64,000 nt of DNA from positions 23,309,182 to 23,373,181 of the forward strand of contig OX439037.1 in assembly GCA_949317995.1 (NCBI GenBank), read 5' to 3'. This document shows, one piece after another, positions 1 through 64,000 of the stretch (positions are counted from its first letter, which is position 1; the number at the start of each line of letters is the position of its first letter). This DNA comes from Acholoe squamosa (taxonomy: Eukaryota > Annelida > Polychaeta > Phyllodocida > Polynoidae). Under the pieces are notes generated by a model that worked only from the letters and a program-made list of their open reading frames with translations, was not told the DNA's origin and did no database searches. Both the position numbers and the translations under genes were made by a program.

Positions 1-1
1 G

Positions 2-346
2 AACATCATTTTTCACACCAGGAGTCGATCCACATCTTTTCAAGAATTCAAGACAAGGATGACCCGGGGGCAGGTGGGCACCACAGACCTTGGCTAATTC
101 ATAGCCGCCTGCCTCGTTACTGATATTGGGTTTCCCCAGTGCGCCCGTGGCACCTGTTATATCAGCTTCCCTAACCTTCCGGGTGTCTACAACCACCTCG
201 GTGTTAGGCGATCTTGTTACTAAATGCGAACTATCGTCACGGATGGTGATATTATGGCAAGATTTGTCACTGGGATCCCCTTCTTTGCCCCTCGGGAGAT
301 CCCTTTCTAGTTTTCCTCTGTACTTATCCCAGAGACACTCTCCTGT
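2..346 (-). CDS. Start of pol, -1 frame relative to gag (partial)
   Basis: Shifting one base back relative to Gag gives a frame that is open from just after a TAA at 347-349 to the window edge (115 codons), overlapping the last 13 or so Gag codons. This is the usual gag-pol arrangement expressed by -1 frameshifting. No protease active site (DTG/DSG) is recognisable in the visible part, so the assignment rests on position and frame. Confidence 0.5.
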
Positions 347-1389
347 TTACGTGGAACAGGCTTTTCAGCCATACATTCGGGAGCAAAATGCCCCAGTTTC
401 TGACATCTGAAACATCTCCTTTGAGATTTATCAACTCTTGGTCTCCTTAGAGCTTCTGTTAATCCGGCTATTAATGTTTCCATCATGTTAGTCGGAGCAA
501 CTGTGGCTGCTACAGTTGAGTTCGCCGTAGAGGCTGCACTACCATGTTGAGTTGATCCGGAAGCTGTTTTACCAGCAACAGATCCTCCTCTCCCTCTCGA
601 ATGTACCTTCCTATACCGCTTTTGTCGGTAATACTTTCCGGCCACATGGACTGAACCAATATATTCTCCGTTTTCATCGGAGATATATTCATCTTCCTCA
701 TTAACTTCATTCGATTCAACCGGAGCTAATTGGGAAGTATCGTATACTGGAGCAGGTGTACCCCCGTATTGGAAAGGAGCTGCTCTTACTGGACTAGGTC
801 CAAGACCTACCAAACGTTTCTTCATGTCATGTCCATCAATTGCTATGAACAGATCACTGAATGAAGTGTCATCTTTCCAGGAGTCCCACACCACTTGCTT
901 ATGATCCGGATCTCGCAATCCACTATAGAATTGTATGAACAATTCTTGTAGATAACAATCATCATCATGAGCCCAATTTGGACGTGCTTTCGAAAGCAAG
1001 TCTTGTAGCTCCAAACCAAAGACTTTGTGTGATTCTTTAGGTTTTTGTGTTCTCTTCTTAAAGCTTACCCACGGATCTTCTCTAACGATTGATCCGAAAA
1101 GGTATGCGGCACATTCGACCAATTGATCATAGGTACCATATATTCCGTAAGCTGCTCTCCATTGGTTGAGAGCTACTTTTCCGCCTTTATTTAACCAACA
1201 AATCAAATATGGCAGAGCTTCTTCTTTTGTCCATCCACTACAATTGACTTCGTCGACAAAAGCTTGGTACCTGTCCTTCCATGGATCATTAGAATCATAT
1301 GGAGGGGGTATCCGTGCCTGTCTACGTGCCGGATTATTACATCCGCGTAGTCTATCTGCTTCTCGCATGCTCCAGTTCATGACTTCCAT
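307..1389 (-). CDS. Gag capsid-nucleocapsid part with zinc knuckle
   Basis: A 360-residue ORF. Residues about 25-190 resemble the Retrotrans_gag capsid region of Ty3/gypsy elements, rich in Trp, Leu and Tyr (for example the stretch around WKDRYQAFVDE and LPYLICWL). Residues 326-339 form one CCHC zinc knuckle (C-X2-C-X4-H-X4-C) that would bind genomic RNA. A low-complexity Ser/Thr/Ala linker lies between. The Met at 1389 may not be the true start, because the frame is continuous with the upstream coiled-coil ORF except for one TGA. The ORF ends in TAG at 307-309, with pol overlapping in the -1 frame. Confidence 0.85.
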   Translation of the reverse strand: MEVMNWSMREADRLRGCNNPARRQARIPPPYDSNDPWKDRYQAFVDEVNCSGWTKEEALPYLICWLNKGGKVALNQWRAAYGIYGTYDQLVECAAYLFGSIVREDPWVSFKKRTQKPKESHKVFGLELQDLLSKARPNWAHDDDCYLQELFIQFYSGLRDPDHKQVVWDSWKDDTSFSDLFIAIDGHDMKKRLVGLGPSPVRAAPFQYGGTPAPVYDTSQLAPVESNEVNEEDEYISDENGEYIGSVHVAGKYYRQKRYRKVHSRGRGGSVAGKTASGSTQHGSAASTANSTVAATVAPTNMMETLIAGLTEALRRPRVDKSQRRCFRCQKLGHFAPECMAEKPVPRKQESVSGISTEEN

Positions 1390-1404
1390 GCCGTCCGCTC
1401 CCTT

Positions 1405-3204
1405 TCAGTAGCAGTCAATGCCAAGGTTTTGTATACATTGGCTTCTATCAAAGATGGTTTGCATCCCTGCAGGCATAGAAGTTCTCCTGTTAGGTTTCCT
1501 GCCATCTCCTCCTGATCCTGATCCTCCGAATCCGGATCCTCCTGGGCCGCCTGGAGGGTTTCCTCCTGGTGGACCATTATTATTATAGCCTCCAGATGAA
1601 CCACCAGGGCATCCACTATTGTGACCGGTGTTTCCAGAAGAAGCGTATCTAGGGTAAGAATCATTTTGATTCCATCCCTGGTTATAGCTATTACCATTCT
1701 GATAATTGCCACTTCCCGATGGATTATAATTATTTCTATATCCATAGGACGATGTTCTCGGTTGATACGTACCGCCATTAATATTGTTTCGTGGCGGATT
1801 TGGTCTCGGAAAACGTCCATCAGTAGGACCATTACCAGAACCTAGGGTTGGATTCGGTAATCTTGGTACTGCTGGTGTACTGTGGCCGGGTTGGGGGAAA
1901 TATGAAGGTGGTGTCAACATATGCCTCATTGGTCCGGGTGCTCTTGGTTGTGCCACGGGTGTATTATTATTATTCCCTGTAGCGCCATCGTGAGTCGCTT
2001 TGATTTTGTGACTCAAATCTGGTATAGGTGGTGCCGGACCTATCGTATCCAGCATTGGAATTACTGGTTTAGATGCGGTTCCATTTACTGCAGCATTATC
2101 CGGTTTCTTATAGATTCCGGATACCACATTCTTGTCAGCCCCATCATCAACGAATGGGCTGTATCTAATTGGGGTTGCATCTTTAGATGTCTTTCCCAAC
2201 ATTGTAGATACCACAGCTGGGTCTATATTACCTATAGTTAACTGGGCTGCTTCTACATATTTATCTAGAGTTATTGCAGTGGCCTGCAATTCCTGAAGCT
2301 CATTTGTGAGTTTCTGTCTATCCTCCTCCAGTTGTTTGTTGTAAGCTATGATGCCTACCCGGATGGTTTCATTGTCTTCAGCTTGTTTACTGCACTGAAG
2401 TTTCAATTTATCCAACTCATCCTGATAATGGCGAATTTCGGATTCGAATTTTGTCTTATCAAGGTTTAGTTGGTCGTTCGTATCTATGTATGTTTGGATA
2501 CGAATGTGCCTATTATCATATTCTTTATTGAATGATTCTCTCATAGATTGAAGTTTTAGTTCTTCATTCTCGAGTTCTTTCATGTACTCGCTCCTTCTGG
2601 CTTCGAATTCCTTTCGCATGCCAGTTAGGTCCTCTTCCATCTGAAGTTTTTCATGGAATACTTCATCCTTAGCTTTGACCAAGGTATTTAAATTCTCGTT
2701 CAAAGTTACATAAGTTTCATTCAACAACAGGACATCCGGTCGTTTTAATTCTTCACCTTCCGGTACCGCATAGGTTAAGTCGCCATCTATAGCGCTATAA
2801 TCTAATATTGGTAATTCGGGCCTGGGTAACCTATAAGGTAGTTCTCCGAATGTTACCCTTTTTCGCATTGGTGCCGGATGTTCTGGGTTAGTACTACCAC
2901 CGACTTCGAACATCGAATCACATAATTCGTCAACAATTGATTGCTGGCCTATTAAGTTACTATGTCTCTGTATGGACTGTTCGCGTCGTACAGAGTCTGG
3001 CAGATTCTCCTCACTATCATTATAGTGGGGTCCGGGATCTCTCCAAGATGCTGATTCCGCATCTTGTGAGTCCGAATGGGCTTGGAGCATTAGCGATCCA
3101 TTTCCATTCTCTTGGGCAAGTGATTGCCCTGCTGGGTTAGCTTCCCTAAGGGTGTCTAACCCATGTACTAGCCGTTCGGACGTTATAACGTCCGGGCTAT
3201 ACAC
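1405..3204 (-). CDS. Gag N-terminal part: coiled coil plus Pro/Asn/Gly-rich tail
   Basis: A 599-residue open frame begins right after the primer-binding site. Residues about 1-150 are unremarkable. Residues about 155-320 are rich in Glu, Lys, Leu and Gln with heptad spacing, a long coiled coil likely to drive multimerisation. From about 390 to 575 the protein is low-complexity, first Pro-rich, then Asn/Gly/Ser/Tyr-rich, prion-like and probably disordered. It ends at a TGA that lies in the same frame as the capsid-nucleocapsid ORF six codons downstream. The two ORFs are therefore one frame interrupted by a single stop, either a nonsense mutation or a programmed readthrough site. No specific family was recognised for this N-terminal part; its role as Gag is inferred from position. 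Confidence 0.7.
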   Translation of the reverse strand: MYSPDVITSERLVHGLDTLREANPAGQSLAQENGNGSLMLQAHSDSQDAESASWRDPGPHYNDSEENLPDSVRREQSIQRHSNLIGQQSIVDELCDSMFEVGGSTNPEHPAPMRKRVTFGELPYRLPRPELPILDYSAIDGDLTYAVPEGEELKRPDVLLLNETYVTLNENLNTLVKAKDEVFHEKLQMEEDLTGMRKEFEARRSEYMKELENEELKLQSMRESFNKEYDNRHIRIQTYIDTNDQLNLDKTKFESEIRHYQDELDKLKLQCSKQAEDNETIRVGIIAYNKQLEEDRQKLTNELQELQATAITLDKYVEAAQLTIGNIDPAVVSTMLGKTSKDATPIRYSPFVDDGADKNVVSGIYKKPDNAAVNGTASKPVIPMLDTIGPAPPIPDLSHKIKATHDGATGNNNNTPVAQPRAPGPMRHMLTPPSYFPQPGHSTPAVPRLPNPTLGSGNGPTDGRFPRPNPPRNNINGGTYQPRTSSYGYRNNYNPSGSGNYQNGNSYNQGWNQNDSYPRYASSGNTGHNSGCPGGSSGGYNNNGPPGGNPPGGPGGSGFGGSGSGGDGRKPNRRTSMPAGMQTIFDRSQCIQNLGIDCY

Positions 3205-3216
3205 CAGAATTAACTG

Positions 3217-3228
3217 GTCACGGCACCA
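3217..3228 (-). other. Primer-binding site, tRNA-His type
   Basis: Minus-strand TGGTGCCGTGAC starts one base after the LTR end. It is the complement of the 3' end of animal tRNA-His (GTCACGG, then discriminator C... ending CACCA), as recalled from general tRNA knowledge. Position and TGG start are typical of LTR retrotransposons. Confidence 0.65.
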
Positions 3229-3326
3229 GTGTAAGGGTTTGTGGCCTTACGGACCTGGGGGGTTCGGGTCTTACGGTTCGGAAAGAAAGAGTAAGACAGT
3301 ATTCCAAGTGTATGCCAACGGTTAGG

Positions 3327-3332
3327 TTTATT
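3327..3332 (-). terminator. AATAAA polyadenylation signal of the LTR
   Basis: Minus-strand AATAAA inside the LTR, downstream of the TATA box and about 100 bp before the LTR end. It would define the R region. Confidence 0.55.
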
Positions 3333-3450
3333 ACTTAATGCACACTCACGGCTGCCGGATGATATCAAAGAGGCAGCTAATTTTAAAAGACAGTGGTTTA
3401 CATAGTGTGGAGGCCAGAAGGGCCTCTGACGTAGCGGCTGAGCCCTGGGC

Positions 3451-3458
3451 TTTATATA
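3451..3458 (-). promoter_or_regulatory. TATA box of the LTR promoter
   Basis: Minus-strand TATATAAA inside the LTR, about 120 bp upstream of the AATAAA signal, placed as expected for the U3 promoter that starts the genomic RNA. Confidence 0.6.
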
Positions 3459-3606
3459 CGGACCCAGGTGTTCGTCGTCAGATGTCCCCACAGACCCGGA
3501 TCGGTGCTGCCACCTATCCGGAACCTGAGGAACGTCCGACGACTCGACTCACCCGCCACGTCAGACGGTACCCAACTCCTATGGTTTAGTAAAGTGTACC
3601 TCTACA

Positions 3607-3975
3607 ATAGATTTTGATCTAGAAGGAATTTTCCATTTCTGTTTTCAATTTTGAATTTCCGGTAAGTATCCCTAAAAATTGGCATAAGAATCTGCAAATT
3701 TTAATTATTGTAATGGTTGCCATGGCAACCAGGAACAGGCATATAGGTTGATTTCTCACGAAAAATGTTCATTTTACCATCCAAATATGGGCCATTTCTA
3801 CCGAAAATGTTGCATTTTAAATGAAACCATTGAATTCTGCATAAAAAATTAACTTACTGTATTTTCATAATAATTTTAGAGTAATTCTGCCCTCCAATGC
3901 CCCCTGGTGGCCAAAGGGGAAATTAAAAATCCCCCGCGGGGTGTGTTCTCCCTTGATGGGTCACACATTTCTCAG
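3607..3975 (+). repeat. Dispersed repeat family R1, copy 1
   Basis: About 365 bp closely matching 38024-38345 and, inverted and more diverged, 9980-10325. Shared landmarks in order: TTTTGATCTAGAA, a 16-bp palindrome GGTTGCCATGGCAACC (3716-3731), CCATTGAATTCTGCATAAAA, and a GCCCCCTGGTGGCC block. No coding capacity. Probably a non-autonomous transposon; termini not resolved. Confidence 0.75.
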
Positions 3976-5559
3976 GTTATTGGAACTATTTATGCTAGTT
4001 AGAATTTTGTATGTGGCAGCCATTTTGAATTAATTTTGTGTTATGCCCTGTCTAATGAGATGAGATTATTCCAATGCCTTTTGGTGCTAGTAACATTCAT
4101 TATGCAAGGAATGCACTATTCAAGGTTCATATATGAAATGCCTGATGATATCAGAGAAGGCTTCATGAAGAGGCAGCATATTATACATCACAGTGCCGGT
4201 ATATCTAATAGCATATGGAGTGACATGGCTGTAGATGGCACATGAGGCTTTGGCACAGACTAGAAGGGATAATTGGTGCTACTCCGAAACCTAGGGAATA
4301 TCTGAAACAAAACAACTTCAGCAAATTCAGCATAAACAAGAGATAATACCAATAATCAAATCATACTCAAAAGACAAACATGTGCTACAAGACAACCTTG
4401 AATCAACCCTCTTAACATTAAACATTATGATGGCCTCGCAGTCCCGCGAATAACCTCTCTCAGACCATCCTAAACCAGGAAGGTCCTACAATCCTGTGGT
4501 GCTGTGTGTTTGGTGACTTGATAAAACAAACTTCTTTATTTGTTGAAAAAAATTGGTAAAAAAAAACATGTTTAAAAACATTTTTTAATTTTTAACAAAA
4601 CCTAAAAAAATTGTTTGCAAACATTGAAAATATGTTTTTTTGCCAAGTGGGAGGTTTGATTAAGGAAAGTCCTCAGTTTGCCTGCACACAGATTCAATGT
4701 CTGGTTCCAATTTGTGACACATTTTTATTACAAATACACTTGATTAGTCCTTAAGAGGTCAAAAATGGCAATTATGGAAATCAGGGAATACACCCAGATT
4801 ACTGGATGAACTGGGGACACACAGACCTCTCAGTGTGTAAAACAAATTGGGGACTTTTACACAGAGGTTAAAATATTAAATATTTTGGGCTGATTTTTCA
4901 CAAACAGCACAAATCTCTTAAGGTCAAATTGGGGACATTTTGTTGACACACTAGAAACCATTTTTCTAGGTCATCGCTGATGCCCAAGCCTATAGCCCAC
5001 CTTTTCTCAAGGTCATGCAAAGTGAGACGTCCCTGGATCGCAAGATGTCCCCAGTTTGTAGGTGTGTGTTCCCATGAATGTCCCCAATTTGCTGGTTACA
5101 CCAACTCACACACACACACACAAACTTACCTAAAGGATCTTGGGATATTGTGTCTGAGAAACTCAGGCTCCAACCATGCTAGTATGTCGCATGGCTTCTT
5201 AGGTCCTTTGAAGATGTACGCAAAAGAGTTTGGATCACTGCTGATCTAACTGCTTCACACCCCGTAGAAACACATAGAGAGAAAATAGAAATTGATGAAA
5301 TTACCTTCGCTGCTTTCCTCATTATGGTAGAAGTGAGAGAACACTCTATACCAATCAATTTGATGGTGTGTAGATAGAGGTGATATGGGGAACAGGTACC
5401 CCAGAAAAGAGGGGCGGGATCCAATCAAATAACCTAAAGAGGCTTTCTAGTATTCTGCATATTCAGCTGCGCCTCCCCACCCATCCTACAGGCCCACACC
5501 CCTTTTTTTAGAACTCTAGCAAGACATGTGACCCCTTATTACACCGTGCAGTAGCATAC
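3976..5559. other. No gene recognised
   Basis: AT-rich, non-coding sequence with short homopolymers (A- and T-runs around 4545-4640) and a (CA)n run near 5107-5122. Short open frames here look like chance. No RNA gene or transposon end was recognised. Confidence 0.5.
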
Positions 5560-5617
5560 CAGGGGCGGATCCAGGAATTTGTAAAGTGGGGGTCCAAGCC
5601 TGGGGCCTATCACTCCC

Positions 5618-5683
5618 ATGTCGCAAGCACAGCGTCGCGACGTCACAAACACAGCGTCGTGATGTCGCAAGCACAGTGCCATG
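5618..5683 (+). repeat. 22-bp tandem repeat, 3 units
   Basis: Three adjacent 22-bp units starting ATGTCGCAAGCACAGCG, with only a few substitutions. CpG-rich within AT-rich surroundings. It lies 58 bp inside the hAT-like left end and may be a subterminal repeat of it. Confidence 0.85.
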
Positions 5684-6278
5684 ACAAAGCTAGGGGCTTT
5701 GGGGGCATGGTCCCCCCCAAGAAAATTTTGAATTTAGACATGAAATGGTGCATTCTGATGTATTTCTAGACCCCAATTCAGTAAAGCATTTTGGTGTACC
5801 ATTAGCAGTATAAACCCATGAACAGGGAATGAAAATCTTATTACATTTTGATTTCACTATGGTGTTTTAGGGAGGCTTGGGGGTATGTCCCCTAGAAAAT
5901 TTCTGAAATATATATCAAAGTCCAATTTCTAAAGCATTTTGGTGTAAACCTGGGGTGGGCAAGGTTTACATAAAGGGGATGCAAATCTTATATGTGGTAA
6001 TGCTTTGTTCTTTGTGAGGTTCTCTAGAAAAAAATGTTGTAATATAGATGTCAAACTCTAGTTTAAGGGATTCAACTGGCCTTAGATGTGAATCTAGTAA
6101 TTTTAGATATTGTTGTGAAAGGGAGTGTGGGGGCCTTTTTGAAAAAATTGATGTTAAACCTTGAAGTTTAAAGCATTTTGGTGTACCCTGAGGGGTATAT
6201 TTATGCACTGGTGGTTAAGGGAGGTTTGGGTCATGCCCAAAGAAAATCTTATAACATAATCATCAAACTTATATTTAA

Positions 6279-6982
6279 CCTTTTTGTGCCCAGAATTATT
6301 TGAAGATTTTACATTATTTTACATTATTTCACGATTTCATTTTTTGTTTTATAAGACCATGTGTAATTTCGATCTTCTTCCTTGATAAGGGCTTGGCATA
6401 TTACATTTTCTTAATTCTCATAACTCAGTGAAGACTTTCAGTCAAGGATGTGATACTACTGGTCAGGCCTAGTAACCATAGTTACCAAAACATTCCATTT
6501 GTTGTCATTTAGTGGTATTTGGTCTCTATATATATCCATAATCCCTCCAATCCTGAGACATTTGAAAGCTGATTTTCCTGCATGCATCTACATGTGCTGG
6601 CACACAGGAAACATGATATGTTGTACTAGAAACAATGCATGGCTTATCTTTAGGATATGAGCACTTGCTGTAAAATATAGTGGAACCTATGTGTGTATGA
6701 TCCATCATCATTTTGTTACCATATCAGATTTTAACTGGAGGGTTTCCTGTTAATGAATCACATAAAATGACAACTCATTTTCAAGTTTTGACACACTGTG
6801 CCTGGTATAAAGCAGATACAGCCAAATGAATAGTTGTATCATAATCGGGAGGTCATAAGCATTCCATAGAGGGTCTAACTTTGCAGATTGGACCAGTAGA
6901 AGTGTCTGGATGAAAATTGCCTTCAATATACATGCATTTAAGCACAAAACCGCGCTTAAATGCGCGCTTGGGCACCTAAGGG
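6279..6982 (+). mobile_element. piggyBac-like MITE, copy A (704 bp)
   Basis: The element is flanked by TTAA on both sides (6275-6278 and 6983-6986). Its ends are imperfect inverted repeats: left CCTTTTTGTGCCCA, right end complement CCTTAGGTGCCCA. A second copy lies inverted at 31064-31780. TTAA target duplication and CCY-type termini are the piggyBac signature. No transposase is encoded. It sits inside a repeat unit of the hAT-like element; removing it with one TTAA regenerates the unit's TTTAAAGCATTTTGG motif. Confidence 0.85.
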
Positions 6983-7260
6983 TTAAAGCATTTTGGTATA
7001 GGCAAGCGTTTTCAGCAAGGGAGCAAATTCATGTCCTGATACCATACATTGTTCTTTGATAGGGTTTGGACAGCTTTTCCCCCAAGGAAATGTTTGAAAC
7101 ATATTGGTGTCAAACACTGTAGTCTAAGGGTCTAAGGAATTACTGTATCATTGGGTGTGAATCTAGCAGTTTCATTTAAAATTGATTTGGAGCCTGCCCT
7201 TAAGAAAACTTTGGAAAAAAGATGTCAACTTACCCCTAATCTAATGTAAATTATACCCTA

Positions 7261-8938
7261 GACGGCTGGCCCATTCCTTTTTTAACCTGGCCTTTACCAC
7301 TCAAACTCAACCTAAAGGGCTCACCTGGGATGGGTTTAAGGTATAAGCTATGCCTTATATAATAATTATAGGTCTTAGCCAAGCATTATCTATATGTATA
7401 ATTTAACGGTTCTTTTTTCTGGATTGGCTCACATTAGAAAATTTTGAGGAAATTTTATATATTTTAGATGCTGTAGAGTCATAAATTGTACAATTTGCAA
7501 ACAATACAAGTATATTGAAGAGAGATAGGAGTCTTGAATGGGGGCATACAAAGTGGACATCTGGGGTTGTCCCAAAGGGGGGGTCCACCTTCGGGGGGGT
7601 CCACCCCTATTTGGACATGTTATGGGTGGACCAACCCTCACGCACGCTCAGCTCCACGCCCCTCCGGTATACTTAGCCATACAGTCCCGCCGACCCCTGA
7701 CACCCCCTTCACCACCCCCTTTTATGGCCGTTCACTCCAAAATAAGATGTAATTTATGACTAGGCGGCGGGTCTGTCTTAGGATTAATTGTATCAACAGA
7801 ACTGTTTTATTGCTAATAGACTCCTTTCATCACCACTGACTTTGGCCTAAGAGGTCAACCTGAATGAATAGACTTGATTAAAGCCCCGATGGGTGAAAAT
7901 GATTAGAAATGGGTATACCCTTTCACACAAAGATATATACGCGTCATATACCCTGAAGCAAAAGGGTGAATGACATTTGACAGAATGATACCATCAAGGT
8001 GTATAAGGGATAAGACCTAGTGTTTACATTACAAAGAAAGGATATACTATACATCACTGAGGGTAAAACCCTTGAAACGAACCCCAACCTCAAAATATGT
8101 GACTCATACACATAGAAAATAGGGTAGAAACCGACCTCTCCTCATACATATGAAAGGGGTGAAAAGGGTATGACTTATGAGAGCATGAAAAATAAACTAT
8201 TAAGTAATGAACAAAAGGACCTTGATTAGTGTATGATTAACACATGGTGTGTCACACAGTGCAGCAGACGGTCACAGCAGTCACTCAGGACGTTGCTACA
8301 TCTCACTATAGAACGCCTTAAGGAATTAAACACAAGAAACTATGGCAAATACATTGTCATTTATTTGGTTGATAGCCATGCTTACATCATTAGGCCAAAC
8401 CATGTATTCCTGCGGCCCTCAGGGCATGTGTATGTGCCTTAAAGCTAAAAAGAAAAAAATAGCCTAATACTTCCGTACAGTTGAGGTCACAAAAGAATTA
8501 TGACATGTGTTAGACCCATACATATATAATGCTTAAAGATACATTTTTGAGCTTATTTTGTTATGTTCAAAGCGCATTACAATACATAGCCATTACGATT
8601 ACAGTAGGACATAGACATGAGCTGTAGTGAAATGGTTTTCTTTCTTAGCTGAAGCATACAAAGAAGTTAGAGACAATACATAACCACACCCATTTCAGCA
8701 TGACATTGAGATGATTTGCATTCAGACAGATGTTTTTATTAAGTGATGTATACTAATTAGTTAGTCAGACACTGGCTTATTATATATTCATATCCAAGAA
8801 GCATTAGTTAGATTTGCGTGTGTTTGTATGTTATGTTTCTGTGTTAACTGATTGTAATAAAGAGTTAAAAGAGAAAAATAGTTTGCTCATGTGTAACCGT
8901 ATGTCATATTAACGAGAGTTAATTTTTGAATATTGAAC
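7261..8938. other. No gene recognised
   Basis: Contains two direct GGGGGGGTCCACC blocks near 7577-7605, an AATAAA on the plus strand near 8867, and otherwise AT-rich unannotatable sequence. Short ORFs around 7534-7759 read through G-rich repeats and are not convincing. Confidence 0.4.
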
Positions 8939-9649
8939 TCAAGCTCTATATACAGGACACTCAGTGCAATGGAACACCATGCGCCCGTAGGAAGGGAGCA
9001 GGGTTCCAACAACTGTCTGATGTACAGCTTTTTCTAACTCGACAGGTAGCGACAGAAAATGAGTAATCTTACCCACCTCAATTATTATAGAAAGCTCATT
9101 TTCAGATCTTCCAAAGAAGATATGTGATCCTAGAGACAATCTTAACTTCTCCAAAATGCATGAAGTCACCCTTTGCACACACACACCTTGTAAAGTAAAC
9201 CCCATATGCAGGCGATATCTACGTAGAATCTTTCTAGCTTTAAACCCGCAGAAAATCAGTCTTGCACCATACCCATGCCCTGTATAATCCATATACTGAT
9301 CAATAGATGTCAAATAAGCTGAGGCCAAACTGTGGTTGAAAGCATGAAAACGGTACATGCTATCATACTGCATATGTGCTATATGATAATAAATTGTAAA
9401 AATGTGATCAGCAGCATCTTTTTTCTCTACAGGTACTAGATCGAACAGAAGGATGATTTCCATCTGATTTGAATAGAAAGATATAGGAACCTTTCCTCTG
9501 AAACAATACAACACACGAATCATGTTCGTAAATAATTGACGTGTAGTGAAAAGATTTTCATTGAAAATCACATGAGAATCACTAGGTATTGTCTTACCAT
9601 ACAATGGGAAATCAATGACGCGTGAAAACATGTACCCAAAAGCTGACAT
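8939..9649 (-). CDS. Unidentified single-exon protein (236 aa)
   Basis: The frame is open for 292 codons from 9817, but the first 56 codons run through a CT-rich microsatellite (9659-9744) and encode only Arg/Glu/Gln/Asp/Thr repeats. The Met at 9647-9649 just after it is the more credible start, giving 236 residues. An uninterrupted frame this long is very unlikely by chance in DNA of this base composition. The protein looks soluble, rich in aromatic and hydrophobic residues, with no evident signal peptide, transmembrane helix or zinc motif; a CxxC lies near the C-terminus. I do not recognise the family. A transposon or integrated DNA-virus origin is possible because it is intronless and lies among mobile elements, but nothing in it proves that. 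Confidence 0.5.
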   Translation of the reverse strand: MSAFGYMFSRVIDFPLYGKTIPSDSHVIFNENLFTTRQLFTNMIRVLYCFRGKVPISFYSNQMEIILLFDLVPVEKKDAADHIFTIYYHIAHMQYDSMYRFHAFNHSLASAYLTSIDQYMDYTGHGYGARLIFCGFKARKILRRYRLHMGFTLQGVCVQRVTSCILEKLRLSLGSHIFFGRSENELSIIIEVGKITHFLSLPVELEKAVHQTVVGTLLPSYGRMVFHCTECPVYRA

Positions 9650-9658
9650 TTTAAAGAT

Positions 9659-9665
9659 CTCTGTC

Positions 9666-9714
<49 letters not shown>

Positions 9715-9744
9715 GCCTCTGTATCTCTCTCTCTCTTTCTCTCC
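9659..9744 (+). repeat. (CT)n/(CTGT)n microsatellite
   Basis: Compound CTGT and CT repeat, about 86 bp, directly upstream (minus-strand sense) of the unidentified ORF. On the minus strand it is a GA tract, which could act as a promoter element or merely extend the frame. Confidence 0.95.
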
Positions 9745-9979
9745 TTAGCAGCTGTGTTAAAAATCCACAAAAGCGTCCCCATAAAACTAAAAACAGTACG
9801 GAGGAAATTACTTGCATCGGACCCTAAATCAGTATGGTCACCTCCACATATCTCACCCTTTCAGTGAGGAACTTTTAATGCTGTGTGCGCCATCTGGATG
9901 AATTATTTTTAACTATGATTAACTGAGTTCACTGTGAAGGCTGCACACCCAAACAGAGCACAAATGTGAGCCAGCAAGC

Positions 9980-10325
9980 AGAAAGGACAGTTACTGCGGG
10001 ATTTAGTACCAGATTTAGCCACCAGGGGGCACCACTATGGACTAGAATAGGAAAAATATGACTAAAACTGTTATAGGCTACTTTTTTATGGAGAATTCAA
10101 TGGATTTTGATAAAACATTCTATTTTGGGTGGAAAGGTTCCAAATTTGGCATGTAAAAAGAATGTTTTTGGGCCAAAATAGGCATTTTTGTTGATTTCTG
10201 TTGCCATGGAAACATGATTTTAATTCTAAATAGGAAAATCAATGATTCCATTTGATGGAACATCCCACAAGGTTTACTATGGCGAAAACAGAATGAAAAT
10301 ACCATTTCTAGATCAAAAGTTATGG
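9980..10325 (-). repeat. Dispersed repeat family R1, inverted diverged copy
   Basis: Reverse complement matches the landmarks of 3607-3975: TTTTGATCTAGAA, GTTGCCATGG(C/A)AAC, CCATTGAATTCT(G/C)CATAAAA, GCCCCCTGGTGGC, then CCCGCAGTAAC. More diverged than the other two copies. Confidence 0.65.
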
Positions 10326-10352
10326 GCAAAAGAATAAAAATTTATACGAATT

Positions 10353-10385
10353 TAGCTAATTAGCATAAATTATGCTAATTAGCTA
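10353..10385. repeat. 33-bp perfect palindrome (16-bp arms, 1-nt centre)
   Basis: TAGCTAATTAGCATAA, one A, then the exact inverted arm. AT-rich and able to form a cruciform. It lies just beyond the end of the inverted R1 copy and may be a terminus of that family. Confidence 0.9.
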
Positions 10386-10419
10386 TATATCTCATGACCA
10401 ATTAGACATAGAGCTTATT

Positions 10420-10500
10420 AACATTCTTGAAATGGTCACACCTACCCATATCTAGCAAGCCATTCCTCCAAAACTAACAGGAGTATCTTCTCATGCTATG
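10420..10500 (+). repeat. Dispersed repeat R2, copy 1
   Basis: About 75 bp (GAAATGGTCA, CAAGCCATTCCTCCAAAACT, CAGGAGTATCT) closely matching 45238-45315 in the same orientation. Function unknown. Confidence 0.7.
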
Positions 10501-11526
10501 TATCACTGTAAAGCTAGTGATTTGAATTTTAAAGTTGACTTTTAGCACGGAGCACCCTTTCTCCTTGCCTCTACACAAATGTGCAGAACAGTGAAGACAG
10601 TGGGTACCAGGAATGCAGCGGGTACCAGTAGCGTCATCTGGTGGATATAAGATTAACTACAAATAACTGTGAGAGAGAGAGAGCGGTGCAGTACTTACAT
10701 AGTATTCATCACTAGAGTGCACTTCCAGTTAACTAACGTTTGAGGATGATACAAGGTGGCGCCACATAAGCAGACTGAAAGAAATACCCTAAAACTCCTT
10801 TCATTCCCAAAAGCAATAGCACCCCTCTTATATTATTGCGACTTGCTGATACAAGTTACAGTTAAAACAGCATATACAGAAACATCTGTAATAATGACTC
10901 TGAGTCTTTATCAGTCTTACTGTCAGATACAGACAATCACTGACACCTCATCTGAGGCTCGATCAATCTACATAAAGTTAAATGTCCCACCAGAATCGTG
11001 CATCAACCTCAAGTACTTACAGGTTTTGAACCATTTACCTGAATAATTTTTAAAGGTCTATGCATGACGATAGACCTATTGTGAGAAATGATAACTCATT
11101 ACATACACATACCTCCATATGTAAATTGGCAGTCACAAGGTCTGATGTCACAAAGTGATACTGGAGAGGTCCTATATACAGAGGTTTAAGGGTAGCCATA
11201 TGTGTATACTGATCAGGGCCAGTGACATAGGGTCATTTGAGGACAAATCGTCACGGTAGTTGCTTTCTGACTGAAATTTAGCATTAGCGATCCCATAGGC
11301 AACTCGGGGTATGGTACCTTACCTCTACTATGACAAATCATTTAAATATATATCTTTTCTTTTCTTTTTTCTTTTCTTTTAGGGGGGGCTGATTTTGCAC
11401 AATTAGTTTTTAGTTGCGGGGTCATGATATCTTTTATCATAATGGTAGCGGTTGAAAGAAAATTGGCAGTCCACAAAAATCAATCGAGCCCTTATCCATG
11501 AATTATCGTTGTTTTTGTTGAAACGA
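10501..11526. other. No gene recognised
   Basis: Contains a short (GA)n run at about 10670-10684 and a pyrimidine-rich tract ending in TTTTAG before a G7 run (11352-11398). That tract resembles a splice acceptor, but no coding frame follows. Confidence 0.4.
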
Positions 11527-11559
11527 CACTGTAAAAATATTCCGGTGAATAGACGGAGA

Positions 11560-12035
11560 TTCACTGTTTAATTTTACAATAAATCTACGTAATTTCAAAT
11601 CCAGTGAAGCTCCGTAGATATTGACCATATGACAAGGAAATTCTGTAAACCAGTACAGAGAAACACCTTTTTCATGAATATGGTGAAACCGAGTATATAT
11701 TAAAGCAATTACGGTAATGCACATTTTTAATACTTACAAAGAATCTCCATAATTTCAATTCTTGTGAAACTCTGTAGATCATATAACAAGGAAATCCTGT
11801 AAACCAGTACAGAGAAACACCTTTTTTCTGAATCTGGTGAGACTCAGTATATTTCAAAACATTTACCATGAACCACAGTTTGGCATAACTTGTAATTCTA
11901 ATCCTGGTGAAACCCTGTAGATATTGAGCATATAACAAGGAAACCCAGAAAACATGTTCTGAAAAATACATTTTCCTAAATAGTGTGAAAGCTTGTATGT
12001 CCCAAAGCACTTATGATAATGCATAGTATATTTCA
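11560..12035 (+). repeat. Tandem repeat, three diverged units of about 140-160 bp
   Basis: Equivalent points (GTGAA followed by CTNNGTAGAT) occur at about 11604, 11764 and 11907. Units share ATAACAAGGAAA, TGTAAACCAGTACAGAGAAACACC and related blocks. The third unit is the most diverged. On the minus strand the units keep partly parallel short open frames, probably incidental. Confidence 0.75.
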
Positions 12036-12759
12036 GTTTCTTAAATTGAGAGTAGGTGGTGGCATAGAAAAAAATATCCCATACATATAAAAAGGTTTGA
12101 TTTTTTGTATTGTATCAGTCCCTGTGTGTGTGTGTGTGTGTGTGAATAAAAAATGCTTTTGTGTCTGTAATGTATTTACGGAGGATCACAGTGAAAAATA
12201 CGGTGAAGTAGTGTAGTGACTAACTATCAATATTGAATATCCGTAATCTACCACAGCGAAAAACCGTTTATCAATTGACGGGAAATTTGTGTTTTGATTA
12301 TTGTTTAGTTTGATCACACCAGGTGGCAGCCTCTTTCATGATGAGATTTCCTGGAGGTGTCTACTGTATAGACACTTCTTAATGTATCAAAAAATGATAA
12401 TGATTTACAACTTTTGAATTAAATGCACTATCAACATTGATGGCCAATAATGGGGCTGTGAGAATATGGTTAATGGTATGGTAATCTACTTTTGTGAGAT
12501 ATTTTGTTGAGACAAACACCTATTCTGTGGTGAAAAGAAATATATATGTCCACCCAGCCATGCATGTTGCTTTGTAGCAATCCTAGGGTGCTGTCTGCCC
12601 CTAGATTGTAATTACAAAGTGTGATGAACTATTCTATGATGCTTTCATGGAACTAGGGATTGGAGCACAAGTGAACTGGATTATAGAAATACCATAATCC
12701 ATCCTTTGATGCCATATCAAAATGATGGTGATTTGAAGTATTCCCTTGAAATAATGGTG

Positions 12760-12873
12760 ATTCTCTGGCACCACTGGGTGAAGGACATTCTCCGTTATAA
12801 TAACAGTAATTCCAAGAGAATGGTGACCGTAGTTATTACCGAGAATGGCCGGCACCCAGTGGTGCCAGAGAAT
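12760..12873. repeat. 21-bp perfect inverted repeat, with a third copy at 13013-13033
   Basis: ATTCTCTGGCACCACTGGGT(G) at 12760-12780 is exactly inverted at 12853-12873, and the latter is repeated directly at 13013-13033. Both direct copies are preceded by GGCCGG and flanked by ACGGTGACCGT/TTACCGAG motifs. Part of the CACTG-ended element. Confidence 0.9.
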
Positions 12874-13116
12874 CTCTGTTTTTTGGGTAACTGAGAATTA
12901 CAGTTAATCTAAGAACGGTAAATCAACGTTTTTAGATAAAGAAGAAGTACCAGTTAAAAAAACAGTGATTTTGGAGAAAACGGTGACCGTAAAAAATACG
13001 GAGATTGGCCGGCACCCAGTGGTGCCAGAGAATCTCCGTTTTTCCGACTGATTTTTTTTTACAGTGGAGTACACCTGGATTTAATATGTTTTCTAAGCCC
13101 ATGCAGGAGCTTACTT

Positions 13117-13181
<65 letters not shown>
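13117..13181 (+). repeat. (GATA)n microsatellite, 3' tail of the adjacent LINE
   Basis: About 16 GATA repeats. On the minus strand it is (CTAT)n directly following AATAAATTTGT at the 3' end of the truncated LINE. Confidence 0.95.
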
Positions 13182-14035
13182 CAAATTTATTGTACAAGAT
13201 CGCCCTTAGAAGTGACGTTCTTCCGCATACAGGAGTAAAGAGACACTTCTTTTTTCATTCAACTCTATACCTAGGATTGGCCAGAAAGGCTCCATTGATA
13301 GCAGGAGGTTCTAACCCTACGGATTCTAAAACAAAGCTTTCCATCACCACGTGTCCTGACATCTCTGACTACAAGTTGTGCGTCATCTTTGGATCTTTTA
13401 GACATCATTGCCAAAAGTTGACGCTTTCTTCTCCTATCCAATTTCTCGATGTTATTCTGCTCATGAAGGTTATCTATACTGTTACCTCCAATCTGTAATT
13501 TACAGCAAATGCGAAGAGCTTGGTTTTGGAGCCATTGAAGCTTTTTAAGGTCAGTTGCATTGGTACCACCAGTATAAAAGCTGCAATAGTCAAATGTTGG
13601 GCAGATCATACTCTTGTATATGGTGAGACAATCATCCTTGCCCATGAACTTTCTGACTTTGGAGAGCTTGAATACCTTCGTGATGTGTGGGTGTATTGTC
13701 AGTGGGCCATCAAGTTCAACACCTAGATAGCAATAACTAGTTGTTACTGGAAGCAAATCATTACCTATGTACAGCTGTGGAACAGTTGCACCAGATAGGG
13801 CAGTCTTGGTTTCAAAGTTCATGATCATTGTCTTGTCAGTGTTAATGGTCATATAGTTTTGTAAAGACAAGGAATGTAGGGCATTAAGGTCATTTTGCAT
13901 GCATTGGCAGGTTTCATCATAATTTGGGCCCGATGCATACAGAATGATATCATCAGTGCATAGTACAACATCAGTGTTATTTAGTGTGTCGCAGAGGTCA
14001 TTGATATAATATTCAAATATGTATACATTCCAGTC
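13182..14035 (-). pseudogene. 5'-truncated LINE (CR1/L2/Jockey-like) reverse transcriptase fragment
   Basis: The minus strand encodes the C-terminal third of a non-LTR RT. It starts within motif 5 (YYINDL), has a degenerate catalytic box (CTDDIILYA in place of F/YADDT.LYA), then YLGVELD, the thumb-type YKSMICPTFDYC and LQWLQNQALRICC, and a stop at about 13271. About 88 bp of 3' UTR follows, ending AATAAATTTGT and a (CTAT)n tail. The frame is open from about 14033 without interruption; the Met at 13900 is internal, not a start. Truncation at the 5' side and a microsatellite tail are typical of target-primed LINE copies. Confidence 0.85.
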
Positions 14036-14599
14036 TAGGCTAAAGAAGCAAAAACAAACAGCTACTATGATGATTTTACAGCAACCTGCTTCATATAAAC
14101 AAGCTCATAATTCAGTTAGTCTTTCTTGGGAAGTCAGGCGTGCCGATATAAACACAAATTCTTTTATGTTACTTCGCAAGCAGTATACCATCATGGCTCA
14201 TGTGATTTATAACGCCAGTTGAAGGTCATTATACATTCTATGAAATGATAAGTAAATCACTTTAAAAAATAACACAAACAATATCACACATGATAAACAT
14301 GACCAACATACACCGGGCTGTGTTCTAATCTATTGTGCACACATCCTAGGCATCACTCTGCCCTTCAGTTGGCTGATAAACACAAAAACGACATCAGTAA
14401 ATAATGAAATTTGACACCCTTTTATAACCTACCATCCCTATCCCACCTCTAGAGGCCAGGTATTTCTCTTTACCTTTCTCCCTTCACTCCCATACATTCC
14501 TTTAAACATCCCCCAATGCTCAGAAACCCCCTCCTGTGGGGGTAAAGCACCACCAGCCCCCTCCCCATCCTATTCCCACCTAGAAACCCCCTACCCTCG
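14036..14599. other. No gene recognised
   Basis: AT-rich up to about 14410, then C-rich, purine-poor sequence (14440-14600) leading into the candidate promoter. Confidence 0.4.
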
Positions 14600-14830
14600 T
14601 CTTGACCTATTTCACTCTGATTGGCCCTCGATTCAGGTCACCCCTTCCTATTGGCTGAATAGCAGAGCAAGTGCCCACGTGCTAGACTCATGTCCAAGTC
14701 ATGCTTTTGTAGACTGTATGGTCTGCTACCAACTCTCTTTATGAACGTGTGCCGCAGTAGCCTACTCCTGGGGTACTACTACTACGACTAGGTACCACAA
14801 CTACTAAGTACTATTCCAGACAAAATTTAG
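14600..14830 (+). promoter_or_regulatory. Candidate promoter and 5'-untranslated exon ending at a strong donor
   Basis: Two ATTGG (inverted CCAAT) boxes at 14620-14624 and 14650-14654, a palindromic E-box CACGTG at 14676-14681, then a stretch ending TTTAG|GTAAGTTA with a consensus splice donor at 14831. No long coding frame precedes it. The GOGAT coding exon 20 kb downstream has its own splice acceptor upstream of the ATG (34876-34877), so a distant untranslated first exon is expected. This is a plausible candidate, not proven. Confidence 0.35.
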
Positions 14831-15369
14831 GTAAGTTAATTATCCACTCTAGAACATTTTCTCAAAAAGAAATGCCCAACAAGGAGGATCTACCGAGGAC
14901 TAGCATTTTGTTCTCTCTCAATCATTGTCTTGATGGAAACAAAGGCATTTGACACACTGGCAGCAGCTGCAGCAGAAGGGCAGTTTCAGCCAGAGACTTT
15001 CAGCAACTTGTCCTGCACTGCCCACCCCATCACACCCCTGTTGACTCCCCTTTGCTTTATGAGGCAGGGGTGCTTCCAGTCTGGAACCGTGGCACTGCTC
15101 GACACACCCTCCCCACCTCTCCATTTGATAGAGGCTGCCACTGGCGCTGGGCCTGGTTTTCTGGCAGTGCTGATGCGTGGCAGCGGTGAGAAAATCGATA
15201 ATCCCTTTGCCGGTTGCTGCTGCTGCTGGTGATAGTGATGGCGCGACTGGTGGTGATGTAGAGTCCATTCAGGGCCAGCTGTATGGTAGTCTGTTATTTT
15301 GGGGAGTGGAGATAGATCAGAGAGAAGGTACATGGTACCCGATAGGGTCATATTATTGAAACTTACACC

Positions 15370-15389
15370 TGCCACCTGGCCAGGTGGCA
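15370..15389. repeat. 20-bp perfect palindrome with two E-boxes
   Basis: TGCCACCTGG followed by its exact reverse complement. It contains CACCTG and CAGGTG, E-box half-sites of Snail/ZEB or bHLH type. Could be a regulatory site or a chance cruciform. Confidence 0.85.
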
Positions 15390-15908
15390 TTTAACTTATT
15401 TTGGCAACCGTGCCAGCATTGCCCAGTTGTCCTCAATTGTTACAAAACATGCTCAAGTAGGCGACTGTTACTTAAGAAGCATAATGTTATGTTCTGGCCT
15501 AAAAATAAGTACATGTATCTGATTGATAATATTAGATAAAGTAAATCTAATAAATTAAACAAATCTAAACATGAACAGAAACCCACAGATAAAGCATTAT
15601 TGACTAATCACTTGCACACGATGGGTCCCCTTCAGAAAACTATCCAGTGGATATCTTCATCTTGGCTGGTATAGCTCGTATGTTTTAGCACTGCAAATTC
15701 ACCGGTTTGCCTTTCGCCCAGCACCTATCCCTGAATGGTGTGTACTTGGAGGGAGGAGGGAGTGGGACTGTGAGGGGATGGGGAGAGTGGGTGGGAATGA
15801 ATGCTGACGCAGAGTGTGTGCACGTGGGTGGGTGTAGCACGCCAAGCACTGCACATCACACTCCACGGGAGGCAGACACAACCAGACGTCTCCTACCTAA
15901 GGCTATAA

Positions 15909-16088
15909 CCTTATCTCAACCTTGGAGATATCAAACAGCTTGCTGACCTTCTTCCTCAGGACCAGTCTGACCATCAGGACTACATTATAGAAAAGGTAGG
16001 GGATTCTGGTTGGGAATACACTAGGGAGAAATTGACATACAGTTTAAGGCATCTCCGGGAGGCATCTGTAGCCATACAGGAGAGGTGA
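15909..16088 (+). other. Short coding-like frame without a start codon (about 59 aa)
   Basis: Open from after a TAA to a TGA at 16086-16088. The predicted peptide is rich in Leu, Asp, Glu and Gln, with helix-like spacing, and looks more protein-like than its neighbours. An internal AAG|GTAGGG donor occurs at about 15995. It has no ATG and no recognised homology, so it may be a transposon ORF remnant or chance. Confidence 0.2.
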
Positions 16089-17613
16089 TGTGAGCAGGAG
16101 GAGGTGGAGGCCCCTCCTCTCCCAGTCCCACGCAGATCTATATGCTGGTACTATTCTGGAATTGCAGTACTTAAAGTGGGCACATCTGATGAAATATTCT
16201 AAATCTTCTTACAATCGAGAACCACTCTGTTTAAAGCAAATTGATTCACAGAGGATTGAGATAAACCTAATAGCTTTTTCTATCATCTAGGTTTCTACAT
16301 AAGTATTATACTGCTACATCATTTATTCATGATTCTTCTAGATTTAAGTTTCATTTGATGTAGATTTACATTACCAAATTGCAAAAACCAGTGTGATATT
16401 AGAATAGAAATAAAAAATGTCTTAGAATATATAGGTTATTTCTTACTATGCAAGTCATAATTGGGTGTTTGTTAGGTGATTAGGAACTCCCACATTACCA
16501 GTCTCAGGAGTCTGGTTGTTCTCCCATTAATACTATGGAGGTGGGTGCATGCATGGAGATGATGGGGAGGAGAGTGGGGGGGGGGGAGAAGTAGGTAGAC
16601 AGGTACAGGAGGGGTGGGGTGTATTGGGTGTAAAGGTGTGCTTATAAATGGTATGTTTGTGGGATGGGGGTTGGGGGCTGACCCCTGGAGCAAGGACGGA
16701 AACAGGGATCATCGGGCAGGGAGGGAGGGAAACCCGGGCCCCTCTCCACCATGCGTCTGGTGCGTGATCACTGCACTGGGATAGTCGACAACTCCTAAAT
16801 TTAAGGCACCGGTTATAAGATTCCACCCTCCCACCCCTCTACCATACCAGGTCTAACATACATGCACACACCTCTGGTGGCTGCGCATATATGCATCGCC
16901 AACCATCCATCCATTCATTCTTACATGGGTACATATCAAGGTAGCAACCTAATTGGCGTAGTGCCAAATCTCAGAGGCGCACTCAACCTGTGAGTATGCA
17001 TGGCGAAACATTAATATCAAGTGTAGATTAAGGCAAAACATGCACCCTCTCAAAGTGAACTGCAGCAACTTTGGCATTTACTGCTAGTTTGGTTTTGGAC
17101 ATATTAGCCTGTTTGCATTGTTTAAGACGGATACAGACTGTGTATTGAGCACTCGTTTTGTTTTCTTAACCTAGCCTGTCCAAGCCTGGTCTCTCAATAG
17201 CCCATTCATTGAATTGATAGGCACTTGAATACCTAAATTGTGGTTATTTGCTATTGATACCATACAGAAGAATATCAACCATAGTGGTGTTTATAGCGCT
17301 GGTCCTATGGAGACTGCATTTATGGACAACAGCGCCAATATACAATTGAATCAGCATGATATCCTATTCATCCGCAGTAAAAATATGTAGGCTGCCTAGA
17401 GGACGTCATTGTAAACCTGATAGCTACTGTTATAAACGTTCCCCTCAGTACATCTTCAGGTGATCTTGGGAAGGGCAAACTTCTAGTTAGTCTCAGACTG
17501 TGGCTCTTAGCATGTATATTCTAGGCTATTGCCAATCAATCATCTTGCCTCTAGGTGATATTCTGTCCACAGTTTATAAATATCGACTTAACAGTTTGCA
17601 CTTGTCCTTCCAG

Positions 17614-17838
17614 AAATCGTCTGACTGCTCAAGGAGAGGTACACTATTCGTAGGTTCTGTTTCGGAGGTATTACAATTTGGTGAAAAGACAATATCCAAA
17701 GAATCAGCGGTGTGCAACGGAAGAGAGAAGAACGCGGGACATCCGTCGAAGCTGCTGCATTGAGCAGAAGACAATTAGATCAAGGAAAACATCGGCATAA
17801 TATCAACAGGACCACCGAGAAGGCACACGGAGGGAACG
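17614..17838 (+). other. Candidate untranslated exon
   Basis: Preceded by a pyrimidine-rich acceptor (TTGTCCTTCCAG, AG at 17612-17613) and ended by AACG|GTGAGTTT (donor 17839). The segment is richer in CpG than its surroundings and has no convincing frame. It could be an alternative or internal 5'-UTR exon of GOGAT or of an unseen gene. Confidence 0.3.
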
Positions 17839-20212
17839 GTGAGTTTCCATATCTATTTTAGGCATTTTACACCCGATGATCCCTCTCGCTTGACCACCTG
17901 CTTAAAAATAGAAATTAAACAGGTGGTTTGTTACATCATAGAAACAGAGAAGAACTCTTAGGCCCCACCACATAAATCCATTGTTACGTGCATACCAACA
18001 GGCTTAAGGTATTACAAAGGGTGTACCAAGGGGGAGAGGGTGACAATGCTTTCCTTATTTAGGCCCACCCCCGTAGCTTAGACATTCTTTTCTGGGAAAA
18101 ATTTGTTTTGTAACCATGCTGCATGGAGTGGGAGCCTGGTCTGCAGGTTAAAAAAAGAAAGTCTTAGCATTGACCTTGTATAATCAGAAACCCTTGTTAT
18201 GTAAGTCAGGATTTTTGTATAAGAATAACACACCAGTAGGCCTCCTTATCGACCTATATGGGCCGTTACCTATTACATGTGTTCTTTACACTGCCTGGGA
18301 ATGCTACAAAATGATGTAACGGTCTCAGGCGGCCGACTTTGGCCCATGCTAGGTACATGTTTTCTTTATTATGCAAATGTTTTCATAGTCGGCCACACCT
18401 GCCAAAGTAAGAGTAGCAACTTAGCTGACTAGCAGTATATGTATGATGTAGTTATGTCTCCCGTATTATTAAAGGCATTAGCTGCCACCACTAAAGCTGA
18501 TACTAAATTACTTTTTTACAATGTGGTATATTAATGTTTTCCTCCTTGTAAATAGATTCTATGACACAAGTATAATCCTCACACAAACGAGAAGCTTATC
18601 TCTAAGATAAGACTTCTGAAGATAGTACACATACTGGGAATGCAGAAGAAAAATATGCCAACATCTTATCAGAAAAAGTCAACCTTTCTACAATTATAAA
18701 TGTTCCGAGAAACTGCAGCAAGGGCCTAAAATGGTGTACAAACTGTGGCTTTTATGCGGGGTTTTACGGTTATTACAGTATTGTTCTTATATTCTAAGCA
18801 AGAAGCAAGGTATAAATGGGAAATAGAGGGAGGATTAAACCGTCAGACTTGAAAATGTCTCGCATCTTATTCAGTGAGCAAATATCCTATGCAACTATCT
18901 CAATATCTCCCTGGTGCGGGTTGGCTAAGGCAATGTGGAAATATCAAAGTAAAGGTTATTATGGTGTCTAGGCATGCTTACCTTCACATTTTTTCTCTGT
19001 CTACTATCAAACACTGAGCCACAACTGTTACCCAGCACATACAAGCTATCATAGAAAAAAAATACAATGCAAGATCAGGATTACCATAAGAAAGGGGCAC
19101 TTTTGTGTAAGCCCTTACAAAAACATAGTTCACACCTTTGCCCAAAAACATGAGACACCAAAATGTACATACATGCTGTATACCTCTCAGTAGTCACATG
19201 GTTATTTATTTGTGATTATTGTTTGATTAGTGGACAGTTAACAAGGTTGTATCTGCATATTTCAAGTTTTGCAGTAGAGGCAAAAAGAAAAGAGTAAGAA
19301 GAGTTACAGTTACTATAGAACTAACACAGTTAACACGACCTTATTGCATTGGGGCCTGTATGCTCACATATAATAGAGAGAGCTTCAATACTTTCATAGT
19401 ATGTAGATAAGGGTAAACATTATAATGTTCAAACAGGAAAAAACTCAATTTTGCCAAAATGTCAGTAACAACCTTGTTGCACTGAGGCAACGATATTATA
19501 TGTTTTCAGCACATCCAAGTGATTGATGTAAGTAGGCAGTTAAAAGTAGACTAACAGGTATAGCAGTCAAGCAAAAAGGATACTCCGTGGCATATCCACT
19601 CTGTTTGCCTGCTAACATATAATATGCTACATTATCAACTTCACCAGGATCATGTCCAGACACCGTAACCTGAATATGACAAGATAATTGATGTTATTGG
19701 CACATCCTGGAGAGTTTCTAGTTATGTTATGCCATAAAGCCTCGTGTATAAACTATAGCTTATAAGTGAATCAGGATCTTTAATATAGGCATTTTCTATA
19801 CTTTAGCATCTCCTCAAAGTCAAGGGTGGCTTATACGTAAAGTATTACATACCTATATGTACGTAGCATATGGTATTAAATAAATGGCATGTGTCCCAAT
19901 CTTCTGCACGTAGCATTTAACTTAAAGGGAGGTATGGCTTATACTATAGGTGCTACGGTGCCACTTATTATAAAATAGATCTTTGGGTAACATTAACTAC
20001 TCTGGCTGTTAAGTGTTAACGACTCCAGACTAGACCCAGACAGCATGAGTACATGTGGGATACGTGGTAGAGGACATGTGCAGAAGGTGGGTTTGAAGCA
20101 TGGTATGCACGTGGCACCCACGTGGTTACAAATAGCTTGGTGAGTCACTCCAGGTCCATGGATGTACTTGTAAACAGACCAGGATACTCCATCCTATCAT
20201 GTTTACATGGAT
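17839..20212. other. No gene recognised
   Basis: Non-coding, AT-rich. The longest frames are short and lack any motif I recognise. Confidence 0.4.
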
Positions 20213-20294
20213 GCATATGTGGATCAACACGGTAAAAGGTACGCCCGCGATTGGGTGCACAGGCATACCTTTTACCGTGATGATTCGCATATTC
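20213..20294. repeat. Inverted repeat, 33-bp arms, 16-bp loop
   Basis: The inner arms are nearly perfect: CACGGTAAAAGGTACGCC (20228-20245) against GGCATACCTTTTACCGTG (20262-20279). The outer 15 bp (GCATATGTGGATCAA and its partner) pair imperfectly. Possibly a small foldback transposon. Confidence 0.8.
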
Positions 20295-23200
20295 ATGTCA
20301 GCTCTGGAGCATCAATGATTGTATTTAATATAGGGCAACTATTTTTACACTTCAGCCATAGTAGATCATTGAATAGTGATTGAATTCAAAATCAAATATA
20401 GCATTAAATGATTAATGCTATTACAATAGATATACTTAAATACATTAAGTGAACAGTTCATAAAGACATCAGGACCTTGATCAGATGGAGGATGTGCAGA
20501 TGTGCAGGTAGGCATCTGGCCCACGTCCGCCGTGGAATGGAATGAAACCCACAATACTCAAAATTAAGAATGTAATTGTAATAATTGAAAATTTGTAATC
20601 ACTGGATAGGAGTCTCAAGGGTCAAATAATTTCATAAATGTTTTTTTATAATCTTCCTCTATAAAAAAAAAAACATTTTCCATGCATGATTTAAGGAATA
20701 TTACATCACTATGGATTGGATTAAACATTTAAACGTAACACTTAGTTTTCTAACAGAGATATATGACTTGGACCTGTTCCAAGTCGTATTAATCTGCTTT
20801 GGAAGTCCCTCCAGTCCGACCTCACTCCAAGGTTACCATGCCTATCAAGGTAGGTACATAAAAAAGGTACTCAGGAGCCAGAGTGTAAGTAAGTTTAGGT
20901 TCCACAGCAGAGGTAGGTCAGGCTGGTCTGGTACCAGCAGGCTACCCACATAGGACAGGGGAAATATTCTAAAGTCTATCCACCACCTCACGCCAAATAC
21001 AGTCGATTCTCTGATAAAGACCTACTATAATTCAAATCTACATATAAACTATATACCGATAGTGGCTTTCTACACCACTGAGGATAGGGACAATATATTG
21101 TGGGTAGGATTGTGGAAAGCTTTTCTTTGTTGGGGACGTGGGAGTGTGAAATGGCGTCACGTGCTTTCCTGCAGATTTTACCCTATATGATGACCAATAA
21201 TACCAATTTACATCTTATGTCTTCATCAGGCGTTTGCCCAACCCATCAGTTTCTCAACCAACAGCTGGTAGGCAAACACTGTGTTCTGTGATAAGGAAAC
21301 ACATTGGCCTCCTGATGTGGCCCTATCCCAGAAACAGACCAGCAGTTGGAGCTGTGCCAGTATCTCGTTTTGTTTTTTCCTTCCCTACTTAGACCTGAAA
21401 AAGCATCATGCTGTAAATCAAACTTTGAATAAACCATATCATATGCCAAATCATCAAAGCGCCTCGGCCTCTTGGGCCTGCCTTTATAGTTCTGATGTTA
21501 GTTAGTTATTAAGTACAGGATACAAAAAGATAAGTAGTCAGCATTCATTGATCTAAACCGTTGGACGGAGCTCAAATAAGATTTGAGCTAAAAGTGTAAG
21601 AATGTAGGATAGCTGGAAATGTTTCATAATGGATATGAAAAACACATTATGTACAACAATTTAAACACAGAGAAATGAGATTAAATCTTCTCCCCAACAT
21701 GACAAAATCAAATTATAGCGCTGCACCTCGCTGGAGAGGATAGTAAATATCCCCTATGTGAACTAGAGGTACCAATGAGCACACGTGGTGGGAAGACTGT
21801 AGACTACTATGAATTCAACCTCTATGAATTCAACCTTTATGTTTACCCTATGGTCAAGCCAGGAAGTATTCTTCCAATCGACTTGCTGAGAGGTTTCATA
21901 TTGTAGCTATTTTTCCCTTCTTTATCCACCAATACAGCCACCATTTGTCTTGTGTAAAACAGAGTATACATTCTTTTTCAACTGTTCGTCTCTTAAGACA
22001 GCTGTTCAGTGAATATCCGGGGTTCCTCCGCCCCCATTCCATGCACATCACTACCTGGTAGTTTCCTGGAAATGTACTGGAGCACCAGTTCAGGCTTATG
22101 GAAACCTCTCAATCGATAAGAGGTGTAAACAGTTGATATACATTCAGTCAGTAGGCCATACCAACAATCCATTCTATGTTATCTTCGTATCTCGGTACTT
22201 GCCTGTATCTGAATGATAAGGGTAATCAAATGACATTGACCCTGTGCTCATTGGACGTTGGATGTTGTACATTATGTATATGTTTTACTACCTGTCATAC
22301 AAAGGTCTTACACCTCTATTGTGACGTACCGGACAATGACCGAAAAATGTAGCAATGTTATGATTCATAGGGCAAGGTTCGGGCAAACAAGGGGATAAGC
22401 AATATAAAGTACAATTGATAAAGAGAAAACAGGAACAAAAAATAAATCTGTGTGTGAACAGATGAGGAGAAAGGGCCCTCAAAGGTAAAATGTAACTTTG
22501 AAAATGGAATTCATCAGCTTTTAAAACGAGGTATAACAGTTGCAGATAGTGTCTCTAGTCATGGAGATATTGCTTTATGAAATGGGATAGTGCAATTATA
22601 TCGCTATAACCAATAAGCTATATCTCCCATTGTTTTAAGTATATCATGCATCTTATTTGCACAATATGTATAGTAACGCAAATCATTAATTAAACAAGAA
22701 AAATGTGACTCTGGGCCCGGGAAGGGTTTGCAGGCTTCTACCATTGTACACCCCCCCCCCCCAAACACAAGCTACAGTGGACACACTGGCACACAATTTT
22801 GGACACGGGAAACATCCATGCAGGCATCTGCCTGAACTGATGTGAGCGCTCCCTGGTCATATCCCCATGGATATGGACGGTGGAAAAATGTCCTTTTCAG
22901 TTTTGCCTTTATACGGGCATCGTGCAATGCGGCACTGGTCCTGCGTGTGAGATAAATTATCCACAGACTCCGCATGAACCTTTGCCTATAGTCCCCGGCA
23001 TATTATGTAGGCCTACTGACATCAGCACATCGATTTAACAGAGTATTCAGCTCAATGAATTCATGACTTTGTTTATAAAACACTCCCAACATGGTACCGT
23101 ATAGGTAGACTACAGGCCATGTTGGTTTGTGACATGACTGCTCTAAGCACATACTTCATATCCTACTGGTGTAGGTTCAGGGAGGTGCACTCCCTGGGTG

Positions 23201-23929
23201 AGGGTCACAATTAGAAGACAGATCTAGGACCAGTCAAAGTGTCGCAGACATTTCCACCCAGCAGTCGGGTGGAGGAATCCATCACTGCATTTCCCACCAC
23301 CTCCTGGTGATTTGATATGCATGTTACTACAGCCAATGCATGACGTCGCATGTGATGTCACCAGGTGAAAATGGTGTCACAAATGACATCATAGCCAAAA
23401 TGGCGCTGCCTGGGGAGAAAACCGAAACGGTCACTATGGTCCCGGCTGCTAAAGCGGCTTGCAAACCCTAAAAAATCACCACCTTTGTTCACAGCTTTTG
23501 ATATAGAAAAATATCAACACACCTTTAAAATATAAATCCTAATCTTTTTCTAATTGGAATGTAAGTTTTGTTGGCTTGGCAACACACCTTTAACAGAAAC
23601 CTTATTGAAGCCTCATTTTGGATTCAAAACATCCCATTTACATTCCAAATAGGCTACCCTATATAGGAGCCTAGACCTATGCCTAGTGGGACCACCATTT
23701 TGAATTTCACTGGTTATACCAAAGGTGGCAAAACACACTGATAAGACACTGTCATGATGGGTACCTTGTCCCTCGAAGTGGATGTTATCCAGGGACATGC
23801 TGGTTGCCATCTTATCAGCTTATCAGTGCATGTCGCCAGAACCAGCTTCACTCCCGCTTACACCCAATAGGAAATGCAAGAAAATAGAATATTTCTGAGG
23901 TAACCACGTTTTCCTATGTGAAAAGGTAC
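20295..23929. other. No gene recognised
   Basis: Contains a 12-C run at 22751-22762 and short direct repeats near 21810-21838. No supported coding region or RNA gene. Confidence 0.4.
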
Positions 23930-24030
23930 CTTAGAACAATTTCTGGCCTATTTTTCACATTTCTCTCCATTGTAGCTCCCCTAGTGGGCATACCCAGTTC
24001 TAAAAATCCCGCAGTTACGGCCCTTTCTCC
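23930..24030 (+). repeat. R1 family, partial copy (3' end only)
   Basis: Shares CCCCTAGTGGGCA and AAATCCCGCAGTTAC with the 3' part of R1 (complement of 9980-10030). The rest of the repeat is absent or too diverged to see. Confidence 0.45.
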
Positions 24031-27000
24031 TCATCTGCCCACATGTGATGAACGTCATTGACAGTGCCTCTACAGTTAAAAGTACCTTCAAATGAAGTGT
24101 GAAAAAAACTCTGGAATATTTGTATGTAAGCAAAACAAATTTAAAGTCACACATTTATACAGAATGTATAGGAGACATGGAAATTTGTAATATACAGTAT
24201 AGTCGTCTGGATGACCCCACTACTCTTTCTTAGACCCACAGGATGTCCTTTTTCATACATAATGGATTTGCTGATATTCATAGATCTCATGCAAAGACCT
24301 GTCTATTTCCATCCTACTCTGTTATGGGATGCTACAGTTTATGTTATGCTACAAGCCATGTATGGTCCATGGGGGTCTTGGCCTTCTGCGACAACTCCAT
24401 TACTTAATCTGATAATGTTTGACTTGTCCAAGCCCTGGGCTTTGTGCAGACAGAAATAGATTAACAGCTTTTCCTTTTACTGTTTTAGCACGTTTAGAGA
24501 ACAATGTTTCCCTTTTACTTCTAGTTTTGATAATGCCCTCTTGTACATTTTTACAAACCTCTGGATATCCTAAATTCGTATCACTTTATTCCTACAGAAG
24601 CCACAATTTCCAGCAAAATCAATGACGTAATTAAATGTTATACTCTTAGGGTCGCATCAGCAGCAGTATCAAGGGAATGAAAAAAAAACCCAAAAAACAC
24701 AATGAATATTGCAATAATAAGTCCGACTGTTTAGCTCTGAATTGTTTTCACATAAATCTATACTATAGTTAGGGAGATGATCTATCCTATCTACGCACAA
24801 AACCGATGTAGAAGGATGATTTATGGATAGGAAAGTCGTTACACTGCACCCTATTTGGCACATGAACTAAACGAAGCCACGGGCATGACTTTTTTTTGTC
24901 TGGAAGATATATGTGTGACCTAGTAACACTGCAGACAACTTACTTTGTAACCATACTATTCCGGTGCATATTTTACATCCCTAGTTTATTCTGCTAGCTC
25001 TCCTGCTCTCCCAGAACAGGTCCGAGCATGATGGAAAGTTTTAGCACTAGGTCTACCCTACAGATCATACACCTGAGTGACTCCACACCACAATACAAGC
25101 CTCATCAACTCCTTCTGTTGGCGTGAGGCCCAGCCCGTATACCTCATCACTCACCTTCAGCCCCCCGACACACCCTAGTCTACAGAGGATTTTATTAAGT
25201 GACGATTCCACCTGAATCAAAAACAACGGGGGCAATTAGATCACAACTACTACACAGTCCGATGGTCAGCCCAATATATTCTAAACCACATGTGTATACA
25301 TGCATGAAAAACGGACAAAAAAACGTCCTCAAGTTCAGCATTTCTTTAATCGGTCTTCCAATTGGCTCCAGTGGAAATCTTGTTTTATAGGTTCAAATCA
25401 AATCACTAAACATGGTATGGATTAAGAGTTTTTTTTTTATTAGTGATTATAACACCTAGAAAGGTAATAAAAAAAGGTTACTTTTAATCAGCGTATACTA
25501 TTGAGGGCTTTGTCGAATGATAGGGGGATAAGAATATAACCATTGCTATTTTCATTCCCACAAGATGTCACTGGTGTGTATCTCACCAGCACACTAGAGT
25601 TAATCTCATTATTACAGACTAATGCGAAAAAATAAACAGTCATGCTTCAGGCAATATTGGGGCCCACAGTAACAGGTACTGTCACTGCTGCTGGTATTTG
25701 ATGACTTTCTGATGAAGTGGGATCAGAGTGTGAGAGTGGGGGGGGGGGGTCGCTGGGGCATACCGCCAAACTGGGAGGGAAATCAAAATGAACCCTCAGC
25801 AAGACCCGAACAAATTCCATCTAGTTGAGAAATGATTCCCAAAATACCCATTTTCAATATCCTGTCATAGATATCCCTTTTCACCTGCCTGGTTATATGC
25901 ATCTTTTGAATTCACTCTCATAAATCTTCATGGGTCTTTTGACAACATATGAATGTAAAGAAAGGCACTGCACAGCAAAGCTGATGAAGTTATCCACAAT
26001 AAAAATCACAACATATGATATATTACTATTAATGAGCCTTTACTCCCAAGCCCCCTTGCATGAGTGTGTCAGAATTGACTCACAGATAAACCATAGGGCT
26101 TCAAGTCGGTAAGCCAACCCAACTACTGGGTGGTGATTAGCAATATTGGATTGGTTTTTACTTCGTTTTCACCTCAGGCGTTGGGGAAGTGATGGTTTGG
26201 GAAGTAATTTCCTTTGTGTGCCACAAGGGATTTTGACCAATTCCCTCTGGTTCGGCTAAAGGTGTAGACACAGACAAGGCCAGGATGGGTGCTGATTACA
26301 GGACAGAAAACCCTTTGTATGTAGTTCCAGAATACCTATAGCTGTAAGTTTTAAGGCATAATTAGTACCTTTCCTGGGTTTATTCTTAGGATTTGTAACT
26401 AGTTTTCTTTTAGGGACCGGGATGAAATATGTTGTATTTAACTGATGAAAGAAATCCGTCCTTCTTGTCAAAAGAAAAAAAATGTTATTGAGGAAATCTT
26501 TTTCACACATGATTGTTCAATTTGATATAGTATTGCAACAACAGTTTACTGAAGGCAGTATCATTCCCTTTGCAGCCTACTACCGTGTTGTAAATTCCAT
26601 ACTCATCGCAAGGTTGTATATATATTGTATCTCTGAGTGTAACTAGAAACGTAATGGTGTGGAAATGATTGATACTCTATGATGGATGTATTTCCTTTGA
26701 CTGAATAAAGTTTAAATCTTGTTGAAAAAAACAACCTTTTCTTACTATGTGACAACAAATTCCAAACTATTATGTTGGCCTGAGGCATGGCAACATAACT
26801 GAAGTATACAAAAAGTAATTATGAAAAGAGGTTACCAATATGAGTAACAATTCACTGAAAATTGAGGCAGTATGAATATCGATGTCATATATATGACTAA
26901 GTATTTAGTCAATTTGTCCTCATAATGCACTGAGGTAGTAAAATGCATCGTGACGACCCTACACTCCCAACATCTGCATGATGCATTAGAGCATTGCTGG

Positions 27001-28955
27001 AAAGTAGACTCACCATCACAGCATTGCTGCGACAGGACGGTCCAGGAATATGAACTAGAAAACACAATGCTCCCTTTAGAGGGTTAAACAGCCTTATCCA
27101 ACCTTGAGCTGCTCACTCACTGTCAGAGCTGAAGTACACAGAGGTACAATAGGTCCTGCTGGAACTGCTCCTGGTCTATGTATAGGGAAGGGCCAATGTA
27201 TAACAATGAGGGGGAATGTATCCACTTTAAGGCAGATCTTAATTTCCAGCGTGTTCATGAAATTCAAAGCAGTAAAGGGCAGTGCCTTTCAGGCGGTGGC
27301 TGGAGAAAGGAATAAGACTTCTCCCCATGTAAAGACAAACAAATAGAATTATTATAAAAACAGATCCCATCTGTTGGAAAGTGACCACTCCCTTAGTGTT
27401 GAGAGGGCGTACCTCTCTGTTGCCACAGCACACTGTACACAGTAGTGGACATTTGGTTACATGAGCTGCTCTTATGAGCTGCTCTGCCTACTATCCTTTA
27501 AGGCAAACAGATGTCTCCACTGTTAGTCCAGGGTTGTGTTCCTTGGTCGTCATGATGCACCAATGCAGTACTGGTGAGTTGACTCGCCATCACTGTACCA
27601 GAGCATCAAAGCCAACATTTAGGAGTGCACCCCCAACCCCTTAAAATTAGCATGATACTTACTGCAAAACCATGTGGTGTTATAGGTTGCCCTAAACTCA
27701 GGATGCGGCTTATACTTCAAGTTTATGGTAGATAAAGACTCATCAAAAGGCATTCATGTCTCGTGGCGACCAATGTACATGGTACATCATCAATTCACTA
27801 CACTCCCATGGAAGGGTTATTGAAGGTGTGAAAGGAAGTGTGGGTGGTAGAAGTGGGCAGCTAGCTTCATAAAGTGACTCATCACGACCAACGTTAGACT
27901 AGACATTGGCAGTAGTATTTAAACAACGTGCAATAAAAGTGATCATTCTATCAATCAATGAGTTCCTTAAGAATTAACTGCAGAATACACATTAAAAACA
28001 TACCTGAACATGGGACTCTGTGCTATATTTGTGGTTATATAACTTTAAAGCATAGCTATTTATTCTAATTCTATGGTCATTTTGATTGTGTTATTTAACC
28101 CATTCACTCGTTCCACGTCTGACATGGGATCCAAACGACCCATTACTCATTGAGTGGGGAGGGTGCAAGAGAGAAAAAAATCAACTAATCTGGGCGATAT
28201 TATTTTAGACCACACAATTCTCTGCTGATACCATGCCTACTTGTGCAGTCATTTTCTAGTTAAGCTTCAGCTAGGAAAAATAAGACCAGTTTAGCAATGC
28301 CACAGAGTCACTCCACATCATCCTAGTGAAAGGTCATAGCAACAGATGGTTGCCGGTTATATTCTTGGTATGAAGAAGACTTTTCCACTACCTCAGTATC
28401 TGCAGTATAGTTGGCCAATGTCATCCCTATGTACCTACGTAATACATGTATAATTACACGTATAGGCAACCACTAGCCAGGCAGACCTGTAGGAGCCCAG
28501 CAGTATTGGATACTCCTTATCCAACATTACCCTCTAACCACTCTGCTGTGCCCAGACCAATCTTCTCACTGTGTACAAATTAGCTAACCGTGAGCTGTTC
28601 CACCATGACCATATATGGCAGGGCCCGAGCTGCTCCCCCAGTAATTAAAGCTTATCTCTGCCTTAGGGCCTAGGTTTTTGTATCTGGAGTTCTTATTTGT
28701 CAGCTGAACTTTGCTGACAGGAGAATACAGCAAAAGAAGTCCTTATTACCTGAATAATAACTGAGAGGATTGCACTTGCCGTTATAAGTGTTGTATAAGA
28801 CATATGATGAAATTCACTTTTCACATATATATGTGCACTGGGACAAAGGTATTTTATGAAGGTCATGGGGACGGAATGTGTATATGGTGAGTGAGAAAGC
28901 TAGCTTACAAAACTCCTGTTATGTCAAGTGCAGTATTAATTAAAGGCTTACATAG
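24031..28955. other. No gene recognised
   Basis: Non-coding, with a 12-G run at 25738-25749, a T-run near 25431 and one member of the hairpin family at 27551. No supported coding region. Confidence 0.4.
27551..27609. repeat. GGTGAGT hairpin family, member 1
   Basis: Imperfect palindrome: GATGC...GCAGTACTGGTGAGT TG ACTCGCCATCACTGTACC...GCATC. Other members are at 33445, 37671, 46616 and 46727. Confidence 0.55.
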
Positions 28956-29183
28956 AGTATAGATTTCTTTCCTGTTCACAGATTAGTGCGCTGTGAGCAG
29001 CTCATTTCCTGTTTGTATGCAATATATATATTAACTGGTGAGCAGCAAGTCTAGAGGTAAGAGCTGTAGTGAGAGTCTGGCAGCTGTGGGGGCCCATCCT
29101 AGCAGTTCAGAGCAGCTCTTTGTATTCGCCAGGCTGTCAATAACCAACCTTAGCCTGGTGAGCAACTCACAAATGGGCTGTGC
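28956..29183 (+). repeat. Direct repeat R3, copy 1
   Basis: About 225 bp, diverged match to 30731-30956 in the same orientation. Shared blocks include CTGTGAGCAGCTCAT, GGTGAGCAGC, GAGCAGCTCTTTGTATT, CCAGGCTGTCAATA and CCTGGTGAGCAAC. Short frames inside are not conserved between copies. Confidence 0.75.
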
Positions 29184-30730
29184 TTGTACCCTCAGGCTGG
29201 AGGGGCGGGGCAGCACCACAGGAGTGGGTACTCCAACATGCTAGACAGGAACAATGGTCCACAACCGTATCCTGTAAATCATTACCAAGGCTTACGCTTC
29301 TGTAGCAAGAAATATCCATGAGTTGCCTCATAATTTGTGAGTCCGAAATTTGACTGCAATTGGCAATTCCTATATATAGTATATATGCATGCTGCCATAC
29401 ATGTTAGCTGTTTCTACACTGTTAGACTGCAGCAAGCTTTTTACAGTCAGTAGATTGCTTCTATTTTTGGAAAACAGTAGTAGTTGCTGTCAGTACAAAT
29501 CCAATGCCCCGATGTGGATTGCCCTGTACCTAGTACAGTGGTCTTTATAGCCCATTTACAATTGGGGCTGAGAGTATAACCAATTCAACTAGTAGTATCG
29601 ATAGCGTGGCTCCTAAGCTGACTTCTTAAGTGTACTGCCATTCTCTGCGAGTGATATAGATTTGTTTATTTCCGCAACATAGTACGCCTAAGTGGGTTCC
29701 AGTTTTGCGGAGGCATTTCAACTTCTACGAAGTGGCAAGACTTTCCAGTTAGTTACTGAAATATCATCAAAGCTTCCAAAAAAGGCACATTGACCTCTTG
29801 ATAGTTTTTGACAAGAGATAAGTCGGCATAAATCTTATACAATGGTTACATAATACACAGAGAATAACGTCAGTAGGTCATTACCTATCAGACCCTAGCA
29901 TAATCTAGAGGAATATATAATGTAATCGATATTTTGAATTCAACATGCATATTCAATTGTAGATAATCCATTGTTTCAGGAGGAAATCATTTTAAGCATC
30001 AACAGATGGCAGAAAATAAATTGCATGGCAAAAACTACATCTGTCTTGCTGAATTGCTACATATATGTGTTCATGTGTCGCGGCTACTAGCATTGGACAC
30101 CTATACGACTTCTGTCACACCTAGCGGTCCTCTATGACCCCTATGTCTTACTAAGTGTCGGATCCTGCACATTGGGGCCCATTTATAGCATAAAATATCT
30201 ATCGGGGGCTTTCTGTTCACGCCAGGTACAGGTCAGTCTTGCTGTTTTGTCACTACATTAGGTAAGAGCAGTGCATGTGGATTGTCAGACAGGAAGCAAT
30301 ATCGACGCAGAGCGCTTCCGTACACTCTCTCATTTGTGTAATTGCACCCTATGAACATAAATAAGGACATACTTCTTTTCCGTTGAAGGAAATATTCATG
30401 GCAATCATTATCACAAAGTATGGACGTCTTTATCACATAATACAGAAGTCAGTAGTACTGAATATGTTACTGCCCATGTATATATTTCCACGCAAAAACG
30501 AGTAACTGAGAGAGTGTACATGTGCTATACATGCCTTATAGGATAGAGAGGCTAATAGAAAGGAAATGCATCCAGGGGCATTAAAAGAAAAGAAAAGAAA
30601 TCCAATTCACAGGGGGACGTATTTTACTGAGCCTTTATGTACTCACTACTTTTTCAACACAGCAAAGAATGACAAACACAGTGGGAATTAGGTTAAAGAA
30701 TGTGTGGGTGGAGCACCCAAGGCGTAAACA
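29184..30730. other. No gene recognised
   Basis: Non-coding sequence separating the two R3 copies, with a short AAAAG repeat at about 30586-30600. Confidence 0.4.
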
Positions 30731-30956
30731 CAGTATACATTTCATTCCTGTTTACACATCAGTGCACTGTGAGCAGCTCATGTCCTGTCTATATATAGTA
30801 ACAGGTGAGCAGCTTGCCTGGTGGCAAGAGCTGCAGGGAGGGGCTGCCCTGGAACCAGGGTCTATCTTACTGATAGCTCAGGGAGCAGCTCTTTGTATTG
30901 ACCAGGCTGTCAATATCCAACCTTTGCCTGGTGAGCAACGCACAAATGGGATATGC
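30731..30956 (+). repeat. Direct repeat R3, copy 2
   Basis: Counterpart of 28956-29183, 1.8 kb downstream and about 105 bp before the piggyBac-like copy B. Confidence 0.75.
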
Positions 30957-31063
30957 TAGTAGTTAGGCTCTGGGGAAGTAGATATGAGGTAGGCACTCAA
31001 ATGATCTCAGACACAAACAGCTATCCAAAATCATGCCCCTTAAATCTTTATTGAGACTTATAA

Positions 31064-31780
31064 CCCTTAGGTGCCCAAGCGCGCTTAAATGCGCGGTTTT
31101 GGGCTTAAATGCATCTATATTGAATAAAATTTCCATCCATGTACTTCTACTGGTCCAATCTGCAAAGTTAGACCCTCCTAAGAAAGCTCATGACTTCACA
31201 ATTATGATACAACCATCCATTTGGCTCTATCCCCTTTATATCAGGCATGGGAAGTCAAAAACTGAAAGTCAGCTGTCATTTTATGTGGTTCATTAAAGGG
31301 GAACTCTCTAGGGAGCTAAAGGCTGACATGGTACCAAAATGATGGTGGATCATACACACATAGTTTCCCATACTCCCATTAGATCTTACAACAACAGTTC
31401 ATATCCATAAAGAGAAGTCATATTTGTTACTAACACCTTTTGTTTCCCAAGTTGCAGTGCACATGCAGGCAGGATCAGCTTTGACAGTTCTATAAGGTCT
31501 CAGTATTGCAGGGATTATGGCTATATAATTATATAGCACAAGAGAGACTAAAATACTATAAAATGACAACAAATGGAATGTTTTGGTAACTATGGTTACC
31601 ACACTTGACCAGAAGTATTATGTCCTTAACTAAAAGTCTTCCCTGCATTATGAGTATTGAGAAAATGTAATACAGAGCCCATATCAAAGGAGAATATCAA
31701 AATAACACATGACCTTATCAACAAAGTGATACAATTGTGAAATAACGTAAAATCTTCAAATAATTCTGGGCATGAAAGGG
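31064..31780 (-). mobile_element. piggyBac-like MITE, copy B (717 bp), inverted relative to copy A
   Basis: The reverse complement aligns along its whole length with 6279-6982; shared blocks include GCCCAGAATTATTTGAAGATTTTAC, AACCATAGTTACCAAAACATTCC and TTTGCAGATTGGACCAGTAGAAG (each cut here to its recognisable core). Both sides carry ATAA (31060-31063 and 31781-31784), a non-canonical variant of the TTAA target. A subterminal CGCGCTTAAATGCGCG palindrome is shared by both copies. No transposase. Confidence 0.85.
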
Positions 31781-31784
31781 ATAA

Positions 31785-34596
31785 AGCTGCAGGATGTCAG
31801 CCATCGGTGCATCTGTATCTCACAAAGAACAGAGCAAACTCTGTCCTACATTACAATTCTGATGTGGAAATGATGAATAAAGGCACATTGCTATTTCTGA
31901 TATATTCTACCTGTCATCACTTCATGGACAGAGAATATTTCGTGGACTCACCTGTGTTTCGACACGAGCCTTTATGTGCTGACAACACATTCTGCCACTG
32001 TTTCTGGTCCACGGTCTTTAAGTGGGAGTGGTCAGACGCAGGTTATAAATAGGATATTGTTCTTTCTAACTTCTTTTGCACAGTAGAATATTGCATGTTT
32101 ACTTGTTATCTAAAAGATCGGACAAAGGCTGGTTAACATTTACAGATTATAATTCCTGTGTCAAATGTAGTTTGAAAAAGAAACAACTTATCCAACAGAT
32201 ATGATGAAACATAGTGTCCAAGGAGCATTCGGGCAAAGGAATATTATGGCGCCTGCGTTAATTGTAGAAATCATGAGGATGGCAATAATGAATAATGGCA
32301 ACATGCTCTAGGCCTTATTACCTGTAGGGCAAACAGAGGAGACAGTTTGGTATTTGACGGATATTCCCCAGACACTGCGTGATAATATTAATTTAATTCG
32401 TTTGATATGGGCTTAAAATAACCTCTCCGCAATCCAGTTATGGGATCCATGTAATTTAGAAGAGACCTGGACAGCCAGCAGATGCTTTTATTATTTAAGA
32501 TGAATTATGTTTACTTTCAATTAATTAAAGACAAAAATGTTTAATGAAAAGGAAATTCTCCTTGTTATGTTTGGAAATTGATGGGAGAACAAGATATCAA
32601 ATCTGACTTCTCCTGGTTTTTGAAGATTCAGACATGTTGAATAATAAATGTTTGGTACTCACGACTTGGGCTCCCCTTGAAACGCAGACAACATACAGAT
32701 CTAACTTTCAGTTCAGATGTTTTCCAATTTTGTGATTTCACTTTAGATTCTATAGTGAATGAATAGGTTTAGAGTACATGTTAAAGTCCCATATCAGATT
32801 TAACACACAGGACATATTCATCAACATCAATATCACAGACCATCATTTCGTCGCCTTTGTGTAAGAAGGTTGTTTACAAGTGACCTTCTGGAAAAATTGC
32901 GTTTTCTTCTGGTTTAACATTATTCTATTTACGCTAACCTACCTATGTGAAAGTACCTACAGTCCTACAGTCCCCAGTGTAATATTGTTGCATCCACTTT
33001 GTCCCATCTCACCTGTAAAACTTGAAAAATGCAGCTACAACCTTCTTGTACTAAGAAGACGATTTATAGTCAAATGTCAAGTGAGTCGCACTTCAAGTGG
33101 CAAACATGGTTGATTCATAGAATGGTATTTATTAGTTTGAGAAAGAGGAGTAGTCCAAGCAGGGCATCTTTATCAATTTCATCTCCAGGGGCGATACAAG
33201 GAGATCCACAGAAGGCTTCAAACCTCTGGAGGAAGGAAATGATTGCTTCCTGGTTGACCCCCACCATGGAGCTTGAAAGGTCAAGGGTGGCCGTGTCAGA
33301 GCACACTGGCTGTGTTTTAACCCTCAAGGGACTGTTTGGTGCCTTAATCAATCACCCATTTTCCCATTTGTTACCATGATCCATGAATGTAGCCCTGCTG
33401 ACTATAATCTCCCGAGCTTCAGCCTTGTGCATACAGTGGCAGCTCCAATGATGCAATGTAGTGATGGTGAGTATATATACTGATAGACTCATCAGCTCTG
33501 CATTGGCACATCATGAAATGAAAGGAAAACCTGGAGCCACCATGCCACCTTTGATTACTTAAGGAAGTCTGACCAATGAGCCAGGTGAAGCATCCTGACT
33601 CCTGTCGTCAGCTAAATGTCAGGCTAGCATCTACCTGCTGACAGCTCTAAACTAACCGGTTTAACTGACGTTCTGGGGGAAAAAGTCTTTTCTTCTTTTT
33701 TTAAACATATAGGTCTATATAGCTACTATGAAAGTACTGAAGCTCTGTCAATGATTTGTGTGCCTACAGTTTCAAGTGCAATGTTTCCACTTTGTGCTAG
33801 AGTAAGTGGTACACTTCTTTTACCTCTCCTGCAAAACTTGAAAAATAGTTACCACCTTCTTGCACTAAGGCGACATTTTGTAGTATTAGTGGGAGAGGTC
33901 GATGGAAAGTTGTTTTAGTTAATCAGGTACACATTCTACCTGCTCCAGCCCACCTCACCAGATCTATTCCTTGTTACACAGGGTAAATAATTATACATCT
34001 GAGCAGGCAGGACCTCCTGTTCTACTTTTTAAAATTGAAAAAGAAAAAATATCTCATGCTATTCAAGTTAGGTAGAGAGAAATAGTCCTCTGCAGGTTTG
34101 GCTATTCAAAAAACATTATGTTTGGTTAGGCACAGCCCATAATGTTTCATGTCAATCCATTTCTTTTTATCCACGCCTCCCTATATATCAGCTCCAGGGC
34201 ATTTTACTTTTACCTTTCTTGTCCTTTTACAGCTTTCTCGTCCACGTAGTCCTGTCTCACATTAAAAAAACAATTCAGTACTTTTTCTGGATCTGATAGG
34301 TTTCAATACCGCAATGGTAATGTTTTGTACCATACAGCCCGGCATCCAGCATATGTGACAGTATCTGCGAAAAGGGCCCTTAGTGTAGGGTGCATTAACG
34401 TCCCTATTCCCAGTACATGTCACTATATGTTAACAGTGGTGGTTGCATGTCAAGCTCCATGAGTTATTACCTGTGTCTCCTTACTGGGTATTCACAGAGC
34501 AGACTATTTATAGCATGAGCACAGTGCACCTATAACAAAACCTTTCAGTCCAGTTCATCTCCTAGCCTCGTCTTCTCTGTCTTTACCAAAGCCATA

Positions 34597-34598
<2 letters not shown>
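31785..34598. other. No gene recognised; contains a diverged direct repeat
   Basis: About 140 bp at 32935-33075 recurs, diverged, at 33745-33890 (GTGAAAGTACT/C, ACTTTGT, CAAAACTTGAAAAAT, ACCTTCTTG.ACTAAG). A 78-codon minus-strand frame at 33115-33351 looks mildly protein-like but is unrecognised. A hairpin-family member lies at 33445. Confidence 0.4.
33445..33517. repeat. GGTGAGT hairpin family, member 2
   Basis: Imperfect palindrome: CCAATGATGCAATG...GATGGTGAGT ... ACTCATCAGCTCTGCATTGGCACATCATG. Confidence 0.5.

Positions 34599-34647
<49 letters not shown>
34599..34647 (+). repeat. (CT)n microsatellite
   Basis: About 24 uninterrupted CT repeats, 230 bp upstream of the GOGAT first coding exon. 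Confidence 0.95.
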
Positions 34648-34648
<1 letters not shown>

Positions 34649-34944
34649 TGTTTTTATTTCTGTCTATAAGAATCATGACAACTCTGACATTATGATAGTC
34701 ACCCAGATGGCGTTAAGAAGGTGCATTATGAATGTATGTCTACATACACCACCAGGGAGGGATAGAATGTGCTGTTGTGATAAAGATTGTACATGGCATG
34801 TAAAATTGTGAGGGAGAAGCTTAATCCTTGGCATCTTATTTATGGTATTCAACAGTCTGTATATATTGTCATTTCAGAGCGCCCTCACGCCACTGGTGGT
34901 CGTGACCAGAACTAGGTGGGAGGCGGAACCGAAACTAGTACAAT

Positions 34945-35061
34945 ATGAAGGTTGATGTGCGAGGCCACCCTGTGGCACAGGGTCTGTACGACCCTCAGTA
35001 TGAGAAGGATGCGTGCGGGGTCGGCTTTGTGGTCAGCATTGATGGCATTGCCTCCAACAAG
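34945..35061 (+). CDS. GOGAT: GOGAT coding exon 1 (residues 1-39)
   Basis: Start codon to AAG|GTAAGA donor, phase 0. Encodes the propeptide and the Cys24-Gly-Val-Gly-Phe active-site start. The exon probably begins at 34878 after TTGTCATTTCAG, giving 67 nt of 5' UTR. Confidence 0.92.
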
Positions 35062-38000
35062 GTAAGAACTGCAGCTACACTCAAGTTTCAGCCAATTAAG
35101 GAAACCTGGCCTGGTGATGCATATAGAGGAGGCACAGGGGAATGCAGGACTTTCTTTGTCTCTTTCTGCTTTCCATTTAGCTCTGATCTGATGGAAAATG
35201 TTTCCTGTACAATTTGCTCTGGTTTTTTGTTGTTGTTGTTGTTTTATTTTTTTTATTTTTTTTTGGGGGGGAGGGAAGTTAGGATTTACAGCTCTCATCA
35301 AATATAATTATATGCCTTCTATACCCTTTCTCCTCCTCAATTCCATTTAGATTTACAATTTAAGCACACTTATGTTAGCCAGACGGAACTGCCCATTTAC
35401 AGGCAAGTAAACTGTGAATCTTGGCTTTTAGGAATTGTTCGTGGTCATTGTGGATCGACAAAATATGCACAATGATTCAGTACCAAACCAGGAATATCAA
35501 TGAAAACCTCTCTTGCAATTGGTTGTTTCGAAATCTGCTATATGTTCCTATATGTAATCTCACATACATTCAACATGGTGTTAACTACAAGACCAGTTCA
35601 TAAATACTACGAGAGTATGGGGGCGTACTATTTAAGGAGGGTTTTTCTTCAGACTGAGTTAAATATTGATGTTCAGTCAGGTCCTATTTGCCATTAGGCC
35701 ATTTACATTGCCCATGGGCCTGGGTAAATAGAATTAGGACGGCTTTCCAATGTTAGAAAGCGACTCGTGTCCATGACTCCTTCAGCAGTTCTGCTGCCTG
35801 AGGAGTGTCAAATAAACATATCAAGATATCCCTATATCTTAGCAAAGGTCAACAGAAAGGTAACAGTAAACATAACTATATGCATTGGGATACAAAGAGA
35901 AACAGCATATCAAATGCTTTTCCATACCATTAGAACATTAAGTATAGCCACACAAAACCACAAACAAACATGGAGCATCTCTAGATAGCGGGCAGTGAGC
36001 TGCTCCACAGATTATGTATGTTCCACTCTTAGCTGCTTACTATTCTGACCACCTTCTTATCGATAAATTCCTAATACAGAGAGACAGGCAGACATCTTTT
36101 GAGTAATAAAAAAAGCTTTAGGATATGTGGGCTTCAGCCTGCGATAGAAGTCAAATGATAGGGATTATTATTCAATAATGTCAAATAGGGTTTGACCCTG
36201 CCATAAAGGGTTACTGATAACCTACAGACGGTAGTAAATTGTATCCGCTTAGACCTATGTGCAAATATGGGGTTTCAGTAAAGGAACAGCCTTTTAGTAA
36301 TATTATCATTTCCAATCAAAACAATGACATCTTAATCAAGCTACTGTGCACCAACTACGATACATTTCTTGTTAAGCATTGCCAATACCTCAAGGGTTGT
36401 ATAGAGAACTGTCGCATTTGCGGTTTTTTTTATGTGACACCAAAGGAAACGTATTGATTCTGGCCTTATGTTATGGAATGTAACAGTGTGTTATGGTGCC
36501 ACCCAGATGTAAGCCGATCCCAACATTCCCATTGATACCAGACTGCCTGGTACCAATGGGATTGTACATGCAATATATCACACAGCATCTGGTGAGCTAA
36601 GGGGGTTGAGTCTTACTACCACCAATACTGTTATTTCTGTTAAGGCTATTTACCATCATTCCGACTCCTCTCTACCCTCTGCCTTGCTTGAATTCGAAAA
36701 TTGAGATCGATTATGATGAGCATTCACATTGTAGGAAAGATGTTCTTCACATTTCAAAATCTCTGTTGCTATCAACACCATCATAAATGTATTCGTTGGT
36801 GTTTGAAATTCTCTGTTCTTGCTGACTTTGCAGTTAACTACTACACATTGAATTACAATATCTGTGTTTCTGTGACCGACACTCATGTTTAGCACTTAAT
36901 AAAATCCTTTCATCACTGACATGACATGAAACAAATTGATCCCTCAAAGTAGCACAAAAACACAATCCCCTGCCATTATGACAATTGGCCTCTTTGAGGT
37001 GGCAGAACCATCTCTGTCATTCAGAGGCTATTTATTGGCAACTTCAAGAGCCTTTATTATGTCAGATCGAAGAGTTCTTTTATAGCTTCTCAATGGAAGC
37101 AACTGCCACTGAATGGCTGATTTTTGAAGAGGTCTCTTCTCCCAGCAGATTCTCTGTTCATGTCTCTATAGGCAATGGCTATGGGAGTTTTATGCACTAG
37201 ATTCCTAGTTGGAGGCTGGTAGGTTATCATCTCGTCCCCTAAAAGTCATTTTATATCACATTATTCAGAAACTCTTTTAGGCATGTGCTAAGGATAGAGG
37301 ATGTTGAAAAATATTAAGGGAGCTTGATCTAAAGCAGAGGTGTAGACAGTGATGGTGACTTACATAGGTCTACTAAAGATAAACTGCAGTCTAAGATTGT
37401 GTGATGTACTATAGTACAGGCCTTCCTTATAATTAGAAACTGATACTGGCAGCACCATTAAACGCTCTGCTTTTTGTGTGTGTAGCAGCAGTAAACACTA
37501 ATTACCCCAGAGAACCATTACATCTAGACTGCCTTGAGTGCCTTCGTTGCCCTTTTCGTTGTATCCCTTTCTATTGCTGCGACAAACCGGGCTCTATATA
37601 TGAAAATGATGTTTTCACACCTTAAGGTTCATAGGGTGCTTTAATGCCTTTGATCACGGTAACCCTAACGCATGAATGCAGCCCTGGCGAGTATAGCATG
37701 AGCCTACTAGGCATTGCTGCATTCATATATCATGGTACCACCATAGGGTTGATACGGTCCTGAAGGATTGGCATATGTGACCAGGCAAGCCAAACACCCC
37801 TCTGCAGAGAAATTCGTTTATCTCAAGATCTTTAAAATGTAACATCATTGGCTTAAATATTCCCAGTAGTTATGTCAGAACCCCTCCTTGAACAAAGGTC
37901 GTTATTCATATTTGAAATCGAGGATTAAGCTCTAAATACATTATTAACCATACTAATGTCTAAAAACACAATAAATCAGCCTTTTCATAAAAGATACATA

Positions 38001-41000
38001 ACAATATGGTGATTTCTATCCTAGATTTTGATCTAGAAGGAACTTTCCATTTCTGTTTTCAGTTTTGGATTTTGATTATTGGAATGGTTGCCATTGCAAC
38101 CAGGAACAGACATATAGGTGATTTTTCATGAAAAATGTTTATTTTACCACCCAAATATGGGCCATTTGTACTGAAAATGGTGTATTTTAAATGAGACCAT
38201 TGAATTCTGCATAAAAGAATTAACTTAACAACATATTTTTATAATGATTTTAGAGTAAATTTGCCCCTCCAATGCCCTGTGATGGCCAAATGGGAAATTA
38301 AGAATCCCCTGCAGAGGGGTGTTTTACCTTGATGGGTCACATATGCTGTACCATTGAGATTATGGCATATAAACTCACCAGAACTGTATTGAAACAACAT
38401 GATGCTAAACATGGATATTAAATCATCATACAACCCTTTAAGGGAATAGTTTATACTTTACAATCAAGAGCCCATGGAGAATCTTACTATTGTTATATAA
38501 TATGATAGCCGGTGGTGACGCTGAATTTTAGTGATATGTAGATCTCCCGTAATTTATCCTTAGGTTATAGTGCAGAGGTTGGGACTATGTCTCTCCCAAC
38601 CCAGGGGCAGGGGGGGCAGGGGGACCTGGGCCCCCTCAATCATAAAGGAGTTGGGGCCTAAGTATGTCTTGGCTAATAATTTGGACAAGAAGCTGAAACT
38701 TTGCCTCTCAAATTAGATCAATAAAGTAATGGAATAGGAAAAATGGGGGCCTGAGCATCAAATCTGACCTAAAACTCATTTCTTTACTGGTCATACCAAA
38801 GACTACCTCGGTATAATCCTCCAGAACACCCCGTCGGTTATAGTAAAGTATAAGTTTGAGGAATAAGAAGCTGTTTTATCTTGAGGTTGGTGATGCACTA
38901 AATCTAGCATCATCACATTATATTCACGACTCCATTGCACGTCCCTAGCCGCCTTTCCACATTTAAGACTAGAATATGATAGTATAAGTATGTTCATTGC
39001 CAAATGCTGTATTCACAATATATTCATTTATATCGGTGGGATTCATGCCGGCACCCAATAAAGTACCTTTGATAGTATATACATGTACTGTCGTCTCGTG
39101 AGGCAGTATTGATCTGGGAAGGGTTAACGATGGGAAGTCTTGGAGTGGCCACACCCTTTGGTCTAGCCCCAACTGCTCTGTCTTGGCCTAATGATTCTCC
39201 TGTGTTCTCGGTAGTCCTTAGTAGCACGCCCATGCATCTTGCTTTTCCTTTAAGTAATGATGTGACAATGTTGCTTTGATAGGCCTATAAAGGTTTGTAT
39301 TTCCCATCGGGAGGGAACAAAGTTCTGATTTTTACCTCTCTCTCTTATTGCCAAAGACTTTCATCTGTTTCTGAGTATTTTGTTTATGGAAGGTGGGGTT
39401 CTCTGTAAAAGAACAGCAATACGGATTATTTGAAGGGACATGTAATGCACCTGCTGATATTATCTAAGGGTTATATCTGTCTGGGGGATTGGTTAGGAAA
39501 ACACTAGGTAATAGCAAAATGAGCTGCATCATTGTCTACATTGTCTCCTCATTAGGTGCTACTCAGGCGACTAATATGCTGAAGGTGCAGCCTGCCTAAT
39601 ACACAAGTCTGCTCGTGACAGCTTCATGATTCATCGGTAGGCTTATGATATGCCATTATCAGGTGTAGACCATGTAATTACTTTTTCCTTGGAGGGGTAT
39701 GTTCAGAATTGCATATATTCGACTACTTAACTCTTTTGATGTATACCATATGATGCTATTCAATGGACACTAGCACATGTGTTATGCACAAAACGTAGCC
39801 CCTTCTTATGACGGTAGGCTCTTGGGCCCAGCTGCAGTACCAGCTTGTTGACCCTGGTGTCATCCAGCAGAAAAGCTGCTGTAGGCTTTTTGAATGCTGG
39901 CTACTAACACAGGAGGCTAACAGGTTACAGGTAGCAGACAGGGTATTTATATTATACCTGTAACTACTCTCACTCAAGGCCAAGATGTCAGTTGGGTTGA
40001 TGGTATTTTGGTCACATGAGCCTCAAGAAAGGCCTCAGATGCTAATAAAAGACTGTCGAGCTCGATATGAAATCAAAGTAGTGCAGAAAAGCCTGTCAGT
40101 CTCTAATATCCTAATAAATAATCTGTATGATGAACGTTAAATATATTCACTTGGCAAGACAATATGATATTTTGTCCTCTTAAGATTTATACTGATTATT
40201 TACAAATTAGATATAGTTATTGGGGTGTAGAATGTAATAGGAATTTCTCTGCCATTGGAATCAGGTAGTTGTTAGTACCTATAGTCTCTAGAGACCTTTA
40301 CAATCCCAAGACAGACAGCAGATAATTAAATCTGGACCTATCTAAGGCCAAAATGCCTGTGTTAAAGTGGGGATGATTTCCAATGAGTAAATGAAATAGG
40401 AGCTACACTAGGGCACCGTACTACAGCCAGCTATTAATCAATAGTCAATAAAATGGTAAGTGTACGTAGCAAATTGAAGTGGGAACGCTCTGTATTGATC
40501 AAGGGGCAAGGTTAGCTAGGGCTCCACCTAAAAAAAGGAAAACCAAAATATCTATCAGGTCCTGCGCTGCATACAATTAGTCCTGCGTTGCATAAATAAT
40601 CATTCAGCTGCTCAACCTGTCTTTAGTCCTCCTCTTCATAGGCCAAGTATCGCAAAATGTATTAGGATATAGGATATGATATAGGACAGATGCCCCATTA
40701 GATTTTATATTAAAGTGTTGTTTAAAAGACACTAGTATCCTACTAACATCCACATAAACACGTTTCTCGTGATATCTGATACAGCTCCACACTGTTATCA
40801 AATCACCTAATGCACCTTTAGTGAAATCAGTAGAATCTGTCAAGCAGGCCGCTTTTTTATCTGATGCTATGAAGGTCAGAAATCTACCTGTACGTCCTTA
40901 AATATAAATGTTTGATACATGAGATGTCAAATAGTAGATTAAAGCCAAAAGGGAATGTATAAAGTGCTACCTGTTACCACATTCTATAGATATACCACAC

Positions 41001-44000
41001 CATCGACTGGATACCCCATGTTTACTGCATAAAATATAGCAGTTTATGCCAATCTAGTAGCTTATGCCACTCTGGTAGCAGCTGCTGCCTGCTGATAACA
41101 CAGCATTAATTCAGCAGGGAAGGATGGTTGGGTAATACCATAAAGGAGGGATTATGTGGTAAGACCACACCGTGTTAGACAGGACATTGCAAGTGCACTG
41201 TAGAGGAAAGCTTTCCCTTTGATATGGTGGCACCCTTGGGAACACAGAGAGGGAAAACAGTGGTATCTACTTATTTTTATCACAGGTTAGCAGTATGTTA
41301 TATATGAGGACTCTTTTAGTAGCATCAAGAAATGTGAGAATTTCGGATGACGGAGGGAGTTTTTGATAATTATATTATACCTTTAAATCTCAATGGGATG
41401 ATGGAAATCAATTTAATCTGATTATACGTTTGGCCAAGATCCATCAGGTTCCAACATTGTTTGATAGAATGATCATCAACTTTTGGTTTTCCACTGGGAA
41501 AATTATTTCGTCGATAGTAAAATCTCTGATCCGAGTAGAAAATATCTCTCTAATGGCACTTGCATTGTGCCAAAGAAACCATGCTAATTGAATTCCTTTA
41601 TGTCTGCATTCTAGATGATGTGTGTAGGCCTGCATTAAATGGAAAGGTGCAAAGTTGAATAGAATTTTGGGATAGCTATAAGTGCATAATGCAAACTAGA
41701 ACTTTAGATATGCATATAACGCAACCCTTTACGCTGAGGTACAATAGGTTGAGTTTCCAGTCAGAATATACCATGCAGTTTCCCATCACAACACTGCAGT
41801 CACTAAAATGCGATCTGTGTGCCTAGTAGATGCAGCAACCCTCTCGATCAGATCTATTTTATGCTGTTCCTTTCGTTGACAGCTAAAGTGCTTTTGTACA
41901 AATCATAATAACTTAGCAATAGAATATCAGGTGAAAAATAGATGACATCTACTGAATATATTTATTTGTAAGGGTGACAGGCGACCGCCATTCAAACGCA
42001 TTTGGTTTTGCTCAATATGTCTTATCCAATATCCTTTGAAAAGAAGCATTGTTGACTTTAGCTTTGTGACATGGTGTATGGTGTTTCAATGGTGTAATCC
42101 ATAGCTAAGCCAGTCTACGTGATATCAGACAGTCTGGTATCTAGGGGATGATACTGTAGGGGTCGGCGAAAACGTTTAGGGAAACCAGGATTCGAACCGG
42201 GACCTCTCAGCCTTCAGACGATTGCTCTACCACTGAGCTACTTCCCAGTACAACGTTTTCTGCCTTCCACCCACGCCTGGATCGGTGTGATACCGACAGG
42301 GGACATGTGACTACCCGGTGACCCGCCTCTTCAGGTCGGCCACCCTGGGCATGGGGACTCACATAGTCACGTTCCCCTACACAGCCCCCAACCAGCTTCG
42401 ACCACCGAATTAACCAGCACTGAGTCACACACAGGGAAAGACCTGGCCTGTGGGCACCCCAGTGCTAGCAGGTCGAAGCGCTTGCTGTATCACACCAACC
42501 CAGGAACCGAGTTCCGTAGCCCCCCCTCACGCGGGTCAGGACTACTCGGTTTCCCTACCATTGTAGGGGGCAGCGAAAATGTTTAGGGAAACCGGGATTC
42601 AAACCCGGGACCTCTCAGCCTTCAGACGATTGCTCTACCACTGAGCTACTTCCCCGTACACTGTTTTCTGCCTTCCACCCACGCCTGGATAGGTGTGATA
42701 CCGACAGGAGACATGTGACTACCTGGTGACCTGCCTCTTCAGGTCGGCCACCCTGGGCACGGGGACTCACATAGTCACGTTCCCCTACAATACATAGAAA
42801 TTGTATCACAAAACAGTAAGCTGTTTCAGAGGTTTCCTTTATTCATAGTACCATGTCTGTGATAAGAAGGCGAGCATGAATTCATAGGTGTGGCCTTACT
42901 TAAGCCTTTCTGCATTGGAGGTTAACCATAGTGTACATGAAACCATGGCACAATTGTCTTTCCACAATGGCTTATCATATTCACCATTAAAAACTTTACT
43001 GAAATCACTGATGTGGTGTCAAAGAAATTGATCTCTTAAAGAAGCACAAAAACATGACTCCCTAGCATTTTACAACTGGTCCCTTTGAAAATTCAGAATC
43101 ATCTTTGTCAATCACAGGACTATTATTTTGTCAATTACAGCCTTTACTGCGTCACATTCAAAGCTCCTCTTGAAGAAACTGACATTGAATAGTTCATTAT
43201 TAAAGGAGATTTTGTCCTTTTTCGGCCTCTCAGCAAAGGTACTGGTAACAGTGCAATCTGAGTAAAATTCCTGAATGGAGAGGAGATTGGTTGTCATTCC
43301 CCCCTCCTCAAATGAAGCCATTATCCATCATTTCATCATAGTGTCCTAACCGTATACCGTAATAATGTTATTAAACGTTACATAAGCCATGATAGGGGAC
43401 CTAGCGGTTCCAAGTAAGGCAACGCGTCAATGCTAGAGATAAACTCATTTTTATAAATGTTTTTATTGACCGAATGAAATAATAAAAAAAACACAGACTC
43501 TTAGGGTGTATATCAGGCTCCTATATATATGACCTCCAGGCATGTTTCATGACTAGAGGGTGTGACTGGTACTTTTCCAACTATAACTGCTATTAGCATT
43601 ACATCCTATATTCAGAGATAAGGTTTTGGCACGTTTTGTATTCACACATACCTACCCTTTTCCACAGCAAACAGAATGCCATATCCATGGAGAAAGGTTC
43701 AATAGCCAGTCATAATTATGTATAATATGTACAGGTATGACACAGTTCCTTGAAATTATAGAAGAAAAATTGATTTTTGTGGAATTTGGGTGCTGAGAGT
43801 CTTTTTAAGTAACATAATAACACACCTGCTATGTGAGACAGAGGTCTTATGTGTTGCAAATACTTACATGTGGTGAGAAACAGTGCCGGGTTGTGTGATA
43901 TATTATTATGAATACAGAACTTCTTGAGTTAGGTCCTGGTACACATCGATGCCTGTGTGGATATCCACTGGACACCAATCACCCTAAAAGAGGCATATTT

Positions 44001-47000
44001 GATTTAGACTGCCTCGAGAAGTCCATTACTTATCCCACGTTTTCTTTCATCTCTGCCCACTCCTGACACAAACAGAAATGATGCTTTCTTTATGAAGATA
44101 GTTCACAAAAGCCTGTCATATCCGTATGATGCCATGGGCATTGGTTGAGGTATAGATCTCCCCTTCCTTCACCCCATACCCCAGGGACACAATGTTTCTT
44201 CCAGTCTCTGACAAATAGACTGTAGCAGCCCTTGGCAGAGGGACATTTTGAGGTACCCATACACACCACACCTTCAGTGTGCAGTCTTGGTCCATGGTCA
44301 TGATTAATTCCATGACTGATCAGCAGGCATACTGGCGGCTACTGGGGAGTCCTTGAGGACACTCCCAAGGTCATAGCAAAATATGTTTACAGGGACGAGG
44401 AGCTGAAGTAGTCTTGAGTTTGGCGACATACTAAAACGTTAGTGATAGTAAATGATTCCATTACGTGTAAATAGTAACTGATGTTTTGAAGAGGGCTACA
44501 AATCCCCCCTATTATCAATTTTGATGAAGAATACAACATTCAACCCACGGTACAGGCAAAACAATTTACTATTGGCACCCTACATCCCACAGACACTCTG
44601 CATTTCTCAGAATGACCCTCCCCCCCTTCATGGATCGTTTGATTATGGAGTGTTGGGTTCTTGATGAAAGTAGATTTGGCCAGTAATATGCCAGGAGCGC
44701 CCAATCCCAAGCAATTGAATCTGCCTTAGCAAGCTAGTCAGGTAGACTATCAACATGCCATGAGCAGGTGTACACTTTAGAATTCATGATTTCTCGAATT
44801 AGCATATAAACATTGGAATTGTTTAGACAGAAGAGTTAAAGGAATCATCAATCCTTTCAATTTGTTGAAGTGAGGTGCAGTTAGGCACTTACTTAAGACA
44901 CTTTCCTAGAACCCCCAATGCTGCTGACTGGGTATCAAAGGCCAGCCATGTCTCCTACATTTTAAAGTCCCATATAGTCTCATTATTCCAAATTAACTAC
45001 TTTATACCTCACCGCTTCCATCACACTAAGTTTAACACCCACAGTTCCAAATTTCCAAACTTCTCTATACTTTACCGGCTGAACCAGCCAACCTTCTCTT
45101 CTTCCATTTACAGGTACTTACAATTTTTGTTTGGTTTGGATCTTCATCATATAAAACCTGCCTCTCAACACTCCACGCCTGTGGGCTAAAAACCTTTTAT
45201 TTAAAAAGTTAGTGTCATTTTAGAATTATAATTAATATTATTGACATTCAGGAAATGGTCATACCTATCCATATTTAGCAAGTCATTCCTCCAAAACTAT
45301 CAGGAGTATCTATGCCACTAAATAGACAATAACATGGTATTTTTCATCTTGATCGCCCCCAGTACCGGGCAAGTTCCTATACATCTGTTGAATGATGGCT
45401 AGCATTGACATTGGAGGTCGACAGGTGGTAGCACATCTGGTGCCGAGTTTACCTGTAACGACCAGGCCTTGTGTAGGTGTGTGTCGGGGTGGGGTGTTAT
45501 GTGATTGCGAAGGCCGTTGTCATATGATGGGGTAAGACTTAATGCTCTGGCTGCTGAGGCTATAGGCCATAGAACGTGGGGTACCATGTCTGCCTCTAAA
45601 GGTAATTATATAATTATGTGCCCTCGATTCTCTAATGGAATGGGCAAGAGATTATGTATACACGAATTTGTTTTTGGATTTATCAGTACGTTTAATAGTT
45701 CCATTGGGGAATGAGTTCCAGATATAGATGTGTATGATGATATAATTCAAATTGATTACAGGTGCCTTATGCTTCCAATATTGCATTTTTGTCATATTAT
45801 AGTGACATGTGTCCAACGCTTTGATAACACTATAAATGCAGTTCAACATACTCACTTATTCAACTATTCTGTGAGACTTCACCTTTACATGTAAAACAAT
45901 AAAGCTGTCCAGATATATTTTTATTTTGTTCATCCATAATGTACCTGTATGTCCTGAAACACATCAATCAGGTGAAGCTGGTATATATGGAATGTCAAGT
46001 AATAGATTAAAATCAAATGCTAATGCATTCAGCTAGCTACCTGTTAGCACTTAACATGTATATATGAGAATCAGCTGGACATGGATGTTCTCTGCACACA
46101 ATGGAGCAATAGTTTATGCTGCTTTAGCAGCAGCTGAGGCCTACTGATGAAGCCAAATTAATACAGCAGGGATGGCTATGGATGATACTCTAAGGGAGGA
46201 TGGTAATCAAATTTGCCTATACATTCTGCTAAGTAGGATCGATGCCTGAAGCATAGTAGCAAATTTCTATTGGATTAGGGGGGGGGGGTTAGATTTCAAA
46301 CAAGATTATACAGGGGTCCTTATTATTAATATGTGAAGGGGTAACCTTTGAGAACCATATATGTATAGTGTCCCTATACATGCAAAACATTTTGATCCCT
46401 TTGCATACCCCCTTTGAAAGGATCAGAACCATAGAAAATGTTTTGGTAGCGATTTAAAAAAGGATTGGCAGTAACATGCAATCTATCATGACACCCATCA
46501 GCATGGAGTTGGGCGCCAACTTATTTCAGTACAGCCCTGCTGAGAATCTTGATATATTAAGACTTTTTAAGCGCCACATCAGCCACGATGCATTAAAGTT
46601 CACGTTTCTTGGCCATCATGATGCACAAAGTCAGTGTTAGTGAATCTACTTGCAAGCGCAACACTGATGCATTATGCCAACCCTTTAGGAGTATCTGTAT
46701 GGGTTGTATCGACACCATAGGGTCTGCATAATGCATGAATGCAGCACTGGTGAGTAACTCGTCAAAGTTGCATTCATTGATTGCAATGACAAATAGGATT
46801 GTATAGAATGTGTTGACGCACATTAGAAGTGGAATGCAAAGATGTTTCATTTAATGGCCATTTTCATTAAGAATGGTTCCCATACACAGAGTCACCATTT
46901 ATTATGGGATAGAAATGATCTAAGAGACATTGACATCAATAATGCATTGGCCGTTTATATTCTCCGCATCTAATGTGGTTCCATTTATTATATCCTGAGA

Positions 47001-50000
47001 ATATCAATNNNNNNNNNNNNNNNNNNNNNNNNNNNNNNNNNNNNNNNNNNNNNNNNNNNNNNNNNNNNNNNNNNNNNNNNNNNNNNNNNNNNNNNNNNNN
47101 NNNNNNNNNNNNNNNNNNNNNNNNNNNNNNNNNNNNNNNNNNNNNNNNNNNNNNNNNNNNNNNNNNNNNNNNNNNNNNNNNNNNNNNNNNNNNNNNNNNN
47201 NNNNNNNNGAAACATAAGAAGACTGGTAGAGTTTAGAGTGCAACCCCTTTGGGAAACCAACCTTTCAGAAAAATGTCACTCATGAATCCCACTTGTGGAT
47301 CCCCCACCGGGACGAGTGTGAAAACACCGATCATTGAAATCACAGAAAGCACTGGCAACCTGAGCCTTGACCAACAAAACAACAGACCAAAAAGACAACG
47401 TACCGAGGAAGAAAATGGCGAACCGGAAGTGGTCACAACAACAAGCAACAGTAACCGTGGCAACGTGTCACCTAGGACAACGTTGCGCGCAGTTCGTAGC
47501 AACACCCGTCTGAAACAACTCAAAAGGAAACCCCCACAATTTAAAACCACTGTCACCCTTACCATCCGCACAGCCCCATGGTATAAAGCCTTAAAGAAAG
47601 TGGGTCTAGCACTTACAAAATCTGAACATCACCGTGACACATTAAAAACACATCTGGAAAACCACACAGTCCCCCAGGGGACTCCAAGCATCGATCACGG
47701 CACAGATCCCCGACGTCTCGGCGTCATTTATCTCTGACTGGGAGGAAGCCCACTCAGCGTTCAGTACTAAACTTGCCACCATCCTTCGGGATTATTGGCA
47801 AACTAGAGCAGAGAAATTAACCCAAGAATATCACGATCATTGCAACCTCATGACAACAAAATGCAACCCAACGGAGGCAACAGCAATAATGAAAGGAGTG
47901 GAAGGAATCATGGAGGAAATGAAAACAAAACTGAGCCAAAAAACGGCCAAAAAAACAGGCGCTTCCGAAAACCAAGAGAGCCAACTCTCCACCTCGACAC
48001 AATAGTCAATTTATCTGACCACATACTAAGTGATGATGAAAATAAATTATTGAATAAAGGCCTAAATTTTATCCCCACACCTATGGACCCACACCCCGCA
48101 AAAACTTTACAAGACTGTCTCCTGTTCACCAGAAAAATCCGTTTAAACGAATTACACAAAGAAGACACCTCCTATACCCAATTAGAACCTACAACCTTCA
48201 TTGAACCAGACAAGCAACCCACAGGCTGGACCCCTCCCCCAGGCAGAAATGCCTATGTCGATTGTTACACACATTCTGTAACCACTAAGGTTGAAAACCT
48301 AAAAAAGTCAAAGAATACAAGGGATAATCTCACACCAGGAGAGAGAATGGCTTTACGTGACTTGGGCAATAACTTGGATATAGTCATAAAAAGCGCAGAC
48401 AAAGGTGGAGCCACGGTTATCAAAAATGCAGAGGATTTTGAGACAGAATGCCAACGACAACTAAGTGATGATAAGTATTATAAGAAACTACCCTCAGACA
48501 CCACTGGAAAGATTAATAAGAAACTATCCAAAGAGATAGGCCATCTCTGCTCACAAGGTTTCCTTCCTAAAAAATGCAAGACAAATTTGATCAACCAATA
48601 CCCCAGAACACCCCAGTTCTACACTTTACCTAAAATACACAAGGCAAATAACCCAGGCAGACCTATAGTATCAGCCTGTGATGGCCCCACTGAACACATC
48701 AGCTCGTATGTAGATAAAATTATAAAACCATTGGCAATGGAACTACCCAGCTACATCAGGGACACGTCAGATTTTATTAATCATTTGGTAAACCTCGACC
48801 CACTTACAGAAAGGGAACATTTGGTCACCATAGATGTGTGTTCACTTTACACATCTATACCTCATGCCCAGGGCATAGCAGCCTGCAACCATTTCCTGAA
48901 CAAAAGACCAAACCCCTACCCACACACCTTCGTCGTTGCCAAACTCATTTACAACATACTGACCAACAATGTCTTTGAGTTCAACAATGCCTTCTACATA
49001 CAAACACACGGGACCGCCATGGGGACGAAAATGGCGCCAAACTTTGCAAATTTGTTCATGGGACATTTAGAATCTGATCTTCTGTCAAAGAGTTTCATAC
49101 AACCTAGAGTTTGGCTACGATTTATAGATGATATCTTCACAATTCTACCAGGGCCAGAAGAGGTTACAGCTTTCACGGAATACATCAATGAATATCATCC
49201 GACCATACAATTCACAGTTGAGCACAGTGACCAAGAAATCAACTTCCTTGACACAACGGTATATCGTGGACCCAACAATGAAATCTGCACCAGACTTTAC
49301 ACCAAGCCCACAGATGCCCACATGTACCTACAATGGAACTCATACCACCCCCTGGCGTTGAAAAAATCAATCCCCTTCTCACAACTAACTAGGTTGAAAA
49401 CCATTGACACCTTACCAGAGGACTACGAAAAACACAGCAAATTATTACTACAGCGGTTCAAAAACCATGGATATCCCAACAAGATACTCCAGGTAGCAAA
49501 GCCCAAAGCAAGCAGACTAAGACGTGAAAATCTCTTGAAACCCAAACCAATAAAAGAACGGGACAGCACACTCTACATTACGGAATATAACCCTAAACAC
49601 ACCATTATACTCAAGATTTTGAAGGAAAGTCAGGCCGTCCTTGCAGCAGACCCAATTCAAACGGAAAAATACCCCCCACGTGTGTCTGTCACATAGAGAA
49701 AATCAAAGAACTTGAAGAACAGCCTAGTACACACCTCATATCCACCAAAGAAAAAAACCCCAGGCTCTTCCTCCTGTGGTAGACACAAACACTGTGTGAA
49801 AATAAAAAATACGACAGAAGTCACAAGCACGTCTACAGGCAGGACGTTCCGAATAGTAGGTCACAACACGTGCGCTACGAACAACGTAGTGTACGTCATC
49901 ACATGTTTAAATTGTAGCAAACAATATGTGGGAGAAACCTCCCACTCGGCCATAAAACGTCTGGGACAACATTTGAATGACATTAGACGACTGACAGACC

Positions 50001-53000
50001 CTAGATACAACTCCAGTAGCAGTGAAAATGATGACGATGAACAGGAAATTCATTGGGCAAAAAAAGAAACTGAGGTTTCCAAACATTTCCGTGATGACAC
50101 TGGTTGTGGTGGCGACATGGTTTCCATGACAATAGTAGATGGTACCGGAAAAACAAAAAAATTGGAGACTGCGCCTTGAAGAAGCATGGATTAGATTACT
50201 CAACACCTGGCAACCACATGGACTTAACATAAAAGCATAATGATTTCCAAATGTAAATATTGTGACAAATTTTTCAGCAACAATGGTCTACGGCGACATC
50301 TAACCATGGCACATGGGGCAAGTAGCAGAGTAATCTGCGCACACTGCCATAAGGACTTTGACCGTACTACCAACGCACGACGTCACAGTAAGAGACATCA
50401 TCCTGATGAAACTTTTATTTGTTTTGTTGAATTCGTTAAGCCAGGAGAGTCCCATGTAGTTCCTGTGGCAAACACTAGTCCCCAACTCAATACCAACTAC
50501 CGTGACCAGCACTCTACTAATTATGGTAACACTGTGAAGGATAATTCCTCACCAATTTTAAAGCCCTCAGACCCGCTTCATGCTGAAATAGAAGAGCTAC
50601 TAGACAGCATCTTGTCATCCCAGAACCATCCCACTGACAGTGAGCCGATAAACTCTAAGCCTACACAGTGTGAAATTAATGAAGGACCTAAAATGCCTGA
50701 AGAAAATGTCACTCCTTCCAGAGGTTCCACCAGTTACGAGACTATTGACTATCAGTCACTATATGATATCTTAGGTTGGAAATATGATGGTGAAAGTACT
50801 CCAACAATCAGTGAATCGCCTACAACAAAACTCAAAAATGTCCCCAGTGAAGTAAAAGAAGAAATGAGTTTACCAACACCTCTCCCTAGTTCACCAGAAA
50901 TTTGTAACTGGGTTCCAGTTCCTTGGGCTCAAGATGAATACCCACCCGTGAAATTTGAACATTTCAATCATCATATTGATGTCTATGATTTTCTCCCTAC
51001 TCAACCATATAACTGCAGACACTGAACTCTCTCAGCGAACAGAGAATTCTGATACTATTTGATCCTAGTATATTTATTCTGCTCCATGTGATCCATATTC
51101 AATGTGTATATCCAGTGAAAACTATGACACTTAGTGATGATGAGAAATATCTTTATTGCTAGACCCACAATTTTCATCTTTTTTTATATCAATGGACATT
51201 GTAGATATCAGAGGGAACCAGTGAGAAATTCTTATATATATATATATATATATATATATTCAGATCAACATTGTCTCACCTACCAATTTGAAACAACTCC
51301 AGCACCACTCTCTGAAATGACTCATTATTGATATACCTGACACTGATTGAATAAATTGTATTCCCTGATGAAGGCCTGAAAAGGCCAAAACTAGTAGGAA
51401 TCTTTACATTTTAATCTTGTTGTCCAAGACTCAATTATTCAGCTATTATCGATTCTGGATTTTAGGGAATATTTTCTACTTTTTAGAATTTTTTGTTGTA
51501 TACCCTACGTATCCTTCACTGGATCTCCAGAAACATCTCAAGAAGACTGGTAGAGTTTAGAGTGCAACCCCTTTGGGAAACCAACCTTTCAGAAAAATGT
51601 CACTCATGAATCCCACTTGTGGATCCCCCACCGGGACGAGTGTGAAAACACCGATCATTGAAATCACAGAAAGCACTGGCAACCTGAGCCTTGACCAACA
51701 AAACAACAGACCAAAAAGACAACGTACCGAGGAAGAAAATGGCGAACCGGAAGTGGTCACAACAACAAGCAACAGTAACCGTGGCAACGTGTCACCTAGG
51801 ACAACGTTGCGCGCAGTTCGTAGCAACACCCGTCTGAAACAACTCAAAAGGAAACCCCCACAATTTAAAACCACTGTCACCCTTACCATCCGCACAGCCC
51901 CATGGTATAAAGCCTTAAAGAAAGTGGGTCTAGCACTTACAAAATCTGAACATCACCGTGACACATTAAAAACACATCTGGAAAACCACACAGTCCCCAG
52001 GGGACTCCAAGCATCGATCACGGCACAGATCCCCGACGTCTCGGCGTCATTTATCTCTGACTGGGAGGAAGCCCACTCAGCGTTCAGTACTAAACTTGCC
52101 ACCATCCTTCGGGATTATTGGCAAACTAGAGCAGAGAAATTAACCCAAGAATATCACGATCATTGCAACCTCATGACAACAAAATGCAACCCAACGGAGG
52201 CAACAGCAATAATGAAAGGAGTGGAAGGAATCATGGAGGAAATGAAAACAAAACTGAGCCAAAAAACGGCCAAAAAAACAGGCGCTTCCGAAAACCAAGA
52301 GAGCCAACTCTCCACCTCGACACAATAGTCAATTTATCTGACCACATACTAAGTGATGATGAAAATAAATTATTGAATAAAGGCCTAAATTTTATCCCCA
52401 CACCTATGGACCCACACCCCGCAAAAACTTTACAAGACTGTCTCCTGTTCACCAGAAAAATCCGTTTAAACGAATTACACAAAGAAGACACCTCCTATAC
52501 CCAATTAGAACCTACAACCTTCATTGAACCAGACAAGCAACCCACAGGCTGGACCCCTCCCCCAGGCAGAAATGCCTATGTCGATTGTTACACACATTCT
52601 GTAACCACTAAGGTTGAAAACCTAAAAAAGTCAAAGAATACAAGGGATAATCTCACACCAGGAGAGAGAATGGCTTTACGTGACTTGGGCAATAACTTGG
52701 ATATAGTCATAAAAAGCGCAGACAAAGGTGGAGCCACGGTTATCAAAAATGCAGAGGATTTTGAGACAGAATGCCAACGACAACTAAGTGATGATAAGTA
52801 TTATAAGAAACTACCCTCAGACACCACTGGAAAGATTAATAAGAAACTATCCAAAGAGATAGGCCATCTCTGCTCACAAGGTTTCCTTCCTAAAAAATGC
52901 AAGACAAATTTGATCAACCAATACCCCAGAACACCCCAGTTCTACACTTTACCTAAAATACACAAGGCAAATAACCCAGGCAGACCTATAGTATCAGCCT

Positions 53001-55553
53001 GTGATGGCCCCACTGAACACATCAGCTCGTATGTAGATAAAATTATAAAACCATTGGCAATGGAACTACCCAGCTACATCAGGGACACGTCAGATTTTAT
53101 TAATCATTTGGTAAACCTCGACCCACTTACAGAAAGGGAACATTTGGTCACCATAGATGTGTGTTCACTTTACACATCTATACCTCATGCCCAGGGCATA
53201 GCAGCCTGCAACCATTTCCTGAACAAAAGACCAAACCCCTACCCACACACCTTCGTCGTTGCCAAACTCATTTACAACATACTGACCAACAATGTCTTTG
53301 AGTTCAACAATGCCTTCTACATACAAACACACGGGACCGCCATGGGGACGAAAATGGCGCCAAACTTTGCAAATTTGTTCATGGGACATTTAGAATCTGA
53401 TCTTCTGTCAAAGAGTTTCATACAACCTAGAGTTTGGCTACGATTTATAGATGATATCTTCACAATTCTACCAGGGCCAGAAGAGGTTACAGCTTTCACG
53501 GAATACATCAATGAATATCATCCGACCATACAATTCACAGTTGAGCACAGTGACCAAGAAATCAACTTCCTTGACACAACGGTATATCGTGGACCCAACA
53601 ATGAAATCTGCACCAGACTTTACACCAAGCCCACAGATGCCCACATGTACCTACAATGGAACTCATACCACCCCCTGGCGTTGAAAAAATCAATCCCCTT
53701 CTCACAACTAACTAGGTTGAAAACCATTGACACCTTACCAGAGGACTACGAAAAACACAGCAAATTATTACTACAGCGGTTCAAAAACCATGGATATCCC
53801 AACAAGATACTCCAGGTAGCAAAGCCCAAAGCAAGCAGACTAAGACGTGAAAATCTCTTGAAACCCAAACCAATAAAAGAACGGGACAGCACACTCTACA
53901 TTACGGAATATAACCCTAAACACACCATTATACTCAAGATTTTGAAGGAAAGTCAGGCCGTCCTTGCAGCAGACCCAATTCAAACGGAAAAATACCCCCC
54001 ACGTGTGTCTGTCACATAGAGAAAATCAAAGAACTTGAAGAACAGCCTAGTACACACCTCATATCCACCAAAGAAAAAAACCCCAGGCTCTTCCTCCTGT
54101 GGTAGACACAAACACTGTGTGAAAATAAAAAATACGACAGAAGTCACAAGCACGTCTACAGGCAGGACGTTCCGAATAGTAGGTCACAACACGTGCGCTA
54201 CGAACAACGTAGTGTACGTCATCACATGTTTAAATTGTAGCAAACAATATGTGGGAGAAACCTCCCACTCGGCCATAAAACGTCTGGGACAACATTTGAA
54301 TGACATTAGACGACTGACAGACCCTAGATACAACTCCAGTAGCAGTGAAAATGATGACGATGAACAGGAAATTCATTGGGCAAAAAAAGAAACTGAGGTT
54401 TCCAAACATTTCCGTGATGACACTGGTTGTGGTGGCGACATGGTTTCCATGACAATAGTAGATGGTACCGGAAAAACAAAAAAATTGGAGACTGCGCCTT
54501 GAAGAAGCATGGATTAGATTACTCAACACCTGGCAACCACATGGACTTAACATAAAAGCATAATGATTTCCAAATGTAAATATTGTGACAAATTTTTCAG
54601 CAACAATGGTCTACGGCGACATCTAACCATGGCACATGGGGCAAGTAGCAGAGTAATCTGCGCACACTGCCATAAGGACTTTGACCGTACTACCAACGCA
54701 CGACGTCACAGTAAGAGACATCATCCTGATGAAACTTTTATTTGTTTTGTTGAATTCGTTAAGCCAGGAGAGTCCCATGTAGTTCCTGTGGCAAACACTA
54801 GTCCCCAACTCAATACCAACTACCGTGACCAGCACTCTACTAATTATGGTAACACTGTGAAGGATAATTCCTCACCAATTTTAAAGCCCTCAGACCCGCT
54901 TCATGCTGAAATAGAAGAGCTACTAGACAGCATCTTGTCATCCCAGAACCATCCCACTGACAGTGAGCCGATAAACTCTAAGCCTACACAGTGTGAAATT
55001 AATGAAGGACCTAAAATGCCTGAAGAAAATGTCACTCCTTCCAGAGGTTCCACCAGTTACGAGACTATTGACTATCAGTCACTATATGATATCTTAGGTT
55101 GGAAATATGATGGTGAAAGTACTCCAACAATCAGTGAATCGCCTACAACAAAACTCAAAAATGTCCCCAGTGAAGTAAAAGAAGAAATGAGTTTACCAAC
55201 ACCTCTCCCTAGTTCACCAGAAATTTGTAACTGGGTTCCAGTTCCTTGGGCTCAAGATGAATACCCACCCGTGAAATTTGAACATTTCAATCATCATATT
55301 GATGTCTATGATTTTCTCCCTACTCAACCATATAACTGCAGACACTGAACTCTCTCAGCGAACAGAGAATTCTGATACTATTTGATCCTAGTATATTTAT
55401 TCTGCTCCATGTGATCCATATTCAATGTGTATATCCAGTGAAAACTATGACACTTAGTGATGATGAGAAATATCTTTATTGCTAGACCCACAATTTTCAT
55501 CTTTTTTTATATCAATGGACATTGTAGATATCAGAGGGAACCAGTGAGAAATT

Positions 55554-55589
<36 letters not shown>

Positions 55590-58500
55590 GATCAACATTG
55601 TCTCACCTACCAATTTGAAACAACTCCAGCACCACTCTCTGAAATGACTCATTATTGATATACCTGACACTGATTGAATAAATTGTATTCCCTGATGAAG
55701 GCCTGAAAAGGCCAAAACTAGTAGGAATCTTTACATTTTAATCTTGTTGTCCAAGACTCAATTATTCAGCTATTATCGATTCTGGATTTTAGGGAATATT
55801 TTCTACTTTTTAGAATTTTTTGTTGTATACCCTACGTATCCTTCACTGGATCTCCAGAAACATCTCAAGAAGACTGGTAGAGTTTAGAGTGCAACCCCTT
55901 TGGGAAACCAACCTTTCAGAAAAATGTCACTCATGAATCCCACTTGTGGATCCCCCACCGGGACGAGTGTGAAAACACCGATCATTGAAATCACAGAAAG
56001 CACTGGCAACCTGAGCCTTGACCAACAAAACAACAGACCAAAAAGACAACGTACCGAGGAAGAAAATGGCGAACCGGAAGTGGTCACAACAACAAGCAAC
56101 AGTAACCGTGGCAACGTGTCACCTAGGACAACGTTGCGCGCAGTTCGTAGCAACACCCGTCTGAAACAACTCAAAAGGAAACCCCCACAATTTAAAACCA
56201 CTGTCACCCTTACCATCCGCACAGCCCCATGGTATAAAGCCTTAAAGAAAGTGGGTCTAGCACTTACAAAATCTGAACATCACCGTGACACATTAAAAAC
56301 ACATCTGGAAAACCACACAGTCCCCAGGGGACTCCAAGCATCGATCACGGCACAGATCCCCGACGTCTCGGCGTCATTTATCTCTGACTGGGAGGAAGCC
56401 CACTCAGCGTTCAGTACTAAACTTGCCACCATCCTTCGGGATTATTGGCAAACTAGAGCAGAGAAATTAACCCAAGAATATCACGATCATTGCAACCTCA
56501 TGACAACAAAATGCAACCCAACGGAGGCAACAGCAATAATGAAAGGAGTGGAAGGAATCATGGAGGAAATGAAAACAAAACTGAGCCAAAAAACGGCCAA
56601 AAAAACAGGCGCTTCCGAAAACCAAGAGAGCCAACTCTCCACCTCGACACAATAGTCAATTTATCTGACCACATACTAAGTGATGATGAAAATAAATTAT
56701 TGAATAAAGGCCTAAATTTTATCCCCACACCTATGGACCCACACCCCGCAAAAACTTTACAAGACTGTCTCCTGTTCACCAGAAAAATCCGTTTAAACGA
56801 ATTACACAAAGAAGACACCTCCTATACCCAATTAGAACCTACAACCTTCATTGAACCAGACAAGCAACCCACAGGCTGGACCCCTCCCCCAGGCAGAAAT
56901 GCCTATGTCGATTGTTACACACATTCTGTAACCACTAAGGTTGAAAACCTAAAAAAGTCAAAGAATACAAGGGATAATCTCACACCAGGAGAGAGAATGG
57001 CTTTACGTGACTTGGGCAATAACTTGGATATAGTCATAAAAAGCGCAGACAAAGGTGGAGCCACGGTTATCAAAAATGCAGAGGATTTTGAGACAGAATG
57101 CCAACGACAACTAAGTGATGATAAGTATTATAAGAAACTACCCTCAGACACCACTGGAAAGATTAATAAGAAACTATCCAAAGAGATAGGCCATCTCTGC
57201 TCACAAGGTTTCCTTCCTAAAAAATGCAAGACAAATTTGATCAACCAATACCCCAGAACACCCCAGTTCTACACTTTACCTAAAATACACAAGGCAAATA
57301 ACCCAGGCAGACCTATAGTATCAGCCTGTGATGGCCCCACTGAACACATCAGCTCGTATGTAGATAAAATTATAAAACCATTGGCAATGGAACTACCCAG
57401 CTACATCAGGGACACGTCAGATTTTATTAATCATTTGGTAAACCTCGACCCACTTACAGAAAGGGAACATTTGGTCACCATAGATGTGTGTTCACTTTAC
57501 ACATCTATACCTCATGCCCAGGGCATAGCAGCCTGCAACCATTTCCTGAACAAAAGACCAAACCCCTACCCACACACCTTCGTCGTTGCCAAACTCATTT
57601 ACAACATACTGACCAACAATGTCTTTGAGTTCAACAATGCCTTCTACATACAAACACACGGGACCGCCATGGGGACGAAAATGGCGCCAAACTTTGCAAA
57701 TTTGTTCATGGGACATTTAGAATCTGATCTTCTGTCAAAGAGTTTCATACAACCTAGAGTTTGGCTACGATTTATAGATGATATCTTCACAATTCTACCA
57801 GGGCCAGAAGAGGTTACAGCTTTCACGGAATACATCAATGAATATCATCCGACCATACAATTCACAGTTGAGCACAGTGACCAAGAAATCAACTTCCTTG
57901 ACACAACGGTATATCGTGGACCCAACAATGAAATCTGCACCAGACTTTACACCAAGCCCACAGATGCCCACATGTACCTACAATGGAACTCATACCACCC
58001 CCTGGCGTTGAAAAAATCAATCCCCTTCTCACAACTAACTAGGTTGAAAACCATTGACACCTTACCAGAGGACTACGAAAAACACAGCAAATTATTACTA
58101 CAGCGGTTCAAAAACCATGGATATCCCAACAAGATACTCCAGGTAGCAAAGCCCAAAGCAAGCAGACTAAGACGTGAAAATCTCTTGAAACCCAAACCAA
58201 TAAAAGAACGGGACAGCACACTCTACATTACGGAATATAACCCTAAACACACCATTATACTCAAGATTTTGAAGGAAAGTCAGGCCGTCCTTGCAGCAGA
58301 CCCAATTCAAACGGAAAAATACCCCCCACGTGTGTCTGTCACATACAGAAAATCAAAGAACTTGAAGAACAGCCTAGTACACACCTCATATCCACCAAAG
58401 AAAAAAACCCCAGGCTCTTCCTCCTGTGGTAGACACAAACACTGTGTGAAAATAAAAAATACGACAGAAGTCACAAGCACGTCTACAGGCAGGACGTTCC

Positions 58501-59880
58501 GAATAGTAGGTCACAACACGTGCGCTACGAACAACGTAGTGTACGTCATCACATGTTTAAATTGTAGCAAACAATATGTGGGAGAAACCTCCCACTCGGC
58601 CATAAAACGTCTGGGACAACATTTGAATGACATTAGACGACTGACAGACCCTAGATACAACTCCAGTAGCAGTGAAAATGATGACGATGAACAGGAAATT
58701 CATTGGGCAAAAAAAGAAACTGAGGTTTCCAAACATTTCCGTGATGACACTGGTTGTGGTGGCGACATGGTTTCCATGACAATAGTAGATGGTACCGGAA
58801 AAACAAAAAAATTGGAGACTGCGCCTTGAAGAAGCATGGATTAGATTACTCAACACCTGGCAACCACATGGACTTAACATAAAAGCATAATGATTTCCAA
58901 ATGTAAATATTGTGACAAATTTTTCAGCAACAATGGTCTACGGCGACATCTAACCATGGCACATGGGGCAAGTAGCAGAGTAATCTGCGCACACTGCCAT
59001 AAGGACTTTGACCGTACTACCAACGCACGACGTCACAGTAAGAGACATCATCCTGATGAAACTTTTATTTGTTTTGTTGAATTCGTTAAGCCAGGAGAGT
59101 CCCATGTAGTTCCTGTGGCAAACACTAGTCCCCAACTCAATACCAACTACCGTGACCAGCACTCTACTAATTATGGTAACACTGTGAAGGATAATTCCTC
59201 ACCAATTTTAAAGCCCTCAGACCCGCTTCATGCTGAAATAGAAGAGCTACTAGACAGCATCTTGTCATCCCAGAACCATCCCACTGACAGTGAGCCGATA
59301 AACTCTAAGCCTACACAGTGTGAAATTAATGAAGGACCTAAAATGCCTGAAGAAAATGTCACTCCTTCCAGAGGTTCCACCAGTTACGAGACTATTGACT
59401 ATCAGTCACTATATGATATCTTAGGTTGGAAATATGATGGTGAAAGTACTCCAACAATCAGTGAATCGCCTACAACAAAACTCAAAAATGTCCCCAGTGA
59501 AGTAAAAGAAGAAATGAGTTTACCAACACCTCTCCCTAGTTCACCAGAAATTTGTAACTGGGTTCCAGTTCCTTGGGCTCAAGATGAATACCCACCCGTG
59601 AAATTTGAACATTTCAATCATCATATTGATGTCTATGATTTTCTCCCTACTCAACCATATAACTGCAGACACTGAACTCTCTCAGCGAACAGAGAATTCT
59701 GATACTATTTGATCCTAGTATATTTATTCTGCTCCATGTGATCCATATTCAATGTGTATATCCAGTGAAAACTATGACACTTAGTGATGATGAGAAATAT
59801 CTTTATTGCTAGACCCACAATTTTCATCTTTTTTTATATCAATGGACATTGTAGATATCAGAGGGAACCAGTGAGAAATT

Positions 59881-59924
<44 letters not shown>

Positions 59925-62900
59925 GATCAACATTGTCTCACCTACCAATTTGAAACAACTCCAGCACCACTCTCTGAAATGACTCATTATTGATATACCT
60001 GACACTGATTGAATAAATTGTATTCCCTGATGAAGGCCTGAAAAGGCCAAAACTAGTAGGAATCTTTACATTTTAATCTTGTTGTCCAAGACTCAATTAT
60101 TCAGCTATTATCGATTCTGGATTTTAGGGAATATTTTCTACTTTTTAGACTATAGATTAAAGACCACCCAATAGCTCTTCCACGAGTGTGGACTTAATTA
60201 AATCACATTTAAGTACCCTTTGGTGTTTTCTAGATATTAAGATTCTTCTTTACTTTGTGATCGGTGTCACCGTAGGCTTCCTCAGAATATCCCATCATCG
60301 TTGATGGACCGTTATTGCTTTTGTCGAATCAGAAAGTGGGGCTTCAAGAACGACGTCCCTAAATGTGCTTAAGGCCTTACAGTCTAAGGATTCATGTAGT
60401 AAAGTAGATAGAGATGGGCGAAGAGAGTTGTTCTAATTCCTCCTGTAAGAGGATTGGGACGTATGGAATACCGCATAGAACGGTTATGGTATCGACTATA
60501 GTGGGGCTCTTTATTTTCTAAGCTTCCTATCACACCTACCCTCTATAGAATATGTAGGGGCTCTAATTCTCCAATCGGAACAAAGGTTGGTCAGCAACAG
60601 TCGATTCCTTATTACTTCAGCTGGTAGTAGGTGTATTTGAGCGTCCTCCATTCTCCCTGACAGTAGACCACTAATAAAAATAATACATTTACGAATCTCA
60701 CTTGGGCCAACACCCGCCCTGCTTGAAACGAGCACACTATATAAATGGGACTGCACTGAAAACATGGAAGATCCGAAACTAGTCAGCGGTGACCACTTTA
60801 GGTCCTCAAGTTGACGATACCTAAAACTACAGCTTTAGGTAGTCAAAATGATGACTTTAGGTCGTCATCCTGACGACCTGAGTCATCAGGATGACAATAC
60901 TGACAGTACAGAGTCATCATATTGATGACTCAGGTCGTCAGGATGATGACTTAAAGTCGTCATTTTGACTACCTAAAGCTGTAGTTTTAGGTATCGTCAA
61001 CTTGAGGACCTAAAGTGGTCACCGCTGACTAGTTTCAGAACTTCTAGGTTTTCAGTGTGTATGCCAATGAGAAGTTTACAATTTCACCTCAACCCCCCAA
61101 CAGGTCATCTTCCAGCGTGCATGCATGGTGCATACGACAAAATAGCGTATCTGGACTAAAGCCAAAGTCATAAGCCCTGCTTTCACTATTTTTTTTTTCA
61201 AATATTTTCATTTCTTTTTCTTCCAGGTCCTGATGGATTCTCAGATGATGCTCATGCGCATGGAGCATCGTGGTGCTTGTAGCTGTGACAATGACACGGG
61301 AGATGGCGCTGGGGTGCTGACAGCCATTCCCGACAAGCTTTACGCCAGAATTATAAGGTGAGACTTCCTCCTCTTTGTCTTGTTTTGAGAATTCTAAGAC
61401 GAGACTTCCTGTCATCAATCATGCTGTTGGAAAAGAAATAGCCTCCTTAATAATTCACTGAGTGTTTCTTTGGCTTGTGTCCGTTATGATGGCACATGCT
61501 GATGATTGCTAACAAAAGAAATACTCAGGAATTAATCTTATGAATTTACATCCATCCTCTGATTAAGCAACATCTTGTTGAAATGTGCTTATTATGTAAT
61601 TAAGACTGCATTGGTTCGCTGTGGGTCTCCATACATTAATTTCACTTATATCACGAACTAGCTCCTATTTGATTGGATATTTCCAAAGCACAGTGTCAAA
61701 AAAGGAACAAAATCTTATTTTCTTATTACCATCCAACATTTGGCACAATTTTCCCAAATGCTGTATCCCTGCATTATGTTTGCTAATTAAGGCCAGGGAC
61801 AAACTCCATATATCGATTAATAAAACTATAATTCTATATTGGTAGAGAGGAGCATGGCATCACATTGCCCGACCCTGGTCAGTATGCCACTGGTATGCTC
61901 TTCATGGATGACGGTACGTCACAGGAGTGTGAGGAGGCCTTCACCGCTATAGCAGAGGAGGTCGGATTGGAGGTAAGTTCTTAATTAGGGAGATAACTCA
62001 GGGTCCTTTTGGGGGAAATGATTTGCTTGCTACATTGGAATATTAGACACATTACCAACGGACAATGATGCCATTCTAGGGTTTTGTTTTACTACGTCTC
62101 ATTGTGAAGTCAGATTATGAATATGTAATTCGTTCAGTTTAAAGATCTTAACTTTATCATATATAAGTAGTCAATAGAGATGGAATAAAAAAGAAAAAAA
62201 AATGTTGTAGGTGCAGTCGAAGAGTACCAACTATCAAAGTAACAAATATTTTGTATTATGCCTAATCGATAGAAAACCACATGTGAGGCTTCCCGTTTTT
62301 CTCCTCTGGATCTCTATAGAATTCCCCCTATATACATTTACATAATACACGTATACCAATCCTTTCGTGATACGAGTCCCATGATGCTGAGAGTAGCGGT
62401 CGTGAACAAAGAACAGGTAGAATAGCCTCAGGTTTCTTTCTCTGGGCAGACTTTGTGTGTATATATGGCAGCGAAAGAGGCCTTGTGAATGTGCTGATCT
62501 ATCTCTGAGCTACCTACTGGCCCTTGTATTGATTCTCTCTGCCTACCGCTCCTGCTACTTTGGAGCAGGGCACCCACTAATACATATATACACCTGTTGC
62601 CAGTAATCCAACGTAGGTCGCCATATTGTCCCCCTGAAGCAAGTATAATCCCCAAAACCCAGTAACCCTGTCCCAAGCACGATTAAGGTGCTTGGAACGT
62701 TCGTACAAATCAAAAATTAGTTCATTTACCTACCGCTGCTGTTATCATGATACGACAATAATATTGCAGTCACTTTAGTAATGATAGATGGGGAATTATT
62801 TCGCATTTACCTCCTCAGATCCTGTGCTGGAGATCGGTGCCACGTGACTCAGAGGTGCTAGGGTCAGTGGCCAAGAAGAGTGAGCCGCTCATGAGGCAGG

Positions 62901-63649
62901 TAAGGAGCAACTCAGTGTCACAAACTGTTTTCTTTTTTTCTATTTCAATTAAACGAATCTAACAATTTTAGGGTCGCTAATTTCTTTATCTAATCCATTT
63001 ATCCATTTTGCTATCATGATATGTGAATGCAGCCCCGGCAAACCTTCTAATCGAAGTTGTAATCATATGTATGCACCGTGGCAAACCTGTGGGATCGGTA
63101 GATTCCCAAAGGGCTGACACTGTGCACCAAATCAGTTCTGGTGAGTCTTTTGTGCTCCATGAGGACAGGGGCAATAATAGGCAACCCTTAAAGGGACCAA
63201 GACTCCAATACCATTTACTTCATAAGCTGCACGAGGGATAACAATGTCTTACGTGAAGATGGCTGATATGACAGGTCAATTGTTGATTTTGACATCCATT
63301 GCAATTTCTAGGTATTCCTCGGCTGTGAGGAAGAGGGCCAAGCATTCCAAAGAAAGGTAGGCTGGTGATTCATCTCATTAGCTAATATCTATTATTTCTC
63401 GTTTGTATGACCAAACAATGTGGCTTAATATGATCACATCACACCTCTATTCTTCAATATCTGTAATGCTATACACATTAGACTTTCTGGTTGATAAAAT
63501 AATAGCATTTTCATTATAAATTTACATTCCAAAAAAAGTCTCTTTTCTCCTAGGTCTTCACGCTACGAAAGCTAGCAACACATCGGGTACCAGAATTGGG
63601 CCATCGATTCTACATCGCCAGCTTGTCCACTGAGACAGTTGTCTATAAG
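34945..63649 (+). CDS. GOGAT: Glutamate synthase (GOGAT), N-terminal glutaminase domain, six coding exons; 3' part beyond window
   Basis: Glutamate synthase makes two L-glutamate from L-glutamine and 2-oxoglutarate using NAD(P)H. The six exons (34945-35061, 61227-61357, 61846-61972, 62819-62899, 63312-63356, 63554-63649) join in frame to 199 residues of a protein that is usually about 2,000 aa. This part is the class II (Ntn-type) glutamine amidotransferase domain. Cys24 in ACGVGF is the expected nucleophile, exposed when a 23-residue propeptide is removed; MEHRGA (about 51-56) and DTGDGAG (about 63-69) are conserved substrate-site motifs; GMLF, the CWRSVP and FYIASLS stretches follow the bacterial GltB order. 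All junctions are GT-AG. The ATG has A at -3. An acceptor 67 bp upstream (34876-34877) implies at least one earlier untranslated exon. Intron 1 is about 26 kb and full of mobile elements. Confidence 0.93.
35062..36904. other. Start of GOGAT intron 1; nothing recognised
   Basis: Contains a GTT-rich/T-rich run (35220-35265) and short chance frames. No transposon or RNA gene recognised. Confidence 0.4.
37671..37736. repeat. GGTGAGT hairpin family, member 3
   Basis: CATGAATGCAGCCCTGGCGAGTATAG ... GGCATTGCTGCATTCAT, imperfect palindrome of about 65 bp; the outer ATGAATGCAG pairs with CTGCATTCAT. Confidence 0.6.
38024..38345 (+). repeat. Dispersed repeat family R1, copy 2
   Basis: High similarity to 3607-3975, same orientation. 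It lacks about 40 bp between the TTTTCA.TTTTG block and ATTGTAATGG. The palindrome arm is altered (GCCATTGCAACC). Confidence 0.8.
41156..42154. other. No gene recognised
   Basis: AT-rich intronic sequence between the two duplication blocks. Confidence 0.4.
42155..42381 (-). repeat. 3' LTR of the TRIM-like element (227 bp)
   Basis: Second LTR in element sense, one base shorter in the tRNA T stem. Confidence 0.75.
42177..42247 (-). ncRNA. tRNA-like cassette in 3' LTR
   Basis: 71 nt, same architecture. B box GGTTCGAATCC is canonical, but one T-stem base is lost and position 1 is T rather than G. TTTT follows 6 nt downstream. Confidence 0.7.
42395..42479. repeat. Internal hairpin of the TRIM-like element
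   Basis: The outer stem GCTTCGACC (42395-42403) pairs with GGTCGAAGC (42471-42479), with an inner stem CAGCACT (42415-42421) with AGTGCT(A)G (42461-42468). Nested order makes one long hairpin; a packaging or dimerisation role is conceivable. Confidence 0.6.
42548..42560 (-). other. Primer-binding site matching the element's own tRNA-like 3' end
   Basis: Minus-strand TGGTAGGGAAACC is the exact complement of GGTTTCCCTA (3' end of both tRNA-like cassettes) plus CCA. The match extends one more base (G) into the 5'-LTR cassette's T stem. It sits one base inside the 5' LTR. Confidence 0.65.
42562..42789 (-). repeat. 5' LTR of the TRIM-like element (228 bp)
   Basis: First LTR in element sense. Differs from the other copy at roughly 15 positions, mostly transitions (about 93% identical by eye), suggesting an old insertion. 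Confidence 0.75.
42584..42655 (-). ncRNA. tRNA-like cassette in 5' LTR (GAA anticodon, Phe-like)
   Basis: 72 nt. A 7-bp acceptor (GGGGAAG with TTTCCCT, two wobbles), D arm GCTC/GAGC within the A box TAGCTCAGTGGTAGAGC, a loop CTGAAGG with GAA at the anticodon position, perfect T stem CCGGG/CCCGG and B box GGTTTGAATCC, discriminator A. The anticodon stem has two mismatches. A TTTT run lies 6 nt downstream, a possible Pol III terminator. Derived from a tRNA gene; whether it is still transcribed or processed is unknown. Confidence 0.7.
43000..46205 (+). repeat. Diverged duplication in intron 1, block B
   Basis: Partner of block A (36905-41155), same strand and order. Starts about 6.1 kb and ends about 5.1 kb from the equivalent points, so it has lost or failed to gain roughly 1 kb. 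Confidence 0.55.
45238..45315 (+). repeat. Dispersed repeat R2, copy 2
   Basis: Matches 10420-10500 in the same orientation, within duplication block B. Confidence 0.7.
46206..47008. other. Intron sequence with two hairpin-family members
   Basis: Members lie at 46616-46679 (ATCATGATGCACAAAGTCAGTG ... paired with CACTGATGCATTATG, weaker) and 46727-46780 (ATGCATGAATGCAGCACTGGTGAGT paired with ACTCGTCAAAGTTGCATTCAT). A G10 run lies at about 46279. No coding region recognised. Confidence 0.5.
47009..47208. other. Assembly gap, 200 N
   Basis: Exactly 200 unknown bases, probably a nominal scaffold gap. It coincides with the left edge of the Penelope-like array, so further copies may be missing. 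Confidence 0.98.
47273..47737 (+). pseudogene. PLE copy 1 ORF1, frameshifted
   Basis: Starts at the ATG equivalent to copy 2. One inserted C after about codon 133 changes frame and brings an early stop at 47737; the intact version has 243 residues. Confidence 0.85.
47840..50179 (+). pseudogene. PLE copy 1 ORF2 (RT-GIY-YIG), interrupted by TAG
   Basis: RT part 47840-49693 (618 codons), TAG at 49694-49696, then the same frame continues through the GIY-YIG nuclease to 50179. Catalytic residues are unchanged. Only the stop codon differs from the copy 3 frame. Confidence 0.9.
50240..51025 (+). CDS. PLE copy 1 ORF3, C2H2 zinc-finger protein (261 aa)
   Basis: Intact and the same length as in copies 2 and 3; see the copy 3 entry for motifs. 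Confidence 0.8.
   Translation: MISKCKYCDKFFSNNGLRRHLTMAHGASSRVICAHCHKDFDRTTNARRHSKRHHPDETFICFVEFVKPGESHVVPVANTSPQLNTNYRDQHSTNYGNTVKDNSSPILKPSDPLHAEIEELLDSILSSQNHPTDSEPINSKPTQCEINEGPKMPEENVTPSRGSTSYETIDYQSLYDILGWKYDGESTPTISESPTTKLKNVPSEVKEEMSLPTPLPSSPEICNWVPVPWAQDEYPPVKFEHFNHHIDVYDFLPTQPYNCRH
51234..51260 (+). repeat. (TA)n in PLE copy 1, about 26 bp
   Basis: Shortest of the three homologous TA runs. Confidence 0.95.
51360..51401 (+). ncRNA. Hammerhead-like motif, PLE copy 1 (degenerate)
   Basis: ATTCC | CTGATGA | A GGCC TGAAAA GGCC | AAAA C TA GT A | GGAAT. Stem I ATTCC/GGAAT, stem II GGCC/GGCC and a two-pair stem III with an A at the cleavage position all fit a type I hammerhead. The invariant GAA is AAA, which should reduce or abolish cleavage. 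Confidence 0.45.
51597..52328 (+). CDS. PLE copy 2 ORF1 (243 aa)
   Basis: Same protein as the copy 3 ORF1 (55924-56655); no difference seen. Confidence 0.75.
   Translation: MSLMNPTCGSPTGTSVKTPIIEITESTGNLSLDQQNNRPKRQRTEEENGEPEVVTTTSNSNRGNVSPRTTLRAVRSNTRLKQLKRKPPQFKTTVTLTIRTAPWYKALKKVGLALTKSEHHRDTLKTHLENHTVPRGLQASITAQIPDVSASFISDWEEAHSAFSTKLATILRDYWQTRAEKLTQEYHDHCNLMTTKCNPTEATAIMKGVEGIMEEMKTKLSQKTAKKTGASENQESQLSTSTQ
52163..54502 (+). pseudogene. PLE copy 2 ORF2 (RT-GIY-YIG), interrupted by TAG
   Basis: Same TAC-to-TAG change as copy 1 (54017-54019) between the RT and nuclease domains; frame otherwise open to 54502. The RT half alone could still be made. Confidence 0.9.
54563..55348 (+). CDS. 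PLE copy 2 ORF3, C2H2 zinc-finger protein (261 aa)
   Basis: Identical in length and sequence, as far as read, to the copy 3 ORF3. Confidence 0.8.
   Translation: MISKCKYCDKFFSNNGLRRHLTMAHGASSRVICAHCHKDFDRTTNARRHSKRHHPDETFICFVEFVKPGESHVVPVANTSPQLNTNYRDQHSTNYGNTVKDNSSPILKPSDPLHAEIEELLDSILSSQNHPTDSEPINSKPTQCEINEGPKMPEENVTPSRGSTSYETIDYQSLYDILGWKYDGESTPTISESPTTKLKNVPSEVKEEMSLPTPLPSSPEICNWVPVPWAQDEYPPVKFEHFNHHIDVYDFLPTQPYNCRH
55557..55586 (+). repeat. (TA)n in PLE copy 2, about 30 bp
   Basis: Intermediate length between copies 1 and 3. Confidence 0.95.
55687..55728 (+). ncRNA. Hammerhead-like motif, PLE copy 2 (degenerate)
   Basis: Same sequence as in copy 1, including the altered core base. Confidence 0.45.
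55924..56655 (+). CDS. PLE copy 3 ORF1 (243 aa), unknown accessory protein
   Basis: Chosen start is the first ATG (an upstream in-frame TTG at 55900 is also open). The protein is basic and polar, with a nuclear-signal-like PKRQR near residues 38-43 and a second basic cluster (RLKQLKRK). The middle and C-terminal parts, rich in Ala, Glu, Thr and Lys, are probably helical, and there are no Cys clusters or known catalytic motifs. It overlaps the ORF2 start by 166 bp in the -1 frame, so ORF2 may be made by frameshifting or reinitiation. A role as an RNA-binding or structural ORF1 protein is inferred from position only. Confidence 0.7.
   Translation: MSLMNPTCGSPTGTSVKTPIIEITESTGNLSLDQQNNRPKRQRTEEENGEPEVVTTTSNSNRGNVSPRTTLRAVRSNTRLKQLKRKPPQFKTTVTLTIRTAPWYKALKKVGLALTKSEHHRDTLKTHLENHTVPRGLQASITAQIPDVSASFISDWEEAHSAFSTKLATILRDYWQTRAEKLTQEYHDHCNLMTTKCNPTEATAIMKGVEGIMEEMKTKLSQKTAKKTGASENQESQLSTSTQ
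56490..58829 (+). CDS. PLE copy 3 ORF2: reverse transcriptase with C-terminal GIY-YIG endonuclease (779 aa)
   Basis: Copies element RNA into DNA and nicks the target. Recognisable Penelope-type landmarks: LNFIPTP near residue 75, KSADKGGATV, TLPKIHK, GRPIVSA, TIDVCSLYTSI with the first catalytic Asp at 332, HGTAMGTKMAPNFANLFM, RFIDDIF with catalytic Asp 430-431, then FLDTTVYR and the thumb. Past residue 618 a Cys/His-rich segment (CGRHKHC) precedes the GIY-YIG nuclease: VVYVITC (683-689), QYVGET (695-700), then Arg707 and His711. This RT plus GIY-YIG order is specific to canonical Penelope-like elements (Penelope/Poseidon/Neptune group). Length is typical. At 58344-58346 this copy has TAC where copies 1 and 2 have TAG. 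Confidence 0.95.
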   Translation: MQPHDNKMQPNGGNSNNERSGRNHGGNENKTEPKNGQKNRRFRKPREPTLHLDTIVNLSDHILSDDENKLLNKGLNFIPTPMDPHPAKTLQDCLLFTRKIRLNELHKEDTSYTQLEPTTFIEPDKQPTGWTPPPGRNAYVDCYTHSVTTKVENLKKSKNTRDNLTPGERMALRDLGNNLDIVIKSADKGGATVIKNAEDFETECQRQLSDDKYYKKLPSDTTGKINKKLSKEIGHLCSQGFLPKKCKTNLINQYPRTPQFYTLPKIHKANNPGRPIVSACDGPTEHISSYVDKIIKPLAMELPSYIRDTSDFINHLVNLDPLTEREHLVTIDVCSLYTSIPHAQGIAACNHFLNKRPNPYPHTFVVAKLIYNILTNNVFEFNNAFYIQTHGTAMGTKMAPNFANLFMGHLESDLLSKSFIQPRVWLRFIDDIFTILPGPEEVTAFTEYINEYHPTIQFTVEHSDQEINFLDTTVYRGPNNEICTRLYTKPTDAHMYLQWNSYHPLALKKSIPFSQLTRLKTIDTLPEDYEKHSKLLLQRFKNHGYPNKILQVAKPKASRLRRENLLKPKPIKERDSTLYITEYNPKHTIILKILKESQAVLAADPIQTEKYPPRVSVTYRKSKNLKNSLVHTSYPPKKKTPGSSSCGRHKHCVKIKNTTEVTSTSTGRTFRIVGHNTCATNNVVYVITCLNCSKQYVGETSHSAIKRLGQHLNDIRRLTDPRYNSSSSENDDDEQEIHWAKKETEVSKHFRDDTGCGGDMVSMTIVDGTGKTKKLETAP
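58890..59675 (+). CDS. PLE copy 3 ORF3, C2H2 zinc-finger protein (261 aa)
   Basis: Starts 61 bp after the ORF2 stop. The N-terminus has two fingers: C5-X2-C8-X11-H20-X4-H25 (one residue short of the usual spacer) and C33-X2-C36-X12-H49-X3-H53. The remaining 200 residues are acidic, Ser/Pro/Thr-rich and probably disordered, with short conserved-looking patches (IEELLDSIL, a Trp-rich NWVPVPW). It resembles a small DNA-binding regulator with an activation-type tail. It is open and unchanged in all three copies and clearly inside the repeat unit, so it belongs to the element. I know of no standard Penelope-like element with such an ORF. It could aid target choice, silence competitors or be a captured host gene; all of that is inference. 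Confidence 0.8.
   Translation: MISKCKYCDKFFSNNGLRRHLTMAHGASSRVICAHCHKDFDRTTNARRHSKRHHPDETFICFVEFVKPGESHVVPVANTSPQLNTNYRDQHSTNYGNTVKDNSSPILKPSDPLHAEIEELLDSILSSQNHPTDSEPINSKPTQCEINEGPKMPEENVTPSRGSTSYETIDYQSLYDILGWKYDGESTPTISESPTTKLKNVPSEVKEEMSLPTPLPSSPEICNWVPVPWAQDEYPPVKFEHFNHHIDVYDFLPTQPYNCRH
59884..59921 (+). repeat. (TA)n in PLE copy 3, about 38 bp
   Basis: Longest of the three homologous runs. Confidence 0.95.
60022..60063 (+). ncRNA. Hammerhead-like motif, PLE copy 3 (degenerate)
   Basis: Same sequence as in copies 1 and 2. Confidence 0.45.
60150..60753. other. Intron sequence, nothing recognised
   Basis: The minus strand has an 84-codon frame at 60511-60765 that partly overlaps the foldback element end; no motif recognised. 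Could hold LTR or other element remnants. Confidence 0.35.
60754..61057. mobile_element. Foldback/MITE element, 304 bp, arms about 140 bp
   Basis: Ends CACTGAAAAC (60754) and GTTTTCAGTG (61057) are exact inverted repeats. After a few mismatches the arms pair almost perfectly from GAAACTAGTCAGCGGTGACC inward to GATGAC, leaving a centre of about 30 bp. Arms are rich in TAGGTCGTCA/TGATGAC units. No coding capacity. Superfamily not assigned; target duplication not evident. It lies about 170 bp upstream of GOGAT exon 2. Confidence 0.85.
61227..61357 (+). CDS. GOGAT: GOGAT coding exon 2 (residues 40-83)
   Basis: Acceptor TTCTTCCAG, donor AAG|GTGAGA, 131 bp, ends in phase 2 (Arg83 split). Contains MEHRGA and DTGDGAG. 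Confidence 0.92.
61358..61845. other. GOGAT intron 2
   Basis: 488 bp, no feature recognised. Confidence 0.7.
61846..61972 (+). CDS. GOGAT: GOGAT coding exon 3 (residues 83-125)
   Basis: 127 bp. Acceptor ATTGGTAG; of the closely spaced AGs, only this one keeps the frame. Donor GAG|GTAAGT. Encodes LPDPGQYATGMLF, the GltB-like segment. Confidence 0.9.
61973..62818. other. GOGAT intron 3
   Basis: 846 bp, no feature recognised. Confidence 0.7.
62819..62899 (+). CDS. GOGAT: GOGAT coding exon 4 (residues 126-152)
   Basis: 81 bp, phase 0 on both sides. Acceptor CCTCCTCAG, donor CAG|GTAAGG. Encodes CWRSVPRDSEVLG, matching the GltB GWRDVP...VLG region. Confidence 0.9.
62900..63311. other. GOGAT intron 4
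   Basis: 412 bp. Contains a weak partial match to the hairpin family (GTGAATGCAGCCCCGGC near 63026). Confidence 0.6.
63312..63356 (+). CDS. GOGAT: GOGAT coding exon 5 (residues 153-167)
   Basis: A 45-bp micro-exon, phase 0 on both sides. Acceptor ATTTCTAG, donor AAG|GTAGGC. It encodes an acidic loop segment between the glutaminase motifs. Confidence 0.75.
63554..63649 (+). CDS. GOGAT: GOGAT coding exon 6 (residues 168-199)
   Basis: 96 bp, phase 0. Acceptor CTCCTAG, donor AAG|GTATAG. Encodes FYIASLSTETVVYK, equivalent to GltB FYVCSLSNLVNIYK. The gene continues beyond the window. Confidence 0.9.
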
Positions 63650-64000
63650 GTATAGTTTTAAAACTCACAGGTGTTAAATACCCCTAACATGATAATATGA
63701 CCCATTTGTAATGAAAATGGACCGGGTTTTGATGTAATAAACTGCTGAAAGAGTTTTGAAGTCGATTTAACTATGATTGTGAATTAAATGCGATGAATAT
63801 GACTCCAGTAATAAGCAGTCTCTGCTCTCACCTGTCTGGACATCGGTTATGCAATTCAAACGAATGCAGTCAATACAGCCAAGTGGAAATGGGCTCTGGA
63901 TGTACCTCTTTGGTTTCTCACATTACCATATTTACTACTACTACTACAATAATGCTCTCTCGGTAGACTGCTATTAACTTTAATACCTTAATCACAGTTT
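63650..64000. other. Start of GOGAT intron 6
   Basis: No further exon recognised before the window end. Confidence 0.6.

Follow-up and report, generated by a model that had tools for sequence, protein, structure and literature searches.

The stretch of Acholoe squamosa DNA analyzed here (64,000 nucleotides with a GC content of 40.6%, hereafter the window) contains a miniature long terminal repeat (LTR) element that, judging from its sequence, probably encodes the primer for its own reverse transcription. Each LTR carries a tRNA-like cassette, and the 3′ end of this cassette followed by CCA is the complement of the element's own primer-binding site (PBS). Among the genomic relatives of the element, which bear the integration signature of LTR retrotransposons and include recently active copies, cassette end and PBS are coupled over three cassette types.

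Structure of the element and its tRNA-like cassettes

The two-LTR element covers 635 bp of the minus strand (42155-42789; Table 1). Terminal repeats of 227 and 228 bp with TG..CA ends, ATAC on both flanks, and a 180-bp interior were all located where the original prediction had placed them. The LTRs are 93.9% identical, with 14 differences between the 5′ and the 3′ copy, and no open reading frame (ORF) of at least 110 amino acids (stop to stop) overlaps the element. Two LTRs, a total length below 1000 bp, and the lack of an ORF of this size agree with the definition of TRIMs. The PBS begins one base (A) interior to the 5′ LTR. The sole candidate for a polypurine tract before the 3′ LTR is a weak one, GGTTGGGGGCTG.

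Table 1 Features of the miniature element (window coordinates)
Feature	Position	Strand	Basis
Target-site duplication ATAC, left copy	42151..42154	.	Sequence
Target-site duplication ATAC, right copy	42790..42793	.	Sequence
5′ LTR, 228 bp, ends TGTAGGGG...CCCCTACA	42562..42789	-	Most genomic copies with identical ends
3′ LTR, 227 bp	42155..42381	-	Sequence comparison of LTRs
Interior, non-coding, 180 bp	42382..42561	-	ORF list and sequence
tRNA-like cassette in 5′ LTR; GAA anticodon loop, A and B boxes	42584..42655	-	ARAGORN, Rfam
tRNA-like cassette in 3′ LTR	42177..42247	-	ARAGORN, Rfam
TTTT 3′ of 5′ LTR cassette, candidate Pol III terminator	42576..42579	-	Sequence
TTTT 3′ of 3′ LTR cassette	42169..42172	-	Sequence
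PBS TGGTAGGGAAACCG, complement of cassette 3′ end CGGTTTCCCTA plus untemplated CCA	42547..42560	-	
Polypurine-tract-like stretch GGTTGGGGGCTG, weak, adjoins 3′ LTR	42382..42393	-	Sequence only
U3 arm (3′ LTR) of long-range helix with interior	42276..42293	-	Fold, complementarity
U3 arm (5′ LTR) of long-range helix	42684..42701	-	Pair counts made on 5′ LTR arm
Interior arm of U3/interior helix	42487..42504	-	Fold, complementarity, pair counts

A tRNA-like cassette followed by TTTT had been claimed for each LTR. Both were recognized by ARAGORN as tRNA-Phe(GAA) (42655-42584 and 42247-42177, minus strand), with the TTTT behind each, and their Rfam tRNA scores of 53.9 bits (5′ LTR) and 44.9 bits (3′ LTR) lie above the gathering value of 29. 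The B box of the 5′ LTR cassette, GGTTTGAATCC, deviates from the usual GGTTC. CCA is absent from the DNA, the 5′ LTR having CCCTAAACATTTT. The minimum-energy folds of the two cassettes differed from a full cloverleaf, and their folding was not clearly better than that of shuffled sequences (z = -1.33 and 0.14). The proposed identity of the PBS with the complement of the cassette 3′ end plus CCA was borne out by exact runs of 14 nt for the 5′ LTR copy and 13 nt for the 3′ LTR copy. Chance as the origin of this match was ruled out by 200,000 shuffles of the interior, among which the longest run was 12, in a single shuffle, and a run of 13 never occurred.

Other mobile elements lie in the same window. 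Three head-to-tail elements of approximately 4.3 kb each (47233-59675), with reverse transcriptase and GIY-YIG domains according to the Pfam analysis of one copy and the ORFs, have an architecture that we take to be Penelope-like. Protein searches yielded no close relative; the named matches of the window's reverse transcriptase among those listed came from bivalves, at 38-45% identity. A Gypsy-like element with a zinc-knuckle gag-like ORF (307-3606, minus strand) is truncated by the window edge. Its LTR ends in TTACA (LTR start determined by eye) and is followed by one spacer base and TGGTGCCGTGACC, presumably a PBS for tRNA-His; LTR ends similar to those of the miniature element and the identical one-base spacer are common to both. 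A short open stretch at 34939-35060 (plus strand) presumably resembles a glutamate synthase exon, a reading unconfirmed by Pfam.

Genomic copies and cassette families

The genome searched comprised 1.48 Gb in 63 contigs, with 1.479 of 1.481 Gb in C1-C18. The element search listed at least 44 matches, and 40 of 2,173 first-look candidates were scored. Altogether, 60 distinct copies were gathered (18 of them from loci chosen for an exact PBS), and 48 were full length. The 4-bp duplication around the LTR pair was perfect in 34 of these 48 relatives of the window element, had one mismatch in 6, and more mismatches in 8; some of the remaining copies are arranged in tandem arrays. Tandem copies with a common LTR occur at L019 and at L113. 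Divergence between the LTRs of a copy had a median of 1.75% across the 48 copies, and three copies showed no substitutions (0.0%), indicating recent movement of the window family. All 30 of the exact-PBS places sampled directly adjoined an LTR end of this family.

Three cassette types were distinguished by their ends (..CCCTA, ..TTTCTCCA, and ..TGTCTCCA), each accompanied by a matching PBS. The second type was represented by eight different copies, namely L037-L039, L041-L044, and one adjoining L010 (L040 duplicates L039). Its cassette, called Ser-CGA by ARAGORN, ends in GGTTTCTCCA in one LTR or both; its PBS, TGGTGGAGAAACC, was exact in five of the eight copies and one base off in three. Outside the cassette, the second-type element is close to the window element: between-group medians, computed with L035 placed in the second type and L036 omitted, were 0.88 for U3 and 0.84 for the interior, but 0.73 for the tRNA. 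The third type belongs to a related family, here called family C, which was reached via the top Rfam tRNA matches and has LTRs of approximately 249 bp and an interior of approximately 209 bp. Its cassette end is GGTGTCTCCA, and the PBS TGGTGGAGACACC was found in 22 of 24 tabulated copies, with one base off in the other two.

Family C duplications were perfect at 18 of 25 LTR pairs and at 0 of 50 single LTRs inside full copies; the family also includes 12 solo LTRs, eight with duplications. Solo LTRs (in family C) and target duplications of 4-5 bp, both anticipated for a genuine LTR element, were therefore found, the duplications being 4 bp long and placed around the pair. None of the contrary outcomes named beforehand was seen; duplications around single units, for instance, were absent from the 50 units of family C. 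These counts also bear on the reading of the structure as a dimer or tandem of a tRNA-derived SINE instead of an LTR element. Such a reading would draw on the tRNA-like modules and on the tandem copies mentioned above, but the duplications flank the LTR pair and not the unit, solo LTRs carry duplications of their own, and the ends are TG..CA. We rejected the SINE dimer as extremely improbable; a duplication-flanked unit without an LTR pair, as characterizes tRNA SINEs, is not what the element presents.

For the analysis of conservation, an alignment of 72 full-length copies (48 kin of the window element and 24 of family C) covered the 5′ LTR and part of the interior. An A box was present in 70 of the 72 sequences, a B box in 67, and TTTT in 70. 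Cloverleaf pairing was nearly complete in the acceptor (99.8%), D (99.7%), and T (97.5%) stems but reached only 67.8% in the anticodon stem, although only part of the shuffle measures of this test rose above chance. This combination of paired acceptor, D, and T stems with a loose anticodon stem is as expected if the cassette is retained for its promoter and for maturation rather than for decoding. The isotype called by ARAGORN differed among genomic copies, and no tRNA was called in copy L036. In the flank of another copy, ARAGORN predicted a tRNA-Cys (L026:2690-2764, minus strand), which may be a host gene or belong to another element.

The cassettes also dominated the genome-wide tRNA predictions. 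The best 63 of 97,417 Rfam tRNA candidates were scored, and 40 loci together with 14 further stretches covered, by coordinates, 62 of these 63 places; in the places so inspected (L076-L129), the genome's top-scoring tRNA matches were LTR cassettes. The tRNA sequences from the top places, 27 distinct ones in a first set and 14 in a second, all looked cassette-like, and none resembled a host gene; one cassette (in L108) had no LTR end behind it. With transposon LTRs among the best predictions, a naive tRNA annotation of this genome would be strongly inflated.

Coupling of the primer-binding site and the cassette end

Across the 60 copies, the PBS matched at least one of the copy's own cassette ends plus CCA at 13 of 13 positions in 46 cases and at 12 of 13 in 14. 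A genome-wide pattern with GGTTT and AAACC fixed and five free bases each in cassette end and PBS gave 1,503 matches, versus 10 with the reversed pattern. Among 100 listed matches of the 1,503 (all on C1), 90 were perfect, eight were one base off, one was two bases off, and one was a chance match outside any element. The perfect places divided into 79 with CTCCA/TGGAG and 11 with CCCTA/TAGGG, and no crossed combination of cassette type and PBS occurred among the 100 listed. A PBS consistent with the cassette end, expected from the original prediction, was thus observed in both data sets, and a PBS varying independently of the tRNA-like end was seen neither in the copies and the genome pattern nor in the 72-copy alignment.

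In this alignment, ten of the eleven cassette-end/PBS pairs were formed in 98.2% of cases and the eleventh in 97.2%. Changes on both sides affected three of these pairs, in 24, 31, and 31 sequences. The tested structure, which included a U3 helix described below, was 97.1% paired, and this value fell to 29-46% when the partners were slid. Cells changed on both sides numbered 163, compared with 59.8 in shuffles (none of 500 as high), and the cells paired and the covariation score likewise exceeded all 500 shuffles. Covariation gained no support from the count of pairs with two-sided changes, which was 8 compared with 7.3 for shuffled data (162 of the 500 shuffles reached it), and the number of pair types in the alignment was not above shuffles. 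The coupling counts go back to a small number of inherited switches, two or more. Where the PBS varies, at three positions, the acceptor pair survives at two of them only via G-U, its 5′ base staying the same, whereas the PBS changed along in all 72 sequences; the 3′ strand of the cassette thus keeps closer step with the PBS than with the 5′ strand of its own stem.

Could a host tRNA account for the same PBS? The pattern for host tRNA-Phe genes gave 80 matches, of which four were overlapping entries for a single gene and another was not a tRNA; most lie in a tandem array with a unit of approximately 1.67 kb (C4:58.51-58.63 Mb). Their ends, TCTGGGCA or TCAGGGCA, agree with the window PBS at 8 of 13 and 7 of 13 positions, and host tRNA-Phe as a primer was rejected for these pattern-found genes. 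Compared with 25 human tRNA ends, the window PBS fitted Phe best, at 10 of 13.

The main competitor is host tRNA-Ala. It would prime the element, and the cassette would derive from the same tRNA-Ala, so that its likeness to the PBS would reflect common origin; we consider this unlikely, while granting it a real chance. Host tRNA-Ala genes gave 207 pattern matches, and the following figures refer to 100 listed ones, some of them overlapping. A tandem array of these genes extends on C12 from 51.45 Mb to at least 51.48 Mb. AGC genes mostly end in GGGTTCTCCA and TGC and CGC genes in GGCATCTCCA; a rare AGC variant with the end GGTTTCTCCA occurred three times among the 100. To the second-type PBS, the common AGC end fits at 12 of 13 positions and the rare variant exactly (13 of 13), and a host Ala primer is accordingly conceivable for that type. 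G3-U70, an identity element of tRNA-Ala, is moreover found in the second-type and family C cassettes. Host Ala nevertheless fits worse than the own cassette elsewhere: the PBS of family C agrees with the common end at 11 and with the variant at 12 positions, and the window PBS at 10 and 11, the common end failing at the fifth and seventh base from the PBS start, while the own cassette attains 13 of 13 in both. Base-for-base mirroring of cassette changes in the PBS across the 72 copies also speaks against a host primer. The complementarity of a TRIM PBS to a tRNA 3′ end is hence provided here by the own cassette, with host Phe and common Ala the worse partners.

A second competitor holds that the complementarity is kept for a hairpin formed in cis in the genomic RNA, with a function in packaging, regulation, or self-priming without CCA. 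In a read-through RNA, cassette end and PBS are predicted to be able to pair in cis, and the modeled fold of the 120-nt 5′ RNA contains an 11-bp stem, but this fold is not clearly stabler than shuffles (z = -0.47). The sense full-length RNA was stabler than shuffles (z = -4.84 and -4.53) and the antisense RNA less so (z = -2.76). These scores are weak evidence because one of 15 random controls was lower still (z = -6.23). The PBS starts with TGG, complementing a CCA that is not encoded in the DNA and would be superfluous for a cis stem. Overall, we regard the cis hairpin as quite unlikely.

Apart from the cassette end, U3 is complementary to the interior over 18 bases, and the 3′ U3 arm is predicted to pair with the interior in the full-length RNA. 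Over the 72 copies, 96.5% of the cells of this helix were paired and five pairs had changes on both sides, while one pair failed in 32 of the 72. Possibly, and this is a guess, the helix juxtaposes the ends for strand transfer or serves packaging.

Proposed self-priming and comparison with known elements

LTR retroelements are generally held to need host tRNAs or self-priming by their own transcript. For the present element, we infer a different route. Pol III would transcribe the LTR cassette, terminating mostly at the downstream TTTT, and RNase P, RNase Z, and the CCA-adding enzyme would convert the transcript into a tRNA-like RNA with the end ..GGUUUCCCUA-CCA, which would appear as small-RNA reads ending in GGTTTCCCTACCA. 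Full-length RNA may arise by read-through past the minimal terminator or from Pol II, and its PBS would complement the CCA-tailed cassette end. A Gypsy-type helper reverse transcriptase might then extend the primer, and the copy would integrate with a 4-bp duplication; no autonomous partner of the miniature element was found. As regards the original suggestion that the cassette transcript primes its own element, the exact match and the general coupling favor it, while each step of the route, from transcription by Pol III through the CCA tail to the priming itself, is postulated.

In every replication cycle, the primer serves anew as the template for the PBS strand. Changes at the cassette 3′ end would consequently be written into the PBS, which would yield the observed coupling. 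Copying is also expected to stop at the modified A58, giving an 18-nt match; the match found here is 14 nt, and this shortfall counts against self-priming, as do the incomplete cloverleaf folds of the window cassettes and the predicted ability of cassette end and PBS to pair in cis. With a slight preference over other histories, we envisage a superfamily that carries its own primer tRNA gene. A single Pol III promoter would provide both primer and read-through template, PBS and primer would co-evolve, and the element would be freed from host tRNAs. It may have originated with a host tRNA-Ala-like primer, which one cassette type still fits and from which two others drifted away. If true, LTR retroelements would have a further means of obtaining a primer, the way in which a PBS keeps up with its primer could be tested in a natural system, and there would be a reason for the persistence of tRNA-like cassettes in LTRs.

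A retroviral vector has reportedly been rescued by an engineered tRNA-like primer matching its PBS. The PBS of that vector was likewise matched to a tRNA-like primer, artificially there and naturally here. Exact element patterns had no match in viral contigs and none in plasmids; three prokaryote matches were taken as chance, with no tRNA in the stretches examined. The PBS string occurred in the texts of 31 open-licence papers; judging by title, the 30 listed included no retrotransposon paper. No described LTR element primed by its own tRNA was found in the open-licence literature, and Helenus alone came close among the matches listed.

Several known systems, described here as far as the cited text portions go, have individual features in common with the present families. 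In Tf1-like self-primed LTR elements, the element likewise supplies the primer (PMC6934838); self-priming there takes the place of a tRNA-derived PBS, whereas a CCA-tailed tRNA-like RNA is implied here. The biv-TRIM of bivalves is also an animal TRIM, in which no canonical PBS was identifiable (PMC6934838). Cassandra, a plant TRIM, likewise carries a Pol III small-RNA gene in its LTR, but a 5S rRNA rather than a tRNA gene, and the text that describes it mentions no primer role (PMC10886601).

Closest is Helenus (TRIMp3), a group of TRIMs with tRNA-like LTRs reported from fungi, plants, and six animal phyla, with bivalves as the only molluscan hosts (Kojima 2024; PMC10886601). Animal copies of Helenus have 4-bp duplications, bivalve PBSs correspond to Lys, His, Ile, Pro, Glu, or Ser tRNAs, and mobilization in animals is attributed to Gypsy elements (PMC10886601). 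The present families and Helenus are both short and non-coding, with tRNA-like LTRs bearing A and B boxes and a PBS adjoining the 5′ LTR; 4-bp duplications (in animals), solo LTRs, and inflated tRNA counts (in Helenus, in fungi) are further common traits. The claim that no animal element of this kind had been described accordingly does not hold for miniature elements with tRNA-like LTRs, as Helenus shows, but stands for the PBS self-match, which is new relative to Kojima (2024). Section 3.6 of that paper considers the LTR tRNA as a primer but dismisses this for want of any complementarity with the PBS (PMC10886601). By anatomy, the present families are Helenus, apart from the PBS self-match: cassette-PBS complementarity, for which Helenus gave no example according to that section, is exact and general here.
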